Source: Rubrivivax sp. (GTDB taxonomy: Bacteria > Pseudomonadota > Gammaproteobacteria > Burkholderiales > Burkholderiaceae_C). From it: 64,000 bases of DNA. Position numbers and translations under genes: made by a program. Location: positions 310,001 to 374,000 of the forward strand of contig JAIXSE010000021.1 in assembly GCA_027484825.1 (NCBI GenBank), read 5' to 3'. This document shows, piece by piece, positions 1 through 64,000 of this stretch (its first letter is position 1; the number at the start of each line of letters is the position of its first letter). The notes beneath the pieces were generated by a model, which saw only the letters and a list, made by a program, of their open reading frames with translations, was not told where the DNA came from and ran no database searches.

Positions 1-1014
1 TACCGCCAGCAGTTGATCGGCCGTCGCCAACTGATCATGCGCTGGCTGGCCCACCGGGGTGGTGCCCTGGATTTCCGGGACTTTGCCCTTGCGAATCCGG
101 GACAGCCGTTCCCCATCGTCGTGGCGCTCGGCGCCGACCCAGCCACGATTCTTGGCGCGGTCACCCCCGTGCCGGACACGCTCTCTGAATACCAGTTTGC
201 CGGCCTGCTGCGCGGCTCCCGGACCGAACTGGCGGACACGCAGGCGGGCGAGGCTGGCCGGATGCTGCAGGTGCCGGCCAGTGCCGAATTTGTGCTGGAG
301 GGCTGCATTCCCCCGGCCGCCCCCGGCTTCACCGGCCATAGTGACGACGGCGTGCCGCTCAAGGAGAAAAACGGCTATTTGCACGCGCTGGAAGGTCCCT
401 TCGGCGACCACACCGGCTATTACAACGAGCAGGACTGGTTCCCCGTGTTCGAGGTGAACCGCATCACCCAGCGCGACGGTGCCATCTACCACTCCACCTA
501 CACCGGCAAGCCGCCCGATGAGCCGGCGGTGCTGGGCGTGGCCCTGAATGAGGTGTTCGTTCCCATCCTGCAGAAGCAGTTCCCGGAAATCGTGGACTTC
601 TATCTACCACCGGAAGGGTGCAGCTACCGCATGGCGGTCATCTCCATCCGCAAGGCTTACCCAGGCCATGCCAAGCGCTTGATGTTCGGCCTGTGGAGCT
701 ACCTGCGGCAGTTCATGTATACGAAGTTCATCGTCATCGTGGACGAGGACGTGAACATCCGCAGCTGGCAGGACGTCATCTGGGCCATCACCACCCGGAT
801 GGATCCGGCGCGGGACACGACCCTGGTGGAGAACACCCCGATCGACTACCTAGACTTTGCCAGCCCGGTTAGCGGCCTGGGCGGCAAGATGGGGCTGGAT
901 GCGACCAACAAGTGGCCGGGCGAGACCTCGCGGGAGTGGGGTCGGGTGATTGAGATGCCGGCCGAGCAGACAGCGCGGGCGAAGGCGCTTTATCAGCGTT
1001 TGTTCGGGGGCTGA
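1..1014 (+). CDS. ubiD: UbiD-family decarboxylase, C-terminal part (5' end outside window)
   Basis: Open from base 1; UbiD-like sequence ([63 protein letters not shown]). Confidence 0.87.
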
Positions 1015-1166
1015 TTTGAGGGGTGGGCCGATTTGGCACCTTGAAACTGCCGGCGCGCCCACCTAAGCTTCATAGGCCTTTCGAGGCATTCCCTCTGGCG
1101 CAGTCACTGCGCGCCAGGAGCCCTGTGGCAGATGGCCACGGAGCCCCAAAGGCGGCTGGTCCGCCC

Positions 1167-1212
1167 ACCCCTTCCCAGTCCGGGTCAACCGGTTGGGGAG
1201 GGGTTTCTCTTT
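1167..1212 (+). terminator. putative intrinsic terminator downstream of ubiD
   Basis: ACCCCTTCCC...GGGGAGGGGT near-perfect stem followed by TTCTCTTT. Confidence 0.4.
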
Positions 1213-1978
1213 AGTGGCCGGCCATCCAGCCCAGCCATTCATAACCCAGGTAGCGTGCTCGGGTGATGCCTTCCGCCGAGGGCAGGGCGTCGCGCCATTC
1301 CCATCCTTCGCCGCTCAGGCCGATGGGGGCGGGCACCAGTTCCACGTCCGCAGGCAGTGCGGCCCGGAAGGCCCGCAGGGCGCGGCGCATGTGCAGGTCA
1401 TGGGTGACCAGGATGACCCGGCGCACGCCGGTCCCACGCAGCATCTCCGCGCTGTAGAGCGCATTCTCCCGGGTGTCGAAGGCACGGTCCTCCAGCCAGC
1501 GGGGCTCAAATCCGAACTGTTCCCGGGCCAGATGATCGGCCAGGGCCGCCTCGCTGGGCTGCCCCGGCTTGGCCGCGCGTCCGGCGCCGCCGGTGAACAG
1601 CAAGGGGCAGTTGCAGCGTCGTGCGAGCCAGATGCCGTAGCGCAGGCGCTCAATCGACAAGGTCTTGAGCTGCGCAATTTGATATTCCGGCACCATGAGC
1701 CGTCCGCCAGCCCCGAGCACCACGATGGCGGTCTGCTCCGCGGGCCCTTGCTGCAGCTGCTCAAGCGCCAGCGGCTCGTAACGCCCCATCAGCCGGTCTT
1801 GCAGCCATTGCGCGCCGAGGTCGCTGCTGCCCAACCACAAGGCCAGCAGGGAGACCGCAAACAGGCCGTTGGCCAGCCGGGCATGGCGCACGCGCCAGAA
1901 CCAGGCCAGCAGCAGGAGGGGAACCGCCCCCATCGGCGGCAGCAGCCAGGCGGCCACGCTGTGGATGATGTCGTTCAT
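1211..1978 (-). CDS. YdcF/ElyC-SanA-like DUF218 family membrane protein
   Basis: N-terminal hydrophobic segments, then TAIVVLGAGGR...FTGGAGR...DTRENALYSAEMLR...VILVTHDLHMRRALRAFR. Confidence 0.8.
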   Translation of the reverse strand: MNDIIHSVAAWLLPPMGAVPLLLLAWFWRVRHARLANGLFAVSLLALWLGSSDLGAQWLQDRLMGRYEPLALEQLQQGPAEQTAIVVLGAGGRLMVPEYQIAQLKTLSIERLRYGIWLARRCNCPLLFTGGAGRAAKPGQPSEAALADHLAREQFGFEPRWLEDRAFDTRENALYSAEMLRGTGVRRVILVTHDLHMRRALRAFRAALPADVELVPAPIGLSGEGWEWRDALPSAEGITRARYLGYEWLGWMAGH

Positions 1979-2039
1979 CAGTGTCAGGTGTTGAGCGCGC
2001 CAGCATAATCGGAGCCCACACCACTGATCCGGCTGTCAC

Positions 2040-5000
2040 TTGTTGTTTGCTGCATTCCCCCGCTGGCTCCGGCGCCTGATTCAAGGCTTCGCCGCCTTGC
2101 TGTTGCTTTTGCTCCTCCTGATGCTCATCAGTTGGGTGGCGCTGCCCCTATGGCTGGAGCGACAAGGGGTGAGGCTGATCAGTGAGCAGTTGGGGCGGCC
2201 AGTGTCGCTGGAGGCGGCGCATGTCACGCCCTGGCGGCTGGCGTTGAGTCTGGACGGGCTGCGGATTGGTGGTGCCGAGGTGGGGGGCGCCCAGACCGGC
2301 GCACAGACCGGCGCACAGAGCGGCGCACAGAGCGGCGGAGCCCAAGTGGCGGGCACCCAGACCGGCGCGGCCGACCTGCTGACGGTGAAGCGGGTGGAAG
2401 TCTCGCTGTCGCCGCGCACGCTGTGGCGCTTCACCCCCATCGTCTCGTCGCTGAGGATCGTGCAGCCCTCGCTGAGTCTGAGCCTGCTCGGTCAGGGTCA
2501 TACCGATGTGGACGACATCCTGACCCGGCTGCGCGGCCAGCCCAAGCCCGCTGACGAGCCGTCCAAGGACACGCCCCTGGCGCTGTACAACCTCGAACTC
2601 GTCGAGGGCCGGGTGCAACTGGAGGACCGGCCGGCGGGCATGGTGCACCAACTCACCGGGCTGCAGCTGGGGCTGCCCTTCATTTCGACGCTGGATACTG
2701 ACGTGGAGGTCACCGTGGCGCCGCATCTGGCGGGTCAGCTCAATGGCGTCGCCTTCAGCACCGAGGGCCAGGCCCAGCCGTTTGCCCAGAAGCGCTCGGC
2801 CAGTCTGACCTTCAAGATGGAAGCGCTGGATCTGGCAGCGTATCGCGCCTACTGGCCCAAAGCCTTGCCGGCGCGGCTGGCCTCCGGCCTGGTGGATGCC
2901 GATCTGACGCTCAAGTTCCAACTGCCCAAGGATCAGGCTCCGGAGTTGAAGATCAGCGGCGCGGCCGATCTGCGGAATCTGGTGTTGCAACGGCGAGCGG
3001 ACGGCGCTGGACGGTCGGCACCGGAGACCAAGGGCGACGGCTGGGACGACTGGCTGCAATGGAAGCGGCTGAGCGTGGGCCTGGCGGATGTGCAGCCGCT
3101 GAAGAAGATGGTGCTGCTGGATAAGCTGGTGGTGGACGGACCCGTGCTGAACCTCAGTCGCGACGCCACGGGTCAGGTGTGGCTGCCCATTCCGCAGGGG
3201 GACAAGGTCAAAGCGGGGGGGGCGGCCGCAACCGCATCTGCATCCACGCCAGCCGCAGCGGTGAGCGCAACTGGACGGACCTCCTCCGGGGGGGCGAGCG
3301 CCAGCGCCGCGTCCAATACCGCGTCTGATAACAATCCCTGGCGGATCGGCATCCGCGAACTGGCGCTGACCCAAGGCCGTGTGGCGCTTCAGGATGCGTC
3401 GGTGTCGCCAGCGGCGCAGTGGCAGCTGGATGATCTGTCGTTGAAAGGCCGTGCCCTGAACTGGCCCCTGGCCGCGCCCGCCGGGGCCCTGGAGCTGACG
3501 GCAGCTTTGCATGCAGCAGGCGCCGCCCCCCGGTCACGTGCTGACGCCGAGCCCCCCAACGCGTTGCTGAAAGCCACCGCCCAGGCCGGCGCGTCCGGCG
3601 TCATCGTCGACTGGAGGGCGGACCGGCTGTCGCTGGTCTGGGCCGCTCCCTATCTGCGTCCGGTCACCCCCTTGCAGGTCCGCGGGCAATTGGCACTGCA
3701 AGGTCAGATCAAAACAGAGGCCAGTGGCGCACTCGGCCCGCTCACCGTCAAGGAAATTCAGACATCGCAACTCGAGGTGCTGGACGCCACGGGTCCGGTG
3801 ATCAGTCTGGCCGATGCGTCGCTGGACAAGCTGGACATCAATCTGACCTCCCGAGCGCTGCAACTCGGCCGTCTCACGGTGAAGCAGCCCCAAGTCCGAT
3901 TGGCCCGCGATGCAAAGGGGGCGTGGAACTGGGCGTCCTGGACGGCCCCGTCGGTGCCCGCGCCCGCGCCCGCGCCCAGGTCTGGCCTGGCAGCACCCGC
4001 CGGGCGTCCGGTGCTTCGCCTGTCCGACCCCGCGGACCTTGCTGGGCCCCTGGGCCCGGCTGAGCCTGCGGTCGCAGCGGCACCGGTTGCCCCGCAGGAG
4101 CCCTGGCGGGCCCGGCTGGCGGAGCTGGTGGTCGAAGGCGGTCAGGTTCAGTTGCTGGACCCATCGACTCACGTGCTGGACGATGAACCGGTCCGCCCGA
4201 TCGGCGTGCAAGACCTCAACCTGCGCCTGGCTAGCCTGGACTGGGATGGCACGCAACTGCGCGGCACCATGCCGGCGCGCCTGTCCCTGATCGCCCGCCG
4301 TCCCGACGCCAAGATCCGCAATGTGCGCGACCCGGCCCGGTTGCAATGGGACGGTCAACTGAGCCTGGCGCCGCTGCGTCTGGCCGGCAAGGTGCAGGCG
4401 GAGCACTTGCCGCTGCATTGGGCCGATCCGTATCTGGACCCCTCCATTGGCATCCATCTGCAGCGGGCCGAGGGCAGCTTCAAGGGTGACCTGTCGCTGG
4501 CGCTGCCCGCAGCCGGCCCGCAGGTCCAGGCCACGGGAGACCTGCAGTTGTCTGAGCTGCGGCTGCGCCAGACGCGTTTGCAGGACGGACGTCGCCGCTC
4601 GGCGGAGGACTTGCTGAGCTGGCAGGCGCTGCGGCTGGCCGGCTTCAAGCTCCAACTGGCGCCGGCCCAGGTGCCTGACATCGCCATTCGGCTGGCCAGC
4701 CTGGATGAGTTCTATGCACGATTGATCATCAATGAGCAGGGGCGGCTGAACCTGCGGGATCTGCGGCAGACCTCCCAAGGGCAGGCCGTGGCGGCGGTGG
4801 CGGTGAGCGCTGCTGCGTCGGCACCGGTGTCTACCGTGATCGCCCGGGCTGGCGCTTTGCCGGCGACCGATGCGGCCCAGACCGATCGCGCTGGCAGTGG
4901 CGGCGCCGCCGGCAGCGCGGCTACAACGGCCAGCGCGGCCAACGTCGCCAGTGCCGCGGTCACCACGACGCCGCCGCCAGCGCCCGCCGTGGCTGGCCCG

Positions 5001-6329
5001 CCGCTGCGTCTGAGCATCAACGGCACCGAGCTGACCGGCGGACGCGTGGACTTCACCGACCGCTTCATCAAGCCCAACTACACCGCGCAGATCAGCGACC
5101 TGACCGGCACGCTGGGCCGTTTCAGCGCCGGCGCCAGCGACATGGCGCCGCTGCAGCTCAAGGGCCGGGTGGCAGGCACCGGCGAGCTGAATGTCAGCGG
5201 CCAGATCAACCCGGGCAGCCTTCCGCTGACGCTGGACATCACCGCCAGCGCCACCGACATCGAACTGGCGCCGCTGTCTCCCTACGCCGGTAAATATGCG
5301 GGCTATGCGATTGATCGGGGCAAACTGTCCTCGCGGGTGCACTATCGGATCGACCCGAGCGGTCAGCTGGTGGCGGACAACAAGATCGTGCTGAACCAAC
5401 TGAGCTTTGGTGAGCGGATCGACAGCCCGGTCGCCACCCAGTTGCCGGTACGGCTGGCCGTGGCGCTGCTCAAGGACAGCAATGGGGTGATCGACGTTGA
5501 CCTGCCAGTCAGCGGCTCGATCAACGATCCGGAGTTCAGCGTGGGCGGCGTGATCGGCAAGCTGATCGTGAATCTGCTGGCCAAGGCGCTGACGTCGCCG
5601 TTTTCGCTGCTCTCTGGAGGGCGCGGCGCCGATGTGAGTCAGTTGGGCTTCGACCCCGGAACCGCCGTGCTCCCCGAGGCGACCGATCAGGCGCTGGACA
5701 AGGTGGCCAAGGTGCTCACGGAGAAGCCGGGCCTGCAGTTGAGCATCACCGGCTGGGTGGATCCGGCGGCTGAACGGCGCGCGGCGCAAGCGGCGCGGCT
5801 GGAGGAAGCGCTGCTGAATGAACGGCGCCGGGAATTGCGCCGGCAGCAATTGCGCGAGCCGGCAGTGCCCGTGTCGGCACCGGTCTCTGCAGCTGCGGCT
5901 ACGGCTACATCTAGACCTGTGTCCGCATCCGCAGCGTCTCCTTCAGGCGCCGCGTCCAGCCCCGCTGGAGCGCCGCCGCCCATCACCTTGGATGACAGCC
6001 AGCGGCAGCGCCTGCTCAAGGTGGTCTATGACAACGCCAAGCTCCCCAACAAGCCGCGCAATCTGCTGGGCCTGGCCAAGGACCTGCCGCCGGCCGACAT
6101 GCGTGAGCTGCTGCTGGACAGCTATGCGGTGTCGGACGAACAGATGCGCGAACTGGCCCTGCAACGGTCGGTGGCCGTGCGCGATGCGCTGATTGCCAAA
6201 GGCGTGCCGAATGCGCGGATGTTCCTGTCCTCGCCCAAGTTGCATCAGGGTTCGGGAAGCGAGGCCGGCGAGGGCGGCAAGGCGCCGGCCTGGACGCCCA
6301 AGGTCGAGCTGTCGCTGTCGACGCAATAA
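2040..6329 (+). CDS. large AsmA-like / DUF748 domain envelope protein (1429 aa)
   Basis: Single long ORF, TTG start, N-terminal TM helix, repetitive AsmA-like beta-rich sequence, Ala/Ser-rich linkers, C-terminal region resembling DUF748 proteins. Confidence 0.82.
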   Translation: MLFAAFPRWLRRLIQGFAALLLLLLLLMLISWVALPLWLERQGVRLISEQLGRPVSLEAAHVTPWRLALSLDGLRIGGAEVGGAQTGAQTGAQSGAQSGGAQVAGTQTGAADLLTVKRVEVSLSPRTLWRFTPIVSSLRIVQPSLSLSLLGQGHTDVDDILTRLRGQPKPADEPSKDTPLALYNLELVEGRVQLEDRPAGMVHQLTGLQLGLPFISTLDTDVEVTVAPHLAGQLNGVAFSTEGQAQPFAQKRSASLTFKMEALDLAAYRAYWPKALPARLASGLVDADLTLKFQLPKDQAPELKISGAADLRNLVLQRRADGAGRSAPETKGDGWDDWLQWKRLSVGLADVQPLKKMVLLDKLVVDGPVLNLSRDATGQVWLPIPQGDKVKAGGAAATASASTPAAAVSATGRTSSGGASASAASNTASDNNPWRIGIRELALTQGRVALQDASVSPAAQWQLDDLSLKGRALNWPLAAPAGALELTAALHAAGAAPRSRADAEPPNALLKATAQAGASGVIVDWRADRLSLVWAAPYLRPVTPLQVRGQLALQGQIKTEASGALGPLTVKEIQTSQLEVLDATGPVISLADASLDKLDINLTSRALQLGRLTVKQPQVRLARDAKGAWNWASWTAPSVPAPAPAPRSGLAAPAGRPVLRLSDPADLAGPLGPAEPAVAAAPVAPQEPWRARLAELVVEGGQVQLLDPSTHVLDDEPVRPIGVQDLNLRLASLDWDGTQLRGTMPARLSLIARRPDAKIRNVRDPARLQWDGQLSLAPLRLAGKVQAEHLPLHWADPYLDPSIGIHLQRAEGSFKGDLSLALPAAGPQVQATGDLQLSELRLRQTRLQDGRRRSAEDLLSWQALRLAGFKLQLAPAQVPDIAIRLASLDEFYARLIINEQGRLNLRDLRQTSQGQAVAAVAVSAAASAPVSTVIARAGALPATDAAQTDRAGSGGAAGSAATTASAANVASAAVTTTPPPAPAVAGPPLRLSINGTELTGGRVDFTDRFIKPNYTAQISDLTGTLGRFSAGASDMAPLQLKGRVAGTGELNVSGQINPGSLPLTLDITASATDIELAPLSPYAGKYAGYAIDRGKLSSRVHYRIDPSGQLVADNKIVLNQLSFGERIDSPVATQLPVRLAVALLKDSNGVIDVDLPVSGSINDPEFSVGGVIGKLIVNLLAKALTSPFSLLSGGRGADVSQLGFDPGTAVLPEATDQALDKVAKVLTEKPGLQLSITGWVDPAAERRAAQAARLEEALLNERRRELRRQQLREPAVPVSAPVSAAAATATSRPVSASAASPSGAASSPAGAPPPITLDDSQRQRLLKVVYDNAKLPNKPRNLLGLAKDLPPADMRELLLDSYAVSDEQMRELALQRSVAVRDALIAKGVPNARMFLSSPKLHQGSGSEAGEGGKAPAWTPKVELSLSTQ
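2292..2339 (+). repeat. in-frame 12-bp tandem repeat, 4 units (CAGACCGGCGCA)
   Basis: CAGACCGGCGCA x2, CAGAGCGGCGCA, CAGAGCGGCGGA contiguous; encodes Q-[TS]-G-[AG] repeats. Confidence 0.95.
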
Positions 6330-6408
6330 GGGCAGGGGGCGGACGCGCCCTTGGCATCCCGGTCGCTGCCCCCATATGAGCTCAACCATAGATTGAAAGG
6401 ACGATGCC

Positions 6409-7011
6409 ATGAGCGCAGCCCCCTCCACCCCTGGCACCAACGCAGGCACCAAGGCCGACACCACGGCCCCCCGCAGCGACGACCTCATCACCCTGGGCGG
6501 CGGCTGCTTCTGGTGCACCGAGGCCGTCTTCCTGAAGGTCAAGGGCGTCCTGTCCGTCGAGTCCGGCTACACCAATGGCCAGCTTCAGAATCCGAACTAT
6601 GAGCAGGTGTGCTCCGGCCAGACGGGTCACTCGGAAGTGGTGCGGGTGCGCTTTGATCCGGCGGTGGTCAGCCTGACCGAGCTGCTGCAGGTGTTCTTCG
6701 CCATCCACGACCCGACGACGCTGAACCGCCAGGGGGCCGACGTCGGCACGCAGTACCGCTCCGGCATCTACTACCACCGAGCTGACCAGCTCGGCGAGAT
6801 CCGGCAGGTGCTGGACGAAGCCAATGCCGCGCACGGCGGCAAGGTGGTGACTGAAGTGCAGCCGGAGCAGAATTACTGGCCGGCCGAGGCCTATCACCAG
6901 CGTTACTTCGAGAACCATCCGGAGCAGGGGTATTGCGCCTTTGTGGTGGCGCCGAAGGTGGACAAGTTCCTGAAGAAGTTCCGCGAGCTGGTGCGGACTG
7001 ATTCGGCTTGA
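6409..7011 (+). CDS. msrA: peptide-methionine (S)-S-oxide reductase MsrA
   Basis: [28 protein letters not shown] active-site motif and [23 protein letters not shown]. Confidence 0.95.
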
Positions 7012-7242
7012 TCGGCAGGCCGGCTGTGCGGCCAGGCTGCTGTGCAGCTGTGAGTGTGTGAGGCTGTGAAGCAGCGCCGCCCGCCGTGCCATCCGCACCA
7101 CACGATGTGAATGGGTGGCGAGGGAAGGGCGGATGGCGCCCGCCCGCCCCCTCTTGCGCGGGGACTACCCCCACCACAAGTCGGTGACTTCAGACAGCGG
7201 TCGCTGCGCGCAGGCACAATCGCGGCAGTTCTGAACCCCAGC

Positions 7243-7695
7243 ATGTTCACCCTGACCTCAGCCGCTCGCCGGCCTCACCCCCGCCATGCCGTCACCGGCA
7301 TGACGTCGCTGCCGCCTGTGCTGCGGTGGTGGGTGCTGCTGTGCCTGGTGTCGTTGCTGGGCTTCCAGTCGCTGGGACTGGTGCACCGTACCTTGCACGG
7401 CGGCAGCGCTGGGCCCCGTGCGGTGCTGGCGGTGGCCGGGACGGGCAGCAGTGCCAGCACCGCTTCCGCCCTCGACGTCGGCAATGACGTAGTCAAGTCC
7501 CCCAGCCTGGGTCACCTCCCAGGCAGCAGCGACTGCCAGCTGCTGGACCAGCTCAGCACCGCGCTGGGCCCCATCACCCAGGCGCTCGCCTGGACCGCGC
7601 TGCTGCCGGACCATCCGGTCTCCACGCCGCAGCCCCATAGCGCCACGGTCGCCCAGACCTGGCGCGCCCCCGCTCGCGCTCCGCCGGTCGCCTGA
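7243..7695 (+). CDS. small membrane-anchored hypothetical protein (possibly DUF2946-like) preceding a TonB receptor
   Basis: ATG at 7243; hydrophobic helix PPVLRWWVLLCLVSLLGFQSLGLVHRTLHG; same strand as the downstream receptor. Confidence 0.45.
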   Translation: MFTLTSAARRPHPRHAVTGMTSLPPVLRWWVLLCLVSLLGFQSLGLVHRTLHGGSAGPRAVLAVAGTGSSASTASALDVGNDVVKSPSLGHLPGSSDCQLLDQLSTALGPITQALAWTALLPDHPVSTPQPHSATVAQTWRAPARAPPVA

Positions 7696-7988
7696 GCCGA
7701 GTCTGATCGCTGCCGACATCCGTCGCGCTGGCCGGTGAATCACCGCGCCGGGCCGAGGTCGAGGTCGAGCAGCGTCGTCTCCCCCCAATCTCCGAGATCT
7801 GTCGATCCGCTGATCCGTCCACCGGCCCTCGTGCCGCCCGGATCGCGGCACTCGTTCGTATTCCTGGCGCTGCGGCGCGCTCAGGTCATGGCCCGTCTGA
7901 CGGCCGCTGACCTGGGTTGTCCGGGCTGAGCTTCATCGAGGGATGCGGCCAGCCCGAGGCCGCCTGCTGCCGACCTGAAAGCATTGTC

Positions 7989-10298
7989 ATGTCCAAGTCT
8001 TCTCCGCTTGTTGTGTCCTCCGTCCTGTCTGCCCACAGCAGCCTGGGTGCCCATGGTGCCTTTGCCTCGCCGTCGTCCCGCCTGACCCTGTCCCCGCTGA
8101 CGCAGGCACTGGGCCTGGCCCTGGCCATGAGCTGCGGGGCAGCCATCGCTCAAACGGCGGCGCCTGCGACGTCCTCTCGCGCTGCTGCTGCCGTCCCCAG
8201 TGCCTCCGCAGACAGCGCGAGCGCCTCCGCGGACAGCGCCGGTGCGTCCGCCGACACCGCCAGTGCCGATGCGGGCACCGGCGGCAGCAGCAGCAGCAGC
8301 AGCGGCACCAGCAGCACCAGCAGCACCAGCAGCACCCAACCCAAACCCCGTCAGAAGCAAAGCCTGCAGCCCGTGGTCGTCACCGGCAATCCGCTGGGCC
8401 TGCGCGATCTCGTCATTCCGGTGCAGACCCTCAGCGGCGACGCTCTGACGCTCAAGCGCGGTGCCACCCTGGGTGACACGCTGGAAGACATGTCCGGCGT
8501 CGGCTCCACCTACTTCGGCCCCAATAGCAATCGTCCGACGATTCGTGGCCTGGACGGCGACCGCGTCAAGATGCTGAGCAACTCTGGCGCGTCGGTGGAT
8601 GCCTCCAGCCTCAGCTTCGACCACGCCCTGCCGGTGGATCCGCTGGTCCTGACCCGCGTGGAAGTGCTGCGCGGCGCCGCAGCGCTCCAATACGGCGGCA
8701 ATGCCATCGGCGGCGTGGTGAACACCCTGGACAACCGCATTCCCCGTGCCCCGCAGCCCGGCATCAATGGGGCGGCGGAAGTGCGCCTGGGCGGGGCCGC
8801 CAACGAGTACGGCGGTGCCGCCGTGCTGGACGGCGGCACCCAGCAGTTTGGCTGGCACGTCGATGCCGCCGACCGCCATGCCGACGACCAGCGCGTCCCC
8901 CGCTTCACCGACAGTGAAGGCACCACCAGCACCCATGTGCGCAACTCCGACAGCCACAGCCGCAGCGGCGCGCTGGGCGGGTCCTTCTTCTTCTCGCAAG
9001 GCTATGCGGGCGTCTCGGTCGAGGACTATCACACCAACTACGGCGTAACGGTCGAGCCCGACACCCGCATCGAGATGCAGCGCCAGCGTATTGCCACGGC
9101 CGGTGAATGGCGCGACGTGGCCCCGGGCATTGCCCGCGTGCAATGGCAGTTCGCCAGCAGCCGCTACAAGCATCAGGAGATTGAGGGCGACGGCGCCGTC
9201 GGCACCACCTTCCAGTCCGACGGCAAGGACGCCCGGATCGAGGCCCAGCATGCCGCCGTGCAAACGCCCTGGGGCCCACTGCAAGGCGTCCTTGGCTGGC
9301 AATGGGAAAACAGCGACTTCTCCGCCCTTGGCGACGAAGCCCTGGTGCCCAACACCACCACCCGCAATAGCGCGCTGTTCCTGATCGAAAACTTCAAGTC
9401 GGGCCCGTGGAGCCTGCAGGCGGGCGCACGGTCCGAGCGCGTGACGGTTTCCTCCACCGGGGGGGATGAGGACAAGTTCGGCCCGCCCACCTCCAAGCGC
9501 TTCAGCCCGAAGAGCTTCTCGCTGTCCGGCGCCGTGGACGTGGGTAGCGGCTTCAGCCTGTCCAGCAGCGTCAGCAGCTCCGAACGCGCCCCGACCTTCT
9601 ACGAGCTGTTTGCCAACGGCGTGCACGTGGCCTCCGGCGCATTTGAGATCGGCGACGCCTCTTTGCGTCCGGAGAAGGCCAAGTCAGTGGATCTGGGCCT
9701 TCACTGGCAACAGAATGGCGCGAAGTGGGGCGTGCAGGTCTACCAGACCCGCTTCTCCAACTTCATCGCCATGGACGCCAATGGCGACGTGCGCAATGAA
9801 GTGAATGATGACGGCGCGGTGGAGTCAATCCCGGTCTACGTCTACCGCGGCGTGCGCGCCCGTATGCACGGTGTGGAGCTGGAAGGTCGTCAGCCGCTGC
9901 CATCAGTGGCCGGTTGGGACCTGACCCTGGGCACGACGCTGGACCTGGTGCGCGGCACCAACCGCGACACCGGCGAGCCGCTGCCGCGCCTGGCGCCGCT
10001 GCACGGCACGCTGTCGCTGCAGGCGGAAAGCGGGCCCTGGATGGTGCAGGCGGAGCTGCGCGGCGCCGCCCGCCAGAATCGCGTGGCCGAGTTCGACACG
10101 CCGACCGCCGGCTACGGCACGATGCGCCTGAACATTGCCCGCCACTTCGACCTGGGCAGCTATGACGCGCTCTGGTATGTGAAGCTGGACAACCTGGCCA
10201 ACAAGCTGGCCTACAGCGCCAGCAGCGTGGCCACCATCCGGGACCTGACGCCACTGCCGGGCCGCAGCATCTTCACCGGGGTGCAGGTGAAGTTCTGA
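7989..10298 (+). CDS. TonB-dependent outer-membrane receptor (possibly ZnuD-like)
   Basis: Signal peptide ending AIAQ, plug domain (VVVTGNPLG...TIRGLDGDRVKML...VEVLRGAAALQYGGNAIGGVVNTLDNRIP), beta-barrel, C-terminal GVQVKF. Confidence 0.9.
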   Translation: MSKSSPLVVSSVLSAHSSLGAHGAFASPSSRLTLSPLTQALGLALAMSCGAAIAQTAAPATSSRAAAAVPSASADSASASADSAGASADTASADAGTGGSSSSSSGTSSTSSTSSTQPKPRQKQSLQPVVVTGNPLGLRDLVIPVQTLSGDALTLKRGATLGDTLEDMSGVGSTYFGPNSNRPTIRGLDGDRVKMLSNSGASVDASSLSFDHALPVDPLVLTRVEVLRGAAALQYGGNAIGGVVNTLDNRIPRAPQPGINGAAEVRLGGAANEYGGAAVLDGGTQQFGWHVDAADRHADDQRVPRFTDSEGTTSTHVRNSDSHSRSGALGGSFFFSQGYAGVSVEDYHTNYGVTVEPDTRIEMQRQRIATAGEWRDVAPGIARVQWQFASSRYKHQEIEGDGAVGTTFQSDGKDARIEAQHAAVQTPWGPLQGVLGWQWENSDFSALGDEALVPNTTTRNSALFLIENFKSGPWSLQAGARSERVTVSSTGGDEDKFGPPTSKRFSPKSFSLSGAVDVGSGFSLSSSVSSSERAPTFYELFANGVHVASGAFEIGDASLRPEKAKSVDLGLHWQQNGAKWGVQVYQTRFSNFIAMDANGDVRNEVNDDGAVESIPVYVYRGVRARMHGVELEGRQPLPSVAGWDLTLGTTLDLVRGTNRDTGEPLPRLAPLHGTLSLQAESGPWMVQAELRGAARQNRVAEFDTPTAGYGTMRLNIARHFDLGSYDALWYVKLDNLANKLAYSASSVATIRDLTPLPGRSIFTGVQVKF

Positions 10299-10330
10299 GG
10301 GGGAGGGCGCCCGGCAAGTCGGGCGCCTCT

Positions 10331-10396
10331 GGCATGGGCCGGTCCACGCCTCTGTGGCATGGGCCGGTCCACTCCTCTGGCATGAGGCCGGTTCAA
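10331..10396 (+). repeat. degenerate tandem repeat, 3 units of about 23-25 bp
   Basis: GGCATGGGCCGGTCCAC(G/T)CCTCT at 10331, 10356 and (diverged) 10379. Confidence 0.85.
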
Positions 10397-10435
10397 GCCT
10401 CGCGCCTGCGACGGCCTATGCCTGACCGGTGCCAG

Positions 10436-11071
10436 TCAGGGGGCCAGGCGCTCTCGCACCCAGCGTCCGTCCACCAGCCGGTAGCAGAGCCGGTCATGCA
10501 GGCGCGACTTGCGGCCCTGCCAGAACTCCCAGCGGTCCGGCTTGAGCCGGTAGCCGCCCCAATGCGGCGGCCGGCTTGGATTCAATCCATGCTGGGCCGC
10601 CGCCTTGGCGGCATTGGCCACCAGCACGGCGCGGCTGCTGATCACCTGGCTCTGCGGAGACGCCCAGGCGCCCAGGCGGGAATCCAGCGGGCGGGAGGCG
10701 AAGTAGGCGTCCGACTGTGCGGCGTCGACTTTCTCCACCTGGCCCTCGATCCGCACCACCCGCTCCAGCTCCACCCAGTGGAATTGCAGGGCGGCAAACG
10801 GATTTCCCTCCAGTTGCTGGCCCTTGCGGCTGTCATAGTTGGTGTACCAGACGAGACCCCGTTCATCCATGTCCTTGATGAGGACAATGCGGGTGGACGG
10901 TCGTCCGTCCGGGCCCACGGTGGCCAGGGTCATCGCATTGGGTTCGGGAACCTGGGCGTCCAGGGCCTGGCGCAGCCATTGCTGGAACTGCAGCAGCGGC
11001 TCGGAGGCCGAGGCGTTTTCATCGAGCTCGTCCCGTTCGTAGCTCTTTCGGAGGTCGGCAAGTTTGTCCAT
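10436..11071 (-). CDS. pdxH: pyridoxamine 5'-phosphate oxidase
   Basis: [41 protein letters not shown] and C-terminal RLAP. Confidence 0.95.
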
Positions 11072-11216
11072 AAGGGTGAAGTATGGGGCGAATCCTTAGG
11101 TAAAGCTCCCAGTCGTGAAACTCCGGGTGTGAGGATGCGCCCCGGGCAGGCATGCTGAGGTCAACTGATCGCCCAAGAGTCAGCCGCAGCGAGGAATCAA
11201 CCTGAAGGAAGTACGC

Positions 11217-11882
11217 ATGGATCAGCGACGACCGGCTGTCGTCGTGCTCGCGGCAGGACGAGGTCAGCGCTTTCGCGGCGAAGGCCACAAGCTCGAGCAG
11301 TTGGTGGGTGGGGAGACGGTATTGGCTCACACCCTGCGCCAGACGATGGCCTCCGGATTGCGTTTCTTGGTGGTGACGTCCGCGACCCTGGCACCGCTGG
11401 TGCGCGGGCATGTGGCCGAGCGCGACATGCTGGTGCTGCCCACGCAGGACCGGCTGGGCCGCCCCGTGCCGGTGGGCATGGGCCATTCGATTGCGGCCGG
11501 TGTGGCCGCCACGGGCGATGCACAGGGCTGGCTGATCGTGCCGGCGGACATGCCGCTGCTGCAGACCAGCACCCTGCTGGCGGTGGCCCGCGCGCTTGAG
11601 CACGACCCGATTGCCTATGCCCAGTACGACGGCCAGCGCGGCCATCCGGTGGGCTTCAGCGCGGAGCTCTTCTCCGAGCTGACGGCCCTGCAGGGGGACG
11701 AGGGCGCCCGCAAGCTGCTGGCGCGTTTTCCGGCGCAGGCGGTGGACGTGAACGACCCCGGTGTGCTGGTGGATGTGGACACGGTGGAAGACCTGCAGCG
11801 GGTGGTGTCGGTGCATCCGGCCGTGCCGACGCCGGCCTCCGCCCGCAACCGGCTTCAACGCGCTGGAGGCGGGGCGGCCTGA
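11217..11882 (+). CDS. MobA-like NTP transferase (molybdenum cofactor nucleotidyltransferase family)
   Basis: VVVLAAGRGQRFRG signature, LIVPADMPLLQTSTL, HPVGFSAELFSEL. Confidence 0.8.
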   Translation: MDQRRPAVVVLAAGRGQRFRGEGHKLEQLVGGETVLAHTLRQTMASGLRFLVVTSATLAPLVRGHVAERDMLVLPTQDRLGRPVPVGMGHSIAAGVAATGDAQGWLIVPADMPLLQTSTLLAVARALEHDPIAYAQYDGQRGHPVGFSAELFSELTALQGDEGARKLLARFPAQAVDVNDPGVLVDVDTVEDLQRVVSVHPAVPTPASARNRLQRAGGGAA

Positions 11883-11894
11883 TCCCGGTCGGCC

Positions 11895-12536
11895 TCAGAG
11901 CCCGTGGGAACGCGCCAGCGCGAGTTGGTGCTCCAGTGAGCGGTCGTGAATGCCGTGCTCCCGCAGGCAGACGACGGCGCGCTCCAGATAGTCCAGCGTG
12001 GTGCCATAGCGGCCGCGCGCATGCCGAAGGGTGTGCAGCAGCCGCTCGTCCGGCATGTCGCCCGCCCAGCCGGGGCTGCGCCGCGACAGGGTGAAGGCCA
12101 GCGCCGGACGGCTGCCGTTCTCGCTGAAGCAAGGCAGCCAGCGCGGTACATAGGTGCCCACGACCATCTCGCGCAGCCACAGGCGCTCCAGCTCCGCTGC
12201 GGCCCGCTCCGGGGGGATGCGGTAGGCCAGCCCCCGGCAACTGCCGCCGGACAGCAGGGTCATCACCAGGCCCGGCACTTCCGCACTGCCGCGGTTGACC
12301 AGCGAGCGCAGGCGCAGCGCGCGGTGATAGCCCTGCACCTTGGCCACCAGGGTGTCGGCCGGTGTGAACCCCGGGTTCCACATCAGCGAGCCGTAGGCAA
12401 AGATCCAGAGGCCTTCGGTGCGGTCCCACTGCTGCTGAAACCGGTCCAGCCAGTCACGGCTGTGCTGCGGCAGGTCCTCGATGCGGGCCCCCGCCAGGGG
12501 ATCGGGGCTGCAGGCTTCGACACTTGCATTCAACAT
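11895..12536 (-). CDS. ChaC-like gamma-glutamylcyclotransferase
   Basis: WIFAYGSLMWNPGF motif, YHRALRLRS, GLAYRIP. Confidence 0.87.
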   Translation of the reverse strand: MLNASVEACSPDPLAGARIEDLPQHSRDWLDRFQQQWDRTEGLWIFAYGSLMWNPGFTPADTLVAKVQGYHRALRLRSLVNRGSAEVPGLVMTLLSGGSCRGLAYRIPPERAAAELERLWLREMVVGTYVPRWLPCFSENGSRPALAFTLSRRSPGWAGDMPDERLLHTLRHARGRYGTTLDYLERAVVCLREHGIHDRSLEHQLALARSHGL

Positions 12537-12610
12537 GGTTTTGATCGTGCCACAAGCACCGGCCGCTCGTCCTCAGGTAGTCACAATCCGAGCGGGGATG
12601 ACACACGAAA

Positions 12611-13570
12611 TCACCGCTGTTGCGAGCCTCGCACAGCCGGGGTGCTGCGCGCCAGCCACACCCCGAACACCGACAGCCCCATGCCCACGATGGCCAGCCC
12701 GCTGAGCCGCTCATCGAACAGCGCCCAGGCGATCAGCGCCGTGGTGGGCGGTGTCAGATAGAAGAGGCTGGCCACATTGACGGCGCTGCCGCGGCGGATC
12801 AGCAGATTCAGCAGACTCACCGCCCCGATCGACAACACCAGCACCAGCCAGCCCAGTGCAAACAGGAAGGAGGGCGTCCAGTGCACGGTGGTGTTTTCAG
12901 TGGCCAGGGCCAGCGCGGCGGTGATGGCCAGGCAAGGCACGAATTGGATGACGGCGCCGGTGCGCAGATCAAAAGAGGGGCAAAAGCGCTTTTGGTAGAG
13001 CGTGCCGGCGGTGATGCCCAGCAGGGCCACGACGGCCGGCACCAGCATCGTCACCAGCGCTGCCGACGGCACCGACCGCGTCTTGGCCGCCACCACCAGG
13101 CCCACGCCCAGGAAGCCCAGCGCCAGCCCCGCCCACTGGGCCGGCCGCACCTGCTCCCCCAGCACCGCCCGGGCGCCCAGCGCGGTGACCACCGGCTGCA
13201 GCCCCACCACCAGCGCGGTGATGCCCGCTGGCAGGCCATGGCTGATGGCGGTGAACACGCCGCCCAGATACACCCCATGCACCAGCAGGCCGGACACGGC
13301 AATGTGGCCCCAGGCGCCCGAGGCGCGGGGCCAGGGGGCCCGCGTCAGCGCCACGATCAGCCCCATCAGCAGGATGACCGCCGCATAACGCCAGGCCAGG
13401 AAGGTCAGCGGCGCCGCATCGGGCAGGCCGAACTTCGCACCGATGAAGCCGGTGCTCCACAGGGCCACGAACAGCAGCGGATAAAGCGCTTCCACGGCAG
13501 GGCGCGTGGCGGAGGAGGGCACATGGGCCGTGAGCGTGGCGTCCGGCGCCGCGGGGCGGGAATCTGGCAT
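12611..13570 (-). CDS. EamA/DMT-family transporter
   Basis: About 10 hydrophobic helices; LFVALWSTGFIGAKFGLPDAAPLTFLAWRY and second EamA repeat. Confidence 0.87.
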   Translation of the reverse strand: MPDSRPAAPDATLTAHVPSSATRPAVEALYPLLFVALWSTGFIGAKFGLPDAAPLTFLAWRYAAVILLMGLIVALTRAPWPRASGAWGHIAVSGLLVHGVYLGGVFTAISHGLPAGITALVVGLQPVVTALGARAVLGEQVRPAQWAGLALGFLGVGLVVAAKTRSVPSAALVTMLVPAVVALLGITAGTLYQKRFCPSFDLRTGAVIQFVPCLAITAALALATENTTVHWTPSFLFALGWLVLVLSIGAVSLLNLLIRRGSAVNVASLFYLTPPTTALIAWALFDERLSGLAIVGMGLSVFGVWLARSTPAVRGSQQR

Positions 13571-13659
13571 GCCGCGAGTGTGGCCGAAAAGCGCAGGCGT
13601 TCGCCTTGCCCCGTAACCGTTTCGTACCCCGAAAACGCTCGAAGGGTCTCTGTCGAGCG

Positions 13660-13674
13660 TGTAATATGGTTACC
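13660..13674. promoter_or_regulatory. candidate HexR-type operator upstream of edd
   Basis: TGTAATATGGTTACC, inverted arms GTAA...TTAC, 36 bp before the edd start; resembles the HexR consensus TGTAATTAAATTACA. Confidence 0.45.
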
Positions 13675-13709
13675 AATCCCACCCAAACCGAGTTACATCG
13701 GCAGCAGGC

Positions 13710-15530
13710 ATGAACAAGACGCTTCTCGAGGTCACGGCACGCATTCGTGCCCGCAGCGCCGCCAGCCGCGAGCGCTATCTGGATCTGATCGACCGCATGT
13801 CCGGTCGGCAACGCGGCGTGCAGCGCATGGGCTGCGCGAACGTCGCCCATGCGGTGGCGGCGTTGCCGGAGAACGACAAGCTGCGCATCGTCGCCGAGAA
13901 GGCGCCGCATCTGGGCATCGTCACCGCCTACAACGACATGCTGTCGGCGCATCAGCCGTATGAGACCTATCCGGCGCTGATCCGCGACGAGGTCCACCGC
14001 CAGGGCGCCACGGCCCAGGTGGCCGGCGGCGTGCCGGCGATGTGCGACGGCGTCACCCAGGGCACGCCCGGCATGGAGCTGAGCCTGTTCTCGCGGGACA
14101 CCATTGCCATGGGCACGGCGGTGGCCTTGTCCCACGATGTCTTTGATGGCGCGCTGCTGCTGGGCATCTGCGACAAGATCGTGCCGGGGCTGCTGATCGG
14201 CGCCTTGCACTTCGGTCATCTGCCCTGCGTATTCGTGCCGGCCGGGCCGATGAGCTCGGGCCTGTCCAACAACGAAAAGGCCAAGGTGCGCGAGCTGTAT
14301 GCGCAGGGCAAGGTGGGGCGCGAAGAGCTGCTCAAGGCCGAGTCCGCCGCCTATCACGGCGCCGGTACCTGCACCTTCTACGGCACGGCCAACAGCAACC
14401 AGATGCTGCTGGAAGCCATGGGCCTGCATGTGCCGGGCGCGGCCTTCGTGCATCCGCATGACGGGCTGCGCGAGGCCCTGACCCGCGAAGCCGTGCGTCA
14501 GCTGCTGGGCATCATCCCGCAGCGTGACTACCGTCCGATCGGCCGCGTGGTGGACGAGCGCTGCATCGTCAATGCCATGGTGGCCCTGCTGGCGACCGGC
14601 GGCTCGACCAATCACCTGATCCACTGGGTGGCGGTGGCCCGTTCGGCCGGCATCCTGATCGACTGGAGTGACTTCTCCGATCTGTCCGCCGTCGTGCCGC
14701 TGCTGGCCCGTGTGTACCCGAATGGCAGCGCCGACGTGAACCAGTTCCAGGCCGCTGGCGGCCCGGGCTTTGTGATCCGCGAGCTGCTCAAGTCGGGCGC
14801 CATGCATGAAGAGGTGTTGACCAGCCTGTCCGGCCAGTCCCTCAGCGCCTACGCCCGTCTGCCTGAGCGGGCGGAAGATGGCAGCGTGCGCTGGCAGCCC
14901 ATGCCCGAGGCGAGCAGCGACGAGACCGTGCTGCGCACCGCCGCCGCCCCGTTCTCGCCCACCGGCGGCCTGAAGCTGCTGGCCGGCAATCTGGGCCGTG
15001 CGGTGATCAAGGTCTCCGCCGTGCCGGAAGACCGCCACACGGTGGAAGCCCCGGCCCGCATCTTCGACAGCCAGGAAGCCATGCAGGTCGCCTTCAAGAA
15101 GGGCGAACTCGAGCGCGACGTGGTGGTGGTGGTGCGCTTCCAGGGCCCGCAGGCCAATGGCATGCCGGAGCTGCACAAGCTGACGCCGCCGCTGGCGGTG
15201 CTGCAGGGCAAGGGCTTCAAGGTGGCGCTGGTGACGGACGGCCGCATGAGCGGCGCGTCCGGCAAGGTGCCGGCGGCAATTCACGTCAGCCCGGAAGCCT
15301 TGTCCGGCGGCCCGCTGGCCAAGCTGCGCGACGGCGATCTGGTGCGGGTCTGCGCCAACACCGGCGCGCTGACTGCCTTGGTGGATGAAGCCACCTGGGC
15401 CGCCCGCGAGATCGCCCAGATCACGCCGGAAGCCGTCCGCGACAATGGCGAAGGCCTGGGTCGCGAGCTGTTCGCCGGCATGCGTCGCAATGTCTCCAGC
15501 GCCGAAGAGGGCGCGGTGACCTGGCTGTAA
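13710..15530 (+). CDS. edd: phosphogluconate dehydratase
   Basis: 606 aa; IlvD/Edd family ([49 protein letters not shown]); followed by eda. Confidence 0.95.
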
Positions 15531-15550
15531 ATCGACAAGGACAAGAACCC

Positions 15551-16186
15551 ATGAGCGAGACCCTCGATACCCTGAGCCTGGCCCAGCATGGCCCGGTGAT
15601 TCCCGTGATCGTCATTGACCAGCTGGCCCATGCGGTGCCGCTGGCCCGCGCCCTGGTGGCCGGTGGCGTGAAGGTGCTGGAAGTGACGCTGCGCACGCCG
15701 GTGGCGCTGGACGCGATTGCGGCCATTGCCAAGGAAGTGCCGGAGGCCATCGTGGGGGCCGGTACGCTGCGCACGGCAGCCGATGCGGCGGCCGCCAAGC
15801 AGGCCGGCAGCCGCTTTGCGGTCAGCCCGGGCTTCACGGCGGAACTGGCCACGGCCTGCGAGGCGCAAGGCCTGCCGCTGCTGCCGGGCGTGTCCACCGC
15901 CAGCGAGGTGATGATGGCCGCGGATGCCGGCTATCGCTTCCTCAAGCTGTTCCCGGCCACGGCTGTGGGCGGCACAAATCTGCTCAAGGCGCTGGCCGGT
16001 CCGTTCCCGGACATCGCCTTCTGCCCGACCGGCGGCATCACCGTGCAGACTGCGCCGGACTTCTTGGCACTGCCCAATGTGAAGGTCTGCGGCGGCTCGT
16101 GGCTGACGCCGGCTGACGCGGTGAAGGCCGGCGACTGGGACCGCATCACGCGTCTGGCGAAGGAAGCGGGCGCGCTGCGCGGCTGA
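15551..16186 (+). CDS. eda: KDPG/KHG aldolase
   Basis: VIVIDQLAHAVPLARALVAGGVKVLEVTLRTPVAL, KLFPATAVGG, FCPTGGI. Confidence 0.95.
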   Translation: MSETLDTLSLAQHGPVIPVIVIDQLAHAVPLARALVAGGVKVLEVTLRTPVALDAIAAIAKEVPEAIVGAGTLRTAADAAAAKQAGSRFAVSPGFTAELATACEAQGLPLLPGVSTASEVMMAADAGYRFLKLFPATAVGGTNLLKALAGPFPDIAFCPTGGITVQTAPDFLALPNVKVCGGSWLTPADAVKAGDWDRITRLAKEAGALRG

Positions 16187-16216
16187 GGTCGCGGGCGAAC
16201 TACCGCTCCAAAAGAC

Positions 16217-16259
16217 AAAGGCCGACCTGGCGCCTGCAGTGGCGCGGGGTCGGCCTTTT
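16217..16259 (+). terminator. intrinsic terminator after edd-eda (possibly bidirectional with arsC)
   Basis: AAAGGCCGACC...GGTCGGCCTTTT perfect stem with T-run. Confidence 0.85.
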
Positions 16260-16295
16260 GCTTTGTGGCGCTGGTGGCAGTGGGTATCGGCGCGC

Positions 16296-16718
16296 TCAGC
16301 CTCGGCGAGCGCCGCTGTCTTTCACGACTTCGCCGTCTTCCTTGGTGAAGTCGGGCAGGGGGCCGACAGGCAACAGCGCCAGCACCTGCTCCGAGGGGCG
16401 GCACAGCGCCGTGCCCAGCGGCGTGACGACCACCGGCCGATTCATCAGGATGGGATGGGCCGCCATGGCGTCCAGCAGCGTTTCGTCGGAGACGGCGGGG
16501 TCGTTGAGCCCCAGCTCGGCGGCCTGCGATTCCTTGGCCCGCAGCAGCGCCCGTACCGGTTCGCCAGTGGCCGCCACCAACGCGCGCAGCGCTTCCTTGT
16601 CCAGGGGCGTCTTCAAGTATTCAACAACAGTCGGTTCCAGCCCCGCATGACGGATCAGTGCCAGGGTGTTGCGGGAGGTGCCGCACTTGGGGTTGTGATA
16701 GATGAGGAGGTTGCTCAT
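16296..16718 (-). CDS. arsC: ArsC-family arsenate reductase (glutaredoxin type)
   Basis: IYHNPKCGTSRNTLALIRHAG, ILMNRPVVVTPLGTALCRPSE. Confidence 0.9.
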   Translation of the reverse strand: MSNLLIYHNPKCGTSRNTLALIRHAGLEPTVVEYLKTPLDKEALRALVAATGEPVRALLRAKESQAAELGLNDPAVSDETLLDAMAAHPILMNRPVVVTPLGTALCRPSEQVLALLPVGPLPDFTKEDGEVVKDSGARRG

Positions 16719-16857
16719 GGTGGTGGGGGCGCTCATGTGGGCGGCTTCGTGAGGTCGCTCGTGTGAATTGGCGAGCTTGGCCGACCGGAGCCGTGTGTGG
16801 GCTGGCTTTGCGCCTGGGCTGGGGCGATGGGAGGGGTGAGCTCGCGCAGTGGTGGGC

Positions 16858-17628
16858 TCAGGCCGCGTCCAGTGTGACGATGACCGGTGCGTGGTCGCTC
16901 GGCCGCTCATTCTTGCGCGGCACCTTGTCGATGACACAGGCGGTGACCCGCGGCTTGAGGGCTTCACTCACCAGGATGTGGTCAATGCGCAGACCCTGGT
17001 TCTTGCGGAAGGCCAGATTGCGGTAGTCCCACCAGCTCCAGCTCTTGGGCGGCTGCTCGAAGAGGCGGAAGGCGTCGACGAGGCCGGCGGCCAGCAACTG
17101 CTGGAAGTGCTCCCGCTCCTGCGGCGTGCAGTGGATCTGACCGGCCCAGGCCACGGGGTCGTAGACGTCGCGGTCTTCGGGGGCGATGTTGAAGTCGCCC
17201 ATCAGCACCAGATTGGGATGGGTCTTGAGCTCTTCCTTCACCTGCGCGCGCAGGCCGTCCAGCCAGGCCATCTTGTAGACGAATTTGTCGCTGTCCGGCG
17301 CCTGGCCGTTGGGGAAGTAGGCGCCGATGACCCGCACGCCCGCCACGGTGCCGGAGATGACACGGGCCTGTTCATCGGCATAACCGAGGATGTTGCGGGA
17401 GACGTCAGTGGCCGCCTCCTTGCTGATCAGGGCCACCCCGTTGTAGGTCTTCTGGCCGAACCACTGCACTTGATAGCCGGCGTCCTGGATGGCCTGGGCG
17501 GGGAACTTGTCGTCGGTCAGCTTGGTTTCCTGCAGCACGATGGCATCGACCGTATTGGCGGCGAGCCAGTCCAGCAGTTGCGGCAGCCGTACGGCGAGGG
17601 AGTTGACGTTCCAGGTGGCAAGTTTCAT
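16858..17628 (-). CDS. xthA: exodeoxyribonuclease III
   Basis: MKLATWNVNSLAVRLPQLLDWL, VLQETKL, LMGDFNIAPEDRDVYDP, RIDHILVS, SDHAPVIVTL. Confidence 0.93.
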   Translation of the reverse strand: MKLATWNVNSLAVRLPQLLDWLAANTVDAIVLQETKLTDDKFPAQAIQDAGYQVQWFGQKTYNGVALISKEAATDVSRNILGYADEQARVISGTVAGVRVIGAYFPNGQAPDSDKFVYKMAWLDGLRAQVKEELKTHPNLVLMGDFNIAPEDRDVYDPVAWAGQIHCTPQEREHFQQLLAAGLVDAFRLFEQPPKSWSWWDYRNLAFRKNQGLRIDHILVSEALKPRVTACVIDKVPRKNERPSDHAPVIVTLDAA

Positions 17629-17836
17629 GGTGATCCAGGGAGAAAAACGCACACGCGCATCGTGACCGGTGCGCGGTGTGCCATCGTAGCGGACTGGTCA
17701 CCCGGGCAGGGTCAATGACCGTCTCTGGGTCGGTTTACTTGCAGGTGGCGCTTTCCAGGCGCAGCAGCATGCCTGGGGCCGCGCGGGAGCCGATCGTGCG
17801 CAGAGTAGGTCCGTGAATGCGGAGGAGAATCCCCCT

Positions 17837-18364
17837 ATGCAGCCCTTTGCCGACTTTGACCTGAGCTCATTCTGGGAACCCTCCGACTACGCCCTCCGTC
17901 AATATGTGGAGCCGCCATGCACCGCTGAGTCGGTGGCGAGTGTGGAGGCGGAACTTGGGTTCAAGCTGCCTGCCGCCTACGTTGCGCTTGCGGCCCTCCA
18001 AAACGGAGGAGTTCCGCGGCATCGTGCGCATCGAACCACTTCGCCCACTTCCTGGGCGGCGGACCATGTCGCCATTGACGGCATCCTTGCCATCGGGAGC
18101 GCCCAGCCCCATTCACTTTGCGGGGAGCTCGGCAGTCGATTTCACATCGAAGAGTGGGGCTACCCTGAGATTGGCGTTTACTTTGCTGACTGCCCTTCGG
18201 CAGGGCATGACATGCTGTGCCTCGATTACCGGGCCTGCGGCCCTCAGGGCGAGCCGACAGTCGTGCATGTGGACCAGGAGCGCGATTACGCAATCACAAG
18301 GCTCGCACCTGACTTCGAGTCCTTCATTCGCGGCTTGCGGGACAGCAGCGAGTTCGATTTGTAG
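17837..18364 (+). CDS. SMI1/KNR4 (SUKH) family protein
   Basis: ESVASVEAELGFKLPAAYVALAALQNGG signature; GGAGGAGA SD before ATG 17837 (track ORF starts at GTG 17813). Confidence 0.8.
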   Translation: MQPFADFDLSSFWEPSDYALRQYVEPPCTAESVASVEAELGFKLPAAYVALAALQNGGVPRHRAHRTTSPTSWAADHVAIDGILAIGSAQPHSLCGELGSRFHIEEWGYPEIGVYFADCPSAGHDMLCLDYRACGPQGEPTVVHVDQERDYAITRLAPDFESFIRGLRDSSEFDL

Positions 18365-18616
18365 GCCTCGTCAGGGGGCATCCTCGTAGGGGGGGGCCGC
18401 AGCTCGCATCTGACCCGCGGCATTGTCCAAGAGTGAACTTGCGGCCGTGAGCGTTTGGCTTGTTCGTCTGTAGGTACCCTTCACCGGAAAGTGGGCGACA
18501 AACGCACTTCCGAAGCCGCCCCATCGGCGCAGTCCGAAGATAGGGGAAACATCCTGCTACGTTAAGGAATGTGAAGCGCTACACTTCGAAAATTACGACG
18601 TACGTCTCTGGCTTTC

Positions 18617-19705
18617 ATGACGCGGCTTCGCATTGTTCACGCGGTTTTTTCTTCCAAGTTAGCGGGGGGCGAGCAGCACTGTGCTGATCTTGCCAATGCC
18701 CAAGCCGATCTTGGTCATGAAGTGCATGTCGTCGGGCCTGCGGGCGCCCAGGTGGCCAATGCCCTGAGTGCGCGGGTCCGCTATCACGGCTTTCGCTTTC
18801 CGCTGCTGCGGGGCTGGCGTCTGAGGCGGCTGGCCTGCTCGCTGGGCGCCGACGTCGTCCACGGCCATCTCGGCCCGGCCTGCAAGGCCACCGCCTGCGC
18901 CACGCCGCATTTGCGGGTCGGCACGCTGCACGTCGGCTACAAGCCCCACCATCACGCGAAGATGGACGGCGTCATCTGCGTGAACATCAAGCAGGTCGAC
19001 ACCCTCCGGGACTACCAAGGTCCGCATCAGGTCATTTACAACTGGGCCCCTGAGCGTGGCCATCGCGCGCCCGACGCTGACGCTTCCGCCAACGTCGACC
19101 TGGGCAAGCTGCGCTCGGAACTGGGCATCGCCGGGGACGTTCCGGTGGTGGTGTCGGTCGGTCGGCTGCATCCGTCCAAGGGCATGCATTCGCTGGTCCA
19201 AGCCTTCCAGGTCTACGCCCCGGCCAAGGCCCATCTGGTGCTGATCGGCGAAGGCCCGCAGCGCCAGGAACTCGAAACGCTGGCGGCGGGTGACCCTCGC
19301 ATCCATCTCATCGGCTTCCGCTGGGATGTGGACACCTTGCTGGCCGATGCCACGTTGTATGTGTCGGCCTCGCTGGAAGAGCAGTTTCCTCTGTCGATGC
19401 TGGAAGCCATGCGCGCCGGCCTGCCGATTGTCGCTACCGCCACGCAGGGCGCTTGCGAAATGCTGTCCCCCGCTCAGTCGGCCATCGTGCCGATCGGCAA
19501 CATCCCGGCCATGGGCCAGGCGATTGCCAACGCTCTGGTGCCGGGCGCCGAAGGCGTGCAGCGTCACATTCAATACGACATGAGCCGTTTCGACCGCTCC
19601 ACCGCCGTCAAGGCGACGCTGGATTTTTACGCGGACGTGGCTCAGCACCGCGGTGCCACTCAACCCAAATCCACGGGAACACCGCTGGAAGACCTGCGTG
19701 TTTAA
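18617..19705 (+). CDS. GT4-family glycosyltransferase
   Basis: Two-domain GT-B; VPVVVSVGRLHPSKGMHSLVQAF, EEQFPLSMLEAMRAGLPIVATATQGACEML. Confidence 0.88.
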   Translation: MTRLRIVHAVFSSKLAGGEQHCADLANAQADLGHEVHVVGPAGAQVANALSARVRYHGFRFPLLRGWRLRRLACSLGADVVHGHLGPACKATACATPHLRVGTLHVGYKPHHHAKMDGVICVNIKQVDTLRDYQGPHQVIYNWAPERGHRAPDADASANVDLGKLRSELGIAGDVPVVVSVGRLHPSKGMHSLVQAFQVYAPAKAHLVLIGEGPQRQELETLAAGDPRIHLIGFRWDVDTLLADATLYVSASLEEQFPLSMLEAMRAGLPIVATATQGACEMLSPAQSAIVPIGNIPAMGQAIANALVPGAEGVQRHIQYDMSRFDRSTAVKATLDFYADVAQHRGATQPKSTGTPLEDLRV

Positions 19706-20636
19706 ACGGCCCAAGACTGACTTCTGGACCGTTGGTGTTGTTCCCGAAAAGCTCTCCCACCTGACCCCGGAGCGGCTGCGGGAGCTTCGCGATCAGATCC
19801 ATTGGATGCCCCTGGCCGGGGACTGGCAGTACTACGCCGATCCCTTCGGCGTGCGGGACGGCGATCAACTCCACGTCTTCGTCGAGCACTTTGACTACCG
19901 CAGCAAGAAGGGCGAGCTGCGCCGGTTGACGCTGAATCTGACCACCGGGCTCTGGACCGCCCCGCAATGCGTGCTGCAACTGCCTTGCCATCTGTCCTAT
20001 CCCTTTGTGCTGCATCACGAAGGAGCGTGGTGGATGGTGCCGGAATCCAGCCAGGCCGGTGAGATTGCGCTCTACCGCGCCGCGGGAGGCGCGGATGATC
20101 CCACCTCGGCGTGGATCCGCGTGGCCCCGCTGTTGGCGGGCGTGCCGGGGGTGGATGCCTCCGTGGTCCTGCATGACGGACTGTGGTGGATGTTCTATGC
20201 CGTGATCGGGCCCAACAAGAAGGACCAGCGCGAGCTGCATGTGGCCTACGCCCCCGACTTGACCGGGCCGTGGACCGTCCATGCCGGCAATCCGGTGCTG
20301 ACCAGCGAGCATGGCGCGCGACCGGCCGGCACGCCCTTTGTGGGGCATGACGGCAAGATGCACCTGCCGGTTCAGGACCGCCGTTCGGGGTATGGCTCCG
20401 GCACACGACTGCTGCGCTTTGACCAGCTCAGCCCGTCGTCGATCCAGCTGGAAGACCAGCGCACCGTCTACACCGGGGACCTGGCCCACGCGGACTTCCC
20501 CGATGGGCTGCACACCCTGTCGGCCTGCGGCGACCTGACCCTGCTGGACGTCAAGCGCATCGACCGGTCCCGCACCCGCACGCTGATCGACATGAAGCGG
20601 CGCTTGCGGCGCGCGGTCCGGCGTGTGATGCCCTGA
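19698..20636 (+). CDS. beta-propeller carbohydrate-active-like protein resembling the GINT1 N-terminal domain family
   Basis: FWTVGVVPEK...WQYYADPFGVRDGDQLHVFVEHFDY...WWMVPESSQAGEIALYRA...WWMFYAV; GTG start overlaps the stop of the GT4 gene by 8 nt. Confidence 0.6.
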   Translation: MFKRPKTDFWTVGVVPEKLSHLTPERLRELRDQIHWMPLAGDWQYYADPFGVRDGDQLHVFVEHFDYRSKKGELRRLTLNLTTGLWTAPQCVLQLPCHLSYPFVLHHEGAWWMVPESSQAGEIALYRAAGGADDPTSAWIRVAPLLAGVPGVDASVVLHDGLWWMFYAVIGPNKKDQRELHVAYAPDLTGPWTVHAGNPVLTSEHGARPAGTPFVGHDGKMHLPVQDRRSGYGSGTRLLRFDQLSPSSIQLEDQRTVYTGDLAHADFPDGLHTLSACGDLTLLDVKRIDRSRTRTLIDMKRRLRRAVRRVMP

Positions 20637-20676
20637 TGGGCTGGGCGTCACCTCGCGGCGGCGTCCACCACCCCCA

Positions 20677-23052
20677 TCATGGCTGTGACACGCCCGCCGC
20701 GTCTTTGGTCGGCACCAGCGCTGGCGGCGGCTCGTCCTGCAGAATGGCCCGCACATTGGCCGGCAGCGCCTGCTGCCGCGCACGGATCATGTCGTAGCGG
20801 TCCAGCGTCAGCCGCTCGGCGGCGTCATCGTCCAGCATGATCACCGGCCGCAGAAACACCAGCAGATTGGTCTTCTTGCGGGTGTGGCTACGGCTGCTGA
20901 ACAGCCCGCCCACCAGCGGCAAACGCCCCAGCCCGTAGAGGTGGTCCGCGTCGGCCGTGTCGCTGTCCTCGATCAGCCCGCCCAGCACGATGATCTTGCC
21001 GTCCTTCACCGTCACCGTGGATTCCACCGACCGCTTGTTGGTGGTGGGCCCCGCATTGGTGGTGCCTGGGGTGGTGGTCGAGGCGACCGAGGACGACTCC
21101 TGATAGATGGTCAGCCGGATGCTGCCGTTCGGCCCGATCTGCGGGCGGATGCGCAGCGTGATGCCCACGTCCTTGCGTTCGATGGTCTGGAACGGCGAAC
21201 TGCTGGAGCTGCTGGTGGTGGTGTAGGAGCCGGTGACAAAGGGCACGTTCTGGCCCACCACGATCTTGGCCTCTTCGTTGTCCAGGGTGACCAGGTTGGC
21301 GGTGGACAGGATGTTGGTGCCGGACATCGACTCCAGCGCATTCACCACCGTGCCCAGCGTGATGTCGGTCGTGGTGCTGCTGATGTTGAAGATCTGCTTC
21401 CACTGAATGCCCACATCCAGCGCCTTGCTGGCGTCCACCTCGACGATCAGCGACTCCACATAGACCTGCGCCCGGTTGGAATCGAGCAGGTCCACCACCG
21501 CGCTCAGTTCCCGAAAGCGCGGCTCGGAAGCGGTGATGATCAGCGCATTGGTGGCCGGGTCCGCCTGGATGAAGCCGCCGGTGGACGGCTCGGCCGTGGC
21601 GGAGACGGGCGCGGTGGCCTGCTTGCTGGAAGCGCCGCTGCCAGTGGCGCTGCTGTCCGAGCTGCTTCCGGACCCGCTGGACATGGATGCGAATGCGGTG
21701 GAGGAGCCTCCGGCGCGCGCATTGCCGCCACTGCCCCCGCTGCTGCCGCCACTGTCGTTCAACCCGTTGTTGCTGTCCTGCGCCGAGAACGCCGCCCGGA
21801 GCACCGAGGCCAGCCGGGTCGCCTCCGCATGCTTGAGGTAGATCACATGGATGCTGCTGCCGGCAATGCCGTTGTTGCCGGGTTTGTCCAGCCGCGAGAC
21901 CAGCGCGCGGATGGCCTGCAGCCGTGCCTGGCTGGGGGCGCGCACGAGCAGGGCATTGCTGCTGATGTCCGCATAGACCTGCGCAGTGCCGCCGCCCGCG
22001 GCCCCTTGCGCCGGGCTGGTCCCCGTGCCGGCGGCTGTACCGCTGGCCGATGCGCCTTGCGCCCGCTGCACACCATCGACCATCTTCGAGACGATCTGCG
22101 CCACCGTGGCGGCCTGCATGTGCTTGAGGGGGATCACCTCGACATCGGTGGCGCTGGGGGTGTCCAGCGCGGCGATGATGGACGCCAGCCGGGTCTGGTT
22201 GTCCGCATAGTCGGTGATGACCAGCGAGTTGTTGCCGGCATTGACGTTGATGGTGTTGTTGGCCGCGATCAAGGGCCGCAGCACTGACACCAGATTGCTG
22301 GCGTTTTCGTATTGCAGCGGGAAGATGCGGGTGACGATCTGGTCCTGGCTGCGCGAGTCCGCGCCGGCGACGACGGTGCCGGATTGCACCTTGGCTTCCC
22401 CTTCGGGAACGATCTTCAACAGACCGGCGCTTTCAACAACGGCGTAGCCGAGTCCGCGGAGCGTGCTGGCAAAGTACTGATAGACCTGCGGGCGTGTCAG
22501 ACCTTCTTCGCTGACCAGGGTCATCTTGCCCTTGACGCGCGGGTCCACCAGGATGGGACGACCCAGGATGGCAGCGACCGCGCGGGCGACGGCGTCCACA
22601 TCGGCATCAACGAATTTGACGACGGCGAGTGAGGCGGCTCCCATTGCAGGGGCTGCGGGTGCTGCGGGGGTCTTCTTGGTGAGGGCCTTGGTGGCTGACT
22701 GGCCGGCTGTCTTTGGGGCTGTCTCGCCCGTGGGAGGCTGCGTGAGCGACCAGGTGGCGGTGCCAGCGTCGCCCTTGGGTTGGGCTGCCGATGGGCCGGT
22801 CGCACTGCGGCCAGCCGCGTCACTGCCGGTGGGCGTGCCGCTGGTGGTCGGGCGGAGCGTTGTGGCCGGGTCCGGTGTCTGGCCGCCAGGCCCTTTGCTG
22901 GCCGACCTGCCGCCGCTTCCGAGCTCCGGAGGCGGGGAGGGCGCTGCATCACCAGCGGCTTTGGCGCCGTCAGGTGCGCCGCAAAAGGCGGCGACAAGAA
23001 TCAAGCCGGAGAGGGCCAGCAGGCGGTGGGGGGCGGGGGCAGTGTGCTTCAA
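20677..23052 (-). CDS. gspD: type II secretion system secretin GspD
   Basis: FVDADVDAVARAVAAILGRPILVDPRVKGKMTL N-domain, repeated NLV/IPLKHMQAATVA domains, secretin domain VPFVTGSYTTTS...GLIEDS...RSHTRKKTNLLVFLRPVIM. Confidence 0.93.
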   Translation of the reverse strand: MKHTAPAPHRLLALSGLILVAAFCGAPDGAKAAGDAAPSPPPELGSGGRSASKGPGGQTPDPATTLRPTTSGTPTGSDAAGRSATGPSAAQPKGDAGTATWSLTQPPTGETAPKTAGQSATKALTKKTPAAPAAPAMGAASLAVVKFVDADVDAVARAVAAILGRPILVDPRVKGKMTLVSEEGLTRPQVYQYFASTLRGLGYAVVESAGLLKIVPEGEAKVQSGTVVAGADSRSQDQIVTRIFPLQYENASNLVSVLRPLIAANNTINVNAGNNSLVITDYADNQTRLASIIAALDTPSATDVEVIPLKHMQAATVAQIVSKMVDGVQRAQGASASGTAAGTGTSPAQGAAGGGTAQVYADISSNALLVRAPSQARLQAIRALVSRLDKPGNNGIAGSSIHVIYLKHAEATRLASVLRAAFSAQDSNNGLNDSGGSSGGSGGNARAGGSSTAFASMSSGSGSSSDSSATGSGASSKQATAPVSATAEPSTGGFIQADPATNALIITASEPRFRELSAVVDLLDSNRAQVYVESLIVEVDASKALDVGIQWKQIFNISSTTTDITLGTVVNALESMSGTNILSTANLVTLDNEEAKIVVGQNVPFVTGSYTTTSSSSSSPFQTIERKDVGITLRIRPQIGPNGSIRLTIYQESSSVASTTTPGTTNAGPTTNKRSVESTVTVKDGKIIVLGGLIEDSDTADADHLYGLGRLPLVGGLFSSRSHTRKKTNLLVFLRPVIMLDDDAAERLTLDRYDMIRARQQALPANVRAILQDEPPPALVPTKDAAGVSQP

Positions 23053-23290
23053 CGTCTCGAAAGGCTGGCTGCGGTCGCCCGAGACATCGGGCGATCAGTC
23101 CAGCCATTTCAACCGCGCGCAGTTGCTGCGCGGTTGCCTGAGCGACGAGAGTTGTGAAGCAGATGGGCGCAACACGCAGGGGACTGACACAAGCGGCGGA
23201 TGAGGCGCCGAGATCACGGCGCACAGCCGCCATGGCGTGTCAGGCCTGACAAGATGGTGTTGGCGGGATATGTGTGTGAAGGCGACCCGC

Positions 23291-23869
23291 TCAGACGTGC
23301 AGCCAGGCCGCGATGCCCAGGCCCACGCCCACCACACCCACGCCGATGGTGGCGTACTCCATCCAGCGACGGCGCGTCAGCAGCGCGATGGCCGCCAGCG
23401 CGATGCCGATCTGCAGGGCCGTCGTGGCCTGGGCCCAGCGGTGATGCAGGTGCATCTGCTCCTCGCTGCGGTGGTCCCATTCCTGCGACTGGGCTTCGAG
23501 CTTGTCGGCCTTGGTCTTGATTTCGTTCTTCTCGGATTCGTAGCGGGCGACCTTGTCTCGGTACTTGGCCTTCTGCTCGTCGCTCGGGGCCAGTTCCACC
23601 GCCAGTTCCGCCAGGCTCTGCTTGCTGCTCTTAGCCTGGAAATAATTCCACTGGTTGGCCGCTTCGGTCTTGGTGATGGCGGCGTTGTTCTTGTACAGGC
23701 CTGCATTGGCTTGCGTGGCGCCGCCCATGTAGCTGAAGAAGGCGCCGACTGTGGCCAGGATGGCGGTGATGACGGCCAACTGCCCGCCGAGACCCTTGGG
23801 TTCGTGCTGGGCGGCATGCTCCAGTTCGTGGTCATGCGGGCCGTGGACGTGGAAATGACTGCCGGACAT
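23291..23869 (-). CDS. DUF4337-like membrane protein
   Basis: LAVITAILATVGAFFSYMGGATQANAGLYKNNAAITKTEAANQWNYFQAKSSKQ plus C-terminal TM helices. Confidence 0.8.
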   Translation of the reverse strand: MSGSHFHVHGPHDHELEHAAQHEPKGLGGQLAVITAILATVGAFFSYMGGATQANAGLYKNNAAITKTEAANQWNYFQAKSSKQSLAELAVELAPSDEQKAKYRDKVARYESEKNEIKTKADKLEAQSQEWDHRSEEQMHLHHRWAQATTALQIGIALAAIALLTRRRWMEYATIGVGVVGVGLGIAAWLHV

Positions 23870-23938
23870 TCGGGCTCCAGAGAAAAATGAGGTCAGAGAG
23901 AAATCAGAAACGGGGCGGACATCAGACAGGGGCGGACA

Positions 23939-24448
23939 TCAGGGTCGCACGCGTTCATAACGAACGAAGTCAAAGTGCCATCCGTGGCCTTGGTCTTCAG
24001 GGCTGAAGTGGCGTTCCCGCTTCGTCTCCCGGAACTGGGTGGGGGGGACGGGCGGGAAGTGCGCATCGGCCTCGAAGCTGTGGTCGATCTCGGTCAGTTC
24101 AAGAGCGTCCGCCAGGGGCAGGGTCTGCGCATAGATCTGGGCACCGCCCATGACAAAGACAGTGTCGTCCGGTGCGCATGCGGCCAGCGCAGCGTCCACT
24201 GTGGAGAACACCTCCGCGCCTTCCAGCGCGAGCCCCGGCTGGCGGGACAGCACCAGATTGCGACGCTGCACCAGGGGGCGGAAGCGGACGGGAATGGAGT
24301 CCCAGGTCTTGCGGCCCATCAGCACGGTGTGACCGAGGGTCAGGGCCTTGAAGCGGGCCATGTCCTGCGGCAGGCGGCACAGCAGTTCATTGTCCCGGCC
24401 AATGCCTCGTGCACGGTCCAGCGCCGCGATGAGGGTGAGGTGAGGCAT
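23939..24448 (-). CDS. folA: dihydrofolate reductase
   Basis: LIAALDRARGIGRDNELLCRLPQDMARFKALTLGHTVLMGRKTWDSIP; VFVMGGAQIYAQTLPLAD. Confidence 0.95.
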   Translation of the reverse strand: MPHLTLIAALDRARGIGRDNELLCRLPQDMARFKALTLGHTVLMGRKTWDSIPVRFRPLVQRRNLVLSRQPGLALEGAEVFSTVDAALAACAPDDTVFVMGGAQIYAQTLPLADALELTEIDHSFEADAHFPPVPPTQFRETKRERHFSPEDQGHGWHFDFVRYERVRP

Positions 24449-24638
24449 GGCAGACAGCTCCAGGGTTGGTCATCAAGGGACGGGCGATTTTAGAGCGGCG
24501 TCCCCCGCTCCCTGTGACGGAACGTCAAGGATTTCGGGGGAGACTGGGACCCTCTGATGGCGGCCTCCTTTTGGGGCCTCGTCCGGCGACGATCGAGCGG
24601 CTACGCTTGTCCTGCCGCTCTTCTCCAGCAACTGCCAT

Positions 24639-24677
24639 CCGCAGCTTCCACCCGCAACTTCCACCCGCAACTTCAAC
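24639..24677 (+). repeat. 13-bp tandem repeat, 3 units (CCGCAACTTCCAC)
   Basis: CCGCAGCTTCCAC / CCGCAACTTCCAC / CCGCAACTTCAAC contiguous, ending 10 bp before ATG 24688. Confidence 0.95.
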
Positions 24678-24687
24678 GCCCACGCTT

Positions 24688-25107
24688 ATGACCCGTCCTC
24701 TCGCTCCCAAAAATCAAGCCCTGTTCGATGCCGGCCTGGCCACCCGCAAGGCGGTGCTCGGTGAGCAGGTCGTCGACAACGCACTGGCTCAAGCCACGAA
24801 CTTCACGCTGGACCTGCAGGAACTGGTCACCCAGTATTGCTGGGGCGACGTATGGAACCGCCCTGGCTTGGATCGGCGCACCCGGTCGATGCTCAACCTG
24901 GCCATGCTGACCGCGCTGAACAAGCCGCATGAATTGAAGCTGCATGTGCGCGGGGCGCTCAACAACGGCGTGACGCAGGACGAGATCAAGGAGGTGCTGC
25001 TGCAAACCGCCATCTACTGCGGGGTGCCCGCCGCGATGGATGCGTTTCGCACAGCGGCGGAGGTGCTGAAGGAGGCGGCGGCGACCCGGCCATCCGGCGC
25101 TGACTGA
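24688..25107 (+). CDS. carboxymuconolactone decarboxylase family protein (PcaC-like)
   Basis: TLDLQELVTQYCWGDVWNRPGLDRRTRSMLNLAMLTALNKPHELKLHVRGALNNGVTQDEIKEVLLQTAIYCGVPAAMDAF. Confidence 0.9.
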   Translation: MTRPLAPKNQALFDAGLATRKAVLGEQVVDNALAQATNFTLDLQELVTQYCWGDVWNRPGLDRRTRSMLNLAMLTALNKPHELKLHVRGALNNGVTQDEIKEVLLQTAIYCGVPAAMDAFRTAAEVLKEAAATRPSGAD

Positions 25108-25269
25108 ACCGCGGGCGACGCTCCGGCATCGGACGGATTTCACGCTGCGCTCAACTCGTAAGCAACTGTCACAGACTCGTGATGGCAGCCCCAGCGGCTG
25201 GCTGCGCAGAATTCCGGCGGTCAAGGGCTTCATCTGAGAAGGCCCTGACTCAGCTGTTTGGGAAGCCGT

Positions 25270-26796
25270 ATGAACCTCCGTCACAAATTGCCGCTGGCCA
25301 TCGCCATGGCCTTGATCTTCACCCTGGCCGCCGGACTTTTCGGCCTGTGGACTGCCCATCAATCGCTGGGCACCTTCCAGAACGATGTGCAAGGCCACGC
25401 CGCCGCCGAACGGGTGGCCGCGGAAGTGGAGAGTCATTTCAAGGGTCAGATCCAGGAATGGAAGGACGTGCTGCTGCGCGGGTCCGACGCTGCGCTGTTC
25501 GACAAGCACTGGGCGGCCTTTCAGGCCCACGAAAAAGCCGTGCAGGCCCAGGCGGCCGTGCTCAAGGGCATGCTGGCCGACCCGGCATTGCGCGAGCGGG
25601 TGGAGCAGTTCCAGGCGCAGCATCAGAAGATGGCCGCAGGCTACCGGGCGGGCCTCGATAAATTCCAGATGGTCGGCTTTGACTCGTCGGTGGGAGACAT
25701 GGCCGTCAAAGGCGTTGACCGTGAGCCGGGTGCGCAATTGCAGCAGCTCAAGACCGCCATTGCCGAGCAGAGCCGCGCGGTGGCCGACGGCGCCTACGCG
25801 TTTGGCACGCGGGCCATCTGGCTCAGCTTCAGCCTGATGGTGGTGGCGGCGGTGCTGGGGGTGTTCATCGCCTGGCGGATCACCCGTGCGGTGGTGCGGC
25901 CGCTGGAGCAGGCCGTCAGCGTGGCCACGGCGGTGGCGCAAGGCAACCTGGTGGAGCCGATCACGGCGGACCGCTCGGACGAGGTCGGTCAACTGCTGCG
26001 CGCGCTGGCCGCCATGCAGGCCGACCTGAGTGCCTTGGTCAATGAAGTGCGCGGCAATGCCGAGCAAGTGGCCTCTGCCAGCTCCGAAATCGCAGCCGGT
26101 AACGGCAACCTGGCCGAACGGACCGAACACCAGGCCTCAGCCCTGCTGACGACCGTGACCTCCATGGAAGAACTGGCCGGTGGTGTGCGCAATAACGACG
26201 CCCACGCCCAGCAGGCGCATCAATTGGCGCAGCAAGCCAGCGAGGTCGCCACCCGTGGCGGGCAGGCCATTGCGGCGGTGATGGGCACCATGTCCAGCAT
26301 CCAGGATGCCTCGCAGCGGGTGGTGCCCATCATCGAAGTCATTGACGGCATTGCGTTCCAGACCAACATCCTGGCGCTGAATGCGGCCATCGAAGCGGCC
26401 CGGGCTGGCAGCCAGGGACGCGGTTTCGCGGTGGTGGCCGGGGAGGTGCGGTCGCTGGCGCAGCGTAGTTCCAGTGCGGCCCGGGAGATCCGCGAACTGA
26501 TCCTGGCCAGTTCGGAGCGGGTGACTGCAGGCGCGCAGGAAGTGCAGGGCGCCAGCGTCACTATCCGGGATGTGGAGTCGTCGATTGGGCGGCTGAGTGG
26601 CCTTATCCATGCCATCAGCGCGTCCAGCGCCCAGCAAAATGCCGAAGTCGGTCAGGTGAATGAGGCCATCCGCAGGCTCGAACATGGCACGCAGCAAAAT
26701 GCGGCCATGGTGGAAGAGACCAGTGCTGCCGCCGAGAGCCTGCGGCGCCGGTCGGAGCAACTGGTGGCCCTGATGGCGAAGTTCAGAACCGCTTGA
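25270..26796 (+). CDS. methyl-accepting chemotaxis protein
   Basis: Two TM helices, HAMP, signalling hairpin [51 protein letters not shown]. Confidence 0.95.
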
Positions 26797-26888
26797 ACGC
26801 TATGCGGTGAGCGCCGCATGCTGCTCATCGCTCATCGCCGCATAATTCGCGGCACCGTGCCCTTCGGCAACGCTTGGATCGCGCCAGC

Positions 26889-28103
26889 ATGCCTTTGCTT
26901 CCTCGCCCGCAGTTCCGCCATCACACCTGGGAATTCCCGGTGCATCACATGCGGGGCGGCACCTCGACCGGGCTGGTGATCTGGGCACCGCTGGCTCCCA
27001 GCGAAGAGGCCCTGCGCGAAGAGCTGCTGCGCCATCTCATGGGCGTGCCGCTGGAGGGCGAGTGGCCGGGCAATCGCCAGATCACCGGCCTGGGCCGTGG
27101 TTCGGCTACCAGCAACAAGGTCTTCTTTGCCGAGATGGAAACGACGCCCTCCGGTCCGCGGCTGGTCAGTACCCTCGCGCAACTCGCGGCGGATCATGGC
27201 CGGGTGGACTGGAGCGTGAACTGCGGCAATATGTCGTCCGCCTTGCAGTTGTGGGCGCTCGACACCGAGCTGCTCCAAGCCACCGGGACCGGCCCCCAGA
27301 CCCTGGACATCCGCAACACCAACACCGGTGTGCTGACGACGTCGCGGATGGTGGTCAGCCCCGACGGCACGCTGGCGACCGCCGAGATTCCCGGTGTGAT
27401 GGGACAACACCCGGCCGTGGACCTGTTCCTGCATGCCCCCTCGGGCGCCAAGACCGGGCGGCTGCTGCCGACGGGCCAGGCGATGGAGGTGATCGAAGGC
27501 GTGCGTCTGAGCTGCGTGGATGTGGCGGTGCCGATGGTCATCATCAGCGCCAGCGACCTGGGGAAGACGGCGCACGAGCCGATGTCGGACCTCACCCGAG
27601 ATGCCGGCTTCATGCAGCGCCTCCAGCAGTTGTGGGTGGCGGCAGGCCTTCGGATGGGATTGCGGCGCAAGGACGGCAGCCTCATGTCCGCGGAAGATCT
27701 CGCACGCAGCGAGACCGTTCCAAAGGTCTGCATCGTCGGCCCTGCGCAGGGCAATGCCGACCTGGCGGTGCGCTACTTCACGCCGCAGACGGGGCATCCG
27801 TCGCTGGCCGTGTCGGGCGGATGCTGCCTGGCATCGGCGACGTTGATCCCGGGATCGGTGGCGCATCAGCTGGCGCCGAAGAGCGCATCCGCAGACTTGC
27901 GCGAATATGCCGTGGACATTGAGAACCCGGCCGGTGTGCTCTCCACCACCGTGGTGGCCGCGACCGATGGTCACGAGGTGACCATTGCCTCGGCCGCCTA
28001 TCAGCGCAGCGCGCAGGTGTTGATGCGGGGGTATGTGCCGCTTCAAGGAGCGTCGCACCGGCTCCAGCAGGCCTTGGCGGCTGTGGCGTCGCAAGCGTCG
28101 TAG
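26889..28103 (+). CDS. PrpF-family isomerase
   Basis: FPVHHMRGGTSTGLVIW, VDWSVNCGNMSSALQLWAL, HPSLAVSGGCCLASATLIPGSVA. Confidence 0.85.
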   Translation: MPLLPRPQFRHHTWEFPVHHMRGGTSTGLVIWAPLAPSEEALREELLRHLMGVPLEGEWPGNRQITGLGRGSATSNKVFFAEMETTPSGPRLVSTLAQLAADHGRVDWSVNCGNMSSALQLWALDTELLQATGTGPQTLDIRNTNTGVLTTSRMVVSPDGTLATAEIPGVMGQHPAVDLFLHAPSGAKTGRLLPTGQAMEVIEGVRLSCVDVAVPMVIISASDLGKTAHEPMSDLTRDAGFMQRLQQLWVAAGLRMGLRRKDGSLMSAEDLARSETVPKVCIVGPAQGNADLAVRYFTPQTGHPSLAVSGGCCLASATLIPGSVAHQLAPKSASADLREYAVDIENPAGVLSTTVVAATDGHEVTIASAAYQRSAQVLMRGYVPLQGASHRLQQALAAVASQAS

Positions 28104-28130
28104 GCGTCGTACGCGTCGCAAGCGTCGCAA
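28086..28130 (+). repeat. 9-bp tandem repeat, 5 units (GCGTCGCAA), straddling the prpF-like stop codon
   Basis: GCGTCGCAA GCGTCGTAG GCGTCGTAC GCGTCGCAA GCGTCGCAA; TAG of unit 2 is the stop. Confidence 0.97.
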
Positions 28131-28277
28131 GGGGCGCCTTCGGTTCCCGGATGCCCTTCCGTGCTGCAATTGCGTTCGCTGAGCGCGGCACCCGCAGTCG
28201 AGGGCCAGCTTGAATTCGAGCGTGCGTTGACGCTCTCGGGCCAGGCGCCGATAGGGCGCCTGACCTCAGCGCCAGCC

Positions 28278-28877
28278 TCAGTCCTTGACGGCGGCGTTGT
28301 GCTTCTTGTTGTAGATGCGCGCGCTCTGATGGTTCTCTGCGTGCTGGATGTTGCGCTGCTCACGGGCGCTGACGTGTCCATCCGCGCCGGCATGTGCTTC
28401 GCGAGCGTCCACATGCGCCTGGCCGCGCTCCAGGCTGGCGGCTTCGCGGTTGGTCAGACTGCCGCTGCGAACGCCCTGGTTGATGCGCTTCTCTTGCTCG
28501 ATGTTGCGCTGCACATCCGCCTGCGCCCGCTGCGACGAGGCCGACAGCGGATTGCCGTTGACGCCGTTGGTCGTGGCGGTGTGAATGTCGCGGCTGGCCT
28601 TGTTCTGCGCCTCAGTGATCTGGGCCCGTTCACCGGCGGTCATCTTGCCGTCCTTCAGGGCCTTGGCCTCCAGCCGGTCCACATGCGCTTCGTCGCTTTG
28701 CAGCTTGGCGTTTTCACGGGCCGTGATGGTGCCATTGCGCAGTCCGTTTTCGATCCGCTGTTCCTGCTTGACGTCGCGCTGCGTCGTCGTGGCGGCGTTG
28801 GTTTGGGCCGATGCCGCAAAGCTGCTGCCGAAGGCAGCGGTGGCGATCAGGGCAGTGACGAGAAGGTTGCGGTTCAT
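28278..28877 (-). CDS. exported hypothetical protein with internal duplication
   Basis: Signal peptide MNRNLLVTALIATAAFGSSFAASAQT; two similar halves (QEQRIENGLRNGTITARE.../EQEKRINQGVRSGSLTNRE...). Confidence 0.8.
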   Translation of the reverse strand: MNRNLLVTALIATAAFGSSFAASAQTNAATTTQRDVKQEQRIENGLRNGTITARENAKLQSDEAHVDRLEAKALKDGKMTAGERAQITEAQNKASRDIHTATTNGVNGNPLSASSQRAQADVQRNIEQEKRINQGVRSGSLTNREAASLERGQAHVDAREAHAGADGHVSAREQRNIQHAENHQSARIYNKKHNAAVKD

Positions 28878-29015
28878 GGAGAGGCTCCAGAGTGTGTCGG
28901 TGCCGATACAACGAACCGGTTCACACCGCCGATGACCGTTTCCACAAACATCACCTGCCGTTGCAATTGGTTTACCCGGCAGCAAAGGAGCGCCCGGATG
29001 AGGGGCCGCAGTGCC

Positions 29016-29621
29016 TCAGGTGCGATGAAGCTCGCTCATTTCGAGGCCCTTCAAGCCGGCGTCTGCCATCGCCCGGGCTGTTTCAACGCCGACCACGAGG
29101 GCCCATGACTTCAGCGGCACGGATCCGAATTCGAGGGAGGACCGATACACCCCGGCCGTGAGCGGCGCCGTCAGCGTGTTCAGGAAGCTGGGGATGGGAC
29201 CGACTTCATCGAAGTATTCACCGCAGATGGCGCACGGATCGTTGCGCCGGCCCGCCTCGTAGTCCAGGACTTGCCGGGGATACAGCCAGAAGAAATCGAG
29301 GTCGGCCGGCAGGACCCGAAAGTCATCTTCGGTCGCGCCGCAGGTGAGCAAAAGGCTGCGCATCCGCTGCGAGACCAGCACCCCACCGTCGTACGTGACT
29401 GTGAGGTCCCGACGTCTTTTCTTCACACGAAAGAGTGGATCGACATAGGCCTTGTCGGCCTTCGCGCCGCAAGCCGGGCAGGTGGCCGGGTGCGGGTGAC
29501 CCAGGCGGCCGAAGCGCCAGTCGGTCTGGGGCGCAGGGGGGCGGTAGGTCTCGCCGCCCAGCATGTAGGTTCCGTCGTCCTGTCCAGACAATTCGAATGC
29601 CCAGGGCTGGCGTGGCGGCAT
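29016..29621 (-). CDS. double-CXXCG motif (myxococcal paralogous family-like) protein
   Basis: CPACGA and CAICGE Cys pairs, LPADLDFFWL, terminal RAMADAGLKGLEMSEL. Confidence 0.5.
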   Translation of the reverse strand: MPPRQPWAFELSGQDDGTYMLGGETYRPPAPQTDWRFGRLGHPHPATCPACGAKADKAYVDPLFRVKKRRRDLTVTYDGGVLVSQRMRSLLLTCGATEDDFRVLPADLDFFWLYPRQVLDYEAGRRNDPCAICGEYFDEVGPIPSFLNTLTAPLTAGVYRSSLEFGSVPLKSWALVVGVETARAMADAGLKGLEMSELHRT

Positions 29622-29670
29622 GGCGCGCTCTTCAATAGGGTGGGGGATGGGGGGCCCGGGGTGTCGGGGC

Positions 29671-30585
29671 TCAGGCTTTCAAAGGATAGGTGAACAGCAC
29701 AAAGTGCAGGGCGTTCACACCAAAGTGCAGCAGTACCGAGGCTTCAATCCGCCGCTGCCATTGATAGACGAAGGCGTAGCCTGCACCGGCCACCGTCGCC
29801 ACCGCCATCATGCCGGTACCGGCGCCTGCATGGGCCGCGCCGAAGAGCACTGCGGTGATGACGAGCGCCGCAACAGGTCGCCATCCCCAGCCATGGGGGA
29901 GGACTGTTGAAGGGGATGCGGCCAGGCGTTCCTGCACCATCACGCGGAACAGCGCCTCTTCCGCCACACACGTCAGCAGCAGGTTGGTCACCAGGAACTG
30001 AAGTGCCTGCGGCGGCCATTTGGGATCCCATCGGATCATGCCCAGCGCGGCGGCCAGTCCAAGGGCCGCGCCCGCCACGATCAGGGTCAGCAGCAGTGTC
30101 ATGGCCAGAGGTCTGACCACCCCATCCCCGCGTCGGAACCTCGGCGCCAGCAGTGCCACCAACACGAGGCCCACCGAGCCCTTATCGAAATTGAGATATT
30201 GGGTGAACGGTTGGCCGTCTTCGGAGAACTTCACCGCATCAAGGGCCACAGGATTGCGGAATCCTGGCACCGCATGCAGGGATAGCGCCACCGCAAGGAC
30301 CAACAGACATGCAAACACCAACCAATATCGCGAAGGCCGCGCAGGGCAGCCAAGCCCCCCTAGTCCCCCAAGCAGCGTCTGACGTCGCAGCAGTTCCGCC
30401 AGTCCAATCAGCAGCACCAAGGCCGCCACACCGACCGGCGCGACAAACCCTTGCGCGACCGCCAACCCCGTAGCGGCAGCGTACACAACGCACCACGGAG
30501 CAATCGACCAACCGGCCCCGATGCGCACCGATGGCAACCAAACGGCCGCAACGGCCAGCATCAACAAAAGAAAGGGAGTCGCCAT
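29671..30585 (-). CDS. CPBP-family intramembrane glutamic endopeptidase
   Basis: Polytopic; motifs CVAEEALFR, FGAAHAGAGT, LLHFGVNALHF; likely start MATPFLLL at 30585 (track ORF extends to 30639). Confidence 0.82.
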   Translation of the reverse strand: MATPFLLLMLAVAAVWLPSVRIGAGWSIAPWCVVYAAATGLAVAQGFVAPVGVAALVLLIGLAELLRRQTLLGGLGGLGCPARPSRYWLVFACLLVLAVALSLHAVPGFRNPVALDAVKFSEDGQPFTQYLNFDKGSVGLVLVALLAPRFRRGDGVVRPLAMTLLLTLIVAGAALGLAAALGMIRWDPKWPPQALQFLVTNLLLTCVAEEALFRVMVQERLAASPSTVLPHGWGWRPVAALVITAVLFGAAHAGAGTGMMAVATVAGAGYAFVYQWQRRIEASVLLHFGVNALHFVLFTYPLKA

Positions 30586-30608
30586 GGCGAGGATGCGCTG
30601 CGCAGCGA

Positions 30609-30640
30609 GGAGCAAGGGGGCAAGGGAGCAAGGGGGCAAC
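30609..30640 (-). repeat. 16-bp tandem duplication upstream of the CPBP gene
   Basis: GGAGCAAGGGGGCAAG / GGAGCAAGGGGGCAAC (1 mismatch). Confidence 0.9.
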
Positions 30641-30708
30641 GACGGACCGCGTTCTACCGTTCTACGGCTCCATCCAACGCGCCCACCGCGAAAGCCCCGC
30701 TCAGCGCC

Positions 30709-31518
30709 TCACACCGCCACCGGCGCCTTGATCGGCGCGTGATGCTGATAGTCCTGCAATTCGAAGTCCTCGAACGCGTAGTCGAAGATCGACGCCGGGC
30801 GACGCTTGATGTGCATCGTGGGGTAGGGGAAGGGCTCGCGGCTGAGCTGCGTCTGCACCTGCTCGAAGTGATTCGAATAGATGTGGCAGTCGCCCCCCGT
30901 CCAGATGAAGTCGCCCAGCCCCAGGTCGCACTGCTGCGCCAGCATCATCGTCAGCAGCGCATAGCTGGCGATGTTGAAGGGCACGCCCAGGAAGATGTCC
31001 GCACTGCGCTGGTACAGCTGGCAGGACAGCTTGCCGTCCGCCACATAGAACTGGAAAAAGGCGTGGCACGGCATCAGCGCCATCTTGTCCAGGTCCGCCA
31101 CATTCCACGCGCTCACGATGATGCGGCGTGAATCCGGATTGCTCTTGAGCTGCTGCACCACCTGGCTGATCTGGTCGATATGACCGCCGTCCGGCGTCGG
31201 CCAGTTGCGCCACTGCACACCGTAGACCGGGCCCAGTTCGCCATCTTCACGCGCCCATTCGTCCCAGATGGTGCAGCCGCGTTCCTGCAGCCACTTCACA
31301 TTGGAGTCCCCGCGCAGGAACCACAGCAGTTCCAGGATGATGGACTTCAGATGCACCTTCTTGGTGGTGACCAGCGGGAACCCTTCGTTCAGGTCGAAGC
31401 GCATCTGGTGCCCGAAGACGCTGCGGGTGCCCGTGCCGGTGCGGTCGCCCTTGGCCACGCCATGCTCGAACACATGGCGCATGAAATCTTCGTATTGGTG
31501 GCGGACAGGGCGGGTCAT
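30709..31518 (-). CDS. thyA: thymidylate synthase
   Basis: [52 protein letters not shown]. Confidence 0.97.
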
Positions 31519-31670
31519 GGGCAGCTCGAGGACAGGTCGCAAAATGATCGCAGGCGCGATCCAGCGCGCATTCTAGTGGTGGCGTTCGGCGCCGATCTTC
31601 AGACCCTGACGGACGCCGGCGCTCGATGCCGGCTCGTTCCGCAGAAGGCCCTGAGAGGCCGCCCGGGGGC

Positions 31671-33506
31671 TCAATGATTGAATTGCAGCGCCGCCAGCCG
31701 GGCATACAAGCCGCCTTGCGCCACGAGTTCCGCATGCCGGCCTTGCTCCACAATGCGGCCCTGGTCCATCACGATGATCCGGTCCGCCCGCTGCACCGTG
31801 GCCAGCCGGTGGGCAATGACCAGCGTGGTGCGGTCCCGCATGGCTTCGTCCAGGGCCTGCTGCACCAGACGCTCGCTTTCGGCGTCCAGGGCGCTGGTGG
31901 CTTCGTCCAGCAGCAGCAGCGGGGCGTTCTGCAGCATCGCGCGGGCGATCGCAATCCGCTGGCGCTGACCGCCGGACAGCCGCACGCCGCGCTCGCCCAG
32001 GAAGCTGTCGTAGCCCTGCGGAAGTTGTTCGATGAATTCGTGCGCATGCGCGGCCTTGGCGGCCGCCACCACCTCGTCCCGGCTCGCGTCTGGGCGGCCG
32101 TAGCGGATGTTGTCCAGCGCCGTGGCGGAGAAGATGACGCTTTGCTGCGGCACCAGGGCCATGCGTGCCCGCAGCTCGGCCAGCCGCACCCGGTCCACCC
32201 GCACGCCGTCGACCAGAATGTCCCCGTCCTGTGCATCGTAGAAACGCTGCAGCAGCTGCAGCACCGTGCTCTTGCCAGCGCCGCTGGGCCCGACCAGGGC
32301 CACGGTTTCTCCAGGGGCGATGTCCAGGTCAAAGGCGCTCAGGGCCGCGCGGTCCGGTCGCGACGGGTAGTGGAAGCGCACCTGGCGGAACTGCACATGG
32401 GCCGGGCCTTCCACCGGGGTCATGGCAAGCGGCGCCACCGGGTCGGCCACCGGCGAGCGGGCGGCGAGCAGCTCCATCAGCCGCTCGGTCGCGCCGGCGG
32501 CGCGCAGCAGGTCGCCCCAGACCTCGGCCAGCACCGCCACCGACGACACCAGCAAGATCACATAGACCACTGTCTGGCCCAGGTGGCCTGCGGTGATGTG
32601 CCCGGCCATCACCGCCTGCGTCCCCTGATACAAGCCCCAGAGCAGGGCGCCAAAGGTGGCGGTGATGATGAACGCCACCAGCAGCGACCGCACCTTGGTG
32701 CGCTTGCGGGCGGTGTCGAAGGCCGCCTCACTGGCCACGCCAAAGCGCTGCGCTTCCCGGTCTTCCTGCGCATGGGACTGCACCACCGAGATGGCATTGA
32801 GCATTTCGGCGGCAATCGCGCTGGTGTCGGCCACCCGGTCCTGGCTGGCCCGCGACAGGCGCCGCACCCGCCGACCGAAGAACATGGCCGGCAGCACCAC
32901 CAACACCAGAATGCCCATCACCTGGCTCATCACCCAGGGGTTGGTGGCAATCAGCAGGCCAACCGCGCCCAGGCCCATGATCATGTTGCGCAGGCCCATG
33001 GACAGGCTGGAACCGACGATGTTCTGGATGACGGTGGTGTCGGTCGTGATGCGGCTGATGACCTCACCGGTCTGGGTGGTCTCGAAAAATTCCGGGCTCT
33101 GGCGCAGCACGTGGGCGTAGACCGCACTGCGTAGATCGGCGCTGACCCGCTCGCCCAGCCAGGTGACCGCATAAAAACGCAGGGCCGAGAAAACGCCCAG
33201 CGCAGCGCCCACAGCGAACAGCCCCAGGAAATGCTCCCGCAGGGCCATCATCCGGTCGCCCGGATCGGCGGAGATCAGGCCTTGGTCGATCAACTGACGC
33301 AGCGCCAGCGGAAACACCAGCGTCGCCACCGCTGCCAGGATCAGGAACAGCACCGCCGCCGCGATACGGCCCTTGTAGGGACGAAGAAACGGCCAGAGCG
33401 CCGGCCACATCGCCCGCAGTGGCGGGGGCGTTGCCGGGCTGGCCTTGATCGAGGACGCGGGGCTGGTGGGAACCGAAGACGGAGCGTTGGCAGGTTGGGC
33501 GGACAT
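31671..33506 (-). CDS. MsbA/LmrA-type ABC exporter (fused TM-NBD)
   Basis: ABC membrane domain then VALVGPSGAGKST, LSGGQRQRIAIARAMLQNAPLLLLDEATSALD; start MSAQPANA at 33506. Confidence 0.92.
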   Translation of the reverse strand: MSAQPANAPSSVPTSPASSIKASPATPPPLRAMWPALWPFLRPYKGRIAAAVLFLILAAVATLVFPLALRQLIDQGLISADPGDRMMALREHFLGLFAVGAALGVFSALRFYAVTWLGERVSADLRSAVYAHVLRQSPEFFETTQTGEVISRITTDTTVIQNIVGSSLSMGLRNMIMGLGAVGLLIATNPWVMSQVMGILVLVVLPAMFFGRRVRRLSRASQDRVADTSAIAAEMLNAISVVQSHAQEDREAQRFGVASEAAFDTARKRTKVRSLLVAFIITATFGALLWGLYQGTQAVMAGHITAGHLGQTVVYVILLVSSVAVLAEVWGDLLRAAGATERLMELLAARSPVADPVAPLAMTPVEGPAHVQFRQVRFHYPSRPDRAALSAFDLDIAPGETVALVGPSGAGKSTVLQLLQRFYDAQDGDILVDGVRVDRVRLAELRARMALVPQQSVIFSATALDNIRYGRPDASRDEVVAAAKAAHAHEFIEQLPQGYDSFLGERGVRLSGGQRQRIAIARAMLQNAPLLLLDEATSALDAESERLVQQALDEAMRDRTTLVIAHRLATVQRADRIIVMDQGRIVEQGRHAELVAQGGLYARLAALQFNH

Positions 33507-33608
33507 CGAAACAGTGTAGAGGCAGGTCTGTGACGCATCGCACGGTCCGGTCAAAGCAGGGAATACCCCTGCCTGTCCCAGGCCTTTGGCGACAACTGCA
33601 TGGCAAGG

Positions 33609-33632
33609 CAATGACTGCCTAGGCAATAATTG
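33609..33632. promoter_or_regulatory. 24-bp near-perfect palindrome, candidate MarR-family operator
   Basis: CAATGACTGCCT|AGGCAATAATTG, 10 of 12 arm positions paired, core TGCCTAGGCA; lies between divergent ABC and marR genes. Confidence 0.65.
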
Positions 33633-33659
33633 CGCACCGCCAGCCCTTGAGTCAATGCC

Positions 33660-34190
33660 GTGAGCCCCCGTCCGCCACCGCCCGAGTTCTACACCGCCGA
33701 CAGCTTCACCCGGGAACCCAGCCTGGGCTGGCTGCTGCGCCAGATCAAGCAGTCGATGATCTGCCAGGCCGACAAGCTGCTGGGCGCCCATGACCTGACC
33801 CACGCCCAATGGGCGCCGATGCTGCGCCTGCGTTTTCATGGGCCGATGTCCAGCGCCGCCCTGGCGCGTGAACTGGCCATGGACGGCGGCGCCATGACCC
33901 GGCTGTTGGACCGGCTGGAAGCCAAGAACCTGGTCCAGCGCGAGCGCTCGACCGAAGACCGCCGCGTGGTGATGGTGTCCCTGACCGACCATGGCCTGAA
34001 CGCCATGGCCCGGGCCCCGGCGGTGCTGTCCCAGGTCTCCAACGAGCATCTGGCCGGATTCACCCACGAAGAATTCCGCATGCTGATCGGCTTGCTGCAG
34101 CGGGTGGTGGCCAATGGCCAGGCCATCCGGGATGCGGGCAATGCCTCCGAATCGTCGTCCCTGTCCTGCAGCACGGAGGACGACAGCTGA
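33660..34190 (+). CDS. MarR-family transcriptional regulator
   Basis: LTHAQWAPMLRLRFHGPMSSAALARELAMDGGAMTRLLDRLEAKNLVQRERSTEDRRVVMVSLTDHG; GTG start. Confidence 0.92.
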   Translation: MSPRPPPPEFYTADSFTREPSLGWLLRQIKQSMICQADKLLGAHDLTHAQWAPMLRLRFHGPMSSAALARELAMDGGAMTRLLDRLEAKNLVQRERSTEDRRVVMVSLTDHGLNAMARAPAVLSQVSNEHLAGFTHEEFRMLIGLLQRVVANGQAIRDAGNASESSSLSCSTEDDS

Positions 34191-34299
34191 GGCCCGCAGT
34201 TGAGGCCGACATGGCCCCGCTGCATCGCCCCCCTGATCCTCCAGGACCCGGACCGGAACCAAGAACAACCCAGACCTGCCTCTCATAGAGAACAACAAC

Positions 34300-35808
34300 A
34301 TGATGTCGAGGAACCTTCCCATGACGCCCCGTTCCCTCCACCGCACCACCCTGGCGCTGGCCATGGGCGCCGCCTTGCTGCTGGTGCTCGCCGCCTGCGC
34401 TCCCATCCCCAAGCTGGAACAGCCCGGCCAGACGCTGGACGGCGATGGGGCCGCCCGGCAGCTCGGTCTGGCGTCTGGCGACCACCAGTCGGTGGATCAA
34501 CAGTGGTGGAAGCTGTTCGGGGATGCGCAGCTCGATACCCTGGTGGACCAGGCCATGGCCCAGTCGCCGTCGCTGGCCCTGGCCCGCGCCCGCATCGCCC
34601 GCGCCGCCGCCATGACGGAGAACGCCGAGGCGAATGAGCGTCCGAATGCGGCGCTGGACGCCAGCGTCACCCGTCAGCGCATCACCGAGAACGGCATCTA
34701 TCCCGCGCCGCTGGCCGGCAGCATCCGTACCTTCGGCAATGTGCAGGCCGGTCTGAGCTATGAATGGGATTTCTTCGGCCGCCATGACGCCGAGCTCAAG
34801 GCCGCCCTGGGCCAGAATCGTGCTGCCGAGGCGGACGCCGCCGCCGCCCGCCTGAGCGTGGCCAATGCGATCACCAAGGCCTATGTGGCCCTGGCCCGCA
34901 GCCAGGCCCAGAGCCGCTTGCTGCAGGAACAGGTGGCCCTGCGCCAGCAGGGGTTCGAGCTGGTGCGCCAGCGCTCGGACGCCGGTCTGGACAACAGCCA
35001 GGAACTGCGCCAGGCCGAAGCGCCGCTGCCCGACCTGCAACGCCAGCAACTGGTGCTCCAGGAACAGCAGACCCTGCTGCGCAACCAGATTGCGGCCCTC
35101 ACCGGCCAGGGGCCGTCGGCCACCGCAAGCCTGCAGGCCGCGCTGCCCCGCACGCTGGACTGGCAGCAGGCCCCCAGCCTGGACCTGCTGGGTCGCCGTC
35201 CGGACCTCGCCGCCGCCCGCGCCCGAGTGGAAGCCAGTGCGCAGGATGTGCGGGCGGCTCGCACCCGGTTCTATCCCAGTGTGTCGCTCAGCGCCTTTGT
35301 CGGCCTGAATGCCATCGGTCTGGACGAGCTGTTCAAGTCCGGCAGCCGCCAATGGGGCGGGGGCCCGGCTCTCAGTCTGCCGCTGTTTGATGCCGGCCAT
35401 CTGCGCGCCAACCTGCGTGGCAGTGCCGCCGAACAGGACGCGGCCATTGCCAGCTACAACGCTGCCGTCCTGGATGCCGTGCGCGACGCCAGCGACCAGT
35501 TCGCCAGCCTGCAGTCGCTGCGCCAGCAGCAGACCGCGCAGGACGCGCTGGTGGCTAATGCGGACAGCCAGTACAGCCTGGCGCATCAGCGCTTCCAGGC
35601 CGGATTGGTCAACCGCCTGGCGGTGATCAATGCGCAGCAGTCCAAGGTCACCCAACAGCGCAGCCAACTGGACCTGCAAGCCCAGACGGTGGACGCGCAG
35701 ATCAATCTGATCCGTGCCCTGGGCGGCGGCTATGCCGACCCGGTCACGCAGACGCCCGCTTCCGCCAGCGCGGCACCGGCCGCCCCAAGCTCCTCCTCCC
35801 GCAGCTGA
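34300..35808 (+). CDS. NodT-family outer-membrane efflux lipoprotein
   Basis: Lipobox LVLAAC; LGRRPDLAAARARVEASAQDVRAARTRFYPSVSLSAFVGL. Confidence 0.93.
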   Translation: MMSRNLPMTPRSLHRTTLALAMGAALLLVLAACAPIPKLEQPGQTLDGDGAARQLGLASGDHQSVDQQWWKLFGDAQLDTLVDQAMAQSPSLALARARIARAAAMTENAEANERPNAALDASVTRQRITENGIYPAPLAGSIRTFGNVQAGLSYEWDFFGRHDAELKAALGQNRAAEADAAAARLSVANAITKAYVALARSQAQSRLLQEQVALRQQGFELVRQRSDAGLDNSQELRQAEAPLPDLQRQQLVLQEQQTLLRNQIAALTGQGPSATASLQAALPRTLDWQQAPSLDLLGRRPDLAAARARVEASAQDVRAARTRFYPSVSLSAFVGLNAIGLDELFKSGSRQWGGGPALSLPLFDAGHLRANLRGSAAEQDAAIASYNAAVLDAVRDASDQFASLQSLRQQQTAQDALVANADSQYSLAHQRFQAGLVNRLAVINAQQSKVTQQRSQLDLQAQTVDAQINLIRALGGGYADPVTQTPASASAAPAAPSSSSRS

Positions 35809-35885
35809 ACCCCATCCGCGGCTGACCGCCCGCGTGAGCCGGTCGCCGCCCTGAACAACATCCAAGAACAGGTCAGAACATCATC

Positions 35886-37271
35886 ATGAGCGCCAAGCCC
35901 GACAACAACACGTCCACGACTCCCGCCGCTGCCGGCAGCAACGGCTCCGGAACTGGGAACGGCAATGGAAATGGCAATGGAAATGGCAAGCCCAACGGCC
36001 AGCGCAAGAAGGGCCTGGCCCTGATCGCGGCAGCCGTCATCGTGGGCGGCATCGGCTACGGCGGTTATCAGTGGCTGGTCAGCAGCCGCTACGAAGAAAC
36101 CGACAACGCCTATGTGCAGGCCAATGTCGTGCAGATCACGCCGCTGGTCGGCGGCACGGTGCGGGCGGTCTACGCCGACGACACCGACTATGTGAAGGCC
36201 GGCCAGAAGCTGGTCAGCCTGGACCCGGCCGACGCCCGCGTGGCGCTGGAGCAGGCCCAGGCCCAGCTGGCGCAGACGGTGCGTGAAGTGCGCACCCTGT
36301 TTGCCAACAACAGCAGCCTGGCCGCGCAGGTGCAGGTCCGTCAGGCCGAGCAGCAACGCGCCCAGTCGGAAATGGCCCGCCTGCAGGCCGACCTGGCCCG
36401 CCGTCAGCCGCTGCTGGCCACCGGCGCGGTGAGCAAGGAAGAGCTGGACCATACCCAGGCCCAACTGACCGCCGCCCGCGCCGCCTACACGGCCTCGCAG
36501 TCCGCCATGCTGGCCGCCCAGGAGCAGTTGCAGTCCAACCAGGCCCTGACCGACGGAGTGGATGTGGAGCAGCATCCCAATGTGCAGCGCGCCGCCGCCC
36601 GCTTCCGTGAGGCTTTCCTGGCCTATCAGCGTGCCGACCTGGTGGCCCCGGTGGATGGCTGGGTGGCACGCCGCTCGGTGCAACTGGGCCAGCGTGTGGC
36701 CGCCGGTAGCCCGCTGATGGCCGTGGTGGGCCTGCAGCAGGTCTGGGTGGATGCCAACTTCAAGGAAAGCCAGCTGGCCAAGCTGCGCATCGGCCAGCCG
36801 GTGACGCTGGAGGCCGACGTCTACGGCAAGAAGACCGAATACCACGGCACGGTGCAGGGCCTGGGAGCGGGCACCGGCGCGGCCTTTGCGCTGCTGCCGG
36901 CCCAGAACGCCACTGGCAACTGGATCAAGGTGGTGCAGCGGGTGCCGGTGCGCATTGCGCTGGATCCCAAGGACGTGGCGGAACATCCGCTGCGGGTCGG
37001 CCTGTCGATGGATGTGCAGGTGGACATCCGCAATCAGGACGGCAAGACCCTGGCCCAGGGCCAGCGTCAGGCCCCGGCGCTGACCACCAACATCTTCGAC
37101 GCCCAGGAGCGCGCCGCTGATGATCAGGTGAACCAGATCATTGCCGCCAACCTTGGCAAGAAGACCGGCAAGTCGATGAAGTCGGGTGCTGCTGCAACTC
37201 CCAAGACAGCCGCCAAGACAACAGCCAAGACGACCGCCCAGCACACTGCCGCCGCCGGTGCGCATGCCTGA
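35886..37271 (+). CDS. emrA: EmrA-like HlyD-family membrane fusion protein
   Basis: YEETDNAYVQANVVQITPLVGGTVRAVYADDTDYVKAGQ, APVDGWVARRSVQLGQRV. Confidence 0.93.
   Translation: MSAKPDNNTSTTPAAAGSNGSGTGNGNGNGNGNGKPNGQRKKGLALIAAAVIVGGIGYGGYQWLVSSRYEETDNAYVQANVVQITPLVGGTVRAVYADDTDYVKAGQKLVSLDPADARVALEQAQAQLAQTVREVRTLFANNSSLAAQVQVRQAEQQRAQSEMARLQADLARRQPLLATGAVSKEELDHTQAQLTAARAAYTASQSAMLAAQEQLQSNQALTDGVDVEQHPNVQRAAARFREAFLAYQRADLVAPVDGWVARRSVQLGQRVAAGSPLMAVVGLQQVWVDANFKESQLAKLRIGQPVTLEADVYGKKTEYHGTVQGLGAGTGAAFALLPAQNATGNWIKVVQRVPVRIALDPKDVAEHPLRVGLSMDVQVDIRNQDGKTLAQGQRQAPALTTNIFDAQERAADDQVNQIIAANLGKKTGKSMKSGAAATPKTAAKTTAKTTAQHTAAAGAHA
35961..35984 (+). repeat. in-frame 12-bp tandem repeat (GGCAATGGAAAT x2)
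   Basis: Encodes GNGN repeats in the cytoplasmic N-terminus of EmrA. Confidence 0.9.
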
Positions 37272-37345
37272 GCCTTGGACGGCGGGTCAGGGCAGGGCGC
37301 CTGCGCCGCTGTCCTGCCCCGCCACCAGAGAAAAAGCGAAACAAG

Positions 37346-38965
37346 ATGACTAATGTCGCTTCAGCCGCATCGGGGCCTTCGGGCCCTGCGGCTCCTCCGG
37401 CGCCCCCTGCCGCACCGGTCGCTGGCGCGGGTCCCCAGCCGCTGACCGGTTCCGCGCTGGTGCTGGGCACCGTGTCCCTGTCGCTGGCGACCTTCATGAA
37501 TGTGCTGGACTCGTCCATCGCCAACGTGTCCTTGCCGGCCATTGCCGGTGACCTCGGCGTCAGCGCGACGCAGGGCACCTGGGTGATCACGAGCTTTGGC
37601 GTGGCCAATGCGATCTCGGTCCCGCTCACCGGTTGGCTGACCCAGCGCTTCGGCGCGGTGCGGCTGTTCACCACCAGCGTGCTGCTGTTCGTGCTGGCCT
37701 CCTGGCTGTGCGGCTTTGCCCACTCCCTGGAGATGCTGGTGGCGGCACGGGTGCTGCAAGGCCTGGTGGCCGGGCCGATGATTCCGCTGTCCCAGACCCT
37801 GCTGCTGGCCAGCTATCCCAAGCACAAGGCGGGCACGGCCCTCGCGTTATGGGGCGTGACCACCCTGGTTGCGCCGGTGGTCGGGCCGCTGCTGGGCGGC
37901 TGGATCACCGACAACATGACCTGGCCCTGGATCTTCTACATCAACGTCCCGGTGGGCCTGTTCGCCGCGGGCCTGACCTGGAGCATCTACCGCAGCCGCG
38001 AAACGCCGACCAAGAAGCTGCCGATCGACAGCGTGGGCCTGGCCCTGCTGGTGCTGTGGGTGGGGGCGCTGCAGATCATGTTGGACAAGGGCAAGGAACT
38101 GGACTGGTTCGAGTCCGGCCAGATCCAGATCCTGGCCGTGCTGGCGGTGGTCGGGTTCGCCGTGTTCGTGGTGTGGGAGCTGACGGCGGAACATCCGGTG
38201 GTGGACCTGCGCCTCTTCGGCCGACGCAACTTCCTGTTCGGGGCTTCGGTGCTGTCGCTGGCCTATGGCCTGTTCTTCGGCAACGTCGTGCTGCTGCCGC
38301 TGTGGCTGCAGCAGTTCATGGGCTACACCGCCACCGCGGCCGGCTTTGCGCTGGCACCGGTGGGCGTGCTGGCCATCCTGCTGTCGCCAGTGGTGGGGCG
38401 CAAGGTGTCGGTCTGGGATCCGCGCCTGATGGCCAGCTTCGCCTTCGTCATGTTCTTCATCGTGCTGATGATGCGCTCGATGTTCACCACCGACACCAGC
38501 CTGGGCATCATCATGGTCCCAACGGTATTGCAAGGCGCGGCGCTGGCCTTCTTCTTCATTCCGCTCACGACGCTGACCCTGTCCGGCATCACGCCGGACC
38601 GGATTGCGGCGGCGGCCGGTCTGTCGAACTTCGTGCGGATCACGGCGGGTGCGATGGGCACGTCCATCTCCACCACGCTGTGGGAGAACCGGGCCACGCT
38701 GCATCACACCCATCTGGTAGAGCACATCGGCCTTGGCGATCCGGTGGCGGGACAGACGCTCAGCACCTTGCAAAGCGCGGGCATGAGCTACGACCAAGCG
38801 CTGGCCTACCTCAACCGGCTGGTGGACCAGCAGGCCTTCACCCGGGCGGCGGACGACATCTTCCTGGCATCGGCGGTGCTGTTCATCGGCTTGATCGCCT
38901 TTGTGTGGCTCACCAAGCGGCCGCCGAAGATGGCAGCGCCGGTGGACGCGGGTGGGGCGCACTGA
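37346..38965 (+). CDS. emrB: EmrB/QacA-type DHA2 MFS transporter
   Basis: FMNVLDSSIANVSLPAIAGDLGVSATQGTWVITSFGVANAISVPLTGWL; 14-TM MFS. Confidence 0.93.
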   Translation: MTNVASAASGPSGPAAPPAPPAAPVAGAGPQPLTGSALVLGTVSLSLATFMNVLDSSIANVSLPAIAGDLGVSATQGTWVITSFGVANAISVPLTGWLTQRFGAVRLFTTSVLLFVLASWLCGFAHSLEMLVAARVLQGLVAGPMIPLSQTLLLASYPKHKAGTALALWGVTTLVAPVVGPLLGGWITDNMTWPWIFYINVPVGLFAAGLTWSIYRSRETPTKKLPIDSVGLALLVLWVGALQIMLDKGKELDWFESGQIQILAVLAVVGFAVFVVWELTAEHPVVDLRLFGRRNFLFGASVLSLAYGLFFGNVVLLPLWLQQFMGYTATAAGFALAPVGVLAILLSPVVGRKVSVWDPRLMASFAFVMFFIVLMMRSMFTTDTSLGIIMVPTVLQGAALAFFFIPLTTLTLSGITPDRIAAAAGLSNFVRITAGAMGTSISTTLWENRATLHHTHLVEHIGLGDPVAGQTLSTLQSAGMSYDQALAYLNRLVDQQAFTRAADDIFLASAVLFIGLIAFVWLTKRPPKMAAPVDAGGAH

Positions 38966-39030
38966 AGGCGCGTCCGCATTGACAGAGCGCCTGCATTGAC
39001 AGCGCGCCCGCACTGCCAGCGCTTGCGCGC
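38963..39030 (+). repeat. 17-bp degenerate tandem repeat (3-4 units) starting exactly at the emrB stop codon
   Basis: TGAAGGCGCGTCCGCAT / TGACAGAGCGCCTGCAT / TGACAGCGCGCCCGCAC / TGCCAGCGCTTGCGCGC. Confidence 0.85.
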
Positions 39031-39040
39031 CAGTTGCTTC

Positions 39041-39075
39041 AACGCCGGTCGGCCTCAGGTCGACCGGCGTTTTGC
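39041..39075 (+). terminator. intrinsic terminator of the marR-nodT-emrAB locus
   Basis: AACGCCGGTCG gcctcaggt CGACCGGCGTTTTGC perfect stem. Confidence 0.88.
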
Positions 39076-39183
39076 TTTGGGCGCGTCATCTGCCCCTTAA
39101 GATCGGCGGTTTCCGACACGCCCTCCGCCCCGGATCGCGTGCGGTCCGATCACCGCCTGTGCAGGCATTCTTGAGGGACAGCG

Positions 39184-41697
39184 ATGACCGGGGACCCTTC
39201 CAAGCCGAACGATGCGCCCAGCGCCCCACTCAGTTCGCCCGGCAACGGGGAGAGCGAGGTCGGGGACGGTGAGGGGGCACGCCTGATGCTCGGCGATCCG
39301 ATGCAGTTTGCGCGGCTGTTCCAGCAGGCCCCGTCCTTCATGGCGCTGCACAGCGGGCCGGACCATGTCTTCACCATGGCCAATCCGGCCTATCTGCATC
39401 TGGTGGGCCAGCGGCCCTTGGTGGGACGCCCGGCCCGCGACGCGCTCCCCGAAGCCCGCGAGCAGGGCTATCTGGACATCCTGGACCAGGTCTATCGCCA
39501 AGGCCTGCCGCATGCCGGCACCGAGGTGACCTACCGGATCGAGGCGCCCGGAACGTCGCCCCGCTGGGTGACGGTGGACTTTGTCTGCCAGCCGCTGCTG
39601 GACGAATCGGGCCAGGTGACCGGTGTGTTCGTGCTGGGCTCGGACGTCACAGCCCGCGCCAAGGCGCAGGAAGAACTGGCGGCGAAGGAAGAACAGCTCC
39701 GCCAGGCGACCGAAGGCGGCGGGGTGGGGGTGTGGGACGTGGACCTGGCCAGCGGCATGATCTACTGGACCACCCGCACGCGCGAGCTGTTCGGCATCTT
39801 CAGCGATCGACCCGTGTCCCTGCGCGACTTCTACGAAGGCCTTCATCCGGCCGACTTCAAGGCCACCTCCGATGCGTTTGCCGCGGTGACCGTGCCCGGT
39901 GGCGCCAAGCTCTACAACGTTGAATACCGGACGGTGGGCAAGGAAGACGGCGAGGTGCGCTGGGTGGCCGCCCGTGGCGTGCCGGTGATGGATGCCCATG
40001 GCCGGGTGAAGCGGGTGGTGGGATCGGTGATCGACATCACCCAGCGCAAGCATGACGAGCAGCGCATCCGTGAGCTCAATGATGCGCTGGAGCAGAAGCT
40101 CTCGTTGTATCTGGCCGAGCGCCGACTCTTCGGGGATCTGGTGGAAGGCACCGATGCGATGGTGCAGGTCTCCGACCATCACTTCAACTGGATGGCCATC
40201 AACCATGCCGCGGCCACCGAATTCGAGCGGATCTTCGGCATGCGGCCCAAGGTCGGCGACAACATGCTGACCCTGCTGAAGGACTTCCCGGACCAGCAGC
40301 GCGGCGTGGAGGCCGTCTGGCGCCGGGCCTTGTCCGGCGAGGAATTCACCGAGGTGCGGGAGTTCGGACGTGAAGGCCGCAGCCGTCACTACGAAATGCA
40401 TTTCCGCTCCCTGCATCGGGACGGGCGCCACATCGGCGCCTATCAGTTCGTCTACGACGTGACCGAGCGCATCGAGAAGGAAGAGCGACTGGCGCGCACC
40501 GAAGCCGCCCTGGCGCAGGCGCAGAAGATGGAGGCGATCGGCCAGTTGGTCGGCGGCATCGCCCATGACTTCAACAATCTGCTGCAGGCCATCCGCGGCA
40601 ATTTCGACATCATCGCGCGCCGCGCCACGGACGCCGAGCTGGTGGCCCGCTGCGCGGAGAAGGGCCAGTCCATCTCCGAGCGCGCCTCCAAGCTCACCTC
40701 GCAGTTGCTGGCCTTCTCTCGCGAACACAGTTTTGATCTGAAGCCCGTCAGCCTGCGCCGTCTGCTGCAGGACCTGGAGCCCCTGTTCCGCACCACGCTG
40801 GGCGCACGCATCGACTACCGGCGCGAGGCGCAGTCCCTGGACCTGTGTGTGATGGCCGATGCGGTGCAACTGGAAATGGCGCTGCTCAATCTGGTCATCA
40901 ATGCCCGCGATGCCATGGCCGACGGCGGTCGTCTGACGCTGACGGTGGCGGAGGACGGCAACAGCGTGCTGATCCGCGTGGCCGACGACGGCATGGGCAT
41001 GACGCCGGATGTGCTGGCGCGCTGCTTCGATCCGTTCTTCACCACCAAGGCGGTGGGCAAGGGCAGCGGGCTGGGCCTCAGTCAGGTGTATGGCATGTGC
41101 AAGCGGGTGGACGGCTCGGTGGATGTGCAGAGCGCCCCAGGAGCTGGCACGACGGTGACGCTGCGTCTGCGCCGGGCGCATCCCGACCCGGCCGCGTGTG
41201 ATGCGGAGCACCCGACGCCCCATCCCGATGCGCACCAGCACCAGCTGCTCGTGGTGGACGACGATGCCGACGTGCGGGAGTTCCTGATCGACGCCGTCCG
41301 TGCACTCGGGCACAAGGTGGTGGCAGCCGCGGACGGTCGGGAAGCGTTGCGGGTGCTGGGCACCGAGCGGGTGGACCTGCTGCTGGCCGACTTCTCCATG
41401 CCGCAGATGGACGGCGCGGAGCTGGCGCGCCATGCGCTGGCGCTGCGGCCCGACCTGAAGGTGGTTTTTGCCAGCGGCCATCCGGATGCGGACGCCTTCC
41501 ATGCCGCCACCGGCCGGGAAGCGGTGGTGCTGCGCAAGCCGTTTGACATGGAGACCCTGCGGCGCACGCTAAACAGCCAGCTCGGGGCCGGGGCGGAGGG
41601 CATGAGCGCGGGCTCAGCTCCAGCGCCAGCTCCAGCCCAAGATTCGGACGCAGCGCCGAGCCTCAGCCCGGCATCGGAAGATCCAGCAGATAAGTGA
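39184..41697 (+). CDS. hybrid sensor histidine kinase with PAS domains and C-terminal receiver
   Basis: PAS-like domains, IGQLVGGIAHDFNNLLQAI H-box, HATPase (GKGSGLGLSQVYGMCKR), REC domain (VVDDDADVREF...VRKPFD-like). Confidence 0.93.
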   Translation: MTGDPSKPNDAPSAPLSSPGNGESEVGDGEGARLMLGDPMQFARLFQQAPSFMALHSGPDHVFTMANPAYLHLVGQRPLVGRPARDALPEAREQGYLDILDQVYRQGLPHAGTEVTYRIEAPGTSPRWVTVDFVCQPLLDESGQVTGVFVLGSDVTARAKAQEELAAKEEQLRQATEGGGVGVWDVDLASGMIYWTTRTRELFGIFSDRPVSLRDFYEGLHPADFKATSDAFAAVTVPGGAKLYNVEYRTVGKEDGEVRWVAARGVPVMDAHGRVKRVVGSVIDITQRKHDEQRIRELNDALEQKLSLYLAERRLFGDLVEGTDAMVQVSDHHFNWMAINHAAATEFERIFGMRPKVGDNMLTLLKDFPDQQRGVEAVWRRALSGEEFTEVREFGREGRSRHYEMHFRSLHRDGRHIGAYQFVYDVTERIEKEERLARTEAALAQAQKMEAIGQLVGGIAHDFNNLLQAIRGNFDIIARRATDAELVARCAEKGQSISERASKLTSQLLAFSREHSFDLKPVSLRRLLQDLEPLFRTTLGARIDYRREAQSLDLCVMADAVQLEMALLNLVINARDAMADGGRLTLTVAEDGNSVLIRVADDGMGMTPDVLARCFDPFFTTKAVGKGSGLGLSQVYGMCKRVDGSVDVQSAPGAGTTVTLRLRRAHPDPAACDAEHPTPHPDAHQHQLLVVDDDADVREFLIDAVRALGHKVVAAADGREALRVLGTERVDLLLADFSMPQMDGAELARHALALRPDLKVVFASGHPDADAFHAATGREAVVLRKPFDMETLRRTLNSQLGAGAEGMSAGSAPAPAPAQDSDAAPSLSPASEDPADK

Positions 41698-42073
41698 TCA
41701 GGTCATCCAGCTCGCTGGACTTGTCGAACACCCGGTCCGCGCCCAGTTCCTGGCAGCGGGTGCGCATGTCGGCCGTGGCGTAGTTGCTCAGGATGATGAT
41801 CTTGGCCTCGGGCTGCAGCTTGCGGGCCTTGGGCAGCAGCGACAGCCCGGTGCCGCGCTTGAGGAAGATGTCGATGATCAGCACATCGCAGGGCACGGCC
41901 TCATCCAGCAGCCAGCGCAGGGCGCCCGCTTCATCTTCCGCCTGACCCACCACCTGCAAAGGGACCATCTCCTGCAGGGTGGCGACCAGGTTTTCCCGGA
42001 TGAGCGGGCTGTCTTCCACCAGGAAGCAGCTGAGGGGGCCAGGCGTTGCGTGGGGCTGAGTCGTCACGGACAT
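41663..42073 (-). CDS. stand-alone receiver-domain response regulator
   Basis: CFLVEDSPLIRENLVATLQE, DVLIIDIFLKRGTGLSLL, IIILSNYAT, VFDKSSELDDLI. Confidence 0.88.
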   Translation of the reverse strand: MSVTTQPHATPGPLSCFLVEDSPLIRENLVATLQEMVPLQVVGQAEDEAGALRWLLDEAVPCDVLIIDIFLKRGTGLSLLPKARKLQPEAKIIILSNYATADMRTRCQELGADRVFDKSSELDDLITYLLDLPMPG

Positions 42074-42084
42074 GGGGGCGATTA

Positions 42085-44349
42085 TCACGAACCGGCGCCC
42101 TGCCTGGCGCGCCGCGCCAACGCGGCGTTGCATTCAGACAGCGCCGCTTTGGTCTGATCGTCCGGTTCTTCCCCCAGGTCCACCAGCGGCAGCAGGGCTG
42201 CCAGCGGCGTGACCGCCACGCCCAGCACGGCGGCCGGCAGCACCCGGCGCAGCAGCGGCGCCTTCTCCAGGCTGATGTCCGGGTCGGACAAGGTGCCTTC
42301 CACCTTCAGCGGTGTGCGCAAGGTGAGCGGGCTGGCGTCCTTGGGCTCCACCTTCGCGCGCAGCTTCATCCGTTCGGTGGCCAGGGACACGTCGCCCTCC
42401 ACCCGCACCAGGGAGTCGCGGGTATCCACGATCATCGGTTGCGGCGTCACGCGGCCGTCCTTCACCGTCAGGTCGGCGATGCCGCATTGCACCGGCAGGT
42501 CCTTGTCGCCGCGGATCAGCACGCCGACGGCCTGTGCCAGGTCAATGCCGGCGGCCTCCACAATCAGGTGGGAGACGCTGCCCTGGGTCCAGTACAGGAC
42601 GATGCGGCCATCGGCGGTGGCCAGCAGGTCGGCGGTGGACCGGCCTTCACCGTCGAGCATGATGCGCCCGCCCATCAAGCCGGTCACGTAGGGCGGCTTG
42701 TTGCCGCCGCGCTCCACCTGCAGCCACTGCTCCAGATGCACCCCGGCCACGCGCAGTCGCACCTGCCAGCGGGCGGTGGGCTGTCGGCCGTCCAGGGTGA
42801 TGCTGCCGGCAAACTGGCCCTTGGCCACGCGGGCATCGATGTCGCGGATCTGGAGCACACCATCGGCCAGCACAATGTGGCCGCGCAGCGGCTGGGCGGC
42901 CTGCAGCAGGGCGGTACCGGATTCGAAACGGTCCAGGTTGACGGTGACGTCGGCGTCCATCGCCCGCAGCGAGGGCAGGTCGAACTGACGGTCGGGCAGC
43001 ACCCGATTGGGACGGGTGGATGGGCGGGCCTTGCGCTCGGTGGGCAGACCGATGGAGGGGCCCAGGTCGGCCATCCACAGCTCGCTGCCCCGCAGCTCGC
43101 CGGTGAGCTTGGATTTCTGGTTGCGCGGCGCGTTGAATTCGAAGTGGCCGTTGAGTTTGCTCTTGCCGATGGTGGCGGTTTGCACAACGGTGGACCACAT
43201 GGAGCCGGAATGGCGCAGCGTGCCCTTCATCGCGAACGGCGGGGTGGTTGGCAGCGTGACGCCCAGCGGCTCGCCGACCGCCGCCAGCGACGGGCCCGAC
43301 AGTTGATACCGCCCGGCAAGACCCTGGCTGCCCAGCAGGTCGCGGACTTCCCCGTCGAAGGACAGCTTGGCGCGGCCGATGTCCCCGCGCAGCGTCACCT
43401 CGACAGCGGGCGCATTGGGGTCCGACGACATCCAGGGCAGGGCGGAGCTGGTGCGCAGTGCCGCCTTCAGCGCCATGTCGTGGAAGTGGCCTTCGGCGGT
43501 GGCGATCACGCCCAGGCGGCGGTCGGCGTCCGCGGGGGGGCGGGCTCCGTTGGCGGCGATGCGGGCGGAATCCGCATCGCTCGCGGCAGCGCTGCCCGCA
43601 GTGGCTGCGGCGGAAGCAGCCGCATGGCCGGTACTACCGACATGCAGGGTCGCCCGATCCAGCAGGTGCTCATCGGCCGGCGGCAGGTCCCAGGCCTCGC
43701 GCAGCGCAAACTTCACCAGCAGGGACAGCTGCTGGATTTTGTCGTCCACCACCGCCGAGCCTTGGCGCACCTCCAGCAGGTCGAAGCGGATGCCGTCCAT
43801 CTTGGGCTTTTCCCGCACCTGGGTGCTGCTGTCGGGCTGTTGGCCGAACTGCCAGCTGGCACGCCCCTCGACATCGCGCGCCAGACGCAGGGCGAGGTCA
43901 CCGGCCTGCAGGCTCTTGACGCGGAGCGGGTCGCCTTGGCGCAGGTCCATCAGGTCGCTGTAGCGCAGTGCCAGGCTGGCATCGCGGGCCACCACCATCG
44001 GGCCCATTGAGCTCCAGCTCGGCCCGGCGATGGTCAGGCTGTCGGTCTGCAGGCGAATGCCGCCGATGAAGCGCAGGCGCCAGCGGGTTTCGCCAGAGCC
44101 GTCAAAGCTCACCATGCGGTCCAGCTTCTGGCTCAGCCAGTTCTCCAGCGGCCGGCGCAGAAAGGGCCAGCCCATCCACTCGCACACGGCCACACCGCCG
44201 ACCAGCAGCGCCATCACCACCAGCACGCCCTTGAGCCAGGGCGCACGACGATGTGGGGAGCCGGGCCCGGAGGCAGGTGGGGAGGGTGGCGAGGCAGGCG
44301 GGGCCAGAGGCGATGCCTCGGCGGCAGGCGTTGGCGGAATTGTTGTCAT
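42085..44349 (-). CDS. AsmA-family protein
   Basis: N-terminal TM helix LKGVLVVMALLVGGVAVCEWMGWPFLRRPLENWLSQKL; AsmA-like repeats; VRLRVAGVHLEQWL and C-terminal domain. Confidence 0.83.
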   Translation of the reverse strand: MTTIPPTPAAEASPLAPPASPPSPPASGPGSPHRRAPWLKGVLVVMALLVGGVAVCEWMGWPFLRRPLENWLSQKLDRMVSFDGSGETRWRLRFIGGIRLQTDSLTIAGPSWSSMGPMVVARDASLALRYSDLMDLRQGDPLRVKSLQAGDLALRLARDVEGRASWQFGQQPDSSTQVREKPKMDGIRFDLLEVRQGSAVVDDKIQQLSLLVKFALREAWDLPPADEHLLDRATLHVGSTGHAAASAAATAGSAAASDADSARIAANGARPPADADRRLGVIATAEGHFHDMALKAALRTSSALPWMSSDPNAPAVEVTLRGDIGRAKLSFDGEVRDLLGSQGLAGRYQLSGPSLAAVGEPLGVTLPTTPPFAMKGTLRHSGSMWSTVVQTATIGKSKLNGHFEFNAPRNQKSKLTGELRGSELWMADLGPSIGLPTERKARPSTRPNRVLPDRQFDLPSLRAMDADVTVNLDRFESGTALLQAAQPLRGHIVLADGVLQIRDIDARVAKGQFAGSITLDGRQPTARWQVRLRVAGVHLEQWLQVERGGNKPPYVTGLMGGRIMLDGEGRSTADLLATADGRIVLYWTQGSVSHLIVEAAGIDLAQAVGVLIRGDKDLPVQCGIADLTVKDGRVTPQPMIVDTRDSLVRVEGDVSLATERMKLRAKVEPKDASPLTLRTPLKVEGTLSDPDISLEKAPLLRRVLPAAVLGVAVTPLAALLPLVDLGEEPDDQTKAALSECNAALARRARQGAGS

Positions 44350-44354
44350 TGTGG

Positions 44355-45884
44355 TCACCACCAGTGTTCCAGCAGACTGTAGAAATATTCCTTGCCCCGC
44401 TGAAGCATCGGTCGATGCTGCCAACTGGTCAGGTCGATGTGGTGAGAGGCGTCGCGGTCTTTCTCGAACATGCCGGTCATGGCGGTGCCGAAGTCTTCAC
44501 CCAGCACCACCGCATTGACCTCGTTGTTGTGCACGAAGCTGCGCCAGTCCATGTTGCTGGAGCCGATGGTGGACACCACGCCGTCGATCACGGCGGTCTT
44601 GGCATGCAGCACCGCATCCTTGAGCTCATGGATCTTGACCCCGGCCTTGAGCAGGCGCTCGTAGTGGCTCCGGCCGGCATGCATCACGGGCGAGAAGTCA
44701 CTCTGGGAGGGCAGGATCAGCTGCACATCCACCCCGCGCTGCGCGGCATCGGCCAGGGCCTGCACCATGTCGTCACCGGGCGCGAAGTAGGCCATGGTGA
44801 GATAGACGCTTTTCTGCGCTGCACGGATGCTGCCCAGCAGCAAGGTGTAGATCCGGTTTTCCTTGTCCTGCGGCGTGCTGGGGATGATGCGCATCAGCTG
44901 CTGGCCAGCGGCGGTGTCGGGGGCGGGCAAGGCTTGCAGGGTGCCCCCGCAGGCCTGGGTTTGCCAGGTCTGCAGGATCAGCCCGTGCAGCGCCTGCACG
45001 GCCGGGCCGCGGACCTGGATCATGGTGTCGCGCCAGCCGCGGTCCTTGGCGTCCTTGCTGTCCTTCCCGGTCTCGTCGTCCTTCCTGCGGCCCTTGCTGC
45101 CGCCGAATGAGCCTGAGCCTGACGAGTAAACGGCGCTGATGTTGATGCCGCCCGTGAAGCCGACCGCGTTGTCCACCACCAGAATCTTGCGGTGGTCGCG
45201 CTTGGTGATGTCCTGGTAGCGGCGGCTCTTGAGCGGGTTGACGGGGCTGAAGGCGCAGATGGCCACGCCGGATTGGCGCATGCGGTCGAAATAGGCGTCC
45301 TGGGTCGAGAGTGAGCCGATGGCGTCATAGATCACAGCCACTTGCACGCCCTGCTGCTGGCGCTGGATCAGCAAGTCAGCCAGACGCTGCGCGACGGCGG
45401 CGTCTTCGATGATGTAGCTCTCGAGCAGGATTTGTTTTTTGGCCTGGCCGATGGCGGCGAACATGGCCTCGAAGGTGGCCGGTCCGTCGATCAGCAGGCG
45501 GGTGTCGTTGTTGGCGTAGAGGTCGACGTCACCGAACGACGCCATGGCGGCAAGCTGCCGCTTGAGCAAATCCGCACTGCCCTGGGCCGCCGCATTGCGG
45601 ATGACGGCCTCGCGTCGCTGCGGCCCCAGCGTCCCCTGGGCGCCCACCACGTCCACGTCGCTGGCCACCTTGGCCATGGCCGGCGTGGACGCGGGGGGAG
45701 GTGGCAACGGTCCTTGCACCGGCGGTGCCGGCGTGGCGCAGGCCGACAGCGCCACCGCCGACAGCAGGCTGACCAGCACCGCGCCCGCACGGCCGGCTGT
45801 GAGCCTGCGCCATCCGCCCCATCGGGAGCTCTGCAGAGCGGCGCTCGGCGCTTCGTGGACGGCGGACGGGCAGGGCACGGGCAT
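44355..45884 (-). CDS. phospholipase D / cardiolipin synthase-like lipoprotein
   Basis: Two HKD-type motifs (DHRKILVVDNAVGFTGGINIS and LHAKTAVIDGVVSTIGSSNMDWRSF). Confidence 0.92.
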   Translation of the reverse strand: MPVPCPSAVHEAPSAALQSSRWGGWRRLTAGRAGAVLVSLLSAVALSACATPAPPVQGPLPPPPASTPAMAKVASDVDVVGAQGTLGPQRREAVIRNAAAQGSADLLKRQLAAMASFGDVDLYANNDTRLLIDGPATFEAMFAAIGQAKKQILLESYIIEDAAVAQRLADLLIQRQQQGVQVAVIYDAIGSLSTQDAYFDRMRQSGVAICAFSPVNPLKSRRYQDITKRDHRKILVVDNAVGFTGGINISAVYSSGSGSFGGSKGRRKDDETGKDSKDAKDRGWRDTMIQVRGPAVQALHGLILQTWQTQACGGTLQALPAPDTAAGQQLMRIIPSTPQDKENRIYTLLLGSIRAAQKSVYLTMAYFAPGDDMVQALADAAQRGVDVQLILPSQSDFSPVMHAGRSHYERLLKAGVKIHELKDAVLHAKTAVIDGVVSTIGSSNMDWRSFVHNNEVNAVVLGEDFGTAMTGMFEKDRDASHHIDLTSWQHRPMLQRGKEYFYSLLEHWW

Positions 45885-45891
45885 GGAAGAC

Positions 45892-46431
45892 TCAGTCCTT
45901 GAGCATGTCCAGCAGCTCGTCGGCGTGCTCTTCCTCGTCCGCCAGGACTTGCTCGAGGATGCGACGGGTGGTGGGGTCCTTGTCGCCGATGAGGTTGATC
46001 ATCTGGCGATAGCTCTCCACCGCCACACGCTCGGCCACCAGGTTGGCGCGAACCATGGCCTTCAGGTCGTCCGAATCGTCGTAGTCGGCATGGCTTCGCA
46101 GGGTCAGCGAATCGGGATTGAAGTCGGGCTCACCGCCCAGTTGCACGATGCGCTCCGCCAGCTTGTCGGCGTGGGCGCTTTCCTCATTGGCATGCTCGAG
46201 GAATTCGGCGGCGATGCTCGGCGAGGACAGGCCATGCGCGGTGAAGTAGTGGCGCTTGTAGCGCAGCACGCACACCAGCTCGGTGGCCAGCGCATCGTTC
46301 AGCAGCTTCACGATCTGGTCACGATAAGGACCATAGCTGGGTGTGACGGCACCGTCGTCCAGGTGCTTGCGGGCACGGTCCAGGGCGGCTTCGTCCAGTT
46401 GCATCGTTGAGTTGTCGGATTTCTGTTCCAT
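45892..46431 (-). CDS. bacterioferritin/ferritin-like protein
   Basis: LNDALATELVCVLRYKRHYFTAHGL, EHANEESAHADKLAERIVQLGGEPDF, EEEHADEL; start MEQKSDN at 46431. Confidence 0.88.
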   Translation of the reverse strand: MEQKSDNSTMQLDEAALDRARKHLDDGAVTPSYGPYRDQIVKLLNDALATELVCVLRYKRHYFTAHGLSSPSIAAEFLEHANEESAHADKLAERIVQLGGEPDFNPDSLTLRSHADYDDSDDLKAMVRANLVAERVAVESYRQMINLIGDKDPTTRRILEQVLADEEEHADELLDMLKD

Positions 46432-46489
46432 TGGCTGGCTCCAGTGTGGGAGTGGCTGAGACGGGGGCCGGCTCACCGGTCCCCGAGAG

Positions 46490-46666
46490 TTATTTGCGGA
46501 TGGCGTTGACGCCGGTGATGCCCAGCACCAGGAGCACCAGGAAGATGACCAGGAAGATGCCGAACAGAATCTTGGCAATACCCGCGGCACCTGCAGCGAT
46601 ACCGGTAAAGCCGAGCACGCCTGCCACCAGGGAGATGACGGCAAAGATCAGGGCCCACTTCAACAT
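46490..46666 (-). CDS. 58-aa DUF1328-like membrane protein (absent from the ORF track)
   Basis: Manual translation: [58 protein letters not shown]. Confidence 0.92.
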
Positions 46667-47008
46667 GATGATGTCCTTTCACTTCGAAACCGCGTTGCGG
46701 CACTGGGAGTGACTGTAGAGACGCCCTGTGGCGCCAGGGATCAGCCAGTCCCACGTCCGTCTGTAGGACAGGACGCCGCGACAGGGGGTGTCACGCGAAT
46801 GACGCCAGTGGGGACGCTGGGGCGCTAGCCGGTGGGGGAGGGGCGTGCCGGATACGTCCTACATCCGGCGGCGGCGCGGTACGACAGACGCTGGCAGGTG
46901 GCGTCGATACGCTTGAGTCATCCAGGGTCCTCCTGACCCTCCAAAAACCGCCTTCCCAGATGTGAAGGCCTCAGACCGGCCCCCGGCGGACCGGCGCAAG
47001 GAGAAGAC

Positions 47009-47569
47009 ATGAAGCTGCAAAACATGAAGCTGCTCACGAACACGTCCACGACTGCGCTGGTGACCGCTGGCGCGGTGCTGTCCGCGGTGATGATGGTGGC
47101 CTCGACCGCCTTCGCTGCCACCGGCGGCGCCCAGGCTTCGGTGGACGCCACCTACAACAAGGAACGTGCCGCCTGCATGGCCGGCCGTACCGGGCAGGAT
47201 CAGAAGACCTGCTTGAAGGAAGCCGCCGCAGCCCGGGAAGAGGCCCGCCGCGGCCATCTCAAGACCGCCGACAAGGAAGAACTCGCCAACAACGCACTGC
47301 TGCGTTGCCAGCGCGTGGCCGAGGAAGACCGCCAGGACTGCCGCGACATGGTGCTGGGGCAGGGAACCCGGGATGGCAGCGTACAAACGGGCGGCATCTT
47401 GAAGAAGATCGACCGGATGGTGGAAGAGAACCCGACGGGCGCTGGTGCCGCTCCGAACCCGTCCACGATGCCCACCCCGCCCGCTCCGCCGGTGGCGCCT
47501 GAGCAGACGCCGCAGCGACCCAAGACCCCGCCGCATCCGCTGCCGCCGGCCAGTGCGTCTGCGCGCTAA
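47009..47569 (+). CDS. exported hypothetical protein with four conserved-looking Cys
   Basis: Signal peptide ending AFA; ERAACMAGRTGQDQKTCLKEAAAAREEARRG...LLRCQRVAEEDRQDCRDMV; Pro-rich tail. Confidence 0.75.
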   Translation: MKLQNMKLLTNTSTTALVTAGAVLSAVMMVASTAFAATGGAQASVDATYNKERAACMAGRTGQDQKTCLKEAAAAREEARRGHLKTADKEELANNALLRCQRVAEEDRQDCRDMVLGQGTRDGSVQTGGILKKIDRMVEENPTGAGAAPNPSTMPTPPAPPVAPEQTPQRPKTPPHPLPPASASAR

Positions 47570-47670
47570 GGCCAGCAGGTTCGTGAAGGCACCGGATGAC
47601 CGCGGGTTTGCGGGCCGGTGACCACCCAGGGCATGCGCCCAACGTTCATTCTCAAGTTGAGGAGATTCTG

Positions 47671-47913
47671 ATGTTCAAGCGAATCGTTCCCCTGGCCCTC
47701 GCCGGTTATGCCCTGTGGCAGTGGCAGAAGGCGCGTAGTCGCAAGCAGCATGCCGCGGTGGGCAAGAAGCCCGAGGAAGTGACGACCTGGGAGGGTGAGG
47801 GCGGCGCCCTGCATCAGACCGGTGCCCAGCTCGGCCCGGAGCCGACGCACAGCAAGGCCATCGTGGAAGACCCGCGCGGCGGACCTGCAGCTGCGGCCGC
47901 TGGCCTGCACTGA
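47671..47913 (+). CDS. small hypothetical protein with N-terminal hydrophobic segment
   Basis: ATG 47671 after GAGGAGA-type SD; MFKRIVPLALAGYALWQWQKARSRKQHA. Confidence 0.65.
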   Translation: MFKRIVPLALAGYALWQWQKARSRKQHAAVGKKPEEVTTWEGEGGALHQTGAQLGPEPTHSKAIVEDPRGGPAAAAAGLH

Positions 47914-47955
47914 GCGGGGCTGCATTAAGCGCGGCTGGGTTGAGCGCGGCTGGGC
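47911..47955 (+). repeat. 15-bp tandem repeat, 3 units, each starting with an in-frame stop codon
   Basis: TGAGCGGGGCTGCAT / TAAGCGCGGCTGGGT / TGAGCGCGGCTGGGC; first TGA is the stop of the 47671 ORF. Confidence 0.92.
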
Positions 47956-47984
47956 TCAGATCCATCCGCTGCAGACCCATCAAA

Positions 47985-48009
47985 AAAGGCCACCCATCGG
48001 GTGGCCTTT
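47985..48009. terminator. bidirectional intrinsic terminator
   Basis: AAAGGCCACCC atc GGGTGGCCTTT perfect stem between convergent genes. Confidence 0.85.
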
Positions 48010-48028
48010 GTCATGCAGGCGGGTTGGA

Positions 48029-48706
48029 TCAGCCGCCGGTGCCTTGCTGCGGTTCACGCAGGAAGATCTCCACGCGGCGGTTGCGGGCGCGGTTCTCTGC
48101 GGTGTCGTTGGAGACCAGCGGCTCCCGCGAGCCACGGCCGGCCACTTCGATCCGGTGGCCGGGCACGCCCCGATCCATCAGATAGTTGCGCACGCTTTCT
48201 GCGCGGCGCAGCGACAGCGGATCGTTGATGGCATCGCTGCCGGTGTTGTCGGTGTGGCCGATGATGCGCACGACGGTCGCCGGGCCACTGCCCAGACCGT
48301 TGGCAAAGCCGTCCAGCACCGGGCGCAGACGCGGTTCGACCGCAGCGCTGTTGGTGGCGAAGGAAATGTCGCTGGGCACGTCCAGCTTGAGCTGGTTGTC
48401 TGCCGTGCGGGTGACCTCGACACCGGTCCCCTGCGTGGCCTGTTCCATGGCCTGACGCTTCTCTTCCATGCGTCGCGACCAGATGTTGCCCGCCACGGCG
48501 CCGAGTGCGCCGCCCACCAGGGCGCCCGTGCCGGCCTTGCCGCCGGTGGCGGAGCTGAGCACCGCGCCTGCAGCCGCACCGATGGCCGCACCACCGGCGG
48601 TGCCGCGCTGACGTTCATCCATGTTGGCACAGCCGGCCAGCAGGGCCAGCAGCACAGCGGCGCATGCGGCACCTTGGGTTCGCCGGATTGGGGGTGTGAA
48701 TCGCAT
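48029..48706 (-). CDS. OmpA-family lipoprotein (YiaD-like)
   Basis: LALLAGC lipobox, glycine-zipper region, OmpA C-terminal domain VVRIIGHTDNTGSDAINDPLSLRRAESVRNYLMDRGVPGHRIEVAGRGSREP. Confidence 0.93.
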   Translation of the reverse strand: MRFTPPIRRTQGAACAAVLLALLAGCANMDERQRGTAGGAAIGAAAGAVLSSATGGKAGTGALVGGALGAVAGNIWSRRMEEKRQAMEQATQGTGVEVTRTADNQLKLDVPSDISFATNSAAVEPRLRPVLDGFANGLGSGPATVVRIIGHTDNTGSDAINDPLSLRRAESVRNYLMDRGVPGHRIEVAGRGSREPLVSNDTAENRARNRRVEIFLREPQQGTGG

Positions 48707-48868
48707 GTTGGAATCTCCTTGTCTGATCGATGAGCGCTTGTCGGGGCCGACACGCGCTCGTGGCGGAGTATCTCCGCTCGGGCTGGCTCAGGGGCAAGAA
48801 TCAGTCCTGCAACGCTGCAGGGCCGTGCGGGTGGTGAGTGGCGCGGGGTGACGGAATGTGAGGGGCGC

Positions 48869-48924
48869 AAGAGGTGGAGCGTAAGAGGTCCAGCGTAAGA
48901 GGTCCAGCGTAAGAGGTCCAGCGT
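48869..48924 (-). repeat. 14-bp tandem repeat, 4 units plus partial (AAGAGGTCCAGCGT)
   Basis: AAGAGGTGGAGCGT then three exact AAGAGGTCCAGCGT, then AAGAG. Confidence 0.97.
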
Positions 48925-48952
48925 AAGAGAAGCAGAGCGCTGACGCAAAGCC

Positions 48953-50152
48953 TCAGAGCGCCGCGACCAGCTCGCGATACCGGCTGAAGAGCCGCACCCG
49001 ACGCTCGGGCCCGTGCAGCGGACCGTCCTCCATCAACGCGCCCCGGTACCGCGCCAGCTCGCGCGAGACCCCGGCCACCGCATCCTGCCCGCGGACATGC
49101 TGTGCCGCGATCAGCCAATGCGTCAGCCAGCCGGTCAACACCGGGCGTGGCAGGCTGGCCAGCACCTGGGCCAAGTCCTTGGACAGCGCCACTTCCCGTG
49201 GTGCATGCAGGGCCTGCAGGCGCAGCAGGCGGGCCACCAGGGCCGGGTCGGTGTCCGCCACCATCGACAGCGCTTCCGGTCCGGCGCCCTCCGCCAGCAT
49301 CTGATGCAGCAGCCCCAGCACGCGGGAACGGCAGCCAGGCAGGGCCGGCACTTGTTTGACGATCGGGCGTTGAATGCCGTAGCCCTGGAACAGCTGGGCG
49401 CCCATCGCGGCCAATTCAGCGATCTGCTCCTGCGTCTCGACCTTCTCGGCCACCACGGTCAGCCCTGCCGCGCGAGCCAGCGCGATGATGGGGCGGATCT
49501 GGTCGGGGGCGGTGGCGCGGACATCGATCTTGATGCTCTCCACATATTCGGCCAGCACCCAGCGCGGGTCGTCAGTTGATTCCACATCGTCCAGCGAGAA
49601 GCGATAGCCGCGTTGATGCAGGGCTTGCACCCGTCGTTGCACGGCCGCCGTCGGCGTGATGGTTTCGAGCAGTTCGATGACGCCCAGATCGGGTGTGATC
49701 ACCTCCACCATCGGGCTCAGCAGACTCCGCTCGTCCATGTTGACGTAGAGCGTGCCGACCGGCTGGGCCTGCGGGTCTTGCGTCAGCAGTTGGCCGTCGA
49801 TCAGGGCATGGCTGAGGGCGGAGGCGGTGGCGTATGCGCCCAAGGTCGGGTGGACCGGTGCCTCTGCACTGTTCCAGCGGAACAGCAGTTCATGGCCGAG
49901 CACCCGCCCATTGGCCGCCACGAGAGGTTGCACGGCGAAGCGGAGGTGGGGGGTGGCGTGCTCGAGGTCCGCCGCCGGGACTTGCGCGACAGGCGCAGGA
50001 GGGCGCTGGACCTTTGGCGGCACCGGGGCGGTGGGGACCGCGGGACTGGCCGCGCGCTCGCATGTCCAGCCCTGCAGGCTGGAAGGGGGTGTGCTCGTCC
50101 AGAGAGAGGCCGAAGTCGGCGGATTGCGTCGAGAGAAATCGTCCGTCCACAT
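48953..50152 (-). CDS. EAL-HDOD (YuxH-like) domain protein, EAL hallmarks largely retained
   Basis: GHELLFRW, VNMDE, IELLET, FSLDDVES, IKIDV, VVAEKVET, FQGYGI; HDOD-like C-terminal half. Confidence 0.82.
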   Translation of the reverse strand: MWTDDFSRRNPPTSASLWTSTPPSSLQGWTCERAASPAVPTAPVPPKVQRPPAPVAQVPAADLEHATPHLRFAVQPLVAANGRVLGHELLFRWNSAEAPVHPTLGAYATASALSHALIDGQLLTQDPQAQPVGTLYVNMDERSLLSPMVEVITPDLGVIELLETITPTAAVQRRVQALHQRGYRFSLDDVESTDDPRWVLAEYVESIKIDVRATAPDQIRPIIALARAAGLTVVAEKVETQEQIAELAAMGAQLFQGYGIQRPIVKQVPALPGCRSRVLGLLHQMLAEGAGPEALSMVADTDPALVARLLRLQALHAPREVALSKDLAQVLASLPRPVLTGWLTHWLIAAQHVRGQDAVAGVSRELARYRGALMEDGPLHGPERRVRLFSRYRELVAAL

Positions 50153-50295
50153 GATGCTGCCCTGCTAGGTTTCATTGAGCCTCATGCTAGGGATTGGGCC
50201 TCTCGAGGCGAATAACCCAAGGAGGTCGGTCACTTCGCTCGACTAGCAAATGTTTGCAGTCGGGCCGCCATTCGAGGGCGCGTGTGTCGAGCCTC

Positions 50296-50332
50296 AAAAA
50301 AACAAGCCCCGACCTGTTGCGCAGATCGGGGC
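50296..50332 (-). terminator. intrinsic terminator downstream of the LuxR-type regulator/T1SS gene set
   Basis: Minus strand GCCCCGATCTGCGCAACAGGTCGGGGCTTGTTTTTTT. Confidence 0.88.
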
Positions 50333-50351
50333 CGATGGGGGCTGGTGGAGG

Positions 50352-51020
50352 TCAGTCGTCCACCAGACCATGCATGCGGGCCACGCTGGTGGCCATTGCC
50401 CGGGAATTGACATTCAGCTTCCGATAGATGGACCGCAGATGCTGATTGACGGTGAAGCGCGAGATGGACAGGCGGTTGCCGATGTCGACAATGGGCAGGC
50501 CCTCGATCAACAGGTTCAGCACGCTCCATTCCCGCTGACCCAGCCCCAGTTCCTTGAGCTTCTGGCTGCGGTCGACCTTGGGTTTCACACCGGTCTCCAG
50601 GCTCTCCAGCTTCTCCAGCACCAGGCGGGACACCGCCGGGCTCAAGGGCGCATGGCCGTTGTGGGTGGCGATGATCTTCTCGATCAACGACGGCTGGATC
50701 TCCTCCTTGAGCAGGTAGCCGGTCGCCCCTGCCCGCAGGCTGCGCATGACATGTTTGGAGTCACCGAAGGTGCTCACCACAATGCTGTGGGCATCGGGAC
50801 ACTTCTCCTTGATCAGCTTGATCAGGTCAATGCCATCGACATCGGGCAGGCCGAGATCCACCAGATAGATGTCGGCCCGGTTGGCGAGGATGGCGGACAC
50901 CGCCTCGCCGCGGTTGCGGCCGATGCCGACGATCTGGCAGGCGCTGCTGGCCGACACGACGTCGATCAGGCGCTGCAGCACGTTGGCGTCGTCTTCAATG
51001 ATGGTGACGGAAATGGTCAT
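50352..51020 (-). CDS. NarL/FixJ (LuxR-type) response regulator
   Basis: VTIIEDDANVLQRLID, DIYLVDLGLPDVDGIDLI, HTH GQREWSVLNLLIEGLPIVDIGNRLSISRFTVNQHLRSIYRKLNVNSR. Confidence 0.92.
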   Translation of the reverse strand: MTISVTIIEDDANVLQRLIDVVSASSACQIVGIGRNRGEAVSAILANRADIYLVDLGLPDVDGIDLIKLIKEKCPDAHSIVVSTFGDSKHVMRSLRAGATGYLLKEEIQPSLIEKIIATHNGHAPLSPAVSRLVLEKLESLETGVKPKVDRSQKLKELGLGQREWSVLNLLIEGLPIVDIGNRLSISRFTVNQHLRSIYRKLNVNSRAMATSVARMHGLVDD

Positions 51021-51134
51021 GAGAGTCCCTCTTGTAGGGTCGGGGTTGTGGCAGTCAGGACTGGGGCGCGGGCACCGGGCCTGCACGGATCAGGTGGGTG
51101 TCAGTGGGACGAACCACCTTCATGAGCATGAGCA

Positions 51135-52292
51135 TCAGCGCTCCCCCATCGACTCCGACAGTGTTTTCTTGACCGGTTTGAGCAAGTAGTCCAAAACGGT
51201 GTGCTTGCCTGTGATGATTTCGGCAGTGGCCGTCATGCCGGGTTGGACCTTGATCGTGTCGGCCAACGCTCCCTTGAACCGGTGGCCGGTGATGCGGATG
51301 TGAGTGCGGTAGTAGGGGACTTCCACTCCTTGCGGGGTGCGTTCGGTCAAGGCATCAGGACTGATATAGGTCACTTCGCCCTGCAAACTGCCATAGATGC
51401 TGTAGTCAAAAGCATCCAGCTTGACCGTGGCGTGCATGCCGGGGCGTACAAAACCGATGTCCGCAGCCTTGAGCCGGCTCTCAATGATCAGGTCGTCCCC
51501 GGTGGGCAGGAGCTGCATGATCTCGTCCCCGGGGCGCAGCACCGCGCCCAGCGTGGTCTGGGTGATCAGGTTGACGATGCCGTCCTGCGGCGCACGCAAT
51601 TGGGTGTGTTCCACCATGCCCCGACGGTCATTCAGTTGCTGGTGGACAGACGCCAGGTCTTCTTCCGTCTTGGCCAGCTCGGCTTGGGCGTCCTGTAGGA
51701 ACTTGTTGCGGCGGGTGGTTACCTGGCCGGCAGCCTCGTTGGCGGTACGCTGCAGGCGCAGGAATTCGGCAGCGCTGATGTCGCCGGCCTTGAAGAGGGG
51801 TTCGTTCAGGCGGACTTCCTCGGCGGCGAGACGGGTGGACTTTTCCAGCACGGCCAGGTCTTCCTGCAGCGCCGTCTGGCGGCGTTCGTACAGGCGACCC
51901 TGCATGGTGTCGAAACTGGTCTGGGCCCGCGGCTGGTAGGCCGTGCCCAGGGTTTCGGCGCGCAGACGGGACAGCGATGCCTGCAGCGCAGCGGATTTCT
52001 GGCTGGCCTCGGCCAGCGCGGCTTTGGACTTGGTGTCGTCCAGTTGCACCAGCAGGTCGCCCTGCTTCACCGTCTCACCTTCGCGCACAAAGATCTTCTC
52101 CACGATGCCTCCATCGGCGGCCTGGATCACCTGCGTCCGTGAGGATGCCATGACCTTGCCGGTTGTGCGAGTCACCTCATCAATGCTCGCGCGGGAGGCC
52201 CAGAAGGCGCCTGCGCCCAGGACGGTGACGACGGCGAGCATGGTGAAGCGGATGCGGTGGGCGCTGTGGCGGGTGAATGCGGAATCGTTCAT
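51135..52292 (-). CDS. T1SS membrane fusion protein (HlyD family)
   Basis: TGKVMASSRTQVIQAADGGIVEKIFVREGETVKQGDLLVQLD, YRTHIRITGHRFKG, IKVQPGMTATAEIITGKHTVLDYLLKPV. Confidence 0.93.
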   Translation of the reverse strand: MNDSAFTRHSAHRIRFTMLAVVTVLGAGAFWASRASIDEVTRTTGKVMASSRTQVIQAADGGIVEKIFVREGETVKQGDLLVQLDDTKSKAALAEASQKSAALQASLSRLRAETLGTAYQPRAQTSFDTMQGRLYERRQTALQEDLAVLEKSTRLAAEEVRLNEPLFKAGDISAAEFLRLQRTANEAAGQVTTRRNKFLQDAQAELAKTEEDLASVHQQLNDRRGMVEHTQLRAPQDGIVNLITQTTLGAVLRPGDEIMQLLPTGDDLIIESRLKAADIGFVRPGMHATVKLDAFDYSIYGSLQGEVTYISPDALTERTPQGVEVPYYRTHIRITGHRFKGALADTIKVQPGMTATAEIITGKHTVLDYLLKPVKKTLSESMGER

Positions 52293-52316
52293 GACTATTC
52301 TCCTGGGGACGTGCGG

Positions 52317-54662
52317 TCAGGCGGTGGTGGTGGCGCAGGCCTCTTGGGTGGCCGCATGGGGCGCGCCAGCCTGGATGCCGGCCGCTGGCTTGTGCCTCAC
52401 TGGGTTGAGCGTGATGGTGGCCGCAGAGGGCACGCCGGTGCCCGGGCGCACCACAGCGGGCTGTGGACGACCGCTCACCGCAGCTGCAGAAGCGGGCGCC
52501 GCATCGGGACGCTGACGCAGACGCGCCAGCACCTCGTCGCGCGGGCCGTCCATGGCGATGCCACCCGGCGTCATCACGATCACCCGATCCACCAGCGCCA
52601 GCAGCGACAGGCGATGGGTCACCAGCAGCAGCGTGGTGTCGGCCTGCAGGGCCGCTTTCAGCTGGGCGATGGTGGCCTGCTCCATGCCGTCGTCCATGCT
52701 GGCGGTGGGCTCGTCCAGCAGCCAGTGGCGTCGGCCGGCCAGCAGCAAGCGGGTCAGCATCACCTGTTGACGCTGGCCGCCCGACAGACCACGTCCTCCC
52801 TCGGTCAGCTTGCGATCCAGACCCATCGGATGCTGGGCAATGAGGCCGAGCAGGCCGGTCTTACCGGCAGCAGCCAGGATCTGTTCGTCGCTGACGTCGG
52901 TCAGGCCGAAGGCCAGGTTGTCCCGCAAGGTGCCGGCGAACAGCCAGGCTTGCTGCGGGCAGTAGGCCATGTGCGCACTGCGCCAGTCCGCATGCAGTTG
53001 CTGCTGGTCGACCCCGCCGAAATAGACGGTGCCGGCGGTGGGCTTGGTCATGCCGCAGGCCAGCGCCAGCAGGGTGGACTTGCCGGCCCCGACGGTGCCG
53101 AGAATGGCCACCTTCTCGCCGGAGCGCACCCGCAGGTTGCCCACACGGATGGCCTGCTTCTGGCCCGGATAAGCGAATTCCACGTCCTCGAAGACGAAGT
53201 CGCCGTCGGTGTGTTCCGGCACCAGGGGCCGGGCCACGTCGTGGTTATCGGTTTCCAGGCGGAAGATCGCATCCAGCGCTTTCATGGCGCTGATCGCGTT
53301 GCCCACTTGCACCAGCAGCCCGGGAATCATGGCCATCGGGGCCAGCACACGGCCGGACAGGATGGAGCAGGCCACGATCGCGCCCTGGGTGATCTGGCCG
53401 TCCACGGCCAGGACCGCGCCGATGCAGATCAGCGCGACATAACTCACCTGCTGCAGGCCGGCGGCGAGGTAACCCGCGGCATCCGTCTCATGCTTGAGCG
53501 CCAGGCTCTGCACGGCGTTGGCGTCGGACAGTCCGGCCCAGCGGGCTTCGAAGCGCCATGCGGCCCCCATGCCCTTGATGGCTTCCGCTCCTTCAATGGC
53601 CTCCACCAGCAAGCCAGTCTTGGCGTTCGCACCGGTCTGGTTGCTGGCCGTCAGGCGCGCAATGCGGCGGGCACGCAGCAAGCCGGTCAACAGCATCAGG
53701 CCGAACAGCACGACCGCCGGCAACGCCAGCAGGGGCCCGCCCACGGCGGCGATGACCAGGGCGAACAGAAGCGCCAGCGGCAGGTCGAACAGCAGGAAGA
53801 GAGTGGACGTGGACAGGATGGCGCGGATCGATTCAAAGCTCTGGATCTGCGAGGCCAGCGTGCCGATCGACCCAGGGCGCTGGTCCATGCGAACCGCATT
53901 GAGGCGGCTCATCAGGGCCTTCGAGATGCTGACGTCGAGGGACTTCAGCCGTGGTTCCAGCAGTCCCGCGCGTGCCAGCTTCAGCAGCCACTCCAGGCCG
54001 ATGGCCAGCGCCACCCCCAGCGTCAGCACCCACAGGGTCTGCAGACCCTGGTTGGGGATGACGCGGTCGTACACCTGCATGGTGTAGAAGCTCACGCCGA
54101 TGCTGACGGCCGCCAGCACCAGGGACAGGCAGGCCGATTCCAGAAACACCGGCCAGTTCCCGCGCAGTTGACTCATCATCAGGCCGCGTGCGCTGCGGAT
54201 GTCGCTGCGATCGGCGGCGTGATCTTCAATGGCGTGCAGGCAGGGGCAGGCGTTCAGGACCAGCTCATGGCGAGCGCCTTGGGCGTCGATGCAGCGCCAC
54301 AGGCCTTCCACCGTGCGGGCAGTGATCACCAGCCAGCCGTGCTCGGCATGGTGGGTGAGCAGTGGCAGGGCGGCTTGCTGGGGAGCTTTGAGCGACACGA
54401 AGCGGGTCTGCTCATCCAGCGCAACCGCCAGGCGCCGGGCCAGGGTGAGGCCCGACGCGCTGGAGGACCCAGCCTGGGACGGGGCCGTTGCTCCAGCGTT
54501 CGACGCCGTGGTTGTGAGCGTCATCAACTGCTGCCGGATGCGATCCGCCGGCAGGGCGCTGCCCTTGAGGCGCATCCAGTGCTGGAAGCAATGGGCCAGC
54601 GCAGCGTGGTCCTGCGTGACATCGGAAGCGACCGGCGGCCGCGAAGAGAAGAAGCGGAACAT
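52317..54662 (-). CDS. T1SS ABC ATPase/permease with N-terminal C39-like domain (LssB/LapB-like)
   Basis: SFYTMQVYDRVIPNQGLQTLWVLTLGV, KVAILGTVGAGKST, GLSGGQRQQVMLTRLLLAGRRHWLLDEPTASMD; start either 54662 (MFRFF) or ATGA-overlapping 54764. Confidence 0.92.
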   Translation of the reverse strand: MFRFFSSRPPVASDVTQDHAALAHCFQHWMRLKGSALPADRIRQQLMTLTTTASNAGATAPSQAGSSSASGLTLARRLAVALDEQTRFVSLKAPQQAALPLLTHHAEHGWLVITARTVEGLWRCIDAQGARHELVLNACPCLHAIEDHAADRSDIRSARGLMMSQLRGNWPVFLESACLSLVLAAVSIGVSFYTMQVYDRVIPNQGLQTLWVLTLGVALAIGLEWLLKLARAGLLEPRLKSLDVSISKALMSRLNAVRMDQRPGSIGTLASQIQSFESIRAILSTSTLFLLFDLPLALLFALVIAAVGGPLLALPAVVLFGLMLLTGLLRARRIARLTASNQTGANAKTGLLVEAIEGAEAIKGMGAAWRFEARWAGLSDANAVQSLALKHETDAAGYLAAGLQQVSYVALICIGAVLAVDGQITQGAIVACSILSGRVLAPMAMIPGLLVQVGNAISAMKALDAIFRLETDNHDVARPLVPEHTDGDFVFEDVEFAYPGQKQAIRVGNLRVRSGEKVAILGTVGAGKSTLLALACGMTKPTAGTVYFGGVDQQQLHADWRSAHMAYCPQQAWLFAGTLRDNLAFGLTDVSDEQILAAAGKTGLLGLIAQHPMGLDRKLTEGGRGLSGGQRQQVMLTRLLLAGRRHWLLDEPTASMDDGMEQATIAQLKAALQADTTLLLVTHRLSLLALVDRVIVMTPGGIAMDGPRDEVLARLRQRPDAAPASAAAVSGRPQPAVVRPGTGVPSAATITLNPVRHKPAAGIQAGAPHAATQEACATTTA

Positions 54663-54760
54663 GAGGCCAACCTTTCTGGGAACTGTGAGGAGATGGGGAG
54701 GGCTGCGGTGTCGGCCGTCGTGGGCCGTCGGCGACGCGGCGTGCGGGTGCGTGGGGCCCC

Positions 54761-56161
54761 TCATTCCGAGCGGGTGTCCATCAGGACGCGCAGCCGGTAG
54801 AGGCTGGCGCGCTCTTCCACGGCGGCTTCGTGCAGCGACTGCCGGGCGCTGTGGTTCTCTCGCACCATATTGAGCAGGTCCAGCCAGGCGCGTTTGCCGG
54901 CGGCAAATTGGCGCTGATAGGAGGCGAGCACCTGGTCGCTGCTGGCGGCCGTGTTCACCGCGCTTCGGGCGGTGGCACTGGCCGAGGCGTAGCGGGTGAA
55001 CTCCAGCTGATAGCGGCTGAAAAGGTCCTGCTCCGTCGCCGCGACGGCGGCCTGAGCGGCCAGGATGCGGCTGCGTGCGGCATTGATGCCGGCCAGCGTG
55101 CCCAGCCCGCCGGAGAGTCCGGACTGCAGCACCAGCCCGACGCGTCGGTCACTGGCCACGCCGGTCTGTTTGTCGATCCGCAGGCTCAGCGTGGGCAGCA
55201 GACTGGCTTTGGACTTCGCCAGTTCCTGATGCGCCAGATCAACGCCCGCGCGGGCGATGGCCATGTCCGGCGACAGCTGGATGCTGTCCAGCATGCCGGC
55301 CAGCGTGGGGGCAGGGGGCGCATCACCGTCCAGCGCATGCAGCAAGGACGGGGCCACCGGGCGGTGCGCCAGCCGCTGCAATTGCTGGCGCTGCATGTCC
55401 GATTCCAGGCGTGCCTGGGTCCATTCCGCCTGAACGGCGCTCAGCCGGGCCGCGGCCAGCGCTGCATCCGACTGCGTGGCCGTGCCGGCGCTGGCACGCC
55501 GCTGGATCATCGCCAGCAGATCCTGGTGCTGGCGGGTGAGCTGTTCGAGGCTGGCGGCACGCCGGCTGGACTTGACCCAGTCGGCCCAGGTGCTCACCAG
55601 GGTGATCTTGAGCTGGCGTCGGACCGCGGCCAGTTCCTGGCGGCTGCTGGTCACCGAGATCTGCGCCGCGCGCAAACCGGCCGTCAGGGCGCCACCGGTG
55701 TAGAGGGGCTGCTGGATGCGCAGCACCTGAACGTAGCCGCTGCCGCTGGGTTCCACCGTCAGACTGGGCGTGGGGCCGAACTGCCACTTGGCAGCGGTGA
55801 CACCCTGCTGCGCCGCGTCCATGTTGGCGCGGGCACGGTCCATGGAGGGATCGGCGGTGAGGGCGCTGGTGATGAAATCATCCATCGCGTGGCCCCAGGG
55901 GAGTGCTGCTGCGTCAGCGACCGGAGCCGTTGCCGTGATGGCGTCTCGCCCCACGTTGTCATCGGCAGGCTCGCGAGGGCGGTCCAGCCCGGTGGTCACG
56001 ACGTCCGTGGCGACCGCCTCGGACGGTGCGGGTTCCGCGCCCAGGGCCGGAGCCGACGCCAAAGCGCTCACGATCAAACCAATCAGCCAGTGGTTTTTTG
56101 CAGCAAATACACTGATTTGGGGGTAATGGGCAACGGATCTAATCAGGCGGCTGGTTGTCAT
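54761..56161 (-). CDS. TolC-family outer-membrane protein of T1SS
   Basis: VLRIQQPLYTGGALTAGLRAAQISVTSSRQEL, RRASAGTATQSDAALAAARLSAVQAEW. Confidence 0.9.
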   Translation of the reverse strand: MTTSRLIRSVAHYPQISVFAAKNHWLIGLIVSALASAPALGAEPAPSEAVATDVVTTGLDRPREPADDNVGRDAITATAPVADAAALPWGHAMDDFITSALTADPSMDRARANMDAAQQGVTAAKWQFGPTPSLTVEPSGSGYVQVLRIQQPLYTGGALTAGLRAAQISVTSSRQELAAVRRQLKITLVSTWADWVKSSRRAASLEQLTRQHQDLLAMIQRRASAGTATQSDAALAAARLSAVQAEWTQARLESDMQRQQLQRLAHRPVAPSLLHALDGDAPPAPTLAGMLDSIQLSPDMAIARAGVDLAHQELAKSKASLLPTLSLRIDKQTGVASDRRVGLVLQSGLSGGLGTLAGINAARSRILAAQAAVAATEQDLFSRYQLEFTRYASASATARSAVNTAASSDQVLASYQRQFAAGKRAWLDLLNMVRENHSARQSLHEAAVEERASLYRLRVLMDTRSE

Positions 56162-56383
56162 GGGAAAACTCTCCGGGCTGGGGTATGCCGAGAGTTTCGA
56201 GCGCCGCTTGTACAGCGAACAATAGCATCTATGTGCTAGTTAATCGCAAGGTGTTGGGCCTTTGTCGGGCATAGGTGGCGCAGGCTAGCAAGAATTTGTT
56301 GGTGATGCCCCCTGGAAATGGGTCCAACGGCCAATGAATCCTCAGACCATGCGGCAATACCCCGTCGCTGTCCCCAAGGAATG

Positions 56384-56421
56384 GGAGTTGCCGAAGTGGG
56401 ACATCCCACTTTGGAGTTGCC
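56384..56421 (+). promoter_or_regulatory. palindrome flanked by direct repeats at the start of the Cys-rich copper-storage-like gene
   Basis: GGAGTTGCC-G-AAGTGGGA-CA-TCCCACTT-T-GGAGTTGCC-ATG; 8-bp perfect inverted repeat, 9-bp direct repeats. Confidence 0.75.
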
Positions 56422-56793
56422 ATGAAAACCGATCCCACCACGGAAGACCTGTCCGCCTGTGTCAGCGCCTGTCTGGCCGCCCTTGAACAGACGCAAGCCT
56501 GCGCCAACGCCTGCATTCGCTCCGGCGACCGGGCCCTGGAGTCCTGTGCGCTGGCGGCGCTGGACTGTGCGGCCATCTGTCAGGCCACACTGAATGTCTT
56601 GCTGCGCCAGTCTGACCATCACGGTGATTTCTGCGCGCTGTGTCAGCACATCTGCCAGGCCTGCGCCGAGATCTGCGAACAGCATCAGCATGCCCATTGC
56701 CGCCGCTGCGCAGCAGCCTGCCGGGCTTGCGAACGTGCCTGCGCGGTGCATGCCGGTGAACGTCACGCTTTGCCAGGCGCCGAGGGGGAGTGA
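56422..56793 (+). CDS. Cys-rich four-helix-bundle copper-storage-like protein (Csp/DUF326-like)
   Basis: 17 Cys in 123 aa with CxxxC helical spacing: CVSACLA, CANACIRSG, CALAALDCAAIC, CALCQHICQACAEIC, CRRCAAACRACERAC. Confidence 0.87.
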   Translation: MKTDPTTEDLSACVSACLAALEQTQACANACIRSGDRALESCALAALDCAAICQATLNVLLRQSDHHGDFCALCQHICQACAEICEQHQHAHCRRCAAACRACERACAVHAGERHALPGAEGE

Positions 56794-56867
56794 TGGCAGC
56801 AATTTGCTATTTGAGCGCAATTCTTTGGTAATTGTGGATGGTTTGCGCGTAAGGCTTGCTATCCAAG

Positions 56868-56913
56868 TCCGCAGTCGGGTTTTATAGAATTTTCTTCGTT
56901 GCCCGACTGCGGA
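56868..56913. promoter_or_regulatory. 12-bp perfect inverted repeat with 22-nt AT-rich spacer
   Basis: TCCGCAGTCGGG (56868-56879) and CCCGACTGCGGA (56902-56913). Confidence 0.7.
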
Positions 56914-57072
56914 ATATCTTAATTTTCAGAGTTTATTAAATCCTTCTTCCAATCTCCGGTTTCAATTAAAAACTGCGGGGTTGGATACTGGATTGATCGT
57001 GGTTTTCAGCGGTTGGGTGCATCGCTGCGGCCTTATCGGGTCCGCATTTGCGCCACCCACTTTTGAAGTGCC

Positions 57073-60000
57073 ATGACTCATTCCGCCATCACCCCGGACC
57101 GCCCGGTCTCCTCGCTGAACACCACTGGTTCTGTTCTCGCAACGGCGCTCAACGATGTAGCGGCTGCAACGTTCCTCCGTCAGCGGCACTCCGGAAGGGC
57201 CGCTCCGCTTCAGAACGCCATGGTGGACGCGCTGGCGGGTCAGGATCTGTCCAAGACCATGGCGGCAGACAAGGCGCGCCTCAAGCGCCTGACAGACGAG
57301 TCCGACCCTCTCGATGCGGCCTCCGACCGTGACCCCTCGTCAGCGCCGAACGCCGACGCGGACGATGGGGCGGCCACGCCTGCGCTCAATGACGGCGCCG
57401 ACGCGTTGACTGGCCCCACAACTTCATCCAGCCCATCCAGCCCCTTCACTGAGCCCGTTGCGTCCGACGACGATGACCGCCACAAAGGCCTCGCGCTGTG
57501 GGCGCTGGCCGGCGCGGCAGGCATCGGTGGAATTGCCATGCTGGCAGGCAGCGGGAAGTCCGCCTCAGGTGACCAAGCGCCCGCGGGCCAGCCCCCAGTG
57601 GGGAATGGCAGCGGCGCGCCCACCCCTGATGAACCGGTCTCTGTCATCCCTGGCACCCCCTTGCCCCCCGACGACGGCACCGTGCCACCGCCTGCTCCGA
57701 GCCTCCCCCCGGCACCGCCCCCGCGCGCCGGCCACCTGAGCCTGCAACTGGCGGCCGACACGGGCCGCAGCGCCGTGGACCAGATCACCGCCAACCCGCA
57801 GTTTCAGCTGCAGGTGGTGGGCGCCGATCCCGATACCAGCGTGCGCTACCAGTATTCGCTGGACGGCGGAAAAACCTGGCAGGACAACACCGCGCTGACC
57901 TCGCCCTGGCCGGATGGCCACTATCTGCTGCGCGCCGTCGTCAGCAATGGCGACTCAGCCTCCATCACCGCGCCGGTCGCCCTGACGCTGGACAGTCAGG
58001 CCCCCGCCGCCGCGGACCTCCTGGTGTCCGGAACACCCGTCCAGGGGCAGGTGCTGCTGGCCATGAATGGCGTCGAAGCGGATGCTTCAAGCGCCTACGA
58101 GATCTCGCTGGACCAGGGGCAGACCTGGCAGCGCACCCAGGCGTCGCTCACAGCGCTTCTGGACGGTGACTACCTGTTCCGGGGTGTCGTCACCGACGCC
58201 GCCGGTAACCAAAGCGTCACGGCGGTGCAGTCCGTCACCGTGGACACCGCCGCGCCGGCCCCGATGACGCTGCAACTGCGGAAGGTGGGCGAGCAGGGCT
58301 GGGATGCACTTTCGCCGCTGAGCAGCACCGGTGCGGTCGATCTGAAGGTGGCGCTGCCACCGGGCACCACGGCCGTGTATCAACAGTCGTCCGACAACGG
58401 CCAGACATGGGCCACCGTGTCCTCCAGCATCCGCAATCTGGCGGAGGGCAGCTACAGCTTCCGCGCCCTCGTGCAGGACGCCGCTGGCAATGAGACCGTG
58501 CTGGACCCGGTGCCGCTCACGGTCGACAAGACCCCACTGCCAGCCCTGAGCATTTCCGCCCTGTTGCAGAACGGTCAGGGAGACGCCCAGAGCGGCTACC
58601 TCAGCCACGATGGCAGCTTCCAGATCACCCCGGACCGCACGGACGCCAACGCCCAGGTCCTTTATCAGTTCCGCCTGGAGGGGGCCACGGCCTGGCGCCC
58701 GACCAGTGCCCAGGTGGACGGTCTGCTGGATGGTCGTTATGAATACCGGGTGGGCTTTCGCGACCCCGCGGGCAACATGACGTATTCCAACACCCTGGCG
58801 GTGGAAGTCGACACCCGGCGCACGGGCGCCGGCACGATCACCCTGGGGAACTTCGTCGACTCCGGCGTCAACGAAGCGGACCGCATCACCGCCGACAACA
58901 CCTTCACCCTGGTCCACCGGCCCAGCGGTACGGCCACGGCCATTCAGTGGCAGCGCAGCCTGGACAATGGCGACACCTGGTCGGCAACGACGACCTCCCA
59001 ATCCAATCTCCGGGACGGCCACTACCTGTACCGGGCGGTCGTGACCGACGATCAGGGCCAAAGCTTCACCACCCGCAGCCTGAACGTCACCGTCGATGTG
59101 CTGCCACCGTCGGCCGCCACACTGACCGTGCAGGACCTGGACGACACCGGTTCTGCGAGCGATGACTTCATCACGCAGGACGGCCGCTTCAACCTGGGCC
59201 TGCTGAACCCCGACCCGGCCGCGAAAACCACTTTCGAGGTGTCCTACACCGGCAGCGGGGGATGGTTCACCACGTCCGCAGAGCAGGACCTGGCGTCAGG
59301 CAGCTACTGGTTCCGTGCCGCCTCCGTGGACGTGTCCGGCGTGAACAGCGTCAGCAAGGCGGTGAAGGTCGTCGTGGACCGTGACGCCCCGGCCGCTGCT
59401 CCTCTGCAACTCCATGACTTCGACGATACCGGCGCCGTGGGCGACCGCCTGACCTCTGACACCGACTTCACTCTCAGCACCCCCCCACTCGAAGCCGGCG
59501 CCACTGTTCGCTTTTGGCGTTCCACCGATGGCGGTGCGACATGGGCCACGACCGATGCGGCCCAGCAAGGGCTGGCGGACGGCGACTACTGGTTCCGCAC
59601 CGAGGTCACCGACCTGGCGGGCAACACCCGGCTTGGAGAGCCGCGTCTGGTCACGGTGGACACCACGGCCCCGCAAGCAGGCACCCTGACCGTCATGGCC
59701 AGCAGCGCCGCTGGCGTGGACCTGCAATGGACGGGCGAGGAAACCCCTGACACGCTCACCTATCAGGTCTCCACGGACCAGGGCCAGACCTGGCTGCCCG
59801 TGCTCGTTCATAGCGAGGGTTTGTCGGCCGGTGACTATCTGTTCCGCGCGGTGGCAACCGATGCCGCCGGCAATGCGGCCACTTCCGCCCCTGTGGCCTG
59901 GCAAATTGCCCCGCAGACCGCGGACGCCACCAGCGTCGGCGCGCTGGCCCCCGGGTGGGTGCAGGCCCCTGAGGCCCCTGAGATCACCCAGCACGCGCTC

Positions 60001-60114
60001 TCGTCCACAGAGGCGCTGTGGGTGACTTCCCTGACCGGCAGTCCTTTCGCGCCCCCGCTCGACGGTGCGCTCCTGAACGCCGCGCCCGTGCTTCCCCCCG
60101 TGGCAGGCGTCTGA
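57073..60114 (+). CDS. 1013-aa Ig-like repeat protein with N-terminal hydrophobic segment; candidate T1SS cargo/adhesin
   Basis: GLALWALAGAAGIGGIAMLAGSG helix, Pro-rich linker, eight repeats of the type W...L.DG.Y.FRA.V.D.AGN...VDT.AP. Confidence 0.85.
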   Translation: MTHSAITPDRPVSSLNTTGSVLATALNDVAAATFLRQRHSGRAAPLQNAMVDALAGQDLSKTMAADKARLKRLTDESDPLDAASDRDPSSAPNADADDGAATPALNDGADALTGPTTSSSPSSPFTEPVASDDDDRHKGLALWALAGAAGIGGIAMLAGSGKSASGDQAPAGQPPVGNGSGAPTPDEPVSVIPGTPLPPDDGTVPPPAPSLPPAPPPRAGHLSLQLAADTGRSAVDQITANPQFQLQVVGADPDTSVRYQYSLDGGKTWQDNTALTSPWPDGHYLLRAVVSNGDSASITAPVALTLDSQAPAAADLLVSGTPVQGQVLLAMNGVEADASSAYEISLDQGQTWQRTQASLTALLDGDYLFRGVVTDAAGNQSVTAVQSVTVDTAAPAPMTLQLRKVGEQGWDALSPLSSTGAVDLKVALPPGTTAVYQQSSDNGQTWATVSSSIRNLAEGSYSFRALVQDAAGNETVLDPVPLTVDKTPLPALSISALLQNGQGDAQSGYLSHDGSFQITPDRTDANAQVLYQFRLEGATAWRPTSAQVDGLLDGRYEYRVGFRDPAGNMTYSNTLAVEVDTRRTGAGTITLGNFVDSGVNEADRITADNTFTLVHRPSGTATAIQWQRSLDNGDTWSATTTSQSNLRDGHYLYRAVVTDDQGQSFTTRSLNVTVDVLPPSAATLTVQDLDDTGSASDDFITQDGRFNLGLLNPDPAAKTTFEVSYTGSGGWFTTSAEQDLASGSYWFRAASVDVSGVNSVSKAVKVVVDRDAPAAAPLQLHDFDDTGAVGDRLTSDTDFTLSTPPLEAGATVRFWRSTDGGATWATTDAAQQGLADGDYWFRTEVTDLAGNTRLGEPRLVTVDTTAPQAGTLTVMASSAAGVDLQWTGEETPDTLTYQVSTDQGQTWLPVLVHSEGLSAGDYLFRAVATDAAGNAATSAPVAWQIAPQTADATSVGALAPGWVQAPEAPEITQHALSSTEALWVTSLTGSPFAPPLDGALLNAAPVLPPVAGV

Positions 60115-60144
60115 CGCCCCAGCCCTCACCGTTAGGACATCGCC

Positions 60145-61371
60145 ATGTACGACCCCTCCACATTCCGTCTCTCCAGCGCATCAAGCTTCTCCGGCGCCGC
60201 CGTCGCCCCGGTTCCGGCCTTGGAGGGCGTGTTCGACGGCGCGCTGGATTCCGCACTGGACTCCACCCCGCCTCCCCAGTCGCCCGCCGTTGATTCGGCC
60301 CTCCAACCCACCGGGCGGATCACGTCCCGACCCGGCCCGCTCGGCCAGGGCGCCGAGCGACGCTTTGCGCTGCTGGACATCGCCGATGACCATGGCCGCG
60401 TGCACAGCCGCGACCTGCTGTTCCGTCGAGACAGCATGCTGCCCGCTTCCGACGACGGCGAATCGGTCACCCGCGTGTGCTGCGCCCTGGCCAACGCCCT
60501 GCTGGAGGGCTACGCGGCCAACAGCCTGCCGACCGGCGAGTTGATGGTGCCGATGGACGAGGCCGCGCTGAGTGCGCCGGTCGCCCGGGTGGTGACCCCG
60601 GCGGTGGGGGTCATCCTGCTTCCGGCCTCGCTGCCGGTGACCACGCAAGTGCTGATGCGGGTGGCCCAACTGCGGTCCCTGGGCATCCGCTTCAGCATGG
60701 ACGGCGTCAGCGGTGTGGACGACCCGCGCTGGTTGCTGTCGCCCTATGCCGACTCGGTCCGACTGCATCTGGATCGCACCCCGTCGGACGTGCTCAATGC
60801 GCTGGTCGCCCGTGCCGATGCGGAGGGGCTGGAAGTGATCGGCTGCGGCGTCCAGTCCATGATGGGCTATCGACGTCTGGAACATCTGGTGGTGACCCGG
60901 CTGCAAGGGCCGGTGATTGCAGCACCGCTGGAGTTGATCGTTCCCGCCTTGCCGACCTGTGACCCGGCGGTGCTGCGACGTATCCAGCTGCTGCAGGCCA
61001 ACCATGTGTCGGCGCAGGCGACGGCGGTGGCTTTGTCCGCTGACCCGGCCTTGGTGATGCGGCTGTTGTTGCTGCATCGTGTCTACGGCGGGGGACGGCA
61101 GGAGGACCCGGGGTCCCTGGCGGCCCTGGTGAAGTCGCTGCCTCCCGGCGTTCTGACGGCCTGGCTGGACATCCTGCAACGGACCGCCTGTCACGGCCAC
61201 CATGCCGGCTGGAGCAAGGCCGTCCGGGACCAGGTGGAGGTCTATCAGCGCGCCGCCTTGCGCAGCAGTGACGCTCAGGACCGTGAGGCCGTCGATGCCT
61301 CTGTCTGGCTGTTCATGCGGCGCCTCTGCAGCCCGGCGCACTATCTCAAGACGCTTCGCTATCCCGCCTGA
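60145..61371 (+). CDS. degenerate EAL-HDOD-like pseudoenzyme, paralog of the 48953-50152 product
   Basis: Collinear with the paralog (HSRDLLFRRDS, LMVPMDEAAL, IRFSMDGVSGVDDPRWLLSPYADSVRLHLD) but hallmark residues replaced. Confidence 0.75.
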   Translation: MYDPSTFRLSSASSFSGAAVAPVPALEGVFDGALDSALDSTPPPQSPAVDSALQPTGRITSRPGPLGQGAERRFALLDIADDHGRVHSRDLLFRRDSMLPASDDGESVTRVCCALANALLEGYAANSLPTGELMVPMDEAALSAPVARVVTPAVGVILLPASLPVTTQVLMRVAQLRSLGIRFSMDGVSGVDDPRWLLSPYADSVRLHLDRTPSDVLNALVARADAEGLEVIGCGVQSMMGYRRLEHLVVTRLQGPVIAAPLELIVPALPTCDPAVLRRIQLLQANHVSAQATAVALSADPALVMRLLLLHRVYGGGRQEDPGSLAALVKSLPPGVLTAWLDILQRTACHGHHAGWSKAVRDQVEVYQRAALRSSDAQDREAVDASVWLFMRRLCSPAHYLKTLRYPA

Positions 61372-63427
61372 GTGCGGCGGTCGGCGTCGGCGCCTGGACC
61401 AGCGGCAGATCCACCTGGGTCACCGCGCCGGTCTCGGTCAACTGAAAGTCAAAAGTCCCCCCCAGCGCCTGCATGCGCTCCCGCATGTGGGTCAGGCCCA
61501 TGCCGGTGGAAGTGCCGAATGCGGGGCGCTGTGGCAGCGACTGCGCCAGCCCGGACTGGCCGTTGTCGGAGATGCGCAGGCTCATACGGGTGTCCGTCTG
61601 CTGCATCTCAATGCTGATGTGGGTGGCGTTGGCATACTTCAAGGTGTTGGCCACCGTCTCCTCCACCACCCGAAGCAGGTCTTTCGCCCCTTCGTCCAGC
61701 AACACGAACTCGGCGCCTTCAGGCACCTCATACGTCAGCTGGAAGTTCTTGCCGCTCAGCAGGGAGTCCAGGTTGACACAGTAGTCAAACAGGATGTTCT
61801 GGAACTCCCGCTCTTCACGCTGCGGGCTGCTCGACACCAGTCCTCGCACCCCCTGCAGCAGGTCCAGCAGGCTCTGTTCCAGTTGCGCCGCATTCAAGTG
61901 GCCGTCCCGCACCGAAAACAGGGTCGTGACCAAGCGCGAGCCGATGCCGTCGTGCAGCTCGCGATACAGCCGCTCCCGTTCTTCCTGGGCCGCCTCCCGG
62001 CGCTCCAGGCTGCTCTGACGGTCGTAGGCGAGCGTCAGCTCCAGCTCCCGCCGCCGCAGGCTCTCCGTCAGAATCCGATTGGCCTCGCGCACCCGCTGGG
62101 TGCTTTCCCCATACTTCAGCAGATGCACCCGCGCCATCACGATCAGCAGCGGCGGCAGCACCAGATGGGTGAGGTACATCGGGGTGCCCAGCAGTCTGAG
62201 GATGGACCCGGGTGACGCCTCGCTGAGCGGCCCGATGCGATGCGTCATCACCAGAAAATCATGAAAGATCAGCAGGGCGGCCAGGCTCATGTGGATCAGC
62301 AGGAGGATGGCCGGGCCGTTACGGGTGCGGCGCGCATACAGCGCCAGTCGAACCATCACCCAGAGCTGCAGGGGCAGCATCAACCAGATCCAGAAATGGG
62401 CCAGATGGACCTCCCCACGGCTGCCCAAAAACGGGGAGATCAGTGCCGCAGTCGACGACGACAGCGTCACCAGCACCGCCATGGTCCGGCTCAGCGGCTC
62501 CTGGATGAAACGCAGCACAAACAGAATGGTCAGGGCGTTCAGCGCGCCGGTGCAGACGTAAAAGCCCCACAGCCAGGCATCTCGCCAGGCCGCCGGAATG
62601 TGCACCCACAGCGACAGGGTGTAGACCGTGGCCCAGAGCAGCGCCACCGCCCCGATCAGACCGAAAGTGTCGTCCTGCCGGTTGACCGCCCAGATGCCCA
62701 CCATGAACAGCCCGGCCAACAGACAGAAGGCTTTGCTGGCATCGGCCAGGGATCCACCGATGAAGTCCACCACCTCGGTGATGAAGGCAATGGCGCCCAC
62801 ATTCCCAATGTAGACTGGTGAGAAGATGAGATGGGGTTCCCAACTGGTGTACTCGATGACCAGGTGGTTCGGCCCCTGCGGCCTCAGCAGCTTGACTGGC
62901 AGCGGCACCATGATCGGGCGAAACCACATGAAACGGTCGTTGGCCGTGGAGCGCGGAAAGCCGTCCAGCCAGACCCCGTTGAGGTAGACATCCACCCCGT
63001 GCACGGCCTGGCTGATGAGGATGGCCTTGGCTGGACCGCGGAGATGAATTTCGCGGTTGCCCTCCCGCGTGTCGTCGTAGCTGTCGGCCGGCGCCAGGAA
63101 GGGATCCACATCGATGACCAGGCGGGCTTTGCGCAATCGGGTGGCGCCCTCCCGGTGGTCAACGATCGGCAGCATGGCGTCCACCTCGTTGTCCAGCAGC
63201 GGGCCGTCGAATCGCAGGGCATCGGGATCGTCGGGCGGGACGGCTCGCAGTTCGTAGCGCGATGCCTTGCCGATGGTGTGGATCGCCGCCATCTGGGTGC
63301 CGATATTCCACAGCATCAGCCCCATGAACACCAGCATCACGCTGAAGGCCAGGAGCGGACTCCACCAGAATCGACGACCCGCCGGCTCGGTCGATGTCCA
63401 TTCAGGCCATGAAGGAACCGTTGCCAT
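61346..63427 (-). CDS. 7TM-type membrane sensor histidine kinase (NarX/LiaS-like HisKA_3)
   Basis: Multiple TM helices, RERLYRELHDGIGSRLVTTLFSVRDG, VVEETVANTLKYANATHISIEM, GMGLTHMRERMQALGGTFDFQ. Confidence 0.9.
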   Translation of the reverse strand: MATVPSWPEWTSTEPAGRRFWWSPLLAFSVMLVFMGLMLWNIGTQMAAIHTIGKASRYELRAVPPDDPDALRFDGPLLDNEVDAMLPIVDHREGATRLRKARLVIDVDPFLAPADSYDDTREGNREIHLRGPAKAILISQAVHGVDVYLNGVWLDGFPRSTANDRFMWFRPIMVPLPVKLLRPQGPNHLVIEYTSWEPHLIFSPVYIGNVGAIAFITEVVDFIGGSLADASKAFCLLAGLFMVGIWAVNRQDDTFGLIGAVALLWATVYTLSLWVHIPAAWRDAWLWGFYVCTGALNALTILFVLRFIQEPLSRTMAVLVTLSSSTAALISPFLGSRGEVHLAHFWIWLMLPLQLWVMVRLALYARRTRNGPAILLLIHMSLAALLIFHDFLVMTHRIGPLSEASPGSILRLLGTPMYLTHLVLPPLLIVMARVHLLKYGESTQRVREANRILTESLRRRELELTLAYDRQSSLERREAAQEERERLYRELHDGIGSRLVTTLFSVRDGHLNAAQLEQSLLDLLQGVRGLVSSSPQREEREFQNILFDYCVNLDSLLSGKNFQLTYEVPEGAEFVLLDEGAKDLLRVVEETVANTLKYANATHISIEMQQTDTRMSLRISDNGQSGLAQSLPQRPAFGTSTGMGLTHMRERMQALGGTFDFQLTETGAVTQVDLPLVQAPTPTAALRRDSEAS

Positions 63428-63534
63428 CACACCCCCGGAACAGGTGGCTGTCCCGGTCTTCACGAATCGGGACTGCGACTCGGCACCGCTGCTGAAGCGG
63501 CATTCGCTGCCGGGGGAGAAGCGGAGGGCGTCAG

Positions 63535-63560
63535 GCCAAAAGGGCGCCGACCTCGGCGCC
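63535..63560 (-). terminator. putative intrinsic terminator of the DUF2789-like gene
   Basis: Minus strand GGCGCCGAGGTCGGCGCCCTTTTGG; 8-bp perfect stem. Confidence 0.6.
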
Positions 63561-63577
63561 GCTGACCGACATCCTGC

Positions 63578-63808
63578 TTAATGTAGCGCCAGATTCAGCT
63601 GGTCCACCACCTCCGCCCAGTCGGCATCTTCGAGCAGCAGGTCCTTCAGCAGCCGGGCCTGGGACGGCGTCCAGAACGGCGCCTCGGTGATCTTGACGTC
63701 ATTGGGCAGCGGGCGGTGCTCGTCAATGAAGCGGCGGATCTCGGACTCCGAGGAGGGTAGACCCAGTTGATCGAAAAGTTCGGAAAAGGGATGAACGCTG
63801 GGTTCCAT
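63578..63808 (-). CDS. DUF2789-like small protein
   Basis: FSELFDQLGLPSSESEIRRFIDEHRPLPNDVKITEAPFWTPSQARLLKDLLLEDADWAEVVDQLNLALH. Confidence 0.85.
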   Translation of the reverse strand: MEPSVHPFSELFDQLGLPSSESEIRRFIDEHRPLPNDVKITEAPFWTPSQARLLKDLLLEDADWAEVVDQLNLALH

Positions 63809-63914
63809 ATGAGACTCCTGAAAGGTCAGTTCTTTGAAAATGCTGCTTTGCCCCTCGCACGAGAGACCCCCTGGCAAGGCTAACATCGTGCCCGGGATCT
63901 CCAGGGGAGCTTTG

Positions 63915-64000
63915 ATGACCACAAGCCAGGACCAGCGACTGTCCGACCCCCCCGCCAGCGATGCGGCGGAGGAGTCGCGCCTGCGCCTGGCGGGCAGTCG
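63915..64000 (+). CDS. start of an unidentified CDS, truncated by window end
   Basis: AGGGGAG SD then ATG ACC ACA AGC CAG..., open to the window end. Confidence 0.4.
   Translation, partial: MTTSQDQRLSDPPASDAAEESRLRLAGS

Follow-up and report, generated by a model that had tools for sequence, protein, structure and literature searches.

A Roseateles type I secretion locus as the probable hub of a genus-specific regulon for adhesins and c-di-GMP turnover

Does a gene block that joins a type I secretion system (T1SS), an Ig-repeat protein, a two-component system and two EAL-HDOD proteins work as one unit, and does that unit end at the borders of the block? Such a block, of nine genes, is encoded at positions 48953-63463 of the window (the 64,000-nucleotide stretch analysed here, on contig C35 of genome G000), as judged from ORF positions and HMM matches (Table 1). 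The host genome belongs to Roseateles, and its nearest relative, G003, corresponds to R. depolymerans DSM 11813; the genus set comprises 16 genomes (G000-G015). An earlier sequence-only reading had described a self-contained locus whose functional coupling was inference. It had placed all nine genes correctly, strands included, and the eight Ig-like repeats and the terminator after the regulator gene are also confirmed. The coupling has since gained evidence from synteny and a shared operator, while the idea of a self-contained locus has to be abandoned.

Table 1. Features of the T1SS locus, with positions in the window
Feature	Position	Strand	Evidence
EH1, EAL-HDOD protein, 399 aa	48953..50152	-	Pfam EAL 6.8e-21
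Operator upstream of EH1, GACTAGCAAATGTTTGCAGTCG	50241..50262	.	PWM 21.6, out of sample
Intrinsic terminator after RR	50305..50333	-	12-pair hairpin, 8 G-C, then TGTTTTTTTG
RR, NarL/LuxR-type response regulator, 222 aa from conserved start	50352..51020	-	Response_reg 9.3e-17, GerE 3.8e-14
HlyD-family T1SS adaptor	51135..52292	-	TIGR01843, 303.6 bits, above cutoff 208.65
LssB-like T1SS ABC permease/ATPase, N-terminus divergent	52317..54764	-	TIGR03375, 605.9 bits, below cutoff 693.1
TolC-family outer-membrane channel, first in TolC-ABC-HlyD-RR run	54761..56161	-	OEP 1.4e-39; 4-bp overlap with ABC gene
T1SS promoter operator, TolC-proximal copy, CAATAGCATCTATGTGCTAGTT	56220..56241	.	conserved between TolC and Csp genus-wide
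T1SS promoter operator, distal copy, GGCTAGCAAGAATTTGTTGGTG	56283..56304	.	perfect palindrome at same place in G004, G008
Csp-like Cys-rich four-helix protein	56422..56793	+	weak DUF326 and Csp1 matches; present in 14/15 loci
Operator-like site upstream of Ig, TGATGGCAGCAATTTGCTATTT	56791..56812	.	PWM 19.0; stronger pre-Ig sites in G001, G003, G014, G015
Ig protein, 8 Big_13 repeats, presumed cargo	57073..60114	+	Pfam Big_13 2.3e-44; hydropathy, alignment
EH2, pseudo-EAL-HDOD	60145..61371	+	catalytic positions, AF2 EAL fold
HK, membrane sensor kinase with HisKA_3/HATPase_c	61346..63463	-	HATPase_c 3.2e-9; HisKA_3 weak

Layout and conservation of the block

The TolC, ABC and HlyD genes form one nearly contiguous run, RR lies 115 bp further on and a strong terminator follows it; TolC-ABC-HlyD-RR is therefore plausibly a single transcript. 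EH2 is probably cotranscribed with the Ig gene (gap 30 bp), and its gene overlaps that of HK tail to tail. Several domain assignments had to be adjusted. LssB is the best model for the ABC protein, in which the 'C39-like' domain previously proposed finds no Pfam C39 match. The protein described as a 7TM sensor kinase does carry HATPase_c and a weak HisKA_3 domain, but no Pfam 7TM-DISM domain. The copper-storage-like protein has the expected matches, but both lie under their curated cutoffs (DUF326, 17.8 versus 20.4 bits; Csp1, 28.8 versus 100). RR combines a REC domain (Response_reg) with GerE, both above the curated cutoff, as in the NarL/LuxR type. Two repeat structures lie between the genes: four direct repeats of GCGTAAGAGGTCCA with 14-nt spacing between OmpA and EH1 (48865-48934), and between Csp and Ig (56868-56913), a perfect inverted repeat of 12 nt, TCCGCAGTCGGG, which encloses a loop of 22 nt and is possibly a terminator or a regulatory hairpin.

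The order OmpA, EH1, RR, HlyD, ABC, TolC is kept in 15 of the 16 genus genomes, and such conservation of gene order and orientation exceeds what chance would leave. G007 lacks the block and has no close EH1 or RR. The T1SS, the Ig gene and both EAL-HDOD genes, which had been expected to co-occur in related genomes, are syntenic in nine of them. This expectation holds only in part, however, as the Ig gene is missing from six of the 15 loci that have the T1SS, RR and EH1 (G005, G006, G008, G009, G010 and G013), and a cargo obligatory in cis is thereby ruled out. Among these Ig-less genomes EH2 is retained in G005 and G009, HK is retained in G006, G010 and G013, and neither was found in G008. For RR the median pairwise identity reaches 92.8% (15 genomes), by far the highest in the block, the values for HlyD, ABC, EH1 and Ig being 77%, 67%, 47% and 37%. 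Sampling of 45 other genera gave no close EH1, and a scan of 200 other family genomes gave no close RR; a wide distribution of the locus in the family was thus not seen. Compared with the other 13 genomes, G000 and G003 carry EH1 in inverted orientation at the same place, and the operator has moved with the gene.

A palindrome shared with giant adhesins in trans

A conserved 20-bp palindrome, ACTAGCAA-N4-TTGCTAGT, marks three places in the locus: the T1SS/Csp promoter and the regions upstream of EH1 and of Ig-EH2. The alignment of the TolC/Csp intergenic region contains this palindrome together with repeated CTAGCAA/TTGCTAG half-sites. A position weight matrix (PWM) was built from the T1SS (TolC/Csp) promoters alone, which come from related genomes and hence are not independent, and was then applied elsewhere. 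Its four top matches in the 64-kb window all fall within the locus (18.3-30.6), the next non-overlapping one scoring 11.6; nothing was found before HK or RR. Sites before Ig reach scores of up to 33 in relatives, and those before EH1 score weakly (4-10) in G002, G004 and several Ig-less-clade genomes. G000, the genome of the window, has degenerate operators (three to four mismatches) and is for this reason one of the 201 family-scan genomes (0/201) that lack the 16-base palindrome at one mismatch or fewer. In the genomes that carry RR, every palindrome with at most one mismatch is located at a T1SS, giant or small-protein promoter; a two-mismatch site also occurs at G013 C47. When up to three mismatches were allowed, the whole-genome search showed no enrichment against the backward control, probably owing to the rarity of CTAG, and operator calls are limited to two mismatches or fewer or to PWM scores. 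Of five three-mismatch sites in G005, G006, G008 and G009, the four other than G008:C1:732531 lie with unrelated genes.

Giant Ig proteins of G004, G013 and G001 are immediately preceded by a perfect or one-mismatch palindrome. For a target-blind test we listed all T1SS_VCA0849 proteins of the genus, 25 matches, and left out four whose 5' end was unreadable or at or beyond a contig end (G002:C44, G004:C25, G009:C167 and G009:C186). For 11 of the 21 readable proteins the PWM gives a score of 9.8 or more at a site about 80-130 bp ahead of the probable start, against an expectation of about 0.07 from the PWM background (10 of 351,378 positions reach that level). Exactly one such giant is present in each of G000, G001, G002, G003, G004, G006, G010, G011, G012, G014 and G015; the site distance in G002 and G015 presumes a start downstream of the first start codon, and the weakest sites are those of G003 (9.8), G012 (12.7) and G002 (14.2). 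In the window's own genome the giant is encoded on C10, in a frame of 2432 aa that starts near 110326 and has a site of 17.5; C6 encodes another Ig protein, of 1048 aa, with a site of 27.0. Five operator-linked giants in trans pass TIGR03661 in hmmscan. No operator-linked giant was found in G005, G008 and G009, though they keep the T1SS. The operator does not extend over all Big_13 proteins: no site precedes the BapA-prefix adhesins or the Big_13 proteins of 683-915 aa.

Other genes were seen next to these sites. In G004, G006 and G010 an operator copy is immediately followed by the gene for a small conserved protein that ends GLVLNGVWVPLA and has no Pfam match (L096 9958-10305, L098 9932-10294, L123-L125). 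Operator-linked giants also have as neighbours a putative lipoprotein of about 200 aa and a homologue of FlgH, the flagellar L-ring protein (L118 13713-14468, where PF02107 matches at 3.5e-49; also L095 9786-10487 and L097 14231-15100).

Which transporter would export these proteins? A canonical LssB T1SS is encoded in all 16 genomes of the genus, on contig C28 in that of the window, and could handle the adhesins while the T1SS of the locus moves something else, the operator then reflecting co-regulation only. The persistence of the locus T1SS in the six Ig-less genomes and the lack of conservation at the C-terminus of the Ig protein in the alignment agree with such a division. It is a serious rival for the export step, but we regard it as rather unlikely, since operator-linked giants are likewise found in the Ig-less G006, G010 and G013, the BapA-prefix adhesins of G002 and G004 are without an operator, and the Ig gene was found only beside the T1SS of this locus. 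Export of the adhesins by the second, LssB-like T1SS remains our preferred reading.

The Ig protein of the window itself consists of an unstructured-looking N-terminus of about 135 residues, a hydrophobic segment, a Pro-rich linker and the Big_13 repeats. It has neither RTX repeats (HemolysinCabind) nor a TIGR03661/T1SS_VCA0849 match, and so does not classify as a T1SS substrate by its own signals. A recognised C-terminal signal being absent, its export is proposed only from the neighbourhood, the operator and the N-terminal layout. Since no N-terminal signal peptide was seen and residues 140-158 form the one hydrophobic stretch (about 19 residues), the protein might instead be anchored in the inner membrane with its Ig repeats in the periplasm. 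This seems improbable in view of the operator-linked giants, which share the N-terminal layout and carry the T1SS_VCA0849 C-terminal signal.

Intact and pseudo-EAL-HDOD proteins and the paralogous cassette

The two EAL-HDOD proteins reported earlier are both present, but they are unlike. EH1 has the complete EAL catalytic set (E88, N138, E160, D188, D189, K208, E236 and Q256), and all eight catalytic or metal-binding residues (E N E D D K E Q) are retained in 13 of 13 EH1 orthologues; it is a probable c-di-GMP phosphodiesterase, judging from these residues. At the same positions EH2 of the window reads D P L D G R C Q, so that most are lost and it does not count as an active EAL protein; its EAL score also stays below the Pfam cutoff (16.2 versus 31.3). 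AF2 models of both proteins show an EAL domain followed by a helical domain (pLDDT 85 each), and in Foldseek the EH1 model matches 3N3T/RocR and that of EH2 matches EAL phosphodiesterases. The HDOD domain after the EAL region has no direct Pfam match in the EAL-HDOD proteins of the block and is detected only by the family profile (PDB 3ljx, 3m1t, 3p3q and 1vqr), in agreement with the AF2 models. Elsewhere in the family, other genera (L056-L060) have tandem EAL-HDOD pairs without a T1SS, whose EAL sites keep E, N, K, E and Q and have lost the DD pair.

All 11 genomes examined for it carry, at another locus and without a T1SS, a co-directional cassette RR2-HK2-EH3. In the window's genome it is L064 (G000:C13:10509-15391), with orthologues L065-L074, and its EH3 has a collagen-like tail. 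HK of the locus is paralogous to HK2, and RR2 is 61-68% identical to RR. EH3 also lacks most EAL catalytic residues and groups with EH2, not with EH1 (support 0.94); kinase, regulator and pseudo-EAL-HDOD protein therefore look like an older unit, and EH1 like a separate line.

The near identity by eye of the recognition-helix segments of RR and RR2, together with the loss of the adjacent HK in G005, G008 and G009, where RR is kept, would fit a palindrome bound by RR2 or by another genus-specific regulator, with RR as a mere neighbour. We think this unlikely, because RR is the only DNA-binding protein of the block and is encoded inside an operator-controlled run, because close RR homologues and near-perfect palindromes are confined to the same genomes, and because cassette-2 promoters have no strong palindrome near RR2. 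Control of cassette 2 by the same operator was rejected for the latter reason; operator-like matches 283 bp upstream in G000, G003 and G012 are probably inside a neighbouring reading frame. RR thus stays the favoured candidate for the palindrome-binding protein.

The proposed regulon and known systems

Gene order, the shared operator, the catalytic residues and the T1SS signals on the giants in trans are established from the sequence. On this basis we infer that a genus-specific regulon under the control of RR probably has its hub in this locus and coordinates the second, LssB-like T1SS with the adhesins that it would export and with a putative c-di-GMP phosphodiesterase. The membrane kinase HK would phosphorylate RR, whose dimers would bind the 20-bp palindrome and activate four sets of targets: the TolC-ABC-HlyD-RR run, in which RR would amplify its own expression, and the Csp-like gene that diverges from it; the Ig adhesin gene and EH2 as a pair; EH1; and a single giant Ig/RTX adhesin that is encoded in trans and bears a C-terminal T1SS signal. 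The adhesins would leave the cell through the T1SS of the locus, and EH1 would lower c-di-GMP as a built-in brake, perhaps via LapD and LapG encoded elsewhere. Since the operator is common to the T1SS, the giant adhesins and the probable c-di-GMP-degrading enzyme, one signal probably turns on the whole adhesion programme. More tentatively, and with odds that we would put well below even, kinase, LuxR-type regulator and a pseudo-EAL-HDOD protein of the EH2/EH3 type may form a three-component switch in which the latter gates the regulator and the intact EH1, under the same operator, feeds back on c-di-GMP. T1SS adhesin output would then be tied transcriptionally to c-di-GMP, and LapD would not be needed.

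With its defined DNA sequence, the proposed regulon makes testable what had been guessed from gene neighbourhood. Its operator connects a transporter with adhesins encoded far off on separate contigs, a link that T1SS annotation commonly misses, and the occurrence of intact and dead EAL-HDOD proteins within one circuit offers a natural contrast that bears on the role of these poorly understood proteins. In the open-access literature we found no paper combining EAL-HDOD proteins with a T1SS, nor one describing an operator that a second T1SS, adhesins encoded in trans and an intact EAL-HDOD protein have in common.

Links between T1SS adhesins and c-di-GMP are already known from the LapA family and BrtA of Bordetella bronchiseptica (PMC4933386). 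The LapA/LapBCE and LapD-LapG system of Pseudomonas fluorescens, like that of BrtA (PMC4933386), resembles the present one in its LssB-type T1SS, here LssB-like, and shares with it giant repeat adhesins and c-di-GMP proteins. LapD and LapG are not encoded here with the T1SS and adhesin, as had been noted; the organism does possess both (LapD_MoxY_N, 8e-34; Peptidase_C93), however, on contig C2, just as it has the canonical LssB T1SS outside the locus. Moreover, no BapA-type N-terminal model match was reported for the operator-linked giants scanned, and the Roseateles link appears to be transcriptional, via a common palindrome and a LuxR-type regulator, with soluble EAL-HDOD proteins. The giants resemble RTX/BapA-like T1SS adhesins (TIGR03661) in their Big_13 repeats and, for most of them, in the T1SS_VCA0849 C-terminal domain, which the window's own Ig protein lacks.

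As in the NarL/LuxR two-component systems NarL, UhpAB, MadRS and MctRS, a REC-GerE regulator is paired with a HisKA_3 kinase and a putative palindromic target of about 20 bp; the differences are the predicted T1SS-adhesin regulon and the paralogous cassette of the same genome, with a pseudo-EAL-HDOD protein as its third gene. A precedent for an EAL-HDOD protein with active phosphodiesterase function is ZpdA of Vibrio cholerae (PMC12607878). ZpdA, CdgJ and VC1851 (PMC12607878) have the same N-terminal EAL and C-terminal HDOD arrangement as EH1, with its full catalytic set. In contrast to the V. cholerae proteins, EH1 appears to be grouped with a T1SS adhesin regulon rather than with Zur and quorum sensing, and has a pseudo-EAL-HDOD paralogue alongside.
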